Part shown: in pieces, positions 1 to 52,083 of the stretch
Numbering within the stretch: the stretch's first letter is position 1
Layout: every line of letters starts with the position of its first letter
From: an uncultured beta proteobacterium
GTDB lineage: Bacteria; Pseudomonadota; Gammaproteobacteria; Burkholderiales; Rhodocyclaceae
Direction: 5' to 3'
Assembly: GCA_903908065.1 (NCBI GenBank)
Contig: CAIVQO010000054.1
Span: forward strand, 1-52,083
DNA length: 52,083 nucleotides
Made by a program: the position numbers and the translations under genes
The notes under the pieces: generated by a model
Seen by the model: only the letters and a program-made list of their open reading frames with translations
What the model was told of the DNA's origin: nothing
The model's database searches: none

Positions 1-138
1 GGCAGCATCGAGGGGCTCAAGGACTGGAGCACCTATGCGCGCCAGCTGCCGGAACTGCTCGCCGCCGCACCCTCGCGCCCGCCCGGCATCGGCATTCCGG
101 TCGCCGGTGCCGGTTCATGTGCCACGGCCTGCCATTGA
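1..138 (+). CDS. hoxO: HoxO/HyaE-family hydrogenase chaperone, C-terminal fragment
   Basis: The window opens inside a reading frame that runs to a TGA at 136-138, leaving 45 residues. The fragment has a GSIEGLKDWSTYARQLPELL segment, which resembles the end of the thioredoxin-fold HyaE/HupG/HoxO proteins. These chaperones hold the Tat signal of the hydrogenase small subunit. The Pro/Gly-rich tail ending in CATACH is less typical. The position directly before hoxQ is exactly where hoxO sits in the R. eutropha order, and this carries most of the weight. The assignment is inferred from a short fragment plus synteny; a HupD or HupF relative is less likely. Confidence 0.55.
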   Translation, partial: GSIEGLKDWSTYARQLPELLAAAPSRPPGIGIPVAGAGSCATACH

Positions 139-148
139 GGAGAACGCT

Positions 149-1000
149 ATGATGACCTTCCCGATTCCCGTGGTTGCCCATCGTCCGCAAATCGGACCCG
201 GCTCGCAGCCGGTGGACGACGAGGTGCTGGTCACGCTCGATGTGCCCAACGACGTGCATGCCTATCGGCCGCCGCTCAGCGAACTCGATGCGCCGCCCGA
301 GGTGGCTGGCCCGGCGCTGGATTTCCTGCGCGAATTGCTGGCCGCGCTGCGCGAAAGCGAATCGCTGCTGACCCAGCCGCGCCGCTTCTCGCTGCTCGCC
401 TACCCGCCGGCGGTGCGCGCCGAGATCAACGAACTGTTGGGCGAGGGCGAGGTGGCCGTGATGTCGGCCGCCGGCCTGCGTGCGCAGGAAACCGCCTTCA
501 CCGGCATCTGGCGCGTACGCGGCGAGGGCATCGACGATGTCGAGGCCAGCGCCTTTCCGCTGGCGCTGCGCGAACTGGCCCTGGCGCGAACCATGCCGCC
601 GGAGGCCGCTGCGCCACCGCCCGGGCTGATGAACGCGCCGGCGCTGTACCACGAGATCCGCAGCCTGTCGGGCATCTGGCGCCCCGGGCGGCCGGCCCGG
701 GTGATCAACCTCTCGCTGCTGCCGGCCACGCCGGACGATCTGGCCTGGCTCGACGAAGAATTGGGCCGCATCTCCTTCTCGGTGCTGTCGCGCGGCTTCG
801 GCAATTGCCGCATCACCGCCACCGCGCATCCCCATGTCTGGTGGGTGCAGTACTTCAACAACATGGAAAAGCTGATCCTAAATTCGATCGAGATCGTAGA
901 CGTTCCCGCTGTGGCGCTGGCCGCCGCCGAGGACCACGAAGCCACGGTAGAGCGCCTCGACGAGTGGATCGCCTCGATCGAGTCGGCGCGGGAGAACTGA
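149..1000 (+). CDS. hoxQ: Hydrogenase expression protein HoxQ (HupH/HyaF family)
   Basis: This 283-residue protein belongs to the HupH/HyaF/HoxQ family, cytoplasmic helpers in assembly of the uptake [NiFe]-hydrogenase small subunit. Family marks are the paired halves, the YHEIRSLSGIWRPG segment near the middle, and the conserved end with HPHVWWVQYFNNMEKLILN followed by an acidic tail. The ATG at 149 is preceded by a good GAGGAG ribosome site and lies 10 bases after hoxO. A second ATG follows at once (152), so the exact initiator could be either. The gene is followed after one base by hoxR, as expected in one transcript. In R. eutropha HoxO and HoxQ act together on HoxK; the same role is inferred here. 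Confidence 0.9.
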   Translation: MMTFPIPVVAHRPQIGPGSQPVDDEVLVTLDVPNDVHAYRPPLSELDAPPEVAGPALDFLRELLAALRESESLLTQPRRFSLLAYPPAVRAEINELLGEGEVAVMSAAGLRAQETAFTGIWRVRGEGIDDVEASAFPLALRELALARTMPPEAAAPPPGLMNAPALYHEIRSLSGIWRPGRPARVINLSLLPATPDDLAWLDEELGRISFSVLSRGFGNCRITATAHPHVWWVQYFNNMEKLILNSIEIVDVPAVALAAAEDHEATVERLDEWIASIESAREN

Positions 1001-1001
1001 G

Positions 1002-1232
1002 GTGCGCTTCCCCGAAGGCTCCTTCGAACGCACCGCGCGCGAGGTGGCGGCGGCACCGCTGGCGCTGTTCGAATGCGGCGTCTGCTGGCAGGTATATGAC
1101 CCGACCGAGGGCGACGTGATCAACCAGATTCCAGCCGGAACGGCGTTCGCCGACCTGCCCGAGCATTGGTGCTGCCCCGGCTGCGAGGCCGCGAAGGAGC
1201 GCTTCCTGCTGCTGGACGATGGTCACGACTGA
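1002..1232 (+). CDS. hoxR: Hydrogenase-associated rubredoxin HoxR (HupI)
   Basis: A 76-residue rubredoxin-type protein with two iron-binding pairs: CGVC at about residues 26-29, and CPGC inside WCCPGC at about 56-59. The spacing between the pairs fits the single-iron rubredoxin fold. In oxygen-tolerant hydrogenase operons this protein supports maturation of the small-subunit iron-sulfur clusters under air. The start is a GTG one base after the hoxQ stop; no ATG is available upstream of the first Cys pair. The 3' end overlaps hoxT by 14 bases, so the two are probably translationally coupled. An extra Cys precedes the second pair (CCPGC). Confidence 0.88.
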   Translation: MRFPEGSFERTAREVAAAPLALFECGVCWQVYDPTEGDVINQIPAGTAFADLPEHWCCPGCEAAKERFLLLDDGHD

Positions 1233-1734
1233 AGCGGTGGCGGCGCTGGAGGCGGCGTTTCGCCGCATCGCCGCCACGCGCATGGCCGGCCTGCCGCTCA
1301 ATAACTCGGCGCTGCGGGTGCAGGCGGTCGGCTTCCGGCCGCACGATCCGGACACGCTGGCCGGCGTGCTGATCACGCCCTGGGCGATCAACCTGGTGGT
1401 GCTGCCGCTGCGGCCGTCGCGCGAGCTGTACCTGGCCAGCGACTGCCTCTGCAGCCGGGACTTCCCTTCCGGCAGCTACGATTTCATGGGCGGCGAAGAG
1501 CCGGAATGCGGCGCCTACCAGTTCTGCTCGCTGTTCTCGCCGGCTTTCGAGTTTCGCGACCAGGAAAGTGCGGTGGAGGTGGCCAGGGCCGTGGTCGCCG
1601 CACTCTGGGCCGACGATGAACCGGATCCTGCCGCCGGGCGGGAGGCGGCGCGCCTGGCCGGGCGTCCGGCAAGCCAAATCCCGACCACGCGCAGGGGCTT
1701 CTTGCAAGGGGTTTTTGGCGGCCTGAAAGGCTAA
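1219..1734 (+). CDS. hoxT: Hydrogenase assembly chaperone HoxT (HupJ/HybE family)
   Basis: This 171-residue protein shows the HybE-fold core: LPLNNSALRVQAVGFRP, then VLITPWAINLVVLPL, then a Gly/Glu segment with SYDFMGGEEPECG. HybE-type chaperones bind hydrogenase subunits before export. The C terminus carries TTRRGFLQGVF, which looks like a twin-arginine motif at the wrong end of the protein; similar tails occur in the HupJ group. The gene overlaps hoxR by 14 bases and hypA starts 9 bases downstream. In R. eutropha hoxV lies between hoxT and hypA. Here that gene is absent from the slot and sits at 19.6 kb. Confidence 0.87.
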   Translation: MVTTEAVAALEAAFRRIAATRMAGLPLNNSALRVQAVGFRPHDPDTLAGVLITPWAINLVVLPLRPSRELYLASDCLCSRDFPSGSYDFMGGEEPECGAYQFCSLFSPAFEFRDQESAVEVARAVVAALWADDEPDPAAGREAARLAGRPASQIPTTRRGFLQGVFGGLKG

Positions 1735-1743
1735 ACTCTGGGC

Positions 1744-2085
1744 ATGCATGAAATGTCGCTTGCCGAAGGCGTGTTGCAGGTCATCGAGGATGCCGCACGC
1801 GCGCAGGAATTTTCCCGGGTCACCGCGGTCTGGTTGGAGATCGGCCAGCTTTCCGGCGTCGAGGTCGAGGCCATGAAGTTCTGCTTCGATGCCGTGGTGC
1901 GCGACAGCCTTGCCGAGGGCGCGCGGCTGGAAATCATCGCCACGCCGGGCAGCGGCTGGTGCATGCAGTGTTCGAAGTCGGTGCCGATGACGGAAGTCTT
2001 CGGCGAATGCCCGGACTGCGGCAGCCACCAGATGCAGGTCACGGGCGGCACCGAAATGCGGGTCAAGGAACTCGAAGTAGCCTGA
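1744..2085 (+). CDS. hypA: Nickel insertion protein HypA
   Basis: HypA (113 residues, normal length) delivers Ni(II) with HypB to the hydrogenase large-subunit precursor. The nickel ligand His2 is present in the [10 protein letters not shown] start, which also fixes the ATG. The structural zinc site is the pair CMQC and CPDC near residues 73-97, with family spacing. It lies 14 bases before hypB, the usual hypAB pairing. Nothing is missing from the protein. Confidence 0.96.
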
Positions 2086-2099
2086 GGGGGAAGGTTCAT

Positions 2100-3152
2100 A
2101 TGTGCACCACATGCGGCTGCGGCAGCGGCGAAGTGAAGATCGACGGTCACGACCACCATCATGGCGAGGACCACGAGCACGGCCACGAGCACGTCCATGC
2201 CGATGGCACGCGCCACAGCCACGGCCATAGCCATGACGGCGACCATGCCCACGATCACGACCACGCCCATCCGCATGTCCATGCCGACGGCACGCAGCAC
2301 AGCCACGACCACGACCACCATCACGACCACGGCCACGGCGCCGGGCATGACCACCAGCACCGCTACGCACCGGTTCATTCACATGCCGCACCGGCGCACT
2401 CCCATGCCCCCGGAGTCAGTGCCAGGCGCATGGTGCAGATCGAGCAGGACATCCTCGCCAAGAACAACGCCTACGCCAAGCAGAACCGCGAGCGCCTCGC
2501 CGAGCGCGGCATCTTCGCCCTCAACTTGGTCTCCAGCCCGGGCTCGGGCAAGACCACGCTGCTGTGCAAGACCATCGAGATGCTCAAGGGCTGCCGCGCC
2601 GTGGCGGTGATCGAGGGCGACCAGCAGACCAGCCAGGATGCCGAACGCATCCGGGCCACCGGCGCGCCGGCGATCCAGATCAACACCGGCAAGGGCTGCC
2701 ACCTCGACGCGCACATGGTCGGCCATGCCATGGAGAAACTGGCGCTGGCCGAAGACTCGCTGCTGGCGATCGAGAACGTCGGCAACCTGGTTTGCCCGGC
2801 GGCCTTCGACCTCGGCGAGGCGCACAAGGTGGTGATCCTCTCCGTGACCGAAGGCGAGGACAAGCCGATCAAGTACCCCGACATGTTCCGCGCCGCCAGC
2901 CTGATGCTGCTCAACAAGTGCGACTTGCTGCCCTACCTCAGCTTCAAGGTCGATGCGGCAATCGACTTCGCGCGGCGCGTGAATCCGACGATCCAGGTCT
3001 TGCAGGTATCGGCGACGACGGGGCAGGGCATGGATGCCTGGCTGGACTGGATAGAAGTCGGCGCCGGCGAGACGGCGACGAAGAAGCTGGCGACCGTCGA
3101 CGCCCTGAAGCGACGCGTCGCCGAACTGGAAGCGAGGCTGGCGGCGCGGTGA
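2100..3152 (+). CDS. hypB: Nickel-binding GTPase HypB with long His-rich segment
   Basis: HypB (350 residues) is a SIMIBI GTPase that stores Ni and drives its transfer with HypA. The start is the ATG at 2100, which gives the diagnostic MCTTCGCG high-affinity Ni site; a longer open frame upstream lacks any family similarity. Residues about 17-105 are extremely His-rich (nickel storage). This stretch contains an internal duplication, [13 protein letters not shown] and then [13 protein letters not shown]. The GTPase has a P-loop [11 protein letters not shown], a switch region with GDQQT, and a guanine-specificity LNKCD. The C terminus includes EVGAGETAT, encoded by a copy of the dispersed 25-bp motif. 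The stop overlaps the hypF start by 4 bases. Confidence 0.97.
3054..3078 (+). repeat. Dispersed 25-bp motif, copy in hypB
   Basis: GAAGTCGGCGCCGGCGAGAC followed by GGCGA. It is read in frame as VGAGETA near the HypB C terminus, and it is nearly identical to the minus-strand copy at 30687-30711 in an unrelated hydrolase. Confidence 0.6.
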
Positions 3153-4267
3153 GCGGCATCTGCCTCGAACTCGGAGCAGGCCTTGCGGCGGCACCGCCGG
3201 TGTTCGCCGCCGGTGCCTGGTTCAAGAACGCGGTTTGCGGCCTGCGCGGCGGCGAGGCGCGGATGTCGCGGGTGGTCGGCGACCTCAATGCGCCCGAGGC
3301 CTGCGTCGGCCACGAAACCGAAACCGATGCCATGTTGGCCTGGCTCGGCACGCCGGCGGCGATCGCCCACGACCTGCATCCGGATTTCCATTCCTCGCGC
3401 CACGCCGCCGAACTCGCGGCACGACTTGGCGCCGCCGCCGTGCCGGTGCAGCACCACCACGCGCATATCGCGTCGGTTTGTGCCGAGCATGGCCATCGCG
3501 GCCCGGTGATCGGTGTGGCGCTGGATGGCGTCGGGCTCGGCACCGACAACACGCCCTGGGGCGGCGAACTGCTGAAAGTCGATGGTGCCCGCTTCGAACG
3601 CCTTGGCTACCTGGCCCCGTTGGCCCTGCCCGGAGGCGACCGCGCCGCCCGCGAGCCCTGGCGCATGGCCGCGGCCGTGCTGCACGACCTTGGCCGCGGC
3701 GCCGAGATCGGCACGCGCTATGCCGACGAGCCCGGCGCGCCGACCGTGCTGGCGATGCTGGAGAAGAACCTCAACTGCCCGCGCACGTCGAGTGCCGGGC
3801 GATTGTTCGATGCCGTCTCCGGCCTGCTGGGACTGTGCCGCAAGATGCAAATGGATGCCGAGGCGGCGATCCGCCTCGAACAGGCCGCCACGCGGCGCAT
3901 CGACGCTGCGGGCTGGCCCGAAGCGCTGGGCGATGGCTGGCTCCTGGTCGATGGCGTCCTCGACCTGCGTCCGCTGCTGGTGCGCCTGGCTGACATGGCC
4001 GATGCGGAGCAGGGCGCCGCGCTGTTCCACGCCACGCTGGTGGCGGCGCTGGCGCACTGGGCCGAGCGTGCATGCACCGAAAGCGGCCTGGATACCGTGG
4101 TTTTCGGCGGCGGCTGCTTCTTCAACCGCCTGCTGGCGTCCGGCCTGCGCGGCGCCGTCGAAGCGCGCGGCTTGCGCGTCCTGGCGCCGATCCAACTGGT
4201 GCCTGGCGATGCCGGCTTGGCGCTGGGGCAGGCCTGGGTTGCGTTGCATACGTTGGAAAATTCATGA
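3149..4267 (+). CDS. hypF: Short HypF: carbamoyltransferase domain only
   Basis: HypF makes the CN ligands of the [NiFe] cofactor from carbamoyl phosphate. Normal HypF is about 750 residues: acylphosphatase, two zinc fingers, YrdC-like domain, then a Kae1/HypF carbamoyltransferase. This protein has about 372 residues and only the last part: [12 protein letters not shown], the metal site [11 protein letters not shown], the [17 protein letters not shown] nucleotide segment, and FGGGCFFNR near the end. It starts with GTG at 3149 inside the hypB stop. The upstream continuation of the frame lies inside hypB and has no similarity. A similarly short HypF1 is known from the R. eutropha MBH operon, so this is probably a natural short form. 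A full-length HypF elsewhere in the genome may supply the missing steps. Confidence 0.88.
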
Positions 4268-4570
4268 GAACCAACTTGGGTTTGAGGTGGACGGGCGATC
4301 GGGACGGTGGGGTATTCCCCTTCGCTCATGTCATCCGTCAGTGCCCTGCGGGCACTTCCTCCTTCTTTACTTCGCTGCGGGGAACACCCCACCATCCCGA
4401 TCCCGTGATGACATCGCCGGTTTGCGGCTGCATAGCGCAGGCGTTTCCCGTCAGTGATGGCAGGTATCCGGGTCCAGTAGGTAAAGGGGGAGGAGCGGGC
4501 AACGCCCGCGACGGAGGACACGGACGGAGCCGGATACCTGCCATCGCTGGCGCGCACGGAGGAAAATAGG
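4268..4570. repeat. Structured non-coding insert between hypF and hypC
   Basis: About 300 bases without a credible gene. There are two separate inverted repeats. The first has 24-base arms at 4297-4320 and 4379-4402 (22 of 24 pair) and encloses a small perfect hairpin AGTGCCC-TGC-GGGCACT at 4340-4356. The second has perfect 16-base arms at 4456-4471 and 4530-4545. Such a pair of long hairpins looks like a mobile palindromic unit (REP/BIME or MITE-like) rather than an operon spacer; genes on both sides otherwise overlap or abut. It could attenuate or stabilise the transcript between hypF and hypC. A hypC ribosome site (GGAGGAAAATAGG) closes the region. Confidence 0.7.
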
Positions 4571-4813
4571 ATGTGCCTTGCATTACCCGTCAAAGTAATA
4601 GAAGTCGGCGCCAACGACACGGCGATCGTGGATCTCGGCGGCGTCAAGAAGGAAATCTCGCTGGCCCTGCTGTCCGACGTGCAGGTCGGTGACTACGTGA
4701 TCCTGCACGTCGGTTATGCCTTGACCAAGCTGGATCCCGAGGAAGCGGAAAAGACGCTCGCCCTGTTCGCCGAGATGAACGCCGAGATGGCGGCCGGGGG
4801 CGCGGCGGCGTGA
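4571..4813 (+). CDS. hypC: Hydrogenase maturation chaperone HypC
   Basis: HypC (80 residues) carries the Fe(CN)2CO fragment with HypD and then docks on the large-subunit precursor. The essential Cys2 is present in the MCLALPVKV start, which fixes the ATG; a strong GGAGG ribosome site precedes it. The small beta-barrel core VDLGGVKKEISLALL and VGDYVILHVGYAL match the family. It overlaps hypD by 4 bases. The first strand reads EVGANDTA, encoded by a sequence close to the dispersed 25-bp motif (4601-4625); here this may be chance because the family itself tolerates that sequence. Confidence 0.95.
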   Translation: MCLALPVKVIEVGANDTAIVDLGGVKKEISLALLSDVQVGDYVILHVGYALTKLDPEEAEKTLALFAEMNAEMAAGGAAA

Positions 4814-5937
4814 AATACATCGACGAGTTCCGAGACGGCGAACTGGCGAAGAATCTCGCCCAGAGCATCGCCGCCACGGTGCAGCCCGGACGCAACTACA
4901 GTTTCATGGAATTCTGCGGCGGCCATACGCATGCGATTTCGCGCTATGGCTTGAGCGACCTGCTGCCGCCGACGGTGCGCATGGTGCATGGGCCGGGCTG
5001 CCCGGTCTGCGTGCTGCCGATTGGCCGCGTCGACCTGGCGATCCGTTTGGCGCTTGAGCGGGGCGTGATCCTGTGTACCTACGGCGACACCTTGCGCGTG
5101 CCGGCCTCTGACGGGCTTTCGCTGATGAAGGCCAAGGCGCGCGGCGGCGACATCCGCATCGTGTATTCGACCATCGACGCCTTGCAGATTGCGCGCGACA
5201 ACCCGCAGCGCGAGGTGGTGTTCTTCGCCATCGGCTTCGAGACCACCACGCCGCCGACGGCGGTGGCGATCCAGCAGGCCGACGCCGAGGGCCTGAAAAA
5301 CTTTAGCGTGCTGTGCTGCCACGTGCTGACGCCCTCGGCGATCAGCAACATCCTCGAATCGCCGGAAGTGCGGCAGTGGGGCACGGTGCCGCTCGACGGC
5401 TTCATCGGCCCGGCCCATGTGTCGACGGTGATTGGCAGCCGGCCCTACGAATTCTTCGCCGAGGAATATCGCAAGCCGGTGGTCATCGCCGGCTTCGAGC
5501 CGCTGGACGTGATGCAGGCGATCCTGATGCTGGTGCGCCAGGTGAACGAGGGGCGCGCCGAGGTGGAGAATGAGTTCGCCCGCGCCGTGACGCGCGACGG
5601 CAACCTCAAGGCCCAGGACCGCGTCGCCGAGGTTTTCGAACTGCGCCGCGAATTCGAATGGCGCGGGCTGTCGACCGTGCCCTATTCGGCGCTACGCATC
5701 CGCCAGCGTTATGCGGCCCTCGATGCCGAGCGGCGCTTCGCGCTCGAATACAGCTCGGTGCCCGACAACAAGGCCTGCGAATGCGGCGCCATCCTGCGCG
5801 GGGTCAAGAAGCCGCAGGACTGCAAGATCTTCGGCACGGTGTGCACCCCGGAAAATCCGATCGGCTCCTGTATGGTGAGTTCCGAAGGGGCCTGCGCCGC
5901 GCACTACAGCTACGGACGTTACAAGGACATGCACTAG
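4810..5937 (+). CDS. hypD: Fe-S scaffold HypD
   Basis: HypD (375 residues) is the iron-sulfur scaffold on which Fe(CN)2CO is assembled with HypC and HypE. The key motifs are all present: FCGGHTHAISRYG, GPGCPVCVLP, and CTYGDTLRVP. The C-terminal 4Fe-4S Cys cluster has ACECGAILRG, DCKIFGTVC and IGSCMVSSEGAC. The start is a GTG at 4810 overlapping the hypC stop (translational coupling). The stop TAG is immediately followed by the hypE ATG. Length and motifs are normal. Confidence 0.97.
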   Translation: MKYIDEFRDGELAKNLAQSIAATVQPGRNYSFMEFCGGHTHAISRYGLSDLLPPTVRMVHGPGCPVCVLPIGRVDLAIRLALERGVILCTYGDTLRVPASDGLSLMKAKARGGDIRIVYSTIDALQIARDNPQREVVFFAIGFETTTPPTAVAIQQADAEGLKNFSVLCCHVLTPSAISNILESPEVRQWGTVPLDGFIGPAHVSTVIGSRPYEFFAEEYRKPVVIAGFEPLDVMQAILMLVRQVNEGRAEVENEFARAVTRDGNLKAQDRVAEVFELRREFEWRGLSTVPYSALRIRQRYAALDAERRFALEYSSVPDNKACECGAILRGVKKPQDCKIFGTVCTPENPIGSCMVSSEGACAAHYSYGRYKDMH

Positions 5938-7002
5938 ATGGCAGAGGTGAAACGAGGTTACGTGCGGCCGCTGGACCTGAAACACGGCCGGGTGGACATG
6001 ACCCACGGTTCCGGCGGGCGCGCCATGGTGCAGCTGATTTCCGAACTGTTCGCCAGGCACCTGGGCAACGAATACCTCGGCCAGGGCAATGATGGCGCCG
6101 TGTTGCCGGCGCCGACTCTTCACGGCAAGCCGGGCCGGTTGGTGATGGCCACCGACAGCCACGTGGTGTCGCCACTGTTCTTTCCAGGCGGCGACATCGG
6201 CTGCCTTTCGGTGCATGGCACGGTGAACGACGTGGCCGTGATGGGCGCGACGCCGCTCTACCTGGCGGCGGGGTTCATCCTCGAGGAAGGCTTTCCGCTT
6301 GCCGATCTCGCCCGCATCGTCGAGTCGATGGCGGCCGCGGCGAAGGAAGCGGGGGTGCCGGTGGTGACGGGCGACACCAAGGTGGTCGAGCGCGGCAAGG
6401 GCGACGGGATTTTCATCACCACCACCGGCGTCGGCGTCCTGGCCGACGGCATGAACCTGGGCGGCGAGCGGGCACGGCCCGGCGACGTGATCCTGGTCTC
6501 GGGCACGCTGGGCGACCACGGCGTGGCCATCATGAGCCAGCGCGAGAACCTGAGCTTCGAAGCCCCCATCGAATCCGACACGGCGGCGCTCAACGGCCTG
6601 GTTACGGCGCTGATGGCCACCGGCGCCGGCCTGCGTTGCCTGCGCGACCCGACGCGCGGCGGCCTGGCGGCGACGCTGAACGAGATCGCCACCCAGTCGG
6701 GCGTCGGCATGATGCTTTACGAGAAAGCGATCCCGGTGAAGCCGGTGGTGAATGCTGCCTGCGAATTCCTCGGCCTCGACCCGCTCTATGTCGCCAACGA
6801 AGGCAAGCTGGTGGTGATCTGCAATGCGCTCGACGCCGAGCTCCTGCTCAACACCATGCGTGCCCATCCGCTGGGCCGCGATGCCTGTTTCGTCGGCGAC
6901 GTGATCGCCGACGACCACCATTTCGTGCAGATGACCACGGCCTTCGGCGGCAAGCGCATCGTCGATTGGCTGGCCGGCGACCAGCTGCCCAGGATCTGCT
7001 GA
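5938..7002 (+). CDS. hypE: Carbamoyl dehydratase HypE
   Basis: HypE (354 residues) receives the carbamoyl group from HypF on its C-terminal Cys and dehydrates it with ATP to a thiocyanate. It belongs to the PurM/AIR-synthase superfamily. The signature MTHGSGGRAM is near residue 21, ATP-binding segments include GNDGAVLPAP and TGDTKVVERGKGDG, and the protein ends in the required PRIC. The ATG at 5938 directly follows the hypD stop. A later start at the MTHGSGG methionine would also give a family-like protein. The stop overlaps hypX. Confidence 0.96.
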   Translation: MAEVKRGYVRPLDLKHGRVDMTHGSGGRAMVQLISELFARHLGNEYLGQGNDGAVLPAPTLHGKPGRLVMATDSHVVSPLFFPGGDIGCLSVHGTVNDVAVMGATPLYLAAGFILEEGFPLADLARIVESMAAAAKEAGVPVVTGDTKVVERGKGDGIFITTTGVGVLADGMNLGGERARPGDVILVSGTLGDHGVAIMSQRENLSFEAPIESDTAALNGLVTALMATGAGLRCLRDPTRGGLAATLNEIATQSGVGMMLYEKAIPVKPVVNAACEFLGLDPLYVANEGKLVVICNALDAELLLNTMRAHPLGRDACFVGDVIADDHHFVQMTTAFGGKRIVDWLAGDQLPRIC

Positions 7003-8710
7003 TGCGGATTCTGCTGCTTACCCACGCCTTCAACAGCCTGACGCAGCGCCTGGGGGCCGAATTGCAGGTGCGTGGCCACTCGGTTTCGATCGAGTTCGAC
7101 ATCGCCGACAGCGTCGCCGAGGAAGCCGTGGCGCTGTTCAGGCCGGACCTGATCGTCGCGCCCTACCTGCGCCGCGCGATTCCGCAATCGATCTGGAGCC
7201 GGCATGTCTGTCTCGTGGTGCATCCCGGCATCGTCGGCGATCGCGGGCCGTCGGCGCTCGACTGGGCCTTGCAGAACGGCGACGCCGAGTGGGGCGTCAC
7301 CGTATTGCAGGCAGAAGCCGAAATGGATGCCGGGCCAATTTGGGCCACCACCAGCTTTCCGCTGCGCTCGGCGAAGAAGTCCAGCATTTACCGCAACGAA
7401 GTGACGCAGGCGGCGGTGACGGCAGTGTTGACGGCGGTCGAGCGCTACGCCGCAGGCGAGCAGCCGACGCCGCTGGCGGCCTGGCCGCAAGCACGCGGCG
7501 AGCTGCAGCCGCTGATGAAGCAGGCACAGCGCGCCATCGACTGGGGGCAGGACGACACGGCCACGGTGCTGCGCAAGATCAATGCCGCCGACGGTTTTCC
7601 CGGCGTGGCCGATGAGTTGTTCGGCCTTCCCTGCCATATCTTCGATGCCTGGCCCGACGCGAGCCTGGCGCAGGAGCCCGACCTTACCGCCGGCGCCGTG
7701 ATCGGCCGGCGCGAAACGGCCTTGTTGCGCCGTACGCGTGACGGTGCGGTGTGGATCGGCCATGCCAAGCGCGAGGGCGGATTCAAGCTGCCGGCGACGC
7801 TGGCCTTTGCCGCCGAAGCGGCCGAGCTGCCGGAACTGCCATTGGCCGGCTGGTGGCGCGTCGATCATGCGACCTGGCAGGACATCGCCTGGGAGGAAAC
7901 GGACGGCGTCGGTTTCCTGCATTTCGAGTTCTACAACGGGGCGATGTCTACGTTGCAATGCCGTCGCCTGCGCGAAGCGCTGGCCTGGGCGAAGACGCGG
8001 CCGGTGAAGGCGATCGTGCTTGCCGGCGGGGCGGATTTCTGGTCCAACGGCATCCACCTGAATGTCATCGAGCAGGCCGAGTCGCCGGCCGACGAATCCT
8101 GGGAAAACATCAACGCCATGGACGATCTGGCGCTGGAGCTGATCACCACCGACCGGCAGCTGACGATCGCCGCATTGGCGGGGAATGCCGGTGCCGGCGG
8201 CTGTTTCCTGGCCCGCGCGGCCGACCTGGTCTGGGTACGCGAGGGCGCCATGCTCAATCCGCACTACAAGAACATGGGCAACCTTTACGGCTCCGAGTAC
8301 TGGACCTACCTGCTGCCACCACGCGTCGGCGAAGAAGGTGCGCGCGCGATCATGAAGAATCGCCAGCCACTGACCGCCCGCGGCGCCGTGGACATCGGCT
8401 TCGCCGACGCCTGCCTGGCCGCCGATGCGGCCGCCTTTCGCATCGACGTGGCGCGGCGCGCGCTGGAACTCGCGCAAGCGGACGGGTTTGCCGCAGGCCT
8501 GGTTGCCAAGCGCGAACGCCGCGCCCGGGACGAGGCAGCCAAACCACTGGCTGCCTATCGCGCCGAGGAACTGGCGCAGATGCGACGCAACTTCTACGGC
8601 TTCGACCCGAGCTACCACGTCGCGCGCCACCATTTCGTGCGCAAGTCGCTGGCCTCGTGGACCCCGCGCCACCTGGCGCGGCATCGCGACCTCGGCTGGA
8701 GCGTCCCCGA

Positions 8711-8714
<4 letters not shown>
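7002..8714 (+). CDS. hypX: CO-ligand synthesis enzyme HypX (HoxX)
   Basis: HypX (570 residues) makes the CO ligand of the [NiFe] site from formyl-tetrahydrofolate via formyl-CoA. This route is used by bacteria that mature hydrogenase under air. The N-terminal half is a formyltransferase-like domain, with CLVVHPGIVGDRGPSALDWA near residues 68-87. The C-terminal half is a crotonase-fold domain with AALAGNAGAGGCFLARAADL and LNPHYKNMGNLYGSEYWTYL. The start overlaps the hypE stop by one base (TGATG) and the stop overlaps hoxA by 4 bases. Its presence suggests an aerobic or microaerobic H2 oxidiser. Confidence 0.94.
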
Positions 8715-10143
<1,429 letters not shown>

Positions 10144-10147
<4 letters not shown>

Positions 10148-11133
10148 ATATCCTCTGGCTCCAGTCCGGCGGTTGTGGCGGGTGTACCCTGTCCTGGCTG
10201 GGCAGCGAGCGCGGCTCGCTGTTCCGCGAACTGGCCGACGAGGGCCTCGAAATCCTCTGGCATCCCAGCCTTTCGGAAGCGTGTCTGGACGAGGCGCGCG
10301 AACTGATCGAAGGCTGCGCGTCCGGCGCCATCCCCTTCGACATCCTTTGTCTCGAGGGCTCGGTGCTGCGCGGTCCCCGTGGTACGGGCGCCTATCACCG
10401 CTTCGGCGGTGGCCAGCCGATGGTCGACTGGGTGCTGCGCCTGGCGGTGCGCGCCAAGCACGTGGTGGCGATCGGCAGTTGCGCGGCCTTCGGCGGCATT
10501 CCCTCGGCCGGAATGAATCCCACCGATGCCTGCGGCCTGCAACATGACGGCGACGTCGGCGGCGGCTTGCTGGGACCCTATTTCCGCGATGCCAGCGGCC
10601 TGCCGGTGATTAATATCGCCGGTTGCGCGCCGCATCCCGACTGGATCACCGAAACCCTGGTGATGCTGGCGCGCGGCAAGCTCGGCGTGGATGCGCTCGA
10701 CGAATACGGTCGGCCGCGCTTCTATGCCGACCAGCTGGTGCACCACGGCTGCCCGCGCAACGAGTACTACGAGTTCAAGGCCAGCGCCGAGAAGCATTCC
10801 GACCAGGGCTGCCTGATGGAACAGCTCGGTTGCAAGGGCACCCAGGCCCATGCCGATTGCAACCAGCGGCTGTGGAATGGCGAGGGTTCCTGCCTGCGCG
10901 GTGGCTACGCCTGCATCCGCTGCACCGAGCCCGGATTCGAAGAGCCTGGCCATGCCTTCGAGAGCACGCCCAAGGTCGCCGGCATTCCCATCGGCCTGCC
11001 GGCCGACATGCCCAAGGCCTGGTTCATCGCGCTGGCCGCGCTGTCCAAGTCGGCCACACCGGCGCGGGTGCGCGAAAACGCCACAGCCGACCACCAGCTG
11101 CGCGCGCCGTCGGTCAAGCGCGCCAAGAAATGA
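10144..11133 (+). CDS. hoxB: Regulatory hydrogenase small subunit HoxB (HupU)
   Basis: This is the small, iron-sulfur subunit of the H2-sensing regulatory hydrogenase (329 residues). The proximal cluster begins with CGGC at Cys11 and Cys14. Other cluster ligands lie in IGSCAAFGG, NIAGCAPHPDW, HHGCPRN and the GEGSCLRGGYACIRCTEPGF region. There is no Tat signal peptide: the protein starts directly at the first cluster, which separates sensors from exported uptake enzymes. The GTG start overlaps the hoxA stop and the stop overlaps hoxC, so hoxABC form one unit. Confidence 0.94.
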
Positions 11134-12578
11134 GCACGCGCAGGATAGTCGGGCCATTCAACCGCGTCGAGGGTGACCTCGAAGTTACGCTCGATATCGA
11201 CGCCGGACGCATCGCCGCGGCCTACGTCAATTCGCCGCTTTACCGCGGTTTCGAGCAGATCCTGCAAGGCAAGCTGCCGGCCGATGCCCTGGTGCTGGTG
11301 CCGCGCATCTGCGGCATCTGCTCGGTGGCGCAGTCGGCTGCCGCCGCGCTGGCGCTGGCCGATGCGGCCGGCATTGCGCCGCCGCGCAACGGTCGCCTCG
11401 CCGCCAACCTGACCCTGGCGGCGGAAAACCTGGCCGACCACCTGACGCATTTCTATCTCTTCTTCATGCCCGATTTCGCCCGCGCCGAGTACGAAAGTCG
11501 GCGCTGGTACCACGGCGCGGCAGAGCGATTCCGCGCCACCACGGGCAGCGCGCCGAACGAGGTGCTGCCGGTGCGCGCCCGTTTCATGCAGACGATGGGC
11601 CTGCTCGCCGGCAAATGGCCGCACACCCTGGCCGTACAGCCGGGCGGTTCGACGCGGCCGCTGCAAAGCTCGGAGATTTTTCGCCTGCACCGCATCGTGC
11701 GCGAGTTTCGCAGCTTCCTCGAAACCACCACGTTCGGCGGCCGCCTGGAGGAATTCGCCGCACTCGACAGCCGGGCCGCGCTGGCGCAATGGCAAGCGGC
11801 GGGGGCCAGGGGCGATCTGCGCACCTTCCTGGCCATCGCCGACGACCTTGGCTTGTGGCGCCTCGGGCGGGGCAGCGAGAGATTCCTGAGTTACGGCTGT
11901 TATGCGCAGGACGATGGACGGCTGTTTCCTGCCGGCGTCTGGCATGGCGGCGAAGTGCATGCGCTCGACCCGGGCGCCATCGAAGAAGATACCGCCCACT
12001 CCTGGTATGCCGCCACCGGGCGGCCGCAACATCCGGCCGAGGGCGGTACCTTACCGGTGGCGGACAAGGACGGCGCCTATTCCTGGTGCAAGGCGCCGCG
12101 CCTGGGCGGCCAGGTGGTCGAGACCGGCGCCCTGGCGCGCCAGGTGGTGGCCGGGCATCCGCTGGTGCGCGACCTGGTCGCGACGGATGGCGGCAGCGTC
12201 GCGGCGAGGGTTGTCGCACGCCTGCTGGAGCTTGCCCTGGTGCTGCCGGAGATGGAATCCTGGCTGGATCAACTGCAGCCCGGCGAGCCGTGGTGCATCA
12301 CGGCGCTGCCGGCCGACGAAACCTCAGGGGTCGGCCTGATCGAGGCGGCGCGAGGCTCCCTGGGGCACTGGCTTACGGTGCGCCGCGGCCGTATCCACAA
12401 CTACCAGATCATTGCGCCCACCACCTGGAACTTTTCGCCGCGCGATGCCGCTGGCCAGCCGGGCGCGCTGGAACTGGCGCTGGCCGGCTTGCCGGCAACT
12501 GCGGATGGCCAACTGCCGGCGGCGATTCATCACTTGGTGCGCAGTTTCGATCCCTGCATGGTGTGCACGGTGCACTGA
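11130..12578 (+). CDS. hoxC: Regulatory hydrogenase large subunit HoxC (HupV)
   Basis: Large subunit (482 residues) of the H2 sensor. The N-terminal active-site motif is RICGICSVAQS with Cys61 and Cys64. The Gln of the sensor class replaces the His that catalytic enzymes have further on. The second pair is DPCMVCTVH with Cys476 and Cys479, and the protein ends exactly at that His482. Catalytic large subunits carry a C-terminal extension removed by a protease after Ni insertion; its absence is typical of HupV/HoxC. The gene overlaps hoxB by 4 bases. The kinase partner hoxJ, normally next, is 5.6 kb further. Confidence 0.95.
   Translation: MSTRRIVGPFNRVEGDLEVTLDIDAGRIAAAYVNSPLYRGFEQILQGKLPADALVLVPRICGICSVAQSAAAALALADAAGIAPPRNGRLAANLTLAAENLADHLTHFYLFFMPDFARAEYESRRWYHGAAERFRATTGSAPNEVLPVRARFMQTMGLLAGKWPHTLAVQPGGSTRPLQSSEIFRLHRIVREFRSFLETTTFGGRLEEFAALDSRAALAQWQAAGARGDLRTFLAIADDLGLWRLGRGSERFLSYGCYAQDDGRLFPAGVWHGGEVHALDPGAIEEDTAHSWYAATGRPQHPAEGGTLPVADKDGAYSWCKAPRLGGQVVETGALARQVVAGHPLVRDLVATDGGSVAARVVARLLELALVLPEMESWLDQLQPGEPWCITALPADETSGVGLIEAARGSLGHWLTVRRGRIHNYQIIAPTTWNFSPRDAAGQPGALELALAGLPATADGQLPAAIHHLVRSFDPCMVCTVH
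11494..11518 (+). repeat. Dispersed 25-bp motif, copy in hoxC
   Basis: AAAGTCGGCGCTGGTACCAC followed by GGCGC. It is close to the intergenic copy at 22304 and lies in a different reading frame from the other coding copies (SRRWYHGA in HoxC). Chance similarity is possible because RWY is common here in HupV proteins. Confidence 0.4.
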
Positions 12579-12607
12579 CGGGCAATCGTCCCCCATCCGC
12601 CCGTGAT

Positions 12608-14140
12608 TCACGCGGCCAGAAGTTCCTGCGCCCTTTGCAGCGGAAGGCCTGCACACCGGTTGACGAGGTTGGTGACTGTCGCGTCGATTTCCTCCACCAG
12701 GCGCTCACTCGCCGATGCCATGGCGCCGCCCAGCGTGTCGTCGTCGATGGCGTGGCCTTCGGAAACGAAGAACTGCTGCAGCCCAAGCCATTGCAGCCTG
12801 ACCTGGCCGAGTTGGGTTTGGGCGGACGGCGTATCCTGGATGCATTCCGCGAGATGTTCCAATTCTGAAGTGAAGGCATCGCGGTCACGTTTGATCGCCG
12901 AGTCGTAGTCTGCGTGGTTGCGCACCCAGAGCCTGCCGAGATAATTCTTCGCCATGCGTTGGACAAGCATGCGCTGACGCCCGGCAAGGTTGATCAGGGC
13001 TCCGTTTCGATCGGGATTGCGGGCGAGTTCATAGGTTGCGCGCTCGGCGATATCGACGATATCGGCGTTGGCGGCGAGCAAGGAATCCATGCGTTCGCGG
13101 CGGGGCGTTTCCAGCAGCAGCCTGCGGTAGCGAGGCCAGCATCGGGCCTCGCGGCGCAGCAGTTCGGCGAGGACGTGCTTGTGGCCGGCGACGGCAAGCA
13201 CGGCACGCTGGCGTTCATAAAGCGAGATCGACTGATGCAGCAGGCGGCGTGCCTTGACCGGGGATATGTTCCTCCCGATCATCATCCAGGCCTTGGCCAT
13301 TCGTTCGGACAGCATGCGCTGGCGGCCAGAAAGATTGATCAGTTCGGCCAGATGCAATGAGGCTGCCCGGGCCGGTGGGCAAGGGTGCGGTGCCGGAGCA
13401 GGGCCGCGCGAGCCGTCGCCTGGGAGCAGGCGGGCATCGTCCTGAGCCGAACGCTGCGGGTCAAGGCGACGGAGGACGATGGTCCTGCCCTGGACGCTTA
13501 TCCGGTTGGCGTTTGTCAGGTCCCGCAGTGCACGGGAAAAGGACTCCGGGGTCATTCCGAGCCGAGCGGCCACCAACTGCTTGCTCGCGGGCAGATGGAG
13601 GCAGGCATCCCTGCTACCAGCAGTCTGCCGGGAAAGGGATTGCAGGAAGTTCATCACCCGGTCATTGGCGGTCAGCAATTGGCTGCTGACCATTTCATCC
13701 TCCACGGCCAGTTGGCGCCGGGCCAGGTGGCTCGCCATGCGCCAGGCGAGGGTGGGGGATTTTTCGCAGGCGCTGCGCATGTTACCCAGCGGAATGGCGA
13801 TCAGGATACCGGGTTCAACGACAATATGCTGGATCGGCGTGTCGCGGCAGGAGAAAAGATCGGACAGGCCGCAAAGCTCGTTCGGACCGAAAAGATCCAG
13901 TACCCGCTCGACGCCGGAATCGGTGACCATCGAGCGGCTGATGGTTCCCGTCAATACAAGGAACAGGTGCTCCACCGCCTTCCCGGGATGATTCAGGATA
14001 TGGCCCCGGTCGCAATCGATGCGACGGATGTTGCGCAGAAGCGGCGTCAGCGTCTCAGCGTTGAGGTCGCGCAGCAGCGGGTTTCGCGAAATTGCACAGG
14101 CAGCCGCATCGGCCTCGATAGGACGGGTGCAGGTTGTCAT
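12608..14140 (-). CDS. FNR/CRP-type regulator fused to two PilJ/NarX-like P-box domains
   Basis: A 510-residue one-component regulator. Residues about 15-150 form a cyclic-nucleotide-type beta-roll. A winged helix-turn-helix spans about 160-225, with recognition residues E199, S202 and R203 in PESFSRALRDL, the FNR pattern that reads TTGA half-sites. After a Pro/Ala linker (232-262) come two helical repeats that each open with a P-box: NLSGRQRMLSERMAK at 269-283 and NLAGRQRMLVQRMAK at 384-398. These resemble the PilJ/NarX sensor module that binds nitrate or nitrite in NarX. No membrane segment is visible. Cys residues are not in the FNR 4Fe-4S pattern. The start at 14140 has an AAGGA site; a longer frame to 14239 would swallow the promoter box. 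Function is inferred: a soluble anion-responsive regulator. Confidence 0.8.
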   Translation of the reverse strand: MTTCTRPIEADAAACAISRNPLLRDLNAETLTPLLRNIRRIDCDRGHILNHPGKAVEHLFLVLTGTISRSMVTDSGVERVLDLFGPNELCGLSDLFSCRDTPIQHIVVEPGILIAIPLGNMRSACEKSPTLAWRMASHLARRQLAVEDEMVSSQLLTANDRVMNFLQSLSRQTAGSRDACLHLPASKQLVAARLGMTPESFSRALRDLTNANRISVQGRTIVLRRLDPQRSAQDDARLLPGDGSRGPAPAPHPCPPARAASLHLAELINLSGRQRMLSERMAKAWMMIGRNISPVKARRLLHQSISLYERQRAVLAVAGHKHVLAELLRREARCWPRYRRLLLETPRRERMDSLLAANADIVDIAERATYELARNPDRNGALINLAGRQRMLVQRMAKNYLGRLWVRNHADYDSAIKRDRDAFTSELEHLAECIQDTPSAQTQLGQVRLQWLGLQQFFVSEGHAIDDDTLGGAMASASERLVEEIDATVTNLVNRCAGLPLQRAQELLAA

Positions 14141-14201
14141 CGATTTTCCTTGGCATGTTTGCCCTCCGGGGGAGATAATTGCAGGAGCAGTTCTGGCGGT
14201 G

Positions 14202-14215
14202 TTGACCTCGGTCAA
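14202..14215 (-). promoter_or_regulatory. FNR/DNR-type binding site before the CRP-PilJ gene
   Basis: On the minus strand the site reads TTGACCGAGGTCAA, a perfect TTGAC-N4-GTCAA palindrome. About 29 bases from its centre lies TGCAATTAT, an acceptable extended -10, which would place the site near -41.5 (class II activation). The ATG at 14140 is about 62 bases downstream of the box. The adjacent regulator has the E..SR recognition residues that fit this site, so autoregulation is a natural inference; FNR itself could also bind. Confidence 0.7.
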
Positions 14216-14302
14216 CAAACGCGCAGATGGTTTAGGCATAAAGCAATGCCAAGGGGGGAATGTGCGGCCGCTACCGGACGCGATTCCTCAGGCTAATCCG
14301 CC

Positions 14303-17300
14303 TCAGCTGGCGCTGCAGAGCACCTCGTGGCGCAGTTCTTCAAGCGCGGCCAGCAGCGAGTCGCGGCGCTGGTCGAGGTGTCCGAGCCGGGTTCCGGCGC
14401 CGGCGCGGTCGGAGCGCGCCAGGGCCTCGATCTCCTTGCCTGTTTCATGCACCTCGCGATGGGCCTCGACCAGCCGGTCGAAGGACGGATAGTGGCCGTA
14501 GCGTTCCAGCCCGATCGAATCCAGCCAATGGCCGAAGCGGCAATCGTGCGGGTCCATCGGCGGCGGCGAGACGCTGCCTGGGGCGGCTTCCACTGTCCGG
14601 CGCAGCAGGTCGATCCAGCGCAGGTGGTCGACCTCGACAGTCAGCAGCGGCAGGTCCTCGCGCGGCCATAGCGAGACGTGGCGCCATTCCTCGGGCTGGC
14701 GCCAGTCGCCAAGCCAGGCGTCGACCTGGGCGGCGGGCATCGGCCGGGCAATGCCGTAGCCTTGCGCCAGGTCGCAGCCCAGGCGCAGCAACAGGGTGCC
14801 GTGGGCGACGGTTTCCACGCCTTCGGCGATGACGCGGCGACGGAAGGCGGCAGCGAGGCCGATGATGCTGTCGACGATGGACAGGTCGTCCGGGTCGGTG
14901 AGCATGTCGTTGATGAAGGATTGGTCGATTTTCAGCGTGCCGGCCTGCAACTGCTTGAGGTAGGTCAGCGAGGAATAGCCGGTGCCGAAATCGTCGATGG
15001 CGAAGCTGACTCCCAAGGCCTGGCATTCGGTCATCACCGCACCGACTTTTTCCAGGTCGTTGAGCGCCGCGGTTTCGAGGATCTCCAGTTCGACGAGGGC
15101 GGGTGACAGCCGCGGATGGCGTGCAAGCGCGTCGCGCAGTCCCTCGGCAAACCCGGCGCCCTGCAATTGTTCGGCGGCGACATTGATGCCAATGGCCAAT
15201 GGCCTTCCCGCCTGGGCCCAGGCCTCTGCTTGCGCCAGGGCCGTCTCCAGCGCCCAGTCGCCGACCTGCCGATGCAGTCCGACGAAATCCACCATGGGCA
15301 GGAATTCGGCGGGATCGAGCAGGCCGCGTTTCGGGTGCTGCCAGCGGATCAGCGCTTCCATGCCGAGGATTTCGCCGCTGCGCATATTGACCTTGGGCTG
15401 ATAGACCAGTTGTAGCTGGCTATCTGTCATGGCGCACTGGATGCTCTCCAGCGAATCGCGGCGCAACTCGGAAAGCCGGTCGTGTTCGGCGTCGAACAGC
15501 GCATATCGGTTGCGGCCGGCCTGCTTGGCCTGGTACATGGCCTGGTCGGCATGGCGCAGCAGCATGTCGGGATCGGCGCCGTCGAGCGGAAACAGGGTCA
15601 CGCCCATGCTGGCGGAGAGGCGGGCCTCGCCCTCGGCCAACTGGAAAGGCTTGTTGAGCGAAGTGCGGATGCGCTCGAGGGCGATCTCGCATTCGTCGAA
15701 ATGCGCCATGTTGCCGAGCAGCACGACGAATTCGTCGCCGCCGAGTCGGCTGACGGTGTCGCCGGCGCGGACATTGGCCGAAAGCCGGCGCGCGGCGTCG
15801 ATCAGCAGCAGGTCGCCGGCAGCGTGGCCCCACTGGTCGTTGATCGGCTTGAAGCCGTCGAGGTCGAGGTAGCAGATCGCCAGCAGGCGGTCGCTGCGGC
15901 TGGCCTGGCCGATCGCCTGGGTCAGGCGGTCGGAAAGCAGGCGCCGGTTGGGCAGGCCGGTCAGGGCGTCGAAGTAGGCCATCTGCTCCAGCCGTTCGCG
16001 TGATTCCTTCAGCGCGGTGATGTCGCTCGACATGCCGACGTAATTGCGTACCCGGCCGTCGCGGTCCTTTACCGCCGAGATGCTGGTCTGCTGCACGTAG
16101 CGCATGCCGTCCTGGCGCCGGTTGATCAATTCGCCACGCCAGGAGCCGCGCTGGTCGAGCTCCTGCCACATTGCGCGATAGAACTCGGCATCGTGCTCGC
16201 CGGAGGCCAGGAAGCGCGGGTTGCGGCCGAGGACTTCGTCGCGCCGGTAGCCGGTGAGGGCGACGAAGGTGTCATTGACGTCCACGATGTTGCCCGCCGC
16301 ATCGGCGATCAGTATGCCTTCCTGGGCATGCTCGAAGACGCCGGCGGCCAGTTGCAGGCGGTCGCGGTTGCGGCGCAGCTCCAGGTTGGCGCGCGAGATC
16401 CACCACAGCACCGCCAGCAGCAGTGAAATCACCGCGGCCCCGGCCAGGGCCAGACGCTGTCCGTAGCGCGACAGCACATCGTCGAATTCCACCGGCAGGT
16501 CGTCATAGGGGCCGAGGCGGAATTCGAGGAACAGCTCGTGCACCGGCTGGTAGTTCTGCGGCAGGGTCCAGCCGTGGATGCCGGCGGCGCGCGCCGCCGG
16601 GTGGTCGTTTGGCAGGCTGAGCAGGGCGATCAGCAGTTCCTTGGTGACTTCATCGGCGACATGGTCGAGCTTGGCGAAGGGCCAATGGGGATAGAGCTGC
16701 GTGCTGTGGCGATAGGGGTAGCCGGGCGTGCTCTGTTCGCCGATCACCCTGAGCTTGCTCAGGTCCAGCTTGCCTGCGGCGGCCATGGCTTCGATCAGGT
16801 CGGAGCGGACGAAGCCGATGTCGGAGCGTCCGGCGATGACACTGGCGACCACCTTGTCCTGCGCCTGCAATTGCAGGATTTCGGCCACGTCTTTGTCGAG
16901 GTCGATGCCGGCCCTGCGCGCCTCGCGCAAATGGACCTGCCAACCGCCAAAGCCGTGGGTGTCGGGTACCGCCAGGCGCTTGCCGCGCAGGTCGGCGTAG
17001 GTCTTCAAGTCGTCGCGCTCGGCGCGGGCGATTGCGGTGCCACCGAAACGATCCACCGGGCCGTTGGGGCCAACCACGCGCATCGTGGCGATGCGCGAAA
17101 TCCGCCCGCCGGCTTCGAGTTCGACGTAATGCCCGGTGTTGGTGATGACCAGGTCGATGCGACGCTCGACGATCGCCGGCTCGAACTCCGCCAGCGTCAG
17201 CGGCACGATGCGGAACTGCCGCGGGGACAACTTGGCCGCAAGGTAGTCGGCATGTGGCTGCCATTCCTTGCGCGCCCTATCGACGCCCCGGTAGGCCAGC

Positions 17301-17440
17301 ACGCCGATGCGCAGGCTTCCATCCGCGCTCGCCTCAGCGGGCGCGGGCACAGTGTCGGCGGTGCCTGCTGCAATGCAGCACAAGCACCCCAGAACGAGCG
17401 CCAATAGGCGCCGGAAGCGGTTTAAATCCATGATTACCAT
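14303..17440 (-). CDS. PhnD-like sensor, PAS, GGDEF-EAL protein with C-terminal CZB domain
   Basis: A 1045-residue membrane signalling protein for cyclic-di-GMP. A signal peptide (1-29) leads into a PhnD-type periplasmic binding domain (about 40-315) and one membrane helix (about 327-349). A PAS domain follows (360-480), then GGDEF with an intact RLGGDEF at 565-571, and EAL with E695-A-L, DDFGTGYSS at 816-824 and IAEGVET. The last 110 residues match the chemoreceptor zinc-binding (CZB) pattern: H939-x-R-W, C967-x-F-G-x-W, H994-x3-H998. Both catalytic motifs look intact, so it may synthesise or degrade cyclic-di-GMP, with Zn (or oxidant) input from the CZB. An alternative start is Met4. It ends 162 bases before the CRP-PilJ gene on the same strand. 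Confidence 0.9.
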   Translation of the reverse strand: MVIMDLNRFRRLLALVLGCLCCIAAGTADTVPAPAEASADGSLRIGVLAYRGVDRARKEWQPHADYLAAKLSPRQFRIVPLTLAEFEPAIVERRIDLVITNTGHYVELEAGGRISRIATMRVVGPNGPVDRFGGTAIARAERDDLKTYADLRGKRLAVPDTHGFGGWQVHLREARRAGIDLDKDVAEILQLQAQDKVVASVIAGRSDIGFVRSDLIEAMAAAGKLDLSKLRVIGEQSTPGYPYRHSTQLYPHWPFAKLDHVADEVTKELLIALLSLPNDHPAARAAGIHGWTLPQNYQPVHELFLEFRLGPYDDLPVEFDDVLSRYGQRLALAGAAVISLLLAVLWWISRANLELRRNRDRLQLAAGVFEHAQEGILIADAAGNIVDVNDTFVALTGYRRDEVLGRNPRFLASGEHDAEFYRAMWQELDQRGSWRGELINRRQDGMRYVQQTSISAVKDRDGRVRNYVGMSSDITALKESRERLEQMAYFDALTGLPNRRLLSDRLTQAIGQASRSDRLLAICYLDLDGFKPINDQWGHAAGDLLLIDAARRLSANVRAGDTVSRLGGDEFVVLLGNMAHFDECEIALERIRTSLNKPFQLAEGEARLSASMGVTLFPLDGADPDMLLRHADQAMYQAKQAGRNRYALFDAEHDRLSELRRDSLESIQCAMTDSQLQLVYQPKVNMRSGEILGMEALIRWQHPKRGLLDPAEFLPMVDFVGLHRQVGDWALETALAQAEAWAQAGRPLAIGINVAAEQLQGAGFAEGLRDALARHPRLSPALVELEILETAALNDLEKVGAVMTECQALGVSFAIDDFGTGYSSLTYLKQLQAGTLKIDQSFINDMLTDPDDLSIVDSIIGLAAAFRRRVIAEGVETVAHGTLLLRLGCDLAQGYGIARPMPAAQVDAWLGDWRQPEEWRHVSLWPREDLPLLTVEVDHLRWIDLLRRTVEAAPGSVSPPPMDPHDCRFGHWLDSIGLERYGHYPSFDRLVEAHREVHETGKEIEALARSDRAGAGTRLGHLDQRRDSLLAALEELRHEVLCSAS

Positions 17441-17525
17441 GGGGCAATCCTACCCCATCGGAATACGCGGCATTGGTACTGGATCAAACTCCTGCGAGAT
17501 TTTCGGCCGCTGGGCGTGCGCACCA

Positions 17526-17567
17526 AAAGTCGGCGCTGGCGCTACGGCGGGTATGGACCCGCCGTAG
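17526..17567 (+). repeat. Dispersed 25-bp motif joined to a perfect hairpin
   Basis: The motif AAAGTCGGCGCTGGCGCTAC..GGCGG (17526-17550) runs into an 11-bp perfect stem, 17542-17552 with 17557-17567, and a loop of ATGG. It lies just past the end of the GlcG/HbpS-like gene on the minus strand, so it may act as a transcription end or mRNA cap, although no U-tract follows. Confidence 0.6.
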
Positions 17568-17578
17568 GAACCGGTTGG

Positions 17579-18071
17579 CTATTTCAGGGCGTCGGCACCG
17601 GCCAGGGACACCTGGTGATCCTGGGCGGAGCTGCCGCCCGAGGCACCGATACCGCCGATCACGCGGCCATCGACGACGATCGGCACCGCGCCTTCCAGCA
17701 CGCCGGCGTCGCCGGTCAGGTTGAGCAGGCGCAGGTTGGCCCCACCTTGCGCGATCAGGTCCTGCCAGACCTTGGTCGGGCGACGGAAGGCCGCCGCCGC
17801 ATGGGCCTTTTCGCGCGCGATGTCGATCGAGCCGAATTGGGTATTGTCCAGGCGTTGCAGCAGCACCAGGTGGCCGCCCGCGTCGACGACCGCGATCACC
17901 ATGTTCCAGTTGTTCTTCTTCGCTTCGGCTTCGGCGGCGGCCATGGCTTTGCGGGCCTGGTCGAGGGTGATCGGCAGGCCGTAGGGGGGGCGGCGCCTGC
18001 GCGCGGGCGAGGCCGGCGGACAGCAGGAAGAGGGCGGCAAGGGCGAGGGCAAGCAAGGGGCGTGGAATCAT
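17579..18071 (-). pseudogene. Secreted GlcG/HbpS-family protein, frameshifted in a C7 tract
   Basis: GlcG/HbpS proteins (PF03928) are small heme- or cobalamin-associated proteins, often secreted. The gene starts at 18071 with an excellent GGAGG site and a clear signal peptide (MIPRPLLALALAALFLLSAG, cleavage after ARA). The mature domain (YGLPITLDQARKAM through DAGGHLVLLQRLD to GGIGASGGSSAQDHQVS) is complete but lies in another frame. The two frames meet at a run of seven C on the minus strand (17984-17990); with six C the protein is continuous, about 163 residues. The break may be a real mutation, a phase-variable tract or a sequencing error. Without repair the product would be the signal peptide plus about 180 nonsense residues. 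It is divergent to hoxJ. Confidence 0.85.
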
Positions 18072-18188
18072 TTTTGTTTCCTCCGTAGGGGTTGGGTGCA
18101 GCCCTCGGTATAGGTCGATTGCCACTGGAATATTCCCGCCGCGTCACCGTGCGCAGCCGCGGTCGGCGCTTTGAGGTAAATTCCGTGC
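18072..18188. promoter_or_regulatory. Divergent intergenic region, GlcG-like gene / hoxJ
   Basis: These 117 bases separate divergent starts and must hold promoters for both sides, unless hoxJ is read from far upstream. On the minus strand the only weak -10 candidate I see is CTATAC near 18110. No FNR-type palindrome or sigma-54 element is visible. hoxJ has only a weak GAGGTAA ribosome site upstream. Confidence 0.35.
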
Positions 18189-19598
18189 ATGAAAACTCCA
18201 ATCCAGCCAGCGCCGGGCAGTGAGCCGGAATCCCGCCAGGGCGAATCGCGCGCGGCGCTGACGGTCGAGATGCTGGCCGCTGCCGGCGCCAGCGCCGAAG
18301 ACGGCATCTGGCTCGATGTGATCCGCAAGATGGACGAGGTCTACAACGACCTGCTGCAATATGAAGTGGCGCTGGAAGAGAAGAACGCGACACTGGAGGA
18401 CACCCAGCAGTTCATCTCCTCGGTGCTGACCTCAATGTCCGACCTGTTGATCGTGTGCAGTCGCGCCGGGGTGATCGAAAGCGTCAACGAGGCGCTGGCC
18501 TCGCTGCTCGGCGTCGATGCGGCAGCGCTGCATGGCCGCACCGTGTTCGACCTGTTCGCCGACGAAGAGTCGCGCCAGCATGCCGGACGCCTGTTCGCCG
18601 AGCAGGACGGCTGCGCGGTCGAGGACTGCGAGATGCTGCTGAAGGCCGCCAACGGCAGCGCGATCCCGGTGTCGCTAAACTGCACGCCGCGCTACAACGG
18701 GGTTGGCAAGATGCTGGGGTTGGTCATCACCGGGCGTCCGGTGGGCGAGTTGCGGCGCGCCTACCAGGCATTGCGCCGCGCCCATGAAGACCTCAAGACC
18801 ACCCAGCAGCAGCTGATTCATTCCGAAAAGATGGCGTCGCTGGGCCGCCTGGTGGCCGGCGTCGCCCATGAGCTCAACAATCCGATCAGCTTCGTCTACG
18901 GCAACACCGTGGCCATGAAGCGTTACGCGGAGCGCATCACGCGCTACCTGGAGGCGGTGCATGGCGACATGCCGCGCGAGGCGCGCGAGGCCTTGCGCGC
19001 CGAGCTGCGCATCGATCGCATGCTCGACGACTTGCCATCCCTGATCGATGGCACCGTCGAAGGCGCGGAGCGCACCCGCGACATCGTCGACGCGCTGAAG
19101 CGCTTTTCCGCCACCGACCGCGACGAGCGCCGGCATTTCGACCTTGCCGAGGTGGTCGAGCGTTCGGTGCAGTGGGTCGGCAAGGCCACCGGCAGCCAGT
19201 TCGAAACGAGGCTCGACCTGCCCGGCGCGATCGACGTGGCGGGGTCGCCGGGCCAACTGCAGCAGGTGGTGATGAACCTGGTGCAAAACGCCGCCGACGC
19301 CACGGAAAAATCGCGCGAGCGGCGGCTCGACATCCAGGGCCGCATCGAGGGCGGCGAGGTGGTGATCGAATTCCGCGACAGCGGTCCCGGCATCGCCGAG
19401 GAGAACCTGTCCAAGCTGTTCGATCCCTTCTTCACCACCAAACCGGTGGGGCGCGGCACCGGGCTGGGCCTGGCCATCAGCTATGGCATCGTCGAGCGCC
19501 ACGGCGGCCGCTTGACCGCCGCCAACCATCCCAAGGGCGGCGCCTTGTTCACCCTGCGACTGCCCCTGGTGGCGAGCGCGTCGGCCGACGGCGCATGA
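18189..19598 (+). CDS. hoxJ: H2-signalling histidine kinase HoxJ (HupT)
   Basis: A soluble sensor kinase of 469 residues that partners the regulatory hydrogenase HoxBC and the regulator HoxA. Residues about 45-75 form a coiled segment. A PAS domain spans about 78-185 (VLTSMSDLLIVCSRAGVIESV). The phospho-acceptor is His227 in LVAGVAHELNNPISF. The ATPase domain has QNAADAT (N box), FRDSGPGI (G1) and [13 protein letters not shown] (G2). No membrane segment is seen, matching HupT/HoxJ. In R. eutropha hoxJ directly follows hoxC; here three minus-strand genes intervene. It overlaps hoxV by 4 bases. Confidence 0.88.
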   Translation: MKTPIQPAPGSEPESRQGESRAALTVEMLAAAGASAEDGIWLDVIRKMDEVYNDLLQYEVALEEKNATLEDTQQFISSVLTSMSDLLIVCSRAGVIESVNEALASLLGVDAAALHGRTVFDLFADEESRQHAGRLFAEQDGCAVEDCEMLLKAANGSAIPVSLNCTPRYNGVGKMLGLVITGRPVGELRRAYQALRRAHEDLKTTQQQLIHSEKMASLGRLVAGVAHELNNPISFVYGNTVAMKRYAERITRYLEAVHGDMPREAREALRAELRIDRMLDDLPSLIDGTVEGAERTRDIVDALKRFSATDRDERRHFDLAEVVERSVQWVGKATGSQFETRLDLPGAIDVAGSPGQLQQVVMNLVQNAADATEKSRERRLDIQGRIEGGEVVIEFRDSGPGIAEENLSKLFDPFFTTKPVGRGTGLGLAISYGIVERHGGRLTAANHPKGGALFTLRLPLVASASADGA

Positions 19599-20554
19599 GC
19601 GGCGGCATCGATCCGGGCTGCGTCCGGATCCGACTCGCCGTGCACGACGGGCGGGTGGACGCGGTCGAGGTCAGGAGCGAGCGTCCGCAAGTGGCGCGCA
19701 TGCTTTGCGGGCGTCCGGCAGACGCGGCGGTGCGCCTGGTGCCCCTGCTGTTTGCGTTGTGCGGCAAGGCCCAGGGGCGTGCCGCCGAACTCGCGCTGGC
19801 GGCTGCGCGCGGCGCGGCGGTGACGGCGCAGCTCGATCCGGCGATCGCTGCCGAGGCAATGCGCGAGCACCTCTGGCGCTGGTTGCTCGACCTGCCGCCT
19901 CTGCTGGGCCTGCCGCCCTTGAAAGAGGAATTTGCGTCTGCAGTGGCCAGTCTGGCGCGCGACGAGCGACAGTCGATCGCGGCCTTGCTCGTGGGCGAGG
20001 CAATCCTCGCCATCGAGCACCGGCTCGATGCGCTGCCGGACTGCGAGGCGGCGGCGTCGTGCTGCCTGCCGGCGATGGATGCCGCCGCGTCACGAAACGC
20101 CTGGCCGCGCCTAGATGCCGCCTTCTGCCTAAACCCGACCTGGCGCGGCGAGGCCGCCGAAACCGGCGCCCTGGCGCGACGCGGCGGCGGCACCGGCAAG
20201 GCCGGCACGCAACGCTGGCAGGCGCGCCTGGCGGAGCTGCGCGACTGGGCAGCCGGTACCGCAAAAGTCGGCGCCGGCGGCACGGCGAGTTCGATCACGC
20301 TGGTGCCTGGAACAGGCCGCGCGCTGGTCGAGACGGCGCGCGGCCTGCTGATGCACGAGATTTCGCTCGACGGTGACCGCGTGGCGGATTACCTCATCGT
20401 CGCGCCGACGGAATGGAACTTTCATCCGCGCGGGCCCTTGCCGCGCTGGTTGCTGGGACACGATGCGAGCGACCGTGAGGCCCTGCGCAGCTTGGTGGCG
20501 CGTTGCGTTGCCGCGCTCGACCCCTGCGTGCGCTGGGAGCTGGAAGGCATTTAG
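19595..20554 (+). CDS. hoxV: Hydrogenase cofactor scaffold HoxV (HupK)
   Basis: HoxV/HupK (319 residues) is a degenerate relative of the hydrogenase large subunit. It is thought to act as a scaffold that passes the Fe(CN)2CO unit to the large-subunit precursor. The late part parallels HoxC: PTEWNFHPRGPLPRW and LDPCVRWELEG stand where HoxC has TTWNFSPRD and DPCMVCTVH, so only one Cys of the second pair remains. The protein is otherwise variable, as the family is. The ATG overlaps the hoxJ stop. In the R. eutropha order hoxV lies between hoxT and hypA, so the gene has moved here. It contains KVGAGGTAS, encoded by a copy of the dispersed motif. Confidence 0.85.
   Translation: MSGGIDPGCVRIRLAVHDGRVDAVEVRSERPQVARMLCGRPADAAVRLVPLLFALCGKAQGRAAELALAAARGAAVTAQLDPAIAAEAMREHLWRWLLDLPPLLGLPPLKEEFASAVASLARDERQSIAALLVGEAILAIEHRLDALPDCEAAASCCLPAMDAAASRNAWPRLDAAFCLNPTWRGEAAETGALARRGGGTGKAGTQRWQARLAELRDWAAGTAKVGAGGTASSITLVPGTGRALVETARGLLMHEISLDGDRVADYLIVAPTEWNFHPRGPLPRWLLGHDASDREALRSLVARCVAALDPCVRWELEGI
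20264..20288 (+). repeat. Dispersed 25-bp motif, copy in hoxV
   Basis: AAAGTCGGCGCCGGCGGCAC followed by GGCGA. It is read in frame as KVGAGGTA in a variable linker of HoxV, the same frame as in hypB and in the minus-strand hydrolase. Confidence 0.6.
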
Positions 20555-20631
20555 GCTCGCCCCGGAAACGTGCTCAGGGCGTTTCTACGCTCAAGGGGCC
20601 AGGAGGGACTCGATGCGGCCCGCCGCGTTAC

Positions 20632-22251
20632 TTATGTCGCCGGCGCGCCGATGAGGCTGAGCGCGACGGCTTCGGCGACGCGAATGCCATCGACCGCCGC
20701 CGAAAGAATGCCACCGGCGTAGCCGGCGCCTTCGCCGGCCGGGTACAGGCCGCGGGTGTTGAGGCTCTGGAAATCATTGCCGCGCGTGATGCGGATCGGC
20801 GATGAGGTGCGCGTCTCGACCCCGGTGAGCAGGGCGTCGTCCATGTCGAAGCCGCGGATCTGGCGGCCGAAGGCGGGCAGGGCTTCGCGCAGTGCTGCCA
20901 CCACATAGTCGGGCAGGCAGCGGGTCAGGTCGGCCGGACGCACGCCGGGGGTGTAGGAGGGCAGTACCTTGCCCAGCGTGGTGGATGGCCGCCCGGCGAG
21001 GAAGTCGCCGACGCGCTGCGCCGGGGCGCGGTAATCGCCGCCGCCGGCATCGAATGCGAGGCTTTCCCAATGGCGCTGGAATTCGATGCCGGCCAGCGGA
21101 TCGCTTTCGATGCCGGGGAAATCCGACGGTGCAACATCGACCACCAGTGCGGCATTGGCGTTGCGCTCGTTGCGCGAATACTGGCTCATGCCATTGGTCA
21201 CCACGCGCCCCGGCTCGGAGGTGGCGGCGACCACGGTGCCGCCCGGGCACATGCAGAAGCTGTAGGCCGAGCGGCCGTTGCCGCAGTGGTGCACCAGCTT
21301 GTAATCGGCGGCGCCGAGCAGCCTGTGGCCGGCGAACTTGCCGAAGCGGGCGCGGTCGATCAGCGACTGCGGATGCTCGATGCGGACTCCGATGGAAAAC
21401 GGCTTGGGCTCGATATGCACGCCGCGCGAATGCAGCATGCGGAAGCTGTCGCGTGCGCTGTGACCGATGGCGAGCACGACGTGGTCGGCGGCGATGAATT
21501 CGCCTTCGGCGAGGCGCAGGCCGCGCAACTGCCCGGCGTCGATGGCGATATCCTCGACGCGGGCGTTGAAGCGGATCTCGCCGCCCAGGGCCTCGATTTC
21601 GGCGCGCATGTTTTCCACCATCGCCACCAGTTTGAAGGTGCCGATATGCGGTTTGCTGAGGTAGAGGATTTCCGCCGGGGCGCCGGCCTTGACGAATTCG
21701 CTCAGCACCTTGCGTCCGCGCCAGGCCGGATCCTTGATCTGGCTGTAGAGCTTGCCGTCGGAAAAGGTGCCGGCGCCTCCCTCGCCGAACTGCACGTTGG
21801 ACTCCGGGTTGAGCTGGTTCTTGCGCCACAGGCCCCAGGTGTCCTGCGTGCGCTCCCGCACCGCCTTGCCGCGTTCCAGCAGCAGCGGCCGAAAGCCCAT
21901 CTGTGCCAGCAGCAGGGTGGCGAACAGGCCGCAGGGACCGCTGCCGATCACCACCGGCCGCGGCGTCGGTGCCGGCTCGGGCGCATGGGCGACGAAACGA
22001 TAGGTCGTGTCCGGCGTCGGCCCGACATGGCTGTCGCCGCGCAGGCGCACCAGCACCGCCGCTTCGTCGCGCAGCGTGAGGTCCAGGGTATAGGTCAGCA
22101 CGATCGCCGAACGCTTGCGCGCGTCATGGCCGCGCCGGAACACCGTGTAGTCGAGCAGCTCGCCGGGGGCCAGGCCGAGGCGCTTGACGATGGCCGCACG
22201 CAGGTCGGCGTCGCTGTGGTCAAGGGGAAGGCGGAGTTCGGTCAGGCGCAT
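20632..22251 (-). CDS. FAD-dependent oxidoreductase of the COG2509 type
   Basis: A 539-residue flavoprotein. An N-terminal domain (about 1-90, LRLPLDHSDADLRAAIVKRL) precedes an FAD Rossmann motif, PVVIGSGPCGLFATLLLAQM, near residues 99-118. Other conserved blocks are NVQFGEGGAGTFSDGKLYSQ, KPHIGTFKLVAMVENMR, SFCMCPGGTVVAA and GLYPAGEGAGYAGGILSAAV at the end. This matches the uncharacterised FAD-dependent dehydrogenases close to HI0933-type proteins; the substrate is not known. It converges on hoxV (77 bases between stops) and appears monocistronic. The start ATG at 22251 gives the full N-terminal domain. Confidence 0.88.
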   Translation of the reverse strand: MRLTELRLPLDHSDADLRAAIVKRLGLAPGELLDYTVFRRGHDARKRSAIVLTYTLDLTLRDEAAVLVRLRGDSHVGPTPDTTYRFVAHAPEPAPTPRPVVIGSGPCGLFATLLLAQMGFRPLLLERGKAVRERTQDTWGLWRKNQLNPESNVQFGEGGAGTFSDGKLYSQIKDPAWRGRKVLSEFVKAGAPAEILYLSKPHIGTFKLVAMVENMRAEIEALGGEIRFNARVEDIAIDAGQLRGLRLAEGEFIAADHVVLAIGHSARDSFRMLHSRGVHIEPKPFSIGVRIEHPQSLIDRARFGKFAGHRLLGAADYKLVHHCGNGRSAYSFCMCPGGTVVAATSEPGRVVTNGMSQYSRNERNANAALVVDVAPSDFPGIESDPLAGIEFQRHWESLAFDAGGGDYRAPAQRVGDFLAGRPSTTLGKVLPSYTPGVRPADLTRCLPDYVVAALREALPAFGRQIRGFDMDDALLTGVETRTSSPIRITRGNDFQSLNTRGLYPAGEGAGYAGGILSAAVDGIRVAEAVALSLIGAPAT

Positions 22252-22303
22252 GGTCGTGGTGGCGCGATCGGTGCGCTGGCCGGCATTCTAAAGGAGGGCA
22301 CCG

Positions 22304-22328
22304 AAAGTCGGCGCTGGCACCGCGGCGG
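22304..22328 (+). repeat. Dispersed 25-bp motif, intergenic copy
   Basis: AAAGTCGGCGCTGGCACCGC followed by GGCGG, lying in the 107-base gap upstream of the flavoprotein start and downstream of the hybrid kinase end. Confidence 0.6.
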
Positions 22329-22358
22329 ATGGGCCATGTGACGCGGGGTCGTGATGCC

Positions 22359-25300
22359 TCAGAGGCTCAGCGCGGCATCCAGTTGGCAGATCAGGGCGTC
22401 CAGGTCGTCGGCCAGGCCCAGGGCGTAACCGTCCGGTCCGCTGCTACCCTGGCGGGCTGCCTGCATCAGGGTGGCGGCCTGACGGCTCATGTTGGTGGCG
22501 CCGATGGTGCCGGTCGAGGCTTTCAGCGAATGCACGATCTCCCGCAGTCGAACCTCGTCGCCCAGGGCGATGGCGTCCCGCAACTGCTGGGGTACATCGC
22601 GGTTCTTGTCGCAGAACATGCGCAGGACGCGCAGGTAGAACACGAATCGATTGAGCGTCATGTCCAGGCCATACGCCACGTCGAGGCCATCGATGTCTGC
22701 CAGGCGCCGGCGCAGCAAGACCTCGGTCGATACCGGCGGCACCGGCTGCGCCGACCGGTCGGGGCGCGTCTCGCTTACCTGCGCCGGCAGCCATTTGGCC
22801 AGGGTGGCCTGCAGCTGCGTCGGGTCCACCGGCTTGGCAATGAAGTCGTTCATGCCCGCGGCGAAACAGCGTTGCCGGTCGTCTTCGAAGGCATTCGCGG
22901 TCATGGCGATGATTGGCACCGAGCCGCCGCCGGGCAGGGCGCGGATCGCGCGCGTGGCCTCGACGCCGTCGAGCACCGGCATCTGCATGTCCATCAGGAT
23001 CAGGTCATAGCACGTGCGGGCGTGGCACTCCAGCGCACGGCGGCCGTTTTCCGCGACCTCCACCTGCAGCCCGATGGCGTGCAGCAGTTCGGTGGCGACT
23101 TCGCGGTTGATCGGATTGTCTTCCACCAGCAGGACGTGCGCGCCGGCGATACTGCGATCCGGGGTCTGCGTCGGTGGTGGCGTTCCGGACGCTCCCCGAG
23201 CAGCCTTCGGCAGGCCGCTGCCGAGCCGCAGCCGGGCGGTGAGCCAGAAGCGGCTGCCGACTCCCGGTTGGCTTTCGACGCCGGTGCCGCCACCCATCAT
23301 GCGCGCCAGGCGGCGGGTGATGGCCAGGCCGAGGCCGGTGCCACCGTACTTGCGCGTGGTCGAACGGTCGCCCTGTTCGAAGGCAGCAAACAGGCTGGCC
23401 TTGGTTTCGTCCGGAATGCCAATGCCCGTATCCTCGACTTCCAGGCGCAGCGTCACCTCGCCGCTTTCCCGGCCTTCGGCGGCGGCACGCAGGACGATGC
23501 CGCCCCGCTCGGTGAACTTCAGCGCGTTGCCGGCAAAGTTGAGCAGGCCCTGGCGCAGGCGCGTCGGGTCGCCACGCAAGCTGCGCGGCGCATCGCCGAG
23601 TTCGATGCGCACGGAAAGCGCCTTGGCTTCGGCATCCGCCGCGATCAGGGTGCGCACCTGTTCCATCAGCTCATCGAGTTCGAATTCGGTGTCTTCCAGC
23701 TGCATGCGCCCGGCTTCGATCTTGGACAGGTCGAGCACGTCGTTGATGATGGCGAGCAGGTGGTAGGCCGCGCCGTCGATTTTTTTCAGCCGTTCGCGCT
23801 GTTCATCGCTCAACGGCGACTGCTGCAACAGGTGGGTGAGCCCGATGATGGCATTCATCGGCGTGCGGATCTCGTGGCTCATGTTGGCGAGGAAGGTGCT
23901 CTTGGCCTGGTTGGCGCTGTCGGCACGCTGGCGCGCTTCGTCCAGTTCGGCGGTGCGGCTCGCCACCAGCTCTTCGAGGTGATGGCGATGGGCTTCGAGC
24001 TCGGCGGCGTTGCGCTTCTTTTCGGTAATGTCTTCCTTGATCGCCACATAGTGGGTGATGCGGCCATCGGCCTGGCGTATTGGCGTGATGATGGCAAATT
24101 CGATGTAGTCGCCGCCGTCGGCGCGACGGTTGTGGAACTCGCCCTTCTAGGATTCGCCGGCCTTCAGGGTTTGCCAAAGCGATTCATAGGTCGACCGCGG
24201 CGTGCCGCCGGAATGCAGCAGGCGCGGGTTCTTGCCGATCACCTGCTCGCGGCTGTAACCGGTGACCTGCTCGAAGGCGGCGTTCACGTATTCGATGCGG
24301 GCCTCGACATCGGTGATGACCACGCAGTCCGGGCTCTGCTCGACGGCCAGCGAGAGCTTCTGCAGCTGCTCTTCGGCGCGCAGGCGCTGTGTCACGTCGT
24401 GCGCCAGCACCACCATGGCGCGGCGTCCACCGTACTGGATGCTGTGCGCCGTGATTTCGACCAGCAGCTCGCGTCCGTCGCGGGCGCGATGGCGCCAGAT
24501 GCCCTGGTCGCCTGTCATGTCGTTGGCTTGCGCGATGGATTGGAGCAAAGGTGCCACCTGATCGGGATCGCGGATGTCGCGCAGGCTCATGGCCAGGAAC
24601 TCGTCGCGCGACCAGCCGTACTTGGCGATCGCGGCGTCGTTCACGGCGAGGAAATGCAGTGTCTCCATATCGAACACCCACATCGGATGCGGGTTGGCGC
24701 CGAACATTTCGCGGTAGCTGGTTTCGCCCTCGCGCAGGGCGATGTTGGCGGCCTCCAGGTGCTGGCGCACGGCGACGGCATCTTCCATCAGTGACAGCGC
24801 GGCGCGGCGTGCCTTGACCTGTTCGGCGATGGCCTCGTTCTGCGACTTTTGCAGCGCCTCCTCGGCCAGTTTGCGCTGCTGGATGTCCTCGATCACCGTG
24901 ACGAAATGATCGGGCGCGCCGTCGGGGCGCTTGACCAGCGAGGTGGTGCGCCGCAGCCAAATGAAATTGCCGGAGTGATCGCGATGGCGCAGCTCGCGGG
25001 TGGCGCTGGACAGGACGCCACCGAGCAACTGCCGCCGCTCGACCTCGTCGGCGACGGCGTCGTCCGCGGGGGGCACGTTGCGGGGTGCCGATACTGGAAA
25101 CTGCCGCTCGTCGAGCCCAAGCATCGCGCACAGCTTGCGGTTGGCGCGCATCCAGTGTCCCTTGAGGTCGAACAGGCCGATGCCGACCGCGGCCTGTTCG
25201 AAGGTAGCATCGAAGCGGGCATTGGCGGCGCGCAGCTCGCTTGCGGTGCGCGAGCCGAAGATGTAGGTGACGCCGAATGTGAGCGTTGCATTGAGCAACA

Positions 25301-25898
25301 ACACGGCAAGGAAGGTCGCCTTGTGCACGCCGTCGGTGAGCGCCATCAGGCTGTGGTCCTGAAGCGAAATCGGCGTCATCAGGGCGCGTGCCAGGTAGGT
25401 CGCGCCACAGATTGCAAAGGCCAGCCCGATGGCCGTCAGGGCTAGGGTGTGCTCCGTGCGGCGGCCGGCGGCGGCCAGGGCATGCCAGGCACCGGCGAGG
25501 GCGAAGGCGGCGGCGACCAGGGAGTTGAGGAACACCCGTGCGCCGAGGCTGGGCTGGATGAAGGTGAGGTACGGAAACAGCAGCAGCACCAGCAGGCCCA
25601 CCGCGAGGTCAACGCGTGGGCCGCGCGGCAGGCCGACGGTGAGGCGGGTGGCCATGTACAGCCAGGCGGCGCCGCAAGCGACAGCGACATTGGCCAGGAC
25701 GATGCTCAGGGCATCATGGACGATGCCGCGCAGGGTGATCAGGATGAAGCCCGTCGCCAGCAGGCCTGCACCCCTGATCCAGGCGAGGTTGGCCGGTTGG
25801 CGCCCGCTGATGCGTCCGACCATCACCATCGCCAGGACCAGCAGCAGGCTGGCGATCAGGCTCAGGACGCTGAGGCTGCGGATGTCCGGGAAGGCCAT
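22359..25898 (-). pseudogene. Hybrid histidine kinase interrupted by one in-frame TAG
   Basis: A membrane hybrid kinase of about 1179 codons that would be whole but for codon 584, a TAG at 24147-24149. Both sides are in the same frame, and the PAS sequence runs GES[18 protein letters not shown] where homologous PAS domains normally have Trp, so TGG to TAG is the simplest event. The order is N-terminal multi-helix membrane region (about 1-225), three PAS domains, HisKA ([17 protein letters not shown]), ATPase ([19 protein letters not shown]), receiver ([11 protein letters not shown]) and C-terminal Hpt ([10 protein letters not shown]). The start at 25898 gives the membrane region directly and follows the upstream stop by one base. 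As read, a 583-residue sensor without kinase is made; the remainder would need reinitiation or readthrough. Confidence 0.85.
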
Positions 25899-25899
25899 G

Positions 25900-26690
25900 T
25901 CAGACGAGTTGCCCCATCCCGGAGGACGCATCGCCTTCGCGGTCGAAATCCAGCGCATGCGGCTCGGGTCGGCCGAGTTCGCGGGAGAGGCGATTGACCT
26001 CCCGCTTCAGCTCGATCATGTCGAGTTCGCGCCCGACCGTGGCACGGTTGAAGCGTTCCAGTTCCTCGTTGCGCTGGCGCAATTCCTCGTCGGCGCGAGT
26101 GGCTTCCGTTACGTCGCGCGAGATGCCGAAGCTGCCGATCACCCGGCCGGAGGAATCATATAGCGGCCCCTTGGTGGCGTGAAACATGCGGGTTCCGCGT
26201 GCCGTGTCGAGGAATTCGTCGCTGACCACGATGCGCGCCTCCTTGATTCCGCGCTGGTCGTTGGCCTGGATCTTCGCCGCCTGGTCGGCGGGAAACAGCG
26301 CGTGGTCATCCTTGCCGATCACCGACTCCGCCGGCATGCCGACGAAGCCTGCGGCGGCACGGTTGAACAGCAGGTAGCGTCCGTCGAGGTCCTTGGCGAA
26401 GATGGCATCTTCCGACTGCTCGGCGATGGCGTCGAGCAGCTGCAGGGCGCGCAGCTTTTCCTCGCGCACAGTCCCCATCCTGTTCATAAGTTCGAGCCGG
26501 TCACGCTGGCGCAGGAGCACGAAGCCGGTCAGCGCCATGAACATCGCCAGCAGGCTGGACAACGCGATCCAGGTCGCATCCCTGGCCGCTGCGGCATGCA
26601 GGTCGGCTTCGCCCAGGCGGATCAGCAGCAGCCAATCGGTATCGGCAATCCGCCGTGCCACGCCCATGCTCGGCACGCCGCCGAGGGCAT
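25900..26690 (-). pseudogene. PAS sensor protein, 5' end missing
   Basis: The true coding signal covers the end of a Cache-like periplasmic domain (VPSMGVARRIADTDWLLLIR), a membrane helix (WIALSSLLAMFMALTGFVLL) and a PAS domain (SEDAIFAKDLDGRYLLFNRA through GSFGISRDVTEA). A Gln/Glu-rich coil and a short tail ending GMGQLV follow. There is no kinase domain; it is probably an input partner for the hybrid kinase one base downstream. The open frame continues upstream to 27531, but that part is antisense to a clear PAS-kinase and has no protein-like character. The N-terminal Cache half and signal anchor are therefore absent. An internal ATG at 26667 could start a truncated product. Confidence 0.75.
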
Positions 26691-28308
26691 CCGTCGCGTG
26701 CTGGCCGGCGAGCAGGCGCTGCTGGAACTGGAATACCCCTGCCATTCGCCCCAGGCGCGGCGTTGGTTCCGGATGACCGCACATCCGCTGGCGCCGCCGG
26801 CACGCGGCCTGGTCATGGTGCATACCGACATAACCGCGCACAAGCTCGACGAGGCCGAGCGCAGTGCCGCCGAGTTTCGCCTGCAACTCGCGCTGGAGGC
26901 AACCGGCGATGGCTTGTGGGACTGGGACCTGCGCAGCGGCCTGGCCCATCTTTCCCCCGGTTATTACGCGCTCACCGGATATCGGGCGGAAGACGTGCGC
27001 GCCGATGAGGCATTTTTCCGTCGCCTGGTCCATCCCGACGACTGGGCGCGAGTCAGGCTGACCATTGAGGCGCACTTGCGCGGCGAGACTCCGGTCAGCG
27101 TGGTGGAGTACCGCATGTTGACGGCGGCGGGCGATATCCGCTGGATGCGCGGGCGCGGGCGGGTGGTCGAGCGCGATGCGGCGGGCATGCCGACGCGCAT
27201 GGCCGGCCACATCACCGACATCACGGCGACGCGATCGATCGAGCAGGCACTGCAGGGCAGCGAAGCGCGCTACCGCGGCGTGCTGGAAGACCAGACCGAA
27301 ATCATCAGCCGCTTTGCCGCCGATGGACGCTATCTTTACGTCAACGACGCCTATTGCCGCTTTTTCGGTCGCCGGGCGGAGGACCTGCTGGGTCAGCGCT
27401 GGCAGCCGGTGGCACATCCCGACGACCTCGCGATGATCGCGCAACGGCTGTCCGGGCTGATTCCCGAACATCCGGTGGTGAGCATCGAAAATCGTGTGTA
27501 TGGAGGTGACGGCAATCTGCGCTGGATGCATTTCGTCAATCGCGGCTTCTTCGATGCGGCCGGGAACCTGGTCGAGATCCAGTCAGTCGGACGCGATATC
27601 ACGGAGCGGGTTGCGGCCGAAGAGCAGTTGCGGCTGCTGCTGGAGGAAAACACACGCCTTGGGCGTGAGCTGATCCGCCTGCAGGAGGTCGAGCGCCAGC
27701 ACCTGGCGCAGGAACTGCACGACGACCTGAGCCAGCAGCTGGTGGCAATCCGTGCCTATGCCGGCGCGATACGGCGCAATGCGGCCGACCGCGCCCGCAG
27801 CGAAGCGAATGCCGCCGCGATCGAAAGTGCCGTGGGCGAGATCTACGACGCCTCGCATCGGCTCATGGAAGGCTTGCACCCCCAGGTGCTCGACAGCGCC
27901 GGGCTGTATGCCGCGATCTGCCTGCTCCTTGCACGCTGGGGCACGACGCATCCGGATACCCGCGCCTGGCTGCGCCTGGCAGGCGACGTAGAACCTGTGG
28001 ATGACCGGGGGCGCATCAACCTGTTCCGCATCGTCCAGGAATGCCTGGCCAACGTGCATGCCCATTCCGGGGCGCACCGGGTTCGCATCTTTCTCGGCGA
28101 GCGTCAGCGCCCCGAGGGACGCTGGCTGCGCCTGGTGGTGCGCGACGACGGGTGCGGAATGGACTTGGCTGCGCCGCATTCCGGCTACGGCCTGATCGTG
28201 ATGCGCGAGCGCGCGCGGGCGCTCGGCGGCAGCCTGAGTTTGCAGAGGGGCGGCCGTTGCGGACTGCGCGTGGTGGTGGACGTGCCGCTCGCACCAGGCG
28301 CCGGTTAG
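26691..28308 (+). pseudogene. NarL-family PAS sensor kinase, 5' end missing
   Basis: The protein-like sequence begins mid-PAS with GIRRVLAGEQALLELEYPCH near 26688. It continues through two further PAS domains (GDGLWDWDLRSGLAHLSPGY and RFAADGRYLYVNDAYCRFFG) to a HisKA_3 helix with the phospho-His in LAQELHDDLSQQLVAIR and an ATPase ending VVRDDGCGMDLAAPHSGYG. The frame stays open upstream to 26179, but that stretch is antisense to the neighbouring sensor and is not credible. The real start and any sensor head are missing. GTG 26698 or ATG 26773 could give a shortened soluble kinase. It converges on a NarL-type regulator with a 4-base overlap; such pairs usually run in the same direction. Confidence 0.75.
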
Positions 28309-28967
28309 GCGCTGGCGAGTCCGGCGCGGATCGCCAGGCGGGTCAACTCGGCGGTGTTGGCGACGTCGAGCTTGGCCTTGATCCGGGTCAGGTGGTTGCG
28401 CACGGTTTTCTCGCTCAGGTTCAGGGTCCGCGCGCAGTGATCGACCGGGTGGCCCTGGGCGGTGAGCAGCAGGATCTGGAACTCACGGTCGCCCAGCAGG
28501 GCGAGGCGTGACTGCTCGGGCGCGGACTGACGCTGCACCATGGCCGGGATCAAGTCCGGACTGACGAAGCCGCGTCCCGCGGCGACTTCGCGAACGCCGG
28601 CGACCAGCACGTCGGTAGTGCTGGCCTTGGTCACGTAGCCTAGCGCGCCGAGGGTCAGCGCGCGACTGAGCATGATCTCCGTGGCATGCACCGAATACAC
28701 CAGGATGCCGATTTGTGGGTCGAACTGCGCCAGGCGACGGATCGCTTCCATGCCGCCGTAGCCTTCCATCGACAGATCCATCACCACCACATCTGCCTCG
28801 TGGCTGCGACACCAGGCATTGGCATCCTCACCGCTGGCGAGGTCGGCCACGACGCGCATCCCGGGTTCGGCGGAGAGCAGGCTGCGCAGGCCGGCACGCA
28901 AGGCCGGATGATCGTCGACCAGCAGCACGCGGATGGCCGAAGCCTCGCCGGACCGTCGGGATTTCAT
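28305..28967 (-). CDS. NarL/FixJ-type response regulator
   Basis: A 220-residue two-domain regulator. The receiver (about 11-130) has VLLVDDHPALR at its start, phospho-Asp in VVMDLSMEGYGG, and a KAS switch Lys in GYVTKAST. The LuxR-type helix-turn-helix near the end shows LSEKTVRNHLTRIKAKLDV. The start ATG at 28967 overlaps the hemerythrin stop by 4 bases, so it is translated with it. The nearby truncated HisKA_3 kinase (26.7-28.3 kb) is the likely former cognate partner. An O2/NO link through hemerythrin is an inference from gene coupling. Confidence 0.9.
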   Translation of the reverse strand: MKSRRSGEASAIRVLLVDDHPALRAGLRSLLSAEPGMRVVADLASGEDANAWCRSHEADVVVMDLSMEGYGGMEAIRRLAQFDPQIGILVYSVHATEIMLSRALTLGALGYVTKASTTDVLVAGVREVAAGRGFVSPDLIPAMVQRQSAPEQSRLALLGDREFQILLLTAQGHPVDHCARTLNLSEKTVRNHLTRIKAKLDVANTAELTRLAIRAGLASA

Positions 28968-29377
28968 GCCTGCCCTTTGCTCTGGCTCGACTTTACCGCC
29001 GCGACGTATGCCGCATCCACCGTCAGGATGTGTTGGTAGAACCAGCCGTTGATCAGTTCCTCGATGCGCGTGGCGATCTGGTCCAGGCTCAGTTTGCGGG
29101 CCTCGCCGAGCAGTTCGCGCAGCATCTGGCGAAAGCGCTCATGCTCCTGGCGGTGGGCCGCCAGACCTTCATAGGCAATGGCTTCGAGCATGGCTTCTTC
29201 GTCGCGCAGATGTGTGCTGGCGTAGTCTGCCAGCGCGGCCAGCGCCTTCATCACGCGAATCTGGTCGCCTTCGCCGCGAAACGAGGCGGCAAGGTCGAAC
29301 AGCTGCTTGTGCTGGGCATCGATGCCGGGCAGGCCGGTCTCGATGGCGGGCGACCAGGTCGCCATGGGGGTATTCAT
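28964..29377 (-). CDS. Bacteriohemerythrin
   Basis: A 137-residue single-domain hemerythrin that binds O2 (and sometimes NO) at a di-iron site. The iron ligands are visible: first His in the TW...ETGLPGIDAQHKQLFD block, THLRDEEAMLEAI, AHRQEHERF, and FYQHILTVD. The start at 29377 has an AGGAG site 5 bases upstream; the longer open frame is part of the preceding membrane protein gene. It overlaps the DUF2189-like gene before it and the response regulator after it, both by 4 bases. Confidence 0.93.
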   Translation of the reverse strand: MNTPMATWSPAIETGLPGIDAQHKQLFDLAASFRGEGDQIRVMKALAALADYASTHLRDEEAMLEAIAYEGLAAHRQEHERFRQMLRELLGEARKLSLDQIATRIEELINGWFYQHILTVDAAYVAAVKSSQSKGQA

Positions 29378-30159
29378 GTTAACTCCTGCGGCGCGATCAA
29401 GGCGCGATAGGCATGCCAGGTGGCATGCCCGACCAGCGGCATGGTGACGATAAGGCCAAGGAAGGCGGTGGCGATGCCGACGGCGGTGAGCAGCACGATC
29501 AGCGCCGCCCACAGCAACATCATCGGCATATTGCGCACCAAGGCCAGGAAGCTGGCCAACATGGCGGTAACGGTGTCCTGGTTGCGGTCCAGCATCATCG
29601 GGATCGAGACCACGGAAAAGGCGAACACCAGTCCGGCAAAGAGGGCACCGACCAACGTGTAGGCGACCAGGAACTCGAGGTTGTCGAATTTCAGGATCTG
29701 CGCCATGAAGCTTTCCATGCTGGGCATGCCACCCTGGTAAAACAGGGCGAACATCACCAGCGAGGCGCGCGCCCAGAGCAGGTAAAGCACGATCAGGATC
29801 AGCGAGTAGATGCCGATGGCGGCAAGGTTGCGGCGCCAGACGGCCAGGGTGGGCGCCAGTGCCAGTGTTTCACCGGTTTCGCGCCGGCGCGAAAGCTCGT
29901 ACAGGCCGATGGCAAAGAAGGGGCCGACCAGCATGAAGCCGGTGGTGACGGCGGTAACCAGTTGCACGGCGTGGCGGAGCGCCAGCAGCAGCGCCATGCC
30001 GGTCGCCGCGAAGCACAGGCCATAGAACAGGCTGGCCCGGCCGCAGGCGCGCAAATCGGCCGCGCCGCGCCGCAACCAGTCGACCGGGGCCGCCAGCGGC
30101 AGGCCGCTGACGACCACCGGAAAGGGATTCTGCGACCGATCGGATTCGGTCGGCGTCAC
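29374..30159 (-). CDS. DUF2189-like integral membrane protein
   Basis: A membrane protein of about 261 residues with roughly six helices, among them GLCFAATGMALLLALRHAV, VTTGFMLVGPFFAIGLYELS, IYSLILIVLYLLWARASLVM and MMLLWAALIVLLTAVGIATA. The pattern, with the GPFFAIGLYELSRRRE block, fits the DUF2189 family of unknown function. The start is a GTG at 30159 overlapping the hydrolase stop (GTGA); upstream the frame is the antisense-like shadow of the hydrolase. It ends with an ATGA overlap into hemerythrin. Confidence 0.85.
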   Translation of the reverse strand: MTPTESDRSQNPFPVVVSGLPLAAPVDWLRRGAADLRACGRASLFYGLCFAATGMALLLALRHAVQLVTAVTTGFMLVGPFFAIGLYELSRRRETGETLALAPTLAVWRRNLAAIGIYSLILIVLYLLWARASLVMFALFYQGGMPSMESFMAQILKFDNLEFLVAYTLVGALFAGLVFAFSVVSIPMMLDRNQDTVTAMLASFLALVRNMPMMLLWAALIVLLTAVGIATAFLGLIVTMPLVGHATWHAYRALIAPQELT

Positions 30160-30962
30160 GCGGTGATGAAGCCGCGCAGGGCGTCGAGCACGGCATCCGG
30201 CTGCTCGGCCATCAGGGCGTGCCCGGCACCGTCGAGCGTGATGCTGCGCGAGCCGGGAATCGCCGCCGCGAGTTTCGCAGCCGCCTTGGGATGCGTCATC
30301 ATGTCCTTGCTGCCGCTGACGACCAGCGTCGCGCAGCCGAGGGCCGCGGCGGCCTCCATGCCATGGGAATAGGCATTGCAGGCCGCCAGATCGTTGTGCA
30401 GCACGCCGGGCTTCTGGCGCAGGGCCAGGCGTCGCGCCGCGCCGTAGTGCCAGATGCCGGGAACGGCATAGCCGCCCATGGTGCCGCGCGGGGAGTGCGA
30501 CCAGGCGTTGATCATGTCGATGGCCTTGGCCTCGTTGTTGCGGGCGGCGTTCAGCAGGCCATCGGAGACCGGCATCGGCACGGCGGTGCCGACCAGGGCA
30601 ATGCGGGCAATGCGGGCCGGATGGCGGGCAGCGCATTCGAGCGCGGTGAGCGAGCCCATGCTGTGGCCGACCAGGGAAACCGTTTTCGCCGTCTCGCCGG
30701 CGCCGACTTTCTCCAGCAGCAGTTCGATCCAGTCGGCCAGGTCCTCGATCGAGGGCAGTGGCGCACCGCCGCTGCGGCCGTGGCCGGGCAGGTCGACCGC
30801 CAGCACGGCGAAGCCGTGGTGGGCGAACCAGCGGCTTTGCAGCAGCCAGACGCTGTGGTCGTTCTGCGCGCCGTGGATGAAGACGACGGTCGGCAGGGCC
30901 GCATCGAAGGGTTTGCCGCCGGTATAGGCATACGCGGCGTGGCCGTTGAGGGTCAGCTCCAT
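30156..30962 (-). CDS. Alpha/beta hydrolase
   Basis: A 268-residue cytoplasmic alpha/beta hydrolase. The oxyanion region is VVFIHGAQNDHSVW, the nucleophile elbow GHSMGS holds the Ser at about 101, a likely Asp is in VVSGSKDMMTHP and the catalytic His in DGAGHALMAEQP. The substrate cannot be told from sequence. It lies 14 bases after metY and overlaps the next gene by 4 bases. A loop near residue 86 reads KVGAGETAK, encoded by the dispersed 25-bp motif. Confidence 0.9.
   Translation of the reverse strand: MELTLNGHAAYAYTGGKPFDAALPTVVFIHGAQNDHSVWLLQSRWFAHHGFAVLAVDLPGHGRSGGAPLPSIEDLADWIELLLEKVGAGETAKTVSLVGHSMGSLTALECAARHPARIARIALVGTAVPMPVSDGLLNAARNNEAKAIDMINAWSHSPRGTMGGYAVPGIWHYGAARRLALRQKPGVLHNDLAACNAYSHGMEAAAALGCATLVVSGSKDMMTHPKAAAKLAAAIPGSRSITLDGAGHALMAEQPDAVLDALRGFITA
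30687..30711 (-). repeat. Dispersed 25-bp motif, copy in the alpha/beta hydrolase
   Basis: On the minus strand it reads GAAAGTCGGCGCCGGCGAGA followed by CGGCG. It is read in frame as KVGAGETA. The nucleotide match to the hypB copy is almost complete although the proteins are unrelated. Confidence 0.6.
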
Positions 30963-30976
30963 GCTCAGGCCCGCCT

Positions 30977-32260
30977 TTATGTCTTTTGGGCGGCCGCGAG
31001 GCCGCGATTCAGGTCTTCAAGCAGGTCGCCGGCATCTTCAAGGCCGATCGAGAGGCGGATGGTGCCGGGGTGGATGCCGGCCGCAACCAGTGCGTCGTCG
31101 GACATGCGGAAGTGCGTAGTCGATGCCGGATGGATCACCAGCGACTTGGCATCGCCGACGTTGGCCAGGTGCGAAAACACGCGCAGCGCCTCGATGAACT
31201 TTTTGCCCGCTGCGCGACCGCCCTTGAGCGTGAAACTGAATACCGAACCGGCGCCGCGCGGCAGGAGTTTTTGCGCGAGGGCATGGTCGGGATGGGATTC
31301 GAGTTCCGGGTAGGCAACGCCGGCCACCGCATCGCTCTTGACCAGGTGCGCGACCGCCTGCCGCGTGTTGGCGATGTGGCGCTCCATGCGCAAGGGCAGG
31401 GTCTCCACGCCTTGCAGCAGCTGGAAGGCGGTCAGCGGGCTCATGCAGGCGCCGAAATCGCGCAGGCCTTCGCGGCGGGCACGCATGAGGAAGGCGGCGA
31501 TCGAGGATTCCTCGCTGAAATCCATGCCATGGAAACCATCGTAGGGTTCGCTCAGGGTTGGAAACTTGCCGGACATGTCCCAATCGAAGGCGCCGCTGTC
31601 GACCAGCAGGCCGCCAATGGCCACGCCATGCCCACCGAGGAACTTGGTGGCGGAATGAAAGATCAGGTCGGCGCCGTGGTCGAAGGGGCGCATCAGCCAG
31701 GGGGTGGTGAAGGTGCTGTCCACCAGCAGCGGCAGGCCGTGTTCGTGTGCCAGCGCCGAGACCGCCGGAATGTCGAGCACGTCGAGGCCGGGGTTGCCCA
31801 GCGTTTCGCCGAACAGCAGGCGGGTTTCGGGACGGATCGCGGCGCGCCAGGCGTCGAGGTCGCGCGGATCGACGAAGGTAGTGGTGATGCCGAAGCGCGG
31901 CAGCGTGTAATCGAGCAGGTTGTGCGAGCCGCCATAGAGCGAGCGGCTGGCGACGATATGGCTGCCGGCTCCCATCAGCGTGACAATCGCCAGGTGCAGC
32001 GCCGCCTGGCCGGAGGCCACCGCAATCGCGCCGACACCGCCTTCGAGCGCCGCGATGCGCTCTTCGAGCACGGCGTTGGTGGGGTTGGAAATGCGCGAAT
32101 AGACGTGTCCGCCGCGCTCCATGTTGAACAGTGCCGCCGCCTGGTCGGAATCCTTGAAGACGAAGGAGGTGGTCAGGTAGATCGGTGTCGCCCGCGCGCC
32201 GAAGCGCTCGTCCGGCACCTGTCCCGCATGCAGTGCGAGGGTGTCAAAGTTGTAGCTCAT
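30977..32260 (-). CDS. metY: O-acetylhomoserine / O-succinylhomoserine sulfhydrylase
   Basis: A 427-residue PLP enzyme of the Cys/Met metabolism class that makes homocysteine by direct sulfhydrylation. The conserved YSRISNPTNAVLEERIAALE block, the ASGQAALHLAI loop, the SRSLYGGSHNLL segment and the PLP-binding Lys in HSATKFLGGHGVAIGG are present. The protein ends with the family's RLSIGLEDAGDLLEDL. Length and the LPRFGITTTFVDPRDL insert favour MetY over MetB or MetZ, but the acyl specificity is not certain. It is the middle of a close minus-strand run. Confidence 0.9.
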   Translation of the reverse strand: MSYNFDTLALHAGQVPDERFGARATPIYLTTSFVFKDSDQAAALFNMERGGHVYSRISNPTNAVLEERIAALEGGVGAIAVASGQAALHLAIVTLMGAGSHIVASRSLYGGSHNLLDYTLPRFGITTTFVDPRDLDAWRAAIRPETRLLFGETLGNPGLDVLDIPAVSALAHEHGLPLLVDSTFTTPWLMRPFDHGADLIFHSATKFLGGHGVAIGGLLVDSGAFDWDMSGKFPTLSEPYDGFHGMDFSEESSIAAFLMRARREGLRDFGACMSPLTAFQLLQGVETLPLRMERHIANTRQAVAHLVKSDAVAGVAYPELESHPDHALAQKLLPRGAGSVFSFTLKGGRAAGKKFIEALRVFSHLANVGDAKSLVIHPASTTHFRMSDDALVAAGIHPGTIRLSIGLEDAGDLLEDLNRGLAAAQKT

Positions 32261-32269
32261 GCCGTGACC

Positions 32270-32488
32270 TCAGGCGTATTCGTCGGGATCGAGCATGCGC
32301 TCGAGGGCGGAGATGCGATCCTTGATCATCAGCTTGCGCTTCTTCAGGCGCCGCACCATCAGGTCGTCGTCGGGTGGCGTCGTCGTCAGGCGCTCGATCG
32401 CCTCGTCCAGGTCGCGATGTTCGACGCGCAACTCCACCAGCTTGGCGCGCAGCGCTTCGGGCGTTTCGGGAGCGTCGTTGGCGGCCAT
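32270..32488 (-). CDS. YdcH/DUF465-family small protein
   Basis: A 72-residue, charged, helical protein. The C-terminal LMVRRLKKRKLMIKDRISAL segment is the mark of the DUF465/YdcH family; its function is unknown. It begins 13 bases after the CBS protein and ends 9 bases before metY, so all three are probably on one transcript. Confidence 0.85.
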   Translation of the reverse strand: MAANDAPETPEALRAKLVELRVEHRDLDEAIERLTTTPPDDDLMVRRLKKRKLMIKDRISALERMLDPDEYA

Positions 32489-32501
32489 CGGGCGCGGGTC
32501 G

Positions 32502-32933
32502 TCAGCTGGCGATGTATTGTTCCAGCTGCTGGATCAGGAAGCTCTGTTCGGAAATCGTGTCGGCGAGCAGGTCGCGGATCGAGACCATGCCCAACACTTT
32601 CTTGTTCAAATCCAGCACCGGCAGGTGGCGGATGTGCTTGTCCGTCATCAGGGCCATGGCCTGGTCAACGGTTTGCTCGGGTAGGGCGTACAAGACCTTT
32701 TCGGTCATGATCTCCTTGACCGCCATTTCCTTGGAGGACTTGCCGAGCAGGATCACCTTGCGTGCGTAGTCGCGCTCGCTGAATATGCCAGCCAGCTGGC
32801 CGTCGCGCATCACCAGCACGGCGCCGATGTCGTTCTTGGCCATCAGTTCAAGGGCCGAAAACACCGAATCGTCGGGCCCTACCGTCAGCGGTACGCGTGG
32901 CGTGGGACCCAGCAGCTGTTTCATGGACTTCAT
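32502..32933 (-). CDS. Two-CBS-domain protein
   Basis: A 143-residue protein made of two CBS domains: PDDSVFSALELMAKNDIGAV through GIFSERDYARKV, and PEQTVDQAMALMTDKHIRHL through GMVSIRDLLAD. CBS pairs bind adenine nucleotides and regulate partners. There is no fused effector domain. The ATG at 32933 has a strong GAGGAGG ribosome site. A gap of about 150 bases upstream probably holds its promoter. Confidence 0.92.
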   Translation of the reverse strand: MKSMKQLLGPTPRVPLTVGPDDSVFSALELMAKNDIGAVLVMRDGQLAGIFSERDYARKVILLGKSSKEMAVKEIMTEKVLYALPEQTVDQAMALMTDKHIRHLPVLDLNKKVLGMVSIRDLLADTISEQSFLIQQLEQYIAS

Positions 32934-33086
32934 GGTACGTCCTCCTCTCTCGTCAGGTGGCTGTGATCAGCCGGTTGTTGTCGTGGATGGCGAAGACGCC
33001 AGAATCCGTTCGTTGCGGCCTATTTTGCAGGAAGTTCGCGTTCCGGTGTGTGCCGATGGCGACAGAAATTCCGCTGATGGCCGGGG

Positions 33087-33728
33087 TCATTCCGCCAGGC
33101 CGTGTTCGAGGCCGTAGCGGATCAATTCCGCGGTGCTGCGCAGGCCCATTTTTTCCAGCAGGCGGGCGCGATAGGTGCTTACCGTGGCGACACCGAGGTT
33201 GAGTGTTTCGGCAACCTGGGTCAGGGTCTTGCCGGCGGCGATCAGTTTCAGAACCTGGTATTCGCGGTCGGTGATGCGTTCATGGGGGGATTTTTCCGTG
33301 TCTTCGGAGATCGCATCGGCGAGCTGCTGGGCCACGGCAGGGCTGAGGTATTTCTTGCCCGATGCCACTTGGCGGATGGCATTCACCAGCTGCTCCGGGG
33401 CGCTTTGCTTGGTCAGGTAACCCGAGGCGCCGGCCTTCAGTGCACGCACGGCGTATTGCTCCTCGGGATGCATGCTGAGGATCAATACCGGCAGGCGGGG
33501 AAACTCCTTTTTCAGCTGCTTGAGGGTGTCGATGCCGTTGCGATTGGGCATCGAAACGTCGAGCAGGAACACATCCCAGGGCTGCTGGCGCGCCAGGCCG
33601 AGGGCCTCGGCGCCGTCATCCGCTTCGCCGGTGACCAGCATGTCCTCGGTTTCGGAAAGTATCTGTTTGAGTCCCTGGCGCACGATGGCGTGGTCGTCGG
33701 CGATCAGGACGTTGATTTTCTCGGCCAT
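33087..33728 (-). CDS. LuxR/NarL-family response regulator
   Basis: A 213-residue regulator with a receiver (LIADDHAIVRQGLKQIL; phospho-Asp in VFLLDVSMPNRNG; switch Lys in GYLTKQSAPEQL) and a LuxR helix-turn-helix (ITDREYQVLKLIAAGKTLTQ, VSTYRARLLEKMGL). The ATG at 33728 lies one base after the stop of the kinase gene. The resemblance to UvrY/GacA- or NarL-type regulators is general; targets are unknown. Confidence 0.92.
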   Translation of the reverse strand: MAEKINVLIADDHAIVRQGLKQILSETEDMLVTGEADDGAEALGLARQQPWDVFLLDVSMPNRNGIDTLKQLKKEFPRLPVLILSMHPEEQYAVRALKAGASGYLTKQSAPEQLVNAIRQVASGKKYLSPAVAQQLADAISEDTEKSPHERITDREYQVLKLIAAGKTLTQVAETLNLGVATVSTYRARLLEKMGLRSTAELIRYGLEHGLAE

Positions 33729-33729
33729 G

Positions 33730-35256
33730 TCAGAACAGCTTGCGCTGCAATTCCTCTTCCGTCGGTGGTTCCCCGGCACTGACCTCGGGCACGCGCAGCA
33801 CCAGATGGGTACCGCCATGCTCTGCCGCGCCGATGGTGAATTCTCCGCCCAGGCTCGCTACCCGCTCGCGAATTCCGCGCAGGCCGAACGACCTCGGTTT
33901 CTGCATGTCGTGCGGTGAAATGCCGCGGCCGTTGTCCCGGATTTCGAGCAGGATGTTACCGCTTTCGCGCCGCAAGCGCATTACCACCAGCGAGGCGTGG
34001 GCATGCTTGGCTACATTGGTCAGGGCTTCCTGGGCGATGCGGAACAGTGCCAGCGAAGTGTCGGGTTCCGGTTCGATGCCGTCCTCGTCGCATTGCACGC
34101 GGCAGGGGATGCTGAAACGCTGGGTGAAGTCTTCGGCCTGGCATTCGATTGCGGCAGGCAGGCCGAATTCCTTGAGGATGCCGGGACGCAGTTCGCGCGC
34201 GACCCGGCTGGCGGTGCTCATCGCCTGATTCAAAAGTGTCTCGATGGAGTGCGCCTTGTCGCGCAGCTTGGTGGCGTCGGCCGGAAGCTTGGCCGCCAGC
34301 TGCGCGGCTTCGATCTTGAGGAAGACCAGAATCGATCCGAGTTCGTCGTGGATGTCGCGTGAGATGCGCTCGCGTTCCTCTTCCTTGGCGGCTTCAAGGT
34401 GGCTGGAAAGTTCGGCGAGCTGTTGGCGCGAGCCGCGCAGTTCGGCTTCGTTCTCCTTGCTTTCGGTGATGTTGGTGGCAATGCCACGCCATTCGACGAC
34501 ACCGTTGTCGAAGCGGTGGGGCGTGGATCGCAGATTGATCCATTTTTGCCGGGTGCGTCCCCGGGTATGGCCTTCCCAGTTGAGCAAAGTGCCGTGCAGC
34601 GCGGAGTCGCGCAACGCGCCTTCGAGGCTTCGGCGCCGCTCGTTGTCAAAGGCATCGAAGAGCTTGTCGGCGGAGGCCAACAGGTGTTGCTGTTTGAAGC
34701 CGAACAGCTTCTGGCAGCCTTCGCTGACGAACAGGAAGCGATACTCGCCGCCCTCGTCGCGCCGCAAATGAAACAGCATGCCAGGCAGGTTGGAGGCCAG
34801 GGCATCGAAGCGCGCCTGGCTTTCGTTGAGCATCTCCAGTGCGGCACGATGGTCGCCCCGATGGCGCGCTTCACGTACCTCGCGGTCGATCGCCGGCATC
34901 AGGTGATCCAGCCGGTCGGAATCGATCACGTCGCGAACACCCATCGCCATAGCCGCGCCGACACCCGGGCGGCCATCGGGTGCGGCAAGCACGATGACCG
35001 GCAAATCGTTTCCCGATTGATTTACCAGATCGAGGGTGACGGCCAGGTCTAGAGTGGTCGCACCGCTCAGGTAGAGGGCGAGGTCCCATGCCTGATCGTG
35101 GATCGCCTCGCGCAGGGAGTCGGCGCTGGCGACACGGTGGCTATGGCATTCCCTGTCCGGCCCTTCGAGGATCTCGCGCAAACCGGGCGGCAATTCCTGG
35201 CGATCGGCAATGATCAGGAGATTCAGGGATTGACGAAGGGTGGAACTGGTTGTCAT
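33730..35256 (-). CDS. HisKA_3 sensor kinase with N-terminal pseudo-receiver and PAS
   Basis: A soluble kinase of 508 residues. Residues 10-125 have a receiver-like fold, but the strand that should carry the phospho-Asp reads DLALYLSGATTLD, so this looks like a pseudo-receiver. A PAS domain follows (about 148-275; GMLFHLRRDEGGEYRFLFVS). Then comes HisKA_3 with the phospho-His in ERISRDIHDELGSILVFLK, and an ATPase with IAQEALTNVAKHA and RDNGRGIS. The end is unusually acidic (PPTEEELQRKLF). It forms a two-gene unit with the following regulator. Confidence 0.92.
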   Translation of the reverse strand: MTTSSTLRQSLNLLIIADRQELPPGLREILEGPDRECHSHRVASADSLREAIHDQAWDLALYLSGATTLDLAVTLDLVNQSGNDLPVIVLAAPDGRPGVGAAMAMGVRDVIDSDRLDHLMPAIDREVREARHRGDHRAALEMLNESQARFDALASNLPGMLFHLRRDEGGEYRFLFVSEGCQKLFGFKQQHLLASADKLFDAFDNERRRSLEGALRDSALHGTLLNWEGHTRGRTRQKWINLRSTPHRFDNGVVEWRGIATNITESKENEAELRGSRQQLAELSSHLEAAKEEERERISRDIHDELGSILVFLKIEAAQLAAKLPADATKLRDKAHSIETLLNQAMSTASRVARELRPGILKEFGLPAAIECQAEDFTQRFSIPCRVQCDEDGIEPEPDTSLALFRIAQEALTNVAKHAHASLVVMRLRRESGNILLEIRDNGRGISPHDMQKPRSFGLRGIRERVASLGGEFTIGAAEHGGTHLVLRVPEVSAGEPPTEEELQRKLF

Positions 35257-35321
35257 GGTTGCGGCGAACTCGGTGATTCGCGAGTTTATAGCGGATCGGC
35301 TCCGCTATAATCCGCGCCCGT

Positions 35322-35397
35322 GCCGGCATAGCTCAGTTGGTAGAGCAACCGCCTTGTAAGCGGTAGGTCGTCAGTTCGATTCCGACTGCCGGCACCA
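35322..35397 (+). tRNA. tRNA-Thr (anticodon TGT)
   Basis: A 76-base cloverleaf with encoded CCA. Acceptor arms are GCCGGCA and TGCCGGC, the D arm is AGCTCAGTTGGTAGAGC, the anticodon stem-loop is ACCGC-CTTGTAA-GCGGT with anticodon TGT, and the T arm is CGTCAGTTCGATTCCGACTG. A foreign-looking island begins soon after its 3' end. I found no repeat of its 3' end further downstream inside the window. Confidence 0.97.
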
Positions 35398-35412
35398 TGG
35401 ATTCACGACCGG

Positions 35413-35449
35413 AAAACAAATAACCCGCTCAAGGCGGGTTATTTGTTTT
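35413..35449 (+). terminator. Strong intrinsic terminator after tRNA-Thr
   Basis: A perfect 16-bp inverted repeat (35413-35428 with 35434-35449) with loop TCAAG. The stem reads AAAACAAATAACCCGC, so it is A-rich then GC-rich, and it ends in a T-rich run on the plus strand (TTATTTGTTTT). It would work in both directions. Confidence 0.92.
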
Positions 35450-35569
35450 GGTAATGGTGGTGCAGAGGCGACCGAAAGAAAGGCGGCCCTCCAAGCGCGA
35501 TGGAAACCACGCGTTCCGCGCTGGCCCTCTTATAGGAAACGGCCGTTTTACATCGTGAACCATGGCCGA

Positions 35570-36235
35570 TTAGGCCAAGACCCTCCTCGGTTGATCCTCC
35601 ATTGGCACAGACGGTAATGGCCCGTCCAAGTGTTCCTCCATCTCAAGTGACAGCACGATCAAGTCACCAACGTTGACGAAGTTCCCCAAAATCACCTCGT
35701 CCTGCTGCTTGGCGGAAATCGACAGGCCATGCCAGATCACGGGGTTTGGATTTGGATTTCGACGCAAATCAAAATGAACCGTGCCGCCGTGGGCCAGCCC
35801 GTTGCGGATCAGCCAACCCATTTGCCACGGCGGAGGCCATTTGGTTCTGTCTGCAGAAAACTTTCCTTCAATCGCCAGCCTTCCACGTTCGAACTGGTTG
35901 ACCACGTAGGGGTGGATCATGCGATCGAAAAGATCCTTGAACCCAGCCGATTCAAATCCGGGCGTGGGAATTGAACCGCGGCCGTCCAGCACTCCAATCC
36001 CAACGCCTTCAGGTTTCCGGTTTTGCAGGGCATCTTCAATCGGCCCATGCAACGGCAGCGCAACCCTCGCATCCAAATGCTTACATGTGATCACGAACAC
36101 GTGATCGGGCGCGGAACTGAATCGTCTCGCCGTGTGCACTTGCACGGCCGCATATGTCGCCGAGCAAGTGGCAAGCAACGGCAAAAGTTCCTGGAAGCAA
36201 TTTCTTGCTGCTGAAATTTGATAGCACTTTCCCAT
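35570..36235 (-). CDS. Unknown protein with RNGLAHG motif
   Basis: I do not recognise this 221-residue protein. Residues 144-150 read RNGLAHG, a Arg-x4-His arrangement that resembles the catalytic or structural motif of HEPN-type domains. The flanking sequence (WQMGWLIRNGLAHGGTVHFD) is helical then strand-like, so HEPN membership is only a guess. The start at 36235 gives a protein facing away from the helix-turn-helix gene at 36311. The longer frame to 36391 overlaps that gene and is not favoured. Composition is intermediate between the GC-rich core and the AT-rich polysaccharide region. Confidence 0.6.
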   Translation of the reverse strand: MGKCYQISAARNCFQELLPLLATCSATYAAVQVHTARRFSSAPDHVFVITCKHLDARVALPLHGPIEDALQNRKPEGVGIGVLDGRGSIPTPGFESAGFKDLFDRMIHPYVVNQFERGRLAIEGKFSADRTKWPPPWQMGWLIRNGLAHGGTVHFDLRRNPNPNPVIWHGLSISAKQQDEVILGNFVNVGDLIVLSLEMEEHLDGPLPSVPMEDQPRRVLA

Positions 36236-36310
36236 GTCGACGAAGCATACGCTTTCCACTTGGCTTCTCTCGCGAACAGCGTTGTCATTGGGGGGACGAA
36301 GGAGAAAAAC

Positions 36311-36967
36311 ATGCACTACCCCATCCTGCTGGAAACCGAGCTCGCCAATCGCTGGAAGCTCAGTGTCAAAACCCTGCGCACCTGGCGGCAACGCAATGTC
36401 GGACCTCGCTGGTACACGCTAGGACGCCATGTCCGCTACCACGTCGCTGATGTGCTGGAGTACGAAGCAAAAGCACTGCCGCAATGGCTGGCGCACGAGG
36501 CAGTCGAACTGCATCTGAAACGTACCGGCAAACCTGGCAAGTTTGTCGTTCTCGATGACAACCCACCGCCGGCCAGCTTTGTCGATGCTAAGACTATGGC
36601 GGCCTTCGCCAAGTTGCCGTACTACATCTTTGCCGACCCCAAGGTTCGCAATCAGCGGCAGATCCCGCACCTGCAAGTTGTCGGCTCAGTCCGTTACTCG
36701 CCCCTGGCGATCTGGCACTGGGAACAAGAGCAAAGCGTGATCGGACAGAAGGCACCCACGCCCCCGGTTCGCAAGCACGATCGCTCGTCTGCCCCCACCA
36801 CCACGTTGAAGGCACCGCGCTGGTACGAGATCAATCAGGCGTCGGCGGACGTCACGAAATCCGATAGCGGTGATGCTCACATTACCCGCCATTGCCCTGC
36901 GTTGCCATCCGCTTCGGGAGATTTCCCTCACACTTTCCAGCACCCCATTTCAAAGGAGCTGCAATGA
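36311..36967 (+). CDS. Helix-turn-helix DNA-binding protein (excisionase-like head)
   Basis: A 218-residue protein whose first 60 residues form a MerR/AlpA-type winged helix: LANRWKLSVKTLRTWRQRNV, then LGRHVRYHVADVLEYEAKAL. This resembles excisionases and phage/island regulators. The remainder has a second conserved patch (KTMAAFAKLPYYIFADPKV, GSVRYSPLAIWHWEQEQ), which looks like a related wing. The tail is unstructured. The ATG at 36311 has a GGAGAAAAAC ribosome site. It overlaps the next small gene by 4 bases, making a two-gene unit. Confidence 0.75.
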   Translation: MHYPILLETELANRWKLSVKTLRTWRQRNVGPRWYTLGRHVRYHVADVLEYEAKALPQWLAHEAVELHLKRTGKPGKFVVLDDNPPPASFVDAKTMAAFAKLPYYIFADPKVRNQRQIPHLQVVGSVRYSPLAIWHWEQEQSVIGQKAPTPPVRKHDRSSAPTTTLKAPRWYEINQASADVTKSDSGDAHITRHCPALPSASGDFPHTFQHPISKELQ

Positions 36968-37203
36968 GCACGATCACTGTCAAACGCCCACGCATCACCC
37001 AAGCAGATAAGGCCCGCGAGGAACCCGGGCTGACCCTTGCCTTGATGACCGAACAAGAGCTGAGCAGCCGCTGGCAGGTCAGCATCAAAACATTGCAGCG
37101 CTGGCGCGGTCAACAAGCGGGTCCGAAATTCATCAAGCTTGAAAACCGCGCTGTCCGTTACCGGCTGTCCGACATCGAGGCCTACGAGGCGCAGCGTGCC
37201 TGA
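36964..37203 (+). CDS. Small helix-turn-helix protein
   Basis: A 79-residue protein with a single domain of the same type as its upstream partner: LSSRWQVSIKTLQRWRGQQA followed by FIKLENRAVRYRLSDIEAYE. Size and shape fit an excisionase or AlpA-like activator of an integrated element. No integrase gene is present in the window, so the element may be a remnant or lie split from it. Confidence 0.78.
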   Translation: MSTITVKRPRITQADKAREEPGLTLALMTEQELSSRWQVSIKTLQRWRGQQAGPKFIKLENRAVRYRLSDIEAYEAQRA

Positions 37204-37463
37204 GCATTACCGCTCAAGAGGCGGCCATTCAAATCGTCAAGCTAAAAAATCCGCAACACATTGTCCCGATTCACTTTTTTGCATCTCAGGTGTCCTCTCT
37301 TGAGGAGTCGTGAGGAAAGAAAGGGAACTGAGAGCAACCAAAAGTAAAAAAGGTGCACCATACCTCCGACTTCGAACTCTCTCTCCAAACTCCCGGGTAA
37401 TGCCGCGCGTCAATGAGGAAGATTTCGGCTGAGCCTGATCTCCCGTATCCTGCCCAAATTCAC

Positions 37464-37694
37464 TCACTGAAGTTGCAGTCTTCCCTTCCCCAGCTCCACA
37501 CTCACATGCACGGTGCGATCGAGTTCCGCCAGTTCGGCCATCAACTCTACAGCCATCGCTTCGGCCTCCAGCAACCGCCCGTTCACCGTAACCCGTACCT
37601 GCATGGTCCCCGCCATCGGCCTCACGGATACCGCAACCAGCTCAGCCGCCAGTTGCTTGCGGAAGCACTCCGTCACAAAGCCTTCAAGGTTCAT
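37464..37694 (-). CDS. Small hypothetical protein
   Basis: A possible 76-residue protein (MNLEGFVTECFRKQLAAELV, then alternating strands VRPMAGTMQVRVTVNGRLL and a helix). No family is recognised. The ATG has only a distant AAGG site. The preceding 260 bases (37204-37463) hold nothing I can identify apart from a small CTCTTGAGGAG hairpin near 37300. Confidence 0.45.
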   Translation of the reverse strand: MNLEGFVTECFRKQLAAELVAVSVRPMAGTMQVRVTVNGRLLEAEAMAVELMAELAELDRTVHVSVELGKGRLQLQ

Positions 37695-37764
37695 TGTTCA
37701 TGGCCCTTCCCAAAAACCACCCCCCGGTTATTGTCGCGCACCGACCCCGCGAAACTGCACCCTG

Positions 37765-38130
37765 TCACCCTACCAGAAACTCCTCCCGCTTGCGCCCCTC
37801 AGCCTCTAGCGCCGCCAGCCACTTTGGCGGCTTGCCGCGGCCGGACCAAGCCTCATTGGTCTCGGCATTGCGGTATTTAGCGGCTACCGGCTTACGCGCC
37901 TTGACGGCCTTTGGCTTGCCACCCTTGATCGCTTTGACGGACTGCGCCGCTTTTGTCTTGCGCCCCTTGGTTGCCAGGGACTTTCCGCCCAAGTCCTCCA
38001 GTGTGATTCCATATACCGCCATTTTTGCCTTGATCTCGGAGATCGCCGAAGCAATCTCGGCCTTGCGCGCCTTCTCCGCCTGGCGCATCAGGTCTTCCGC
38101 CTTCTCTTTCAGTTCCTTGTAACTTGCCAT
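37765..38130 (-). CDS. H-NS-family nucleoid protein
   Basis: A 121-residue H-NS-like protein. An N-terminal coiled coil (KELKEKAEDLMRQAEKARKA) is followed by a Lys/Ala linker (TKGRKTKAAQSVKAIKGGKP). The DNA-binding core is AKYRNAETNEAWSGRGKPPK, with the SGRG-P loop where H-NS has QGRTP-type residues, as in betaproteobacterial Bv3F/HvrA relatives. The start at 38130 follows an AGCGAGCATGG context with GGAGGAAGC upstream. It stands exactly at the border of the AT-rich polysaccharide region, whose DNA such proteins usually silence. Confidence 0.9.
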   Translation of the reverse strand: MASYKELKEKAEDLMRQAEKARKAEIASAISEIKAKMAVYGITLEDLGGKSLATKGRKTKAAQSVKAIKGGKPKAVKARKPVAAKYRNAETNEAWSGRGKPPKWLAALEAEGRKREEFLVG

Positions 38131-38319
38131 GCTCGCTTCCTCCGTAAATTGGCTAAATACACATTTTTTGCAGCTCATGCTGCGATTCACTTGCGTAACA
38201 TAGCGACGACTTGGTCGTCGGTAAATCGGCCCTTTCGCATTGGCTCTTTCTTTCTCTTGAGGAGCCATCTTTCCAGAAATTCGTGGTTCAAAGAAGTCGG
38301 GCAGGTCACCCATATGTCA

Positions 38320-39396
38320 TCAGCCTCTCAAGATCAACTTCACGTAGTTCTCGGCAATTAGTTGTCTCGTGTATCTGGCGCGCGAAATTGGCCGAGCAAA
38401 AGTGTCGCTTGGATTATGACTCGAAATAATTGCGACTAACTCTTGCTCATTTGCGAAGAAGTTAATTTCATCGCCAGCCGTCTCTCTATTAAACGCGCAG
38501 TCCAACGCTGCAATCTCAGCATCGTAAAACAACATTTCCACAAGAGATGGATTAGTCCCACCTGCGCTGTGTCCGTGTAGGTAGAGCGTGCAGTCTTCGC
38601 GAAGTCTTGCAAGTTCGGATGTATCGTAAGTTGGTGGGAGAAGGTTGATTCCCTCGAATTGACTGTATTTATCAAATAGGTCGCGCCCGTATCGTGAAGC
38701 GGACCAATTACCAACAAACGAGTAACTGCCGCCCGCAACTTTTGCGAATGCACTCAGTAATATATGACAGTTGTTCTCAGGCTCAACACGACAAATTGTA
38801 AGCACCCTTACTTTGTCAGAAGGCGCTTTTCTTCTTAGACGCAATACATGATCGCCAGCGTATGCAATTGGCCACGCCGTATTCCTAGCGAGACCCACAA
38901 GAAAAGGACGTAGTGCTTCATTATCAATGATCACTGCGTGAGAGCAATACTGGGCTATCCGGTCAGACAAATACAAAAAGCAACTCTTACCCCAGGAATA
39001 CTTCTGTCTTCGCCACTCTACGCCATCGACATTGACGAATAGCCGCCTGTTCAATAGCCAGCACACTATACGAAAAAACGGAAAGAACAGTCCTCCAGAG
39101 ACACCTAAGACAATAACTACATCAACACGTCCAATGACTGAGAAGAAGGCACATAAATCGTGAAGAACTGAAAGTATGCCGTTTGCCGGTATCGCTATGA
39201 AGATTCGACGAATCCCATTCCAGAGTGGATCTCGATCTCTATATCGCGCGCGATCACAGGTGACGTACACTTTCCCAAAAAAAGTCGCGATAACTGGTCC
39301 GCATGACTCAAGAAAGCCCTCGAACCCTCCATAGACATTAGGGACTCCGGCAGAACCAATAAACGCTACTTTTAACCTGCTAGGGTCTGTTCTCAA
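38320..39396 (-). CDS. DUF1972-type glycosyltransferase, start altered by an IS
   Basis: A GT-B glycosyltransferase of about 355 residues (DUF1972/Cps2T-like). The typical first strand is KVAFIGSAGVPNVYGGFEGF; donor-side blocks are RVLTICRVEPENNCHILLSA and LHGHSAGGTNPSLVEMLFYD. These enzymes add rhamnose or similar sugars in surface glycans. The open frame begins with a TTG inside the IS5-type element (39394-39396) and has no ribosome site. In homologues the protein starts just before KVAFIG. The native start was probably near 39378 or was displaced by the insertion, so the gene may be poorly expressed. Confidence 0.8.
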   Translation of the reverse strand: MRTDPSRLKVAFIGSAGVPNVYGGFEGFLESCGPVIATFFGKVYVTCDRARYRDRDPLWNGIRRIFIAIPANGILSVLHDLCAFFSVIGRVDVVIVLGVSGGLFFPFFRIVCWLLNRRLFVNVDGVEWRRQKYSWGKSCFLYLSDRIAQYCSHAVIIDNEALRPFLVGLARNTAWPIAYAGDHVLRLRRKAPSDKVRVLTICRVEPENNCHILLSAFAKVAGGSYSFVGNWSASRYGRDLFDKYSQFEGINLLPPTYDTSELARLREDCTLYLHGHSAGGTNPSLVEMLFYDAEIAALDCAFNRETAGDEINFFANEQELVAIISSHNPSDTFARPISRARYTRQLIAENYVKLILRG

Positions 39397-39887
39397 TTAA
39401 GCCAGCCAGACGAAGACATATGCGAGATGAATGAACGACAAGAAGGATTTTGCGAGTTTGTCGTAGCGAGTGGCAATGCGTCTGAATTGCTTGATACGAC
39501 CGAAGAACCGTTCGATCAGATTGCGGCTTTCGTAGATATGCCGGTCGAACGAGCGAGGGTTGAGTCGGTTGGAGCGAGGCGGAAATACAGCCTGACTGCC
39601 CTGTGCCGTGATGGTCTCGATAAGAGCATCCGAGTCGTAGCCCTTGTCTGCCACGATGAATTCGGCAGGTTGATCCTTGATCAACGCCGCAGCCTGCTTG
39701 ATATCGGCGATCTGACCCGCGGAGAGGATGACCCGCAATGGATTGCCCAGGGCATCGACGGCGACATGCAGTTTGGTGGTCAATCCACCCCCGCGACCGA
39801 CCGATTGCCATGTCATTGACCGTAAACGATTTATTCTGCGCCACTTTCATTTGGCATATGGCTGTTTGCTCAATTAAGAATAGACCC
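39383..39887 (-). mobile_element. IS5-family element, internally deleted (505 bp)
   Basis: Terminal inverted repeats lie at 39383-39402 and 39868-39887. They begin GGGTCTGTTCTCAATTAAG and GGGTCTATTCTTAATTGAG, and 17 of 20 bases pair. TA flanks both ends (39381-39382, 39888-39889), the usual target of the IS427 subgroup. A full member is about 800-900 bp; here only the distal DDE part is left, so the element cannot move alone. It separates the Wzy-like gene from the last glycosyltransferase gene. Confidence 0.85.
39397..39816 (-). pseudogene. IS5-family transposase fragment (C-terminal part)
   Basis: The frame contains the second half of an IS5/IS427-type transposase: GGGLTTKLHVAVDALGNPLR, the second Asp region VADKGYDSDALIE, and the Glu signature RNLIERFFGRIKQFRRIATR ending FLSFIHLAYVFVWLA. 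The first DDE Asp and the whole N-terminal ORF are absent. The upstream in-IS sequence reads AIGRSRGW in another frame, where homologues have IGRSRGGL, so there is also a frameshift. (In IS427-type elements the two parts may be joined by programmed frameshifting.). Confidence 0.85.
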
Positions 39888-39961
39888 TAGTGTCAGTGAC
39901 GGCTACAGTCGAAGAGTACAAATCAAGACTAAGAAAGCAACGGAAAAAGTCTCCCAATCCC

Positions 39962-41059
39962 CTAAAGCACCCTCTCATGCTTGTGCACGAATATCCTACC
40001 CAAGAATGAGAAAACGTCCTTCGCACTAAAGGCTACCGACGAAGTGACAATACACATAAGGATCGGAATTAAAAAGCTTCCTGCGCCAAAATTTAGTAGG
40101 AGAAACGTCAAATGCAATACGTCAAACCATTTTCTTGTATATGCTAGATATAGACCAAGAATCCCGAAAAAACCTAAGTCGTACATTAGCGAAAATAAAA
40201 AGCCATTCGCCGTACTCACTCCACGAATGTCGAAGACTGGCGCAATAGCCTCATCCCCGGCGCCTAGGCCGTACCCAAACAATATTCGTAACCCGCTCAT
40301 CTCCTCAAGACCAATTAGCCCGATTAGGCGAACAAATCCAGAATTGTCGAAGAAAAAAGAATCACTACTCCAATAGACTTGGATAAAAAGAAAGAGACCA
40401 ATAGTGGCCGAAATTATCATGCATAAAATCGGTTTATTACGTGTCAGCAAAAATCCAAAGTAGGCCAACGCAAAATAACTCTGTGACATGATGGCTACGC
40501 CTCCCAATAGCCATCGTAATCGAACGCCCCGAACAAAAAACAATAAACCTACTGCGACCGCCCCAAGATAGGACGGCTCACTGAATAGCAATTTCAATCG
40601 TGGAAAAATTAGTTCATCTTTTGCCGACGACCAAAGTGAAATTTGATCTCCAAATAATTGAAATTCAAAGTCGAAAAATGCAGCTATTAACAGCAGGAGC
40701 AAGACTCCACTTAACAAGTTTTCTAACATGGCTGCATTTGAGTCAGTCGTTTTCTTAATTGACTCTAGGGAATCAAAGAAAATAAGTGCGCTCAGGATCA
40801 GAATTACCGTTTCTGGGCGTGAGCCGTTTAGTATCGCAATGGAGCAGAACAATAGCGCGCCCAGAACTCGCTGCCGCACATAGGTCAAATACGTACTTGG
40901 AGAAGCTAAATGAATAAGGCAAACGAGCGCGACGATGGGCAAAGAGAGTAGAATAAACCCCCGCCCTGTTTGTGCTTCAATTGTCAATCCGCTTAGCAGG
41001 CATGCCAACGCGACCAACAAAATCTTGAATTCTTGAAGCGTAAATCTCAACTGATGCAT
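39962..41059 (-). CDS. O-antigen polymerase-like membrane protein (Wzy-like)
   Basis: A 365-residue protein with about ten membrane helices. A large loop before the last helices carries SGLRILFGYGLGAGDEAIAP and GVSTANGFLFSLMYDLGFFG, the pattern of Wzy/WaaL-type polymerases where the loop holds the active site. It would polymerise repeat units in the periplasm. The AT-rich codon use matches its neighbours. The start ATG lies 83 bases inside the end of the upstream glycosyltransferase gene and has a GGAG site 10 bases before it. Confidence 0.8.
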   Translation of the reverse strand: MHQLRFTLQEFKILLVALACLLSGLTIEAQTGRGFILLSLPIVALVCLIHLASPSTYLTYVRQRVLGALLFCSIAILNGSRPETVILILSALIFFDSLESIKKTTDSNAAMLENLLSGVLLLLLIAAFFDFEFQLFGDQISLWSSAKDELIFPRLKLLFSEPSYLGAVAVGLLFFVRGVRLRWLLGGVAIMSQSYFALAYFGFLLTRNKPILCMIISATIGLFLFIQVYWSSDSFFFDNSGFVRLIGLIGLEEMSGLRILFGYGLGAGDEAIAPVFDIRGVSTANGFLFSLMYDLGFFGILGLYLAYTRKWFDVLHLTFLLLNFGAGSFLIPILMCIVTSSVAFSAKDVFSFLGRIFVHKHERVL

Positions 41060-42104
41060 TGTTTCTCAACTCCATGAGAAGATCGGCGTAGTCTCGTCGC
41101 GTAGATTCACACTTCAGAACGCCTTCATTTTGATCAAAACCTCCTAAGTATCGCCGACTAATGATAGGCCTGTTCGACACTATGGGCAGGGACCAATCGA
41201 TGTACTTGTAAAGCTTCGTTGGCGAACCAAGTTGGAGCCGATCATCATCGTACGTACTGTTTGAATAGTATATGACGCCTGCTTGAAACATTTCTTTTGG
41301 TAGCAAGTTCTCGTTCATCCACTTATGTGTCACGATTCGATCATCGCCATCGAGAAGCTCTTTTGATGCACCGTAGATGTGCAAGATGATTGATTTTGAT
41401 CGAAACCAAACGTGATTTGACAAAAATTCGTGAACTTCCGTTTCCGATTCAACACCTCCGTAGCCGAATAGCAAAACATTAATCGTCTGGTGCCCGCCAG
41501 CAATTTGATCCAATCTTGACTCAAATTTGCCGTATTCAAACATTCCAGAACTTGGAACTGGCCATGGACTGACCAGCTGCGGCAATTCAAGGTCTACTCG
41601 GTATGCAACGGTCAGGTAACCTTGGCACAAAATATCAGGAATAAACAAGTCGTTTAGTTCAACCAAATGAACCGCGCTTCCTAGACATTCTTCGCTACCC
41701 ATGAACCTCTGGTTTGCTCGTTGGTGAACGACTATTGGTGAAAGAAATAAACGTAACACGCGATATATAGCATCGAAAACCCGCCGCCTTAAGCACCGCA
41801 GAAGCACGTGGCATCTAATGCGAAATTTGTCTTGGTTGGTATCAATCACATTCGAGTGTATTCGATCTTCGTGGGTCTTTGGAATGGCAGATCCCGGAAT
41901 GACATTTAGACATACTGCGCCGCTCAACTTGTCAACTAGCGGCCATGAGAGCCTGCATAGACATATGACTCGGAATCCCAGTAACTGATAGACTTGGATA
42001 TTGCCGATTAGGTGCTCACGTCCGCCACTATTATCTTGGCCCCTAGAAGTAACAACCGGATAGTTAATTATTACCCATTCCGGAAATCGATCCTTCAAAC
42101 GCAT
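40977..42104 (-). CDS. Probable glycosyltransferase, GT-B type
   Basis: A 375-residue protein. It lacks the strong EX7E motif of GT4, but the late part has the shape of a GT-B donor domain: INVLLFGYGGVESETEVHEF, SIILHIYGASKELLDGDDRI, AGVIYYSNSTYDDDRLQLGS, PTKLYKYIDWSLPIVSNRPI. The N-terminal half has YPVVTSRGQDNSGGREHLIG. Its setting among glycosyltransferases supports the call. The 3' end overlaps the polymerase gene by 83 bases, unusually long. Confidence 0.6.
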   Translation of the reverse strand: MRLKDRFPEWVIINYPVVTSRGQDNSGGREHLIGNIQVYQLLGFRVICLCRLSWPLVDKLSGAVCLNVIPGSAIPKTHEDRIHSNVIDTNQDKFRIRCHVLLRCLRRRVFDAIYRVLRLFLSPIVVHQRANQRFMGSEECLGSAVHLVELNDLFIPDILCQGYLTVAYRVDLELPQLVSPWPVPSSGMFEYGKFESRLDQIAGGHQTINVLLFGYGGVESETEVHEFLSNHVWFRSKSIILHIYGASKELLDGDDRIVTHKWMNENLLPKEMFQAGVIYYSNSTYDDDRLQLGSPTKLYKYIDWSLPIVSNRPIISRRYLGGFDQNEGVLKCESTRRDYADLLMELRNNASVEIYASRIQDFVGRVGMPAKRIDN

Positions 42105-42134
42105 GGAATAATCGATTCGTTTAGCATTATATAT

Positions 42135-43397
42135 TCAGGTCCGACTTTTGCTCACGGCGTCATAAACCCGCTCCAACGCGCTAACTCTTATTTCCCATGA
42201 CTCTTGCTTGGCGATATTTCTCGTTCCCTCTCTTAAACTGATAAGCAATCCAGGATCGTTCACTATTTCATCTATTTTTGTCGCATAGGCGACCAACGTG
42301 TTAGCGTAAGACGACACCGGAACTAGGATGCCACCACCATTGATAAGCGTGTCTCTCATACCATCTCGATCTAACGAAAGTGTCGGTACCCCTGCTCCAA
42401 TTGCCTCCCAAAAAACTGTCGGACTGCCTTCAGCTATGCTAGCCATTACATGCAGATCGCAGAAGGCTAAAAATGATATTACCTCCTGCCTCGTCTTTGC
42501 CCCGCACCACTGAACGTTGTCCGCAATTCCCAATCGACTGGATAGTCTTCTTAGCTCCTTGACGATCTTCCCGTCGCCGACAATGTGCAACACCCAGCCG
42601 TCCCTATTTTCTACTAAAGCAAGAGCCTTTAGGATGAAATGGAGATTTTTTCTTGGCGAGATCTGCCCAATCCAGACTAGATGCAGCCTCTCGCCTTTAG
42701 TTGGGTGCGTAGATACATTTGCTGCTCCTCCAGAGAACGATGCGTTCTCTGGCATCAATTGCCCCGTCTTGTCAAGATAATGCTCAAAATTTGCCTGATT
42801 TTCGCTATTACTAAACAGCAGCACCGACGCTTTGTCCGCGGCCGCATGGACTCGCGTGCTCCATCTTAATTGAATGAAGTTGATCAGATTCTTTACAAGA
42901 AAGTAGATTCGATCACGAACTGGAAGACCCCGCAGAAGGACCGGACTAGCGAATGTAGCGCCACCAATTGGCCCCCAGACAAAGGGCTTGTCTAACTTCC
43001 ACAGATATCCTGGATCACGAAAACCGATTGGATTAAGTTGATGAACAATGTCTATTCTCTCCGTCGCAATGACCTGCCTTGCGCGCTCGTAGGCTTGCTT
43101 CTGCCACATTGGCAAAGCCAAATAAAAGACTGGACCGAACAACCCGATTTTGTTTAGCCAGTTGATGGCATTCGTTAATCTCGTTGGCCTAACGGGAATC
43201 AGTCGAATGTTGGGATTTGGATGTTTAACAAGATAAGCTTCAATTTCCGACGTATCCCCCATAAGACCGCCCGTGCAGCCACACAGGACATAGACAATGT
43301 TGGTCTTGGCCAGATTCGATGCGAAGTTCCAGCCAACACCAAATTCCGACCCCTTGGTCGGCGAGATCGCATACGCTGATAATAAGATCGATTTCAT
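42135..43397 (-). CDS. Glycosyltransferase family 4
   Basis: A 420-residue GT4 enzyme. The acceptor side starts SAYAISPTKGSEFGVGWNFA. The donor side has LHLVWIGQISPRKNLHFILK, VGDGKIVKELRRLSSRLGIA and the catalytic EX7E block EGSPTVFWEAIGAGVPTLSL. The first gene after it begins 30 bases downstream; the preceding one overlaps by 4 bases. The sugar is not predictable. Confidence 0.88.
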   Translation of the reverse strand: MKSILLSAYAISPTKGSEFGVGWNFASNLAKTNIVYVLCGCTGGLMGDTSEIEAYLVKHPNPNIRLIPVRPTRLTNAINWLNKIGLFGPVFYLALPMWQKQAYERARQVIATERIDIVHQLNPIGFRDPGYLWKLDKPFVWGPIGGATFASPVLLRGLPVRDRIYFLVKNLINFIQLRWSTRVHAAADKASVLLFSNSENQANFEHYLDKTGQLMPENASFSGGAANVSTHPTKGERLHLVWIGQISPRKNLHFILKALALVENRDGWVLHIVGDGKIVKELRRLSSRLGIADNVQWCGAKTRQEVISFLAFCDLHVMASIAEGSPTVFWEAIGAGVPTLSLDRDGMRDTLINGGGILVPVSSYANTLVAYATKIDEIVNDPGLLISLREGTRNIAKQESWEIRVSALERVYDAVSKSRT

Positions 43398-44416
43398 GAA
43401 GACTTAACGATTAGATCATGCCATCGCGCCACAAAATTCTCAGTACTTGAGATTTCGAGAGCCCTTCGTCTAACATTTGCCCGGAGTACCGATAGGCTTT
43501 CCCGAGCCGATCCGAGTGAAAGAATTGTGGCCAGAATGGCGCTAGGTTCCCGGTCCTTTAGAAATAATTTATCGTCAAATTCGTGCCAGACCTCGCGGTA
43601 GGCGAATTGATCCGTAAATAACGGAACGCACTCACAGGCGGCCGCCTCGCAGCCAACAAGTCCAAATGTTTCGCGCCAGGAATTATTGTCAGTCAAGACC
43701 AACACGAAGTGATATTGGCTATATATTTCTGGTCCAAGACGAGTTTTACCTAGTGCATATTGCTTCAGCTTTTCGGACTTAGTGGAGTGGAAGATGAGAT
43801 TCGTTAGCTCCCTTGTGGCCGCAAGCTTTACTATTTCTTCAAAGAGAGTACCGCCCTTGCAGTACCTTCCGTCATCAACAAACAGTATGTACAGCGCGAC
43901 CGAGTTGGATCCAACTCGTTGGATAGCAGTATCCTTATAGCTTGCCGATATTGAGTTGGGTACTATCACCCATTTCCAGATCGGTATCTTCAAGGAGTCA
44001 TAGGCCTTTTGGGATGGCGTGACCACTACTTCTGCGAAAGCAATTGAGATTGGAATAGAGCATAAATACAGGGCATTTTTGGCAGAGCTTTCATGAAGCA
44101 CACAGATAACTTGTTTCCCTAGACATCGCGATAGGACGGCAAAAAGAAATGTCAAAGAAGTGTTACACACCACTATCTCTGCTCTTAGCAAAGCGGCAAT
44201 GAAGCGTATATTTGTTGCCAGTAGCAGCGTGCCGATAAAATAACCGAAAACACTTTGGGAGCGCACCCCCGACGCTTTGGCAACGTAACTACGCTGTAGC
44301 TCTTCACGAATGCAGTAGATAGGCGCTGCCAGGGCCATTGCGATATCTCTTGCAATGGTTGGCGCTCCCGAAATGTTGTTAACATTGTCAACGATGATTA
44401 CATTCTTTCCTTTCAT
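43394..44416 (-). CDS. Glycosyltransferase, GT4-like
   Basis: A 340-residue protein. The N terminus has NVNNISGAPTIARDIAMALA; the acceptor domain ends near VIVPNSISASYKD. The donor domain has ALYILFVDDGRYCKGGTLFE and a modified nucleotide-sugar block RETFGLVGCEAAACECVPLF that aligns with the EX7E motif. It overlaps both neighbours by 4 bases. It lies in the middle of the operon-like run. Confidence 0.75.
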   Translation of the reverse strand: MKGKNVIIVDNVNNISGAPTIARDIAMALAAPIYCIREELQRSYVAKASGVRSQSVFGYFIGTLLLATNIRFIAALLRAEIVVCNTSLTFLFAVLSRCLGKQVICVLHESSAKNALYLCSIPISIAFAEVVVTPSQKAYDSLKIPIWKWVIVPNSISASYKDTAIQRVGSNSVALYILFVDDGRYCKGGTLFEEIVKLAATRELTNLIFHSTKSEKLKQYALGKTRLGPEIYSQYHFVLVLTDNNSWRETFGLVGCEAAACECVPLFTDQFAYREVWHEFDDKLFLKDREPSAILATILSLGSARESLSVLRANVRRRALEISSTENFVARWHDLIVKSS

Positions 44417-45063
44417 GCCTTTAGTATCCGCTTGGTGACGGCTGGAACTCCAGCAACCAGCACGTCCGAGCCAAACTCGCCGCGGACAACAGCAGCCGCA
44501 GCAACAATCACCCTGTCAGCGATCGAGCTGCCATCTAGAATGGTGGCCTTTGCTCCAATCCAATTATCGTTTCCAATTCGTATTCCTAGACTCGATGTTC
44601 GAGTCTCCTCTTTTTCCCCATTGGGTAAATGATTTTGTGGATGCATCGATACATATTGGCCGATCGCGTTATGAGATCCGATGACGACACGCGCCGCTCC
44701 TCCCACGAAGCAATATTCCGCCAGCGTGCTACCGTCGCCAATAATGATTCCCACTCCAGGCAAGTACGGTACGGAAGGAACTCTCACTACCGAAAACTTT
44801 CCTACTTTGCAGAACGATCCTATCTGGATTCCCTCCGAACCGAACCCATCCAATTCGACGTAATCTTCAATTCTGGAAAATTTCCCAATACTTACCCGCT
44901 TGCGTGCTCGGATAACGACGGATCGTCCGAGAAAAACAAGCCAGTAACCTCTCAGCACGCCGCGACATAACTGCAATGCGCTGCGAAAGAAGAAGAACAA
45001 TGAGTCGACTACGCCACGCTGCGCTGCATAAGTGCTTATTCGGGCGAGTAACTTACTCAGCAT
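44413..45063 (-). CDS. Hexapeptide (left-handed beta-helix) acyltransferase
   Basis: A 216-residue acyltransferase of the maltose/virginiamycin-acetyltransferase group. Hexapeptide repeats are visible (VSIGKFSRIEDYVELDGFG, GIIIGDGSTLAEYCFVGGAA, IRIGNDNWIGAKATILDG). The catalytic His loop is YVSMHPQNHLPN and the C-terminal VVAAAAVVRGEF and VAGVPAVTKRIL are typical. An N-terminal hydrophobic stretch (DSLFFFFRSALQLCRGVLRG) may associate it with the membrane. It probably O-acetylates the polysaccharide. Confidence 0.88.
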   Translation of the reverse strand: MLSKLLARISTYAAQRGVVDSLFFFFRSALQLCRGVLRGYWLVFLGRSVVIRARKRVSIGKFSRIEDYVELDGFGSEGIQIGSFCKVGKFSVVRVPSVPYLPGVGIIIGDGSTLAEYCFVGGAARVVIGSHNAIGQYVSMHPQNHLPNGEKEETRTSSLGIRIGNDNWIGAKATILDGSSIADRVIVAAAAVVRGEFGSDVLVAGVPAVTKRILKA

Positions 45064-46099
45064 AGATTAGCTCCTGCCACAGTTTCTCGAATCGCTCTCG
45101 GTTATATTTTAGATTTATGTAATTGACATCATCCGCCATCTGAGATTTGATCGCCTCATCGAGAATGAATCCATCAATCTTTCTAGCTATCTCGTCTACG
45201 GTACACGCAGGAACCGGCGTACGCTTTGGGCTGATTAGTTCAGAAAGACTAGATACCTCGGATGTGAGGGATCCGACCCCGAATTGAGCGGCTTCAACTA
45301 CTGGAAATCCAAACCCCTCCGAAAGACTAAATAGCACTAATGCTTCTGCATTTCTCATCAACCCTGCTAGTTCACGGTCGGAAACCCCTCGCATGATAAC
45401 GATGTGTGGTGAACTGTAGTCGACCGACGACTCGAAATTGCCAACGATTAGGAGTCGAAAACCAGCACTCGGCGCCTTGCTCTTGACAAACCCCTCTACA
45501 GTGGCCGAGATATTCTTCCTCGGATGCGCATTTGACAACAACAGGAAATATCGACCCCTATCCTCGGACCGCCTCTCATTTCCCATCTCGCTCTCATACC
45601 GAAGTTCCGCGTAAGGTGATATCACGCTAACGCGATTGGCAGCAATACCAAAGTGGTCGCACAGACTCCGTTTGACATATTGCGACGGCACCACGATCCT
45701 CTGGTCGCTGTGCCGCAAAATCCAAAGATTTAAGTGAAAATACAGACGTTCCAGCCGCGAATAGAATTCCTGATATTCGACGAAAGCCAGATCGTGCACC
45801 ACCACGATGTACTTGGATGACCAAAAGGCGGCTGGTGCTGAAAAGGCGGGCGAGATGTGAAGCATTGTTTGTCCGATGATTCTAAGTACTGGCGGAAGCA
45901 GTAACTCGGCCGAGAATATGGCAAGAAATCTCAGGTACTGATATAGCTTTCCGCCTTGGGCATACAATCTATCCGGCGGTCTGATCGGAACAATCTGGAT
46001 ATCTTGATCGGCGAGACCAACTACGATTTGGTGGGTATAGCGGCCAAGGCCCGACAATCTCTCCCGTTTCAAATAATGTGCGTTAACTGAGATGCGCAT
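45053..46099 (-). CDS. Glycosyltransferase family 4 (mannosyltransferase-like)
   Basis: A 348-residue GT4 enzyme: NAHYLKRERLSGLGRYTHQI at the start, VVVHDLAFVEYQEFYSRLER in the acceptor domain, RYFLLLSNAHPRKNISATVE at the donor domain start, and the EX7E block SEGFGFPVVEAAQFGVGSLT. The overall layout resembles WbaZ/WbdB mannosyltransferases, but sugar specificity is a guess. It overlaps the upstream gene by 17 and the downstream gene by 11 bases. Confidence 0.86.
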   Translation of the reverse strand: MRISVNAHYLKRERLSGLGRYTHQIVVGLADQDIQIVPIRPPDRLYAQGGKLYQYLRFLAIFSAELLLPPVLRIIGQTMLHISPAFSAPAAFWSSKYIVVVHDLAFVEYQEFYSRLERLYFHLNLWILRHSDQRIVVPSQYVKRSLCDHFGIAANRVSVISPYAELRYESEMGNERRSEDRGRYFLLLSNAHPRKNISATVEGFVKSKAPSAGFRLLIVGNFESSVDYSSPHIVIMRGVSDRELAGLMRNAEALVLFSLSEGFGFPVVEAAQFGVGSLTSEVSSLSELISPKRTPVPACTVDEIARKIDGFILDEAIKSQMADDVNYINLKYNRERFEKLWQELIYAE

Positions 46100-47120
46100 T
46101 GATGATCCTAGTATATCTGCCGACTCTCTCCGACAAGGAATAACGAGAGGCTAGTACACGACATCGACCAGAGAGTTTATGAATCTGATCACTGTCCTCT
46201 AGCGAAAGTGAAATGATGTTAGTAGTAACGTCGATAGCTTCCGCAAGGCTTGAAACAAAGAATGCGCATTCTTCAAATAGCTCGCGATGCACTGGTATAT
46301 CGGAGAGAATTGGTATGACTCCGACAGAGGCGGCCTCTAAAACCGAATTCGGAAACCCTTCACTCTCAGAAATATGAAGCAGACAAAGCGCCGAGCCATA
46401 AATTTCTTGCTGGTCGGCGTGGCCCTTATATACTTCAGCAAGAAATTGTTCACTAAAGCCCGCAAATACATCGGAATCATCCAGTCTTCCAAATATTGCA
46501 AGATTGACCGCATTGCCAAGCCGGCTTCCGAGAATATGTTGGAACACCTGCAGTACTACTTCCAGTCCCTTGCCTTTCTTTACGTTGGACACGGCGATTA
46601 TCGACTGCTTGGTATTTTTGACGGGTCGGATCGCAAACTCATTGATCGAGTTATAGACAACATGGAGCTTTTTGCGGACGTGGCGCTCTGTCTGACCTAC
46701 TTTTGATGCAACAGTTTGTGAATTGCAGATTACGGCACAGGTAAGAATATTTCTAATACTTTCCTGAACTACTTTTCGTTTGTCGTGCTTTGTCCAGTGG
46801 TATAGATTTCTACGCTCGGTTATGAGTGCAGCACCGGTAAGAGTCGAAAGTAATATCTCGGGAACGTAATAGTTGATTGCGTAAGATAGGATCAACTTAG
46901 GTCTGCGCTGAGCCAATCGAATAATTGTTTTTATCTTCCCACCATAGAATATTTCTAACCTACTGATCCCCTGGTACCTTTCATGGAGTAGTGGATCCGT
47001 TCGACTATCGCTGTAAACCCATAGAGTGATACGATAGTTCGCGGCCAGTTCCCTAATTAGAAAATATGTCTGCCATTCAGTCCCGCCCGACTGCAAATTT
47101 GGAACGATAACAACCAGCAT
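46083..47120 (-). CDS. Glycosyltransferase family 4
   Basis: A 345-residue GT4 enzyme. The start VVIVPNLQSGGTEWQTYFLI is the usual GG-x-E acceptor loop. The middle has LHVVYNSINEF and SIIAVSNVKKGKGLEVVLQV. The EX7E block is SESEGFPNSVLEAASVGVIP. It is the first glycosyltransferase after the deacetylase (72-base gap). Confidence 0.87.
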   Translation of the reverse strand: MLVVIVPNLQSGGTEWQTYFLIRELAANYRITLWVYSDSRTDPLLHERYQGISRLEIFYGGKIKTIIRLAQRRPKLILSYAINYYVPEILLSTLTGAALITERRNLYHWTKHDKRKVVQESIRNILTCAVICNSQTVASKVGQTERHVRKKLHVVYNSINEFAIRPVKNTKQSIIAVSNVKKGKGLEVVLQVFQHILGSRLGNAVNLAIFGRLDDSDVFAGFSEQFLAEVYKGHADQQEIYGSALCLLHISESEGFPNSVLEAASVGVIPILSDIPVHRELFEECAFFVSSLAEAIDVTTNIISLSLEDSDQIHKLSGRCRVLASRYSLSERVGRYTRIINAHLS

Positions 47121-47192
47121 GTCGTTAGCTCACCAGGGGGAGCGGTATACGCCCGAGTCGTACATGGTAGGCGTGCTGGGTCGCATTAGAAA

Positions 47193-47972
47193 TCAGGTCC
47201 CCTGTCTCACCAACCGTGCTGCTTTCTTTACGATTCGCCTATGCAACGGTAACAGCCCTCCTTTGCCTTCGAGAATGCTTCTGAAGATCTCTGGATCGCG
47301 AACGGCGGGAAATCGTGGTAGCTCAAAGGCGTTACAGGTCGGATGAAAGTAGCCACTCTTGGTAGTACAGGCAAGTAGAAAACCTGCATGTTGCACAGCA
47401 TTCATTACTTCGAGGGTATAACGCCCCCTTGGGTAACAAAAGCTTTTAGCGACGACACCTAACTCTTTTTCCAGATGTGCTTTAGAGTGAACAATTTCCT
47501 CATCACGCTGGATGGGATCAATCAAGTCGAGGTTCGCGTGAGTCAGTGTATGGGCGCCAATTTCCATGCCATGATTCACAAGTTCATGTCTCTCACGCTC
47601 GCCCATATAGCTAAACGGGATGGTGAAGGTGCCGGTACGCACATCCGACCAGCGACGCTCTACGGCACTGCCCCATCTGGTAACGCCGTCGTACCCGGGC
47701 ACAGGGAAAAACGTGGCTGCGCAACCGTTGTCTCGAAGGAGCGGTAATGCATTCTCGTAGACGTCCATGAAACAGTCATCGAACGTTAGCACAACTGCCC
47801 GTAGTTGATCTGCGTGCCGAAGAGTCAGTAACTGCGACAGCGTTAACGTGGAAAGCCCGGCACGCTTGATGGATCCAAGCTGCTCCTCAAATATGTCCCG
47901 CGGAATTGACAGCGGCGACGGGCCAATAGAATGGTAGCAAAATATTGGGACCATTTCGTTACCCAAGGCCAA
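47193..47972 (-). CDS. Polysaccharide deacetylase (CE4/NodB type)
   Basis: A 259-residue NodB-fold deacetylase. The catalytic motifs are visible: VVLTFDDCFMDVYENALPLL (Asp base and first metal Asp), EIGAHTLTHANLDLI (His pair), and SFCYPRGRYTLEVMNAVQHA (Arg motif). There is no signal peptide, which suggests action on a lipid-linked or cytoplasmic sugar; a role in exopolysaccharide or cell-surface N-acetyl sugars is expected. It overlaps the amidotransferase gene by 14 bases. Confidence 0.87.
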   Translation of the reverse strand: MALGNEMVPIFCYHSIGPSPLSIPRDIFEEQLGSIKRAGLSTLTLSQLLTLRHADQLRAVVLTFDDCFMDVYENALPLLRDNGCAATFFPVPGYDGVTRWGSAVERRWSDVRTGTFTIPFSYMGERERHELVNHGMEIGAHTLTHANLDLIDPIQRDEEIVHSKAHLEKELGVVAKSFCYPRGRYTLEVMNAVQHAGFLLACTTKSGYFHPTCNAFELPRFPAVRDPEIFRSILEGKGGLLPLHRRIVKKAARLVRQGT

Positions 47973-49824
47973 GTTGGCTTAGCTTTGTCCGGTGCCACAA
48001 AAGTAGATTCACTAAGATCCACAGTTCATACACAAAGTCGTTGTCACCCCGGTAAAACTGCTTGAGTATATTGATCGCCTCCGCTCTGTCTATGCCCACC
48101 GCATCATAGTTACCGTGGTGGACAATATCCATGATTAGTTGCTTCCACTGATTGCGCATCCAATCAATTATTGGAAAAGAAAAACCCATTTTTTTACTAT
48201 TCACGTCATAGTCCGGTGCCAGCCGCCTGAGAACCGAACGCAATGCCGCCTTCGGCAGCGAATTAGACGCCGTTTGATGTCCACAGAGTCCGTAACTAAC
48301 GACGTCGTTATCAAGGAACGGTACTCTCGCTTCAATGCTCGCTGCCATGCTAGATCGATCGACCTTGAACAACATTGCATCCGGCAGATAGCTCTTAAAG
48401 TCGACAAGCCGGGGAAGATCCTCACGATCGGACACTGACCGCGCATCGATCATAAAATCACACGCTGCAAGTATCTTCTCAATATCTTTGCAACCGAAGG
48501 GACTCGGCGCAAGCATTGCTGCATACAGCTCAATGGGGTCCGTCAAACCGCGAATCTGAAGACTCTTTCGCTTCGCAACCAGCCTAAGAAATCGCGCAAT
48601 CCAGACATTGACGCTTCCACGGCCACCTTTTTGCGCCGCCCGGTAGTCCCGCCATTGGCTGTACCGCCCATAACCCTCAAACACCTCATCGGCGCCATCG
48701 CCGGAGAGAACCACTTTCACATAGCGGCTCGCTTCTTCCGCAATAGCCCAATTCAATAGTACGGCATGGTCTCCAAATGGCTCATCTACTATTCGATAGA
48801 GGCGGCTCCAGTGGTCAGCTATAGAGGCGCCATCAAGTTCGAGCCGGTGATGGCAAAGTGCCGGTAGCCCAAGCCTTGTAACAAACTCCGCGGCTTTTTG
48901 GGATTCATCGTGTGGCGTTTCACTACTAAACCCGACAGTATAGAAATCGACATCAACGTCCCTAAAATGCTTTGCAATAATCGCAGCAATCGTAGAAGAA
49001 TCGACTCCGGAACTTAGGAAGACACCGATTGGCACATCAGCGACTAGCTGCATTCCAATGGCACTTACAAGCAAACCGCTTAGATCATCGCCTTGATAGG
49101 CTCCATCCGCAACCTCATAGGGATCCCAGTACTTGGTCGGCCGAAGGTCCGCACGATTGGCTAAATCTATTGAGATATCCAGATAATGGCCTGGAAGGAG
49201 TTTTTTAATACCCTTCCAAATGCTCCGCGACCCCTGCACGTACTGGAGTAGTCGATAGCAGTCCACAGCTTGTTTATCAACTTCGGGGACCTTGCCAGCT
49301 AGGCGGACAACCGTGTCAGCCTCTGACGCAAAAATGACCCGTCCATCTTCGAGCGCATAATAAAGCGGCTTGATTCCGATTCTGTCTCTGGCCAAAAGTA
49401 ATGTCCGGTTTACCTTATCGAGGTAGGCAAAGGCGAACATCCCATTGATCCGCGGGATCGCTTTATGTCCCCAGACCTTGCATGCCTGAAACAAGACCTC
49501 TGTGTCTGACGCGGTCGCAAAAGCTACTCCTTCAGCCTCAAGTTCGACTCGCAACGCACGGAAGTTGTATATCTCGCCATTGAATACAAGTAAGCTTCTA
49601 GAGTCCTCGAAAGGTTGGTTGGAGCGCTCATCGAGGTCAATGATTGCCAAACGGTTGTGAAAGAACCCGGCCCATCCATAATCGATTTCAGGCGTGAGAT
49701 TCCTTTCATACAAACTAATGCCCGTGTAATCTGGCCCTCGGTGCCGGACCAATTCTGCAACTTGGGAGAGCCGGGTTGCTGATATTGGGGGTATTGCCCC
49801 GACGATTCCACCAAACCCGCACAC
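47959..49824 (-). CDS. Asparagine synthase-type amidotransferase
   Basis: A 621-residue class II glutamine amidotransferase. The N-terminal nucleophile Cys2 is in MCGFGGIVG; RHRGPDYTG and FNGEIYNFRAL follow. The synthase domain has the PP-loop LSSGVDSSTIAAI, the DEPFGDHAV segment and VVLSGDGADEVFEGYGRYSQ. In polysaccharide clusters such proteins (WbpS-like, or those in exosortase-linked loci) probably amidate uronic acids rather than make asparagine. It follows the methyltransferase by 2 bases. Confidence 0.9.
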   Translation of the reverse strand: MCGFGGIVGAIPPISATRLSQVAELVRHRGPDYTGISLYERNLTPEIDYGWAGFFHNRLAIIDLDERSNQPFEDSRSLLVFNGEIYNFRALRVELEAEGVAFATASDTEVLFQACKVWGHKAIPRINGMFAFAYLDKVNRTLLLARDRIGIKPLYYALEDGRVIFASEADTVVRLAGKVPEVDKQAVDCYRLLQYVQGSRSIWKGIKKLLPGHYLDISIDLANRADLRPTKYWDPYEVADGAYQGDDLSGLLVSAIGMQLVADVPIGVFLSSGVDSSTIAAIIAKHFRDVDVDFYTVGFSSETPHDESQKAAEFVTRLGLPALCHHRLELDGASIADHWSRLYRIVDEPFGDHAVLLNWAIAEEASRYVKVVLSGDGADEVFEGYGRYSQWRDYRAAQKGGRGSVNVWIARFLRLVAKRKSLQIRGLTDPIELYAAMLAPSPFGCKDIEKILAACDFMIDARSVSDREDLPRLVDFKSYLPDAMLFKVDRSSMAASIEARVPFLDNDVVSYGLCGHQTASNSLPKAALRSVLRRLAPDYDVNSKKMGFSFPIIDWMRNQWKQLIMDIVHHGNYDAVGIDRAEAINILKQFYRGDNDFVYELWILVNLLLWHRTKLSQLGLG

Positions 49825-49826
49825 GC

Positions 49827-50399
49827 CTATGAGTCTCCCTTTTGCACAAACACTATGTTGCGACCATATTCAAATGGGCCAATCAACCGCGTTCGGCAGT
49901 CTAGCTCGCTGGTGAGGTACTGCCAGTCATGATTGAACCGATAGGATTCGTTGGCAACCACATCAAATACCAGTACCCCACGGGAGTTCAAATTGTCCTT
50001 GAATAGCCTATTGAGGCCTTCTCTCAGTTCCTCAGGCGCTAAGTGATGAATCCAGTTAACAAGGACGATTGCATCGAATTTTCCAACGAGCTGTTGATCC
50101 GGAAATGCTGCTCGTTGAAATAGGGTGTTCCCGCTGCCAGGATTGCTGATTCGAGCGAGAAATGACGCCGCATTCAATACCCGGGTATCCTGATCCAGTC
50201 CAAGTTTATGCTCGAAGCGCAATCGTCTAAGAATATCGCCAAGCCCACAACCGATCTCAACTACACGGTCTCTTTGCTGCAGCGCATTTAACTCATCCAC
50301 CACAGACTTAGCATAGGGCCGCCCGGCGTAAGTAGCAATGTGCCACTCATTGAAGCCAAACACCGCCCTCAGTAGTCTTCTAACGCCTTTGCTTAACAT
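49827..50399 (-). CDS. SAM-dependent methyltransferase
   Basis: A 190-residue class I methyltransferase. Motif I is RVVEIGCGLGDILRRLRFEH near residue 45; the later blocks are KFDAIVLVNWIHHLAPEELR and GVLVFDVVANESYRFNHDW. It is adjacent to the amidotransferase and probably methylates a sugar or a lipid-linked intermediate; the substrate is unknown. Confidence 0.8.
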   Translation of the reverse strand: MLSKGVRRLLRAVFGFNEWHIATYAGRPYAKSVVDELNALQQRDRVVEIGCGLGDILRRLRFEHKLGLDQDTRVLNAASFLARISNPGSGNTLFQRAAFPDQQLVGKFDAIVLVNWIHHLAPEELREGLNRLFKDNLNSRGVLVFDVVANESYRFNHDWQYLTSELDCRTRLIGPFEYGRNIVFVQKGDS

Positions 50400-50486
50400 T
50401 CGGTTGTCCCAACGGATCGCGGTCGACGGCTGCTCGTATTCCTACTCTAGCGCTCTCACACAAACGGCACCGAGGCACTCCCACGT

Positions 50487-51773
50487 TTACTGGCATCCTT
50501 CAGTACAAGTACGACCATTAGTTCTCCGACTACTGACCATGCCTTTATCCGCCTGAAGACGGCGCCACAACAATTGCGCCGAAACCTCTGGGTTTGTTTC
50601 GTGAAACCCCTCGAAAAAATTATACGTAACATCGATACCGCTTTCCTTAAGAAAGGACGTGAACTCTCTCACGGAATCAGGGTTTTGGGCTACTGGATCC
50701 GATGTGGCGATCTCCAAGATGAGTGGGACTGATTTAAAGGCGTTAGGCCAGTCGCGATAACCAAATTGCTTCATCAACACCTCAAAATCTCGCACCAGAA
50801 ATTCCTCGTGGGAGTAATGTATCGGTAAAAACTTCAAGTAATTGGCTGCTAGGTATTCCCTCGCGTTCAATGTAATTCCAGACAAAATCAGAGCGTCGAT
50901 CTTGCCATGTCCAGCCGTCATGAATATGCGCGCAAGAATTTCCCCGTGGGAAATACCGTACAAAACGACGTGCTTATATTGACCCCTCAGGTATTTATAT
51001 AGCGCATCAATCTTTAACAGATCAATTCCGTAACTAGTAATTCCTTGTCCCGACATGATTCCGTTTTCAGACAGGATCGTATTGCCCCAGCTGTGGGAAA
51101 ATACATATGGGGCATAAACATCAAACCCATAATCGTTCAGGACTCGCCCTGCGTGATTTAAATAGTCGCGATCTCCAGAGAATAATTTCAGAGGATCGGT
51201 TGAATGCCCATGTAAGAATATTACGGCAATCTCGGACTTCCTTTCCGATTTAGCAATTACGACATGATAGCGAAGCTTGGCATGTGTTCTAGCGGTATAA
51301 AGAAGTTCATCTTTTGCGCCTTTTTCAATTGCGTCTATGTCATTCGACCTAAAGTCGGATTCGCATAGTCCGAGTGCATATAATAATTTCGTAGCAGTAC
51401 AGTTATCTATTGGCTGCCTAAACTTCAAAAAACCTAATCCCCATTGATAGTCCTCTAAAAATACGTTCTCTGTATTCTTAAAATACAAAGTTGGACTCAA
51501 ATTGTCCGGGTATGTAATGGATGAAAATGGAAGCTTTCTCTGCGATCTATAGCTTGGCTGCATTCCCATTGCATCCCTTGCCTCGACAATGGCTTCGGGG
51601 GCTATCTTCGATTCAGAAAATAGAGTCTTTATGCTATTCCAATTCCTCGCGATCCAAATGTTGCTTCGAACAATTGCTGTGAAGGCACTGTTGCTTAACC
51701 ACCCTACGGCCATTGATATAAGAATCGCGACTAGCACGGTTCTAACACGGATACTTCGGACCTCGATTGACAT
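50487..51773 (-). CDS. Membrane-anchored alpha/beta-hydrolase-like protein
   Basis: A 428-residue protein with an N-terminal membrane anchor (VRTVLVAILISMAVGWLSNS). A long leader region (35-180) has no recognised domain. The hydrolase core starts at IAVIFLHGHSTDPLKLFSGD. The nucleophile elbow is YGISHGEI (G-x-S-x-G); the Asp candidate is in EIATSDPVAQNP and the His candidate in FEGFHETNPEV, so the triad appears complete. The fold suggests an esterase facing the periplasm. The substrate may be the polysaccharide made by this cluster. It is the first gene of the minus-strand cluster. Confidence 0.65.
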   Translation of the reverse strand: MSIEVRSIRVRTVLVAILISMAVGWLSNSAFTAIVRSNIWIARNWNSIKTLFSESKIAPEAIVEARDAMGMQPSYRSQRKLPFSSITYPDNLSPTLYFKNTENVFLEDYQWGLGFLKFRQPIDNCTATKLLYALGLCESDFRSNDIDAIEKGAKDELLYTARTHAKLRYHVVIAKSERKSEIAVIFLHGHSTDPLKLFSGDRDYLNHAGRVLNDYGFDVYAPYVFSHSWGNTILSENGIMSGQGITSYGIDLLKIDALYKYLRGQYKHVVLYGISHGEILARIFMTAGHGKIDALILSGITLNAREYLAANYLKFLPIHYSHEEFLVRDFEVLMKQFGYRDWPNAFKSVPLILEIATSDPVAQNPDSVREFTSFLKESGIDVTYNFFEGFHETNPEVSAQLLWRRLQADKGMVSSRRTNGRTCTEGCQ

Positions 51774-52083
51774 GACAACTTAGTAGTTAGACGCGCTGAC
51801 GTCCTAGTCAGGTAAGAATCATTTAGGCACGGCGATAAGGCAGGAATAAAACCCAGGCTTAATGTCTGTATCGATCTTTATTCTCCTCTCGCAACCAGTA
51901 CATATTCTTGAAAATATAGTGGCCATTAGCCAAAGTTGCGGGGGTAACCAGAGCCGGTCCCGTTTGATTGGACAGAATTTGGGCGGAGATAAGTGGAGCC
52001 CTGCGGGGTAGCGTTATCCACGGTGCGGCCTGCCGAAGGTCCCTCTAGACCGTAGGCGGGTTGCGCGGTGGGTAACGCGGTCA
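51774..52083. other. Region upstream of the polysaccharide cluster
   Basis: About 310 bases with no gene on either strand that I can support. The part near 51774-51950 is AT-rich and should hold the promoter for the minus-strand cluster; no clear -35/-10 pair stands out. Near 51990 the composition shifts to GC-rich. Bases 52011-52021 (GCGTTATCCAC) and 52068-52078 (GTGGGTAACGC) pair in 10 of 11 positions, a REP-like palindrome at the window edge. Confidence 0.5.

Follow-up and report, generated by a model that had tools for sequence, protein, structure and literature searches.

Nitrate sensing in denitrifiers has been described via membrane kinases (NarXL) or via FNR-like proteins such as NarR. 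NarX and NarQ are membrane kinases, with one bundle per chain, that act via NarL and NarP. Their P-box consensus contains G-S-L-R, and G-x-x-R is named as the nitrate-binding motif in the portion of PMC8199190 available; the same portion describes NasR as retaining both arginines with one glycine substituted. NasR, the NIT-ANTAR transcription antiterminator of Klebsiella oxytoca, is a soluble nitrate receptor with a nucleic-acid-binding output; nitrate relieves the autoinhibition of this output, and the second arginine, R176, lies in helix 5 (PMC7496416, in excerpt). In Pseudomonas aeruginosa, the chemoreceptor McpN has a single, periplasmic PilJ domain that holds nitrate across its homodimer. 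The corresponding motif, the N-box, was defined and reported in 941 sequences, ‘transcriptional regulators’ among them (PMC6381276, 2019, partial text), so that N-box regulators as such are already in print. The same partial text reports no nitrate binding by P. aeruginosa PilJ, another tandem, and states that neither of its domains has a conserved N-box. With regard to FNR-like proteins, extracts of PMC8139620 describe NarR of Paracoccus as lacking an Fe-S cluster, responding to nitrate or nitrite and replacing NarXL, which shows that FNR-like proteins lacking Fe-S can mediate nitrate responses; they also describe DNR of P. aeruginosa as a regulator of nirS that is active in the presence of NO.

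The window (the whole stretch of 52,083 nucleotides analysed, from an uncultured beta proteobacterium) contains a real open reading frame at 12608..14140 on the minus strand, with an ATG at 14140 and AAGGA 6 bases 5′ of it. It encodes a 510-residue protein, here named P0001, with the arrangement CRP/FNR-PilJ-PilJ. Pfam placed a cNMP_binding-type sensory/dimerisation fold at residues 44–127 (13760..14011, minus strand; 35.6 bits, cut-off 27.5) and a Crp-type helix-turn-helix (HTH_Crp_2, PF13545) at residues 161–225 (13466..13660, minus strand; 42.3 bits, cut-off 27), the two features that define the CRP/FNR superfamily. The PilJ profile (PF13675) scored 55.7 bits over two stretches (cut-off 26.6); in a search of the organism's own genome the repeats reached 35.0 and 34.2 bits singly, both above the cut-off. 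Each repeat is predicted to form a four-helix bundle: repeat 1 (residues 264–373; 13022..13351, minus strand) with helices at 264–289, 294–318, 322–343 and 348–373, and repeat 2 (residues 378–497; 12650..13009, minus strand) with helices at 378–405, 410–433, 438–459 and 467–497. They are joined to the DNA-binding half by a flexible linker (residues 230–258; 13367..13453, minus strand; pLDDT <50). No membrane segment was found in P0001 (highest 19-residue Kyte-Doolittle mean, 1.29), nor does it contain a kinase domain, which separates it from NarX and NarQ. The soluble CRP-type DNA-binding half proposed by the first-pass annotation, with E199, S202 and R203 as recognition residues, was thus borne out, and the two C-terminal repeats that it had likened to NarX/PilJ modules proved to be genuine PilJ domains. 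Neither of the outcomes that the annotation had named as refuting, no PilJ match or a fold unlike a four-helix bundle, was obtained. To our knowledge no PilJ module is known in NarR, and we take DNR to lack one as well. The GC3 of the P0001 gene is 0.742, against 0.776–0.876 in the other 16 window genes measured, and its codon-usage score is the lowest of the 17; the gene may have been acquired or be evolving fast.

The architecture is not unique to P0001. In the window's GTDB family, Rhodocyclaceae, at least 61 of 395 genomes gave matches at E 1e-28, and in at least 48 of the 395 the match ran from residue 53 or earlier to residue 440 or later. At the level of the genus, 22 of 31 genomes, including the window's own, matched at 1e-30; every copy other than P0001, the paralogue on contig 98 of its own genome included, was 28–32% identical, so no close orthologue was seen among those 31 genomes. 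At least 32 of 399 genomes of the order matched at 1e-24, with at least one full-length protein outside the family (not part of the set of 58 described below), while a search of 369 genomes of the class with a different query (1e-24) produced no further full-length protein among the matches listed. A plasmid search at E 1e-20, with a clade-B member as its one query, found no copies. A set of 58 distinct full-length proteins was assembled, the window's included, all from the window's family; a protein was counted as full-length when the BLAST span started before P0001 residue 110 and continued past residue 420. Three loci (L164 8293–10389, L165 8139–10235 and L152 6144–8138) have frames of 664–698 residues, which may reflect mis-called starts or an additional N-terminal segment. 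The nearest relative of P0001 among the best 80 of 162 relatives is a Propionivibrio copy with 37% identity, and the two appear in the tree as sisters from different genera (96/96). The P0001 branch (1.89) is by far the longest, and its placement was flagged as unsure by the tree tool; since P0001 is the most diverged member, conclusions drawn for the family apply to it with less force. No description of a CRP/FNR-PilJ-PilJ family was found in the best-ranked results of the literature searches.

The PilJ repeats of P0001 open with NLSGRQRMLSERMAK (repeat 1) and NLAGRQRMLVQRMAK (repeat 2), and each bears an N-box-like motif: INLSGRQRMLSE at 13304..13339 (minus strand, residues 268–279, with G272-x-x-R275) and INLAGRQRMLVQ at 12959..12994 (minus strand, residues 383–394, with G387-x-x-R390). 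Across the 58 proteins, G272 is present in 57, R275 in 58, and G387 and R390 in 57 each, and the adjoining R273 and R388 are invariant (58/58 each). The G-x-x-R is intact in both repeats of 56 proteins, P0001 among them. One exception, L139, lacks the second arginine; in the other, L142 (9250–10740), both arginines are present and neither repeat has the motif glycine. The L142 gene faces nosZ and nosR, and its product is possibly a variant with another ligand preference. The strict N-box pattern, [IVL][ND]xAGxQRML[ST]Q (from PMC6381276), occurs in repeat 1 of 13 proteins, in repeat 2 of four and in both repeats of two. P0001 itself departs from it at two positions in repeat 1 and one in repeat 2, and its residues S271, E279 and V393 are found in only one, two and one of the 58 proteins, respectively; given these departures and the long branch, the ligand of P0001 may have drifted. 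At the sequence level the module resembled the McpN type (E 1.3e-14) far more than NarQ (E 1.3), and a NarQ-type module was rejected. The NarX-like P-box of the first-pass annotation stands as regards the G-x-x-R pair, while the motif as a whole is closer to the PilJ-type N-box of McpN (AGAQRML).

In the structural comparison, the predicted P0001 tandem takes the form of the compact double four-helix bundle of the NIT domain, although the Foldseek E-value against NasR was no better than 0.064 (TM 0.58–0.61). P. aeruginosa PilJ (7zjr) was matched across one bundle only (113 residues), and single bundles also matched sensors of other ligands (HK9, 14.8; PcaY, 14.5; McpS, 13.8). For the tandem, Pfam reported only PilJ up to E 1, a range in which the HMMER filters drop most weak matches. 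NasR and P0001 have a similar fold, predicted in the case of P0001, and a nucleic-acid-binding output but differ in that the former has an RNA-binding ANTAR domain and the latter a CRP-type DNA-binding half; Pfam also treats NIT and PilJ as distinct families. A soluble tandem tied to such an output, presented earlier as a departure from the norm, has a precedent in NasR as described in the excerpted PMC7496416.

The genomic context of the family points to denitrification. In 27 of the 58 loci the regulator gene has a nirS-type (cd1 nitrite reductase) gene as a neighbour. In 26 of these the neighbour is directly upstream on the same strand, the two either overlapping at the called starts or separated by up to 342 bp, with no intervening called gene; in the other (L041) it is on the opposite strand. 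Pfam c-plus-d1 domains were confirmed for three of the neighbours (L119, L145 and L041), and the remaining 24 calls rest on a home-made HMM (361–1265 bits, the lowest score belonging to a gene truncated where its contig stops). For the copy elsewhere in the window's own genome, NirN was rejected and the neighbour is a true NirS. Weak d1-type genes (L047, 85 bits; L178, a longer-flank locus, 83 bits) were left out of the count. The other 31 loci showed no nirS in the flanks covered, several of them lying at contig ends, and seven for which longer flanks were available still showed none. Since both large clades of the tree hold nirS-linked members, the link is probably old. The window's own genome encodes NapA (1491 bits) and no NarG above the cut-off, which suggests that this organism reduces nitrate in the periplasm and that a sensor in the cytoplasm depends on uptake of nitrate or nitrite.

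A perfect FNR/DNR-type box, TTGACCTCGGTCAA, lies at 14202..14215, 62 bp before the P0001 ATG, and is the only exact match in the window. A candidate −10 element (AATTAT, 14175..14180, minus strand) is centred 31 bp from the box centre; it is weak, the chance being 0.06 when the window's stretch was shuffled. The 3.84 Mb genome has 38 instances of the pattern TTGAYNNNNRTCAA and four of the reversed pattern. Among the 38 are a box 87 bp 5′ of the called start of nirS (C98:111697), one roughly 164 bp ahead of a NosZ-like gene match (C55:10213) and two 420–700 bp upstream of napA (C53:3071 and 3348). Among the relatives, 23 of the 24 nirS operons having at least 200 bp upstream contain an exact box, and in the single miss (L050) the box exists at 6081, within an over-long called start; a box also accompanies 10 of 29 regulators without nirS. 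The overall density, nirS operons and regulators included, was 67 boxes in 851,945 bp. A −10-like hexamer (at most two mismatches) 31 bp from the box centre was seen at the window promoter and the Propionivibrio hydrogenase promoter, and this class II spacing was absent from the other two of the four box promoters checked (the Propionivibrio regulator and the nirS of the window's genome). Such boxes are common to FNR, ANR and DNR proteins, so the box does not reveal which regulator acts on it.

With the G-x-x-R intact in both repeats of 56 of the 58 proteins and nirS beside 27 of the loci, the family probably consists, judging by sequence, of one-component regulators that govern denitrification in response to nitrate or nitrite. 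The explanation we favour, with moderate confidence when taken whole, is that of a cytoplasmic one-component regulator in which a DNR-like CRP half is combined with a PilJ tandem holding nitrate or nitrite. The N-terminal half would bind as a DNR-like CRP/FNR dimer to TTGAY-N4-RTCAA boxes, as suggested by the E-x-x-S-R recognition helix found in 58/58 proteins, P0001 included. In the C-terminal half, the predicted NasR-like double bundle would clamp a single nitrate or nitrite ion between both bundles of the same chain, via R275 (helix 1) and R390 (helix 5), in what would be an intramolecular equivalent of the cross-dimer site of McpN. The ligand would reorient the module, and this movement, passed through the linker, would alter the DNA binding of the CRP half or its activating function; the release of autoinhibition in NasR is by analogy a reasonable model. 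Where a relative is nirS-linked, its probable target is the nirS operon of which the regulator gene forms part. P0001, whose box lies 62 bp upstream, is probably autoregulated and may also act on hydrogen-related genes.

Two other accounts of the sensing step were considered. The tandem of P0001 might bind no oxyanion and have been re-purposed for dimerisation or docking (e.g. with HoxA/HoxJ or the neighbouring c-di-GMP enzyme), the protein being constitutive or answering another input. The long branch, the unusual S271, E279 and V393, the low GC3 and the P. aeruginosa PilJ tandem reported, in the part of PMC6381276 available, not to bind nitrate would all fit such a loss; however, P0001 has kept both G-x-x-R motifs together with R273 and R388 in spite of its divergence elsewhere, as has its nearest listed relative, from Propionivibrio, and we consider this account rather unlikely. 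Less probable still is that the CRP half is the main sensor (of NO, as with DNR, or of a nucleotide) and that PilJ merely modulates it. DNR is indeed the closest solved relative of this half (best PDB match), and P. aeruginosa nirS is activated by DNR with NO present (PMC8139620, extracts), but the PilJ arginines are almost as invariant as the DNA-contact residues, and no cysteine is conserved. The alignment of the 58 proteins has only three columns with cysteine in more than 20 of them (22, 29 and 22), one lying within N-box 1, and the cysteines of P0001 (4, 15, 43, 90 and 98) are not conserved. The [4Fe-4S] ligand positions of E. coli FNR served as the yardstick. FNR-type Fe-S sensing is therefore unlikely, and a classical O2-sensing FNR was rejected; of the FNR-type regulator claimed at the outset, only the FNR-like recognition helix stands.

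The placing of P0001 among hydrogen-related genes, from which a link between electron acceptor state and hydrogen use had been proposed, is less typical of the family than nirS: the hydrogenase markers tested were found beside only two of the 58 loci, P0001 and its Propionivibrio relative. In the window, hybE, hypB, hypD, hypE, a HoxX-like gene and an NtrC-type regulator precede genes for an H2-sensor-type hydrogenase small and large subunit (10144..12578, plus strand; PF01058/PF14720 and hydrogenase large subunit), which we take to be HoxB and HoxC by order and family. Three minus-strand genes follow, P0001 included; another, at 14303..17440, encodes a phosphonate-binding-like periplasmic domain with PAS, GGDEF, EAL and CZB (zinc-binding) domains. 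The rest of the interrupted regulatory cluster comprises a PAS histidine kinase and a further gene (18189..20554, plus strand), presumably a HoxJ-like kinase and a HoxV-like protein. It is quite possible, though not the likelier case, that the hydrogen link is accidental, the P0001 gene and its two neighbours having been inserted into the Hox cluster while serving other targets. The break in Hox order and the rarity of the linkage agree with this, as does the absence of a promoter-level box at the uptake hydrogenases of the window's genome: the two boxes there (L184 3573–4792, contig C21) are on another contig, on either side of one member of a hemerythrin-like gene pair and 2.6–3.2 kb upstream of the small-subunit gene. 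Against it, the two hydrogenase-linked copies are sisters from different genera, and the Propionivibrio locus, a cluster with hyp-type genes and a [NiFe] hydrogenase small subunit (422.5 bits), has boxes before the regulator and before the small-subunit gene, the latter box 57 bp from the start called for that gene. Because this nearest listed relative also lies in a hydrogenase cluster with such boxes, the proposed hydrogen link was partly upheld.

Returning to the regulator reading, we propose, tentatively and with considerable doubt, that the P0001 family, which is spread through Rhodocyclaceae, places a complete nitrate receptor (two N-box bundles per chain, NIT-like) on a DNR-like factor encoded in the nirS operon, bypassing NarXL, and that one branch has been rewired to [NiFe] hydrogenase loci, coupling electron-acceptor state to hydrogen use. 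The most speculative step is that H2 use would be tuned by the supply of nitrate or nitrite. The architecture is, overall, real and well formed, shared with many relatives, and plausibly that of a regulator family with strong nirS linkage and a hydrogenase-linked branch. If the proposal is correct, nitrate sensing by the CRP/FNR superfamily could be tested on a single purified protein plus a pair of arginine mutants, and a PilJ-CRP protein could be put to use as a soluble biosensor module for nitrate, read out through DNA. Rhodocyclaceae are common denitrifiers of sediments and wastewater, so such a switch would bear on the timing of nitrite, NO and N2O production.

The tandem PilJ module is also common as a stand-alone protein of roughly 250–320 residues with, by eye, a signal-peptide-like start (L001 1435–2199, on contig C60 of the window's genome, and many of L053–L118, mostly Betaproteobacteria-type records); the fused module may have a periplasmic origin in such proteins. 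In Aquabacterium (L055 5457–12031) a stand-alone tandem gene lies, by eye, between nirB-like and nirD/assimilatory nitrate reductase-like genes, a possible further nitrate link for the PilJ module. In Pelomonas and Roseateles (L074 7689–9856 and L077) a separate CRP-like gene adjoins the stand-alone tandem PilJ gene, and this pair is possibly an unfused counterpart of the P0001 architecture.
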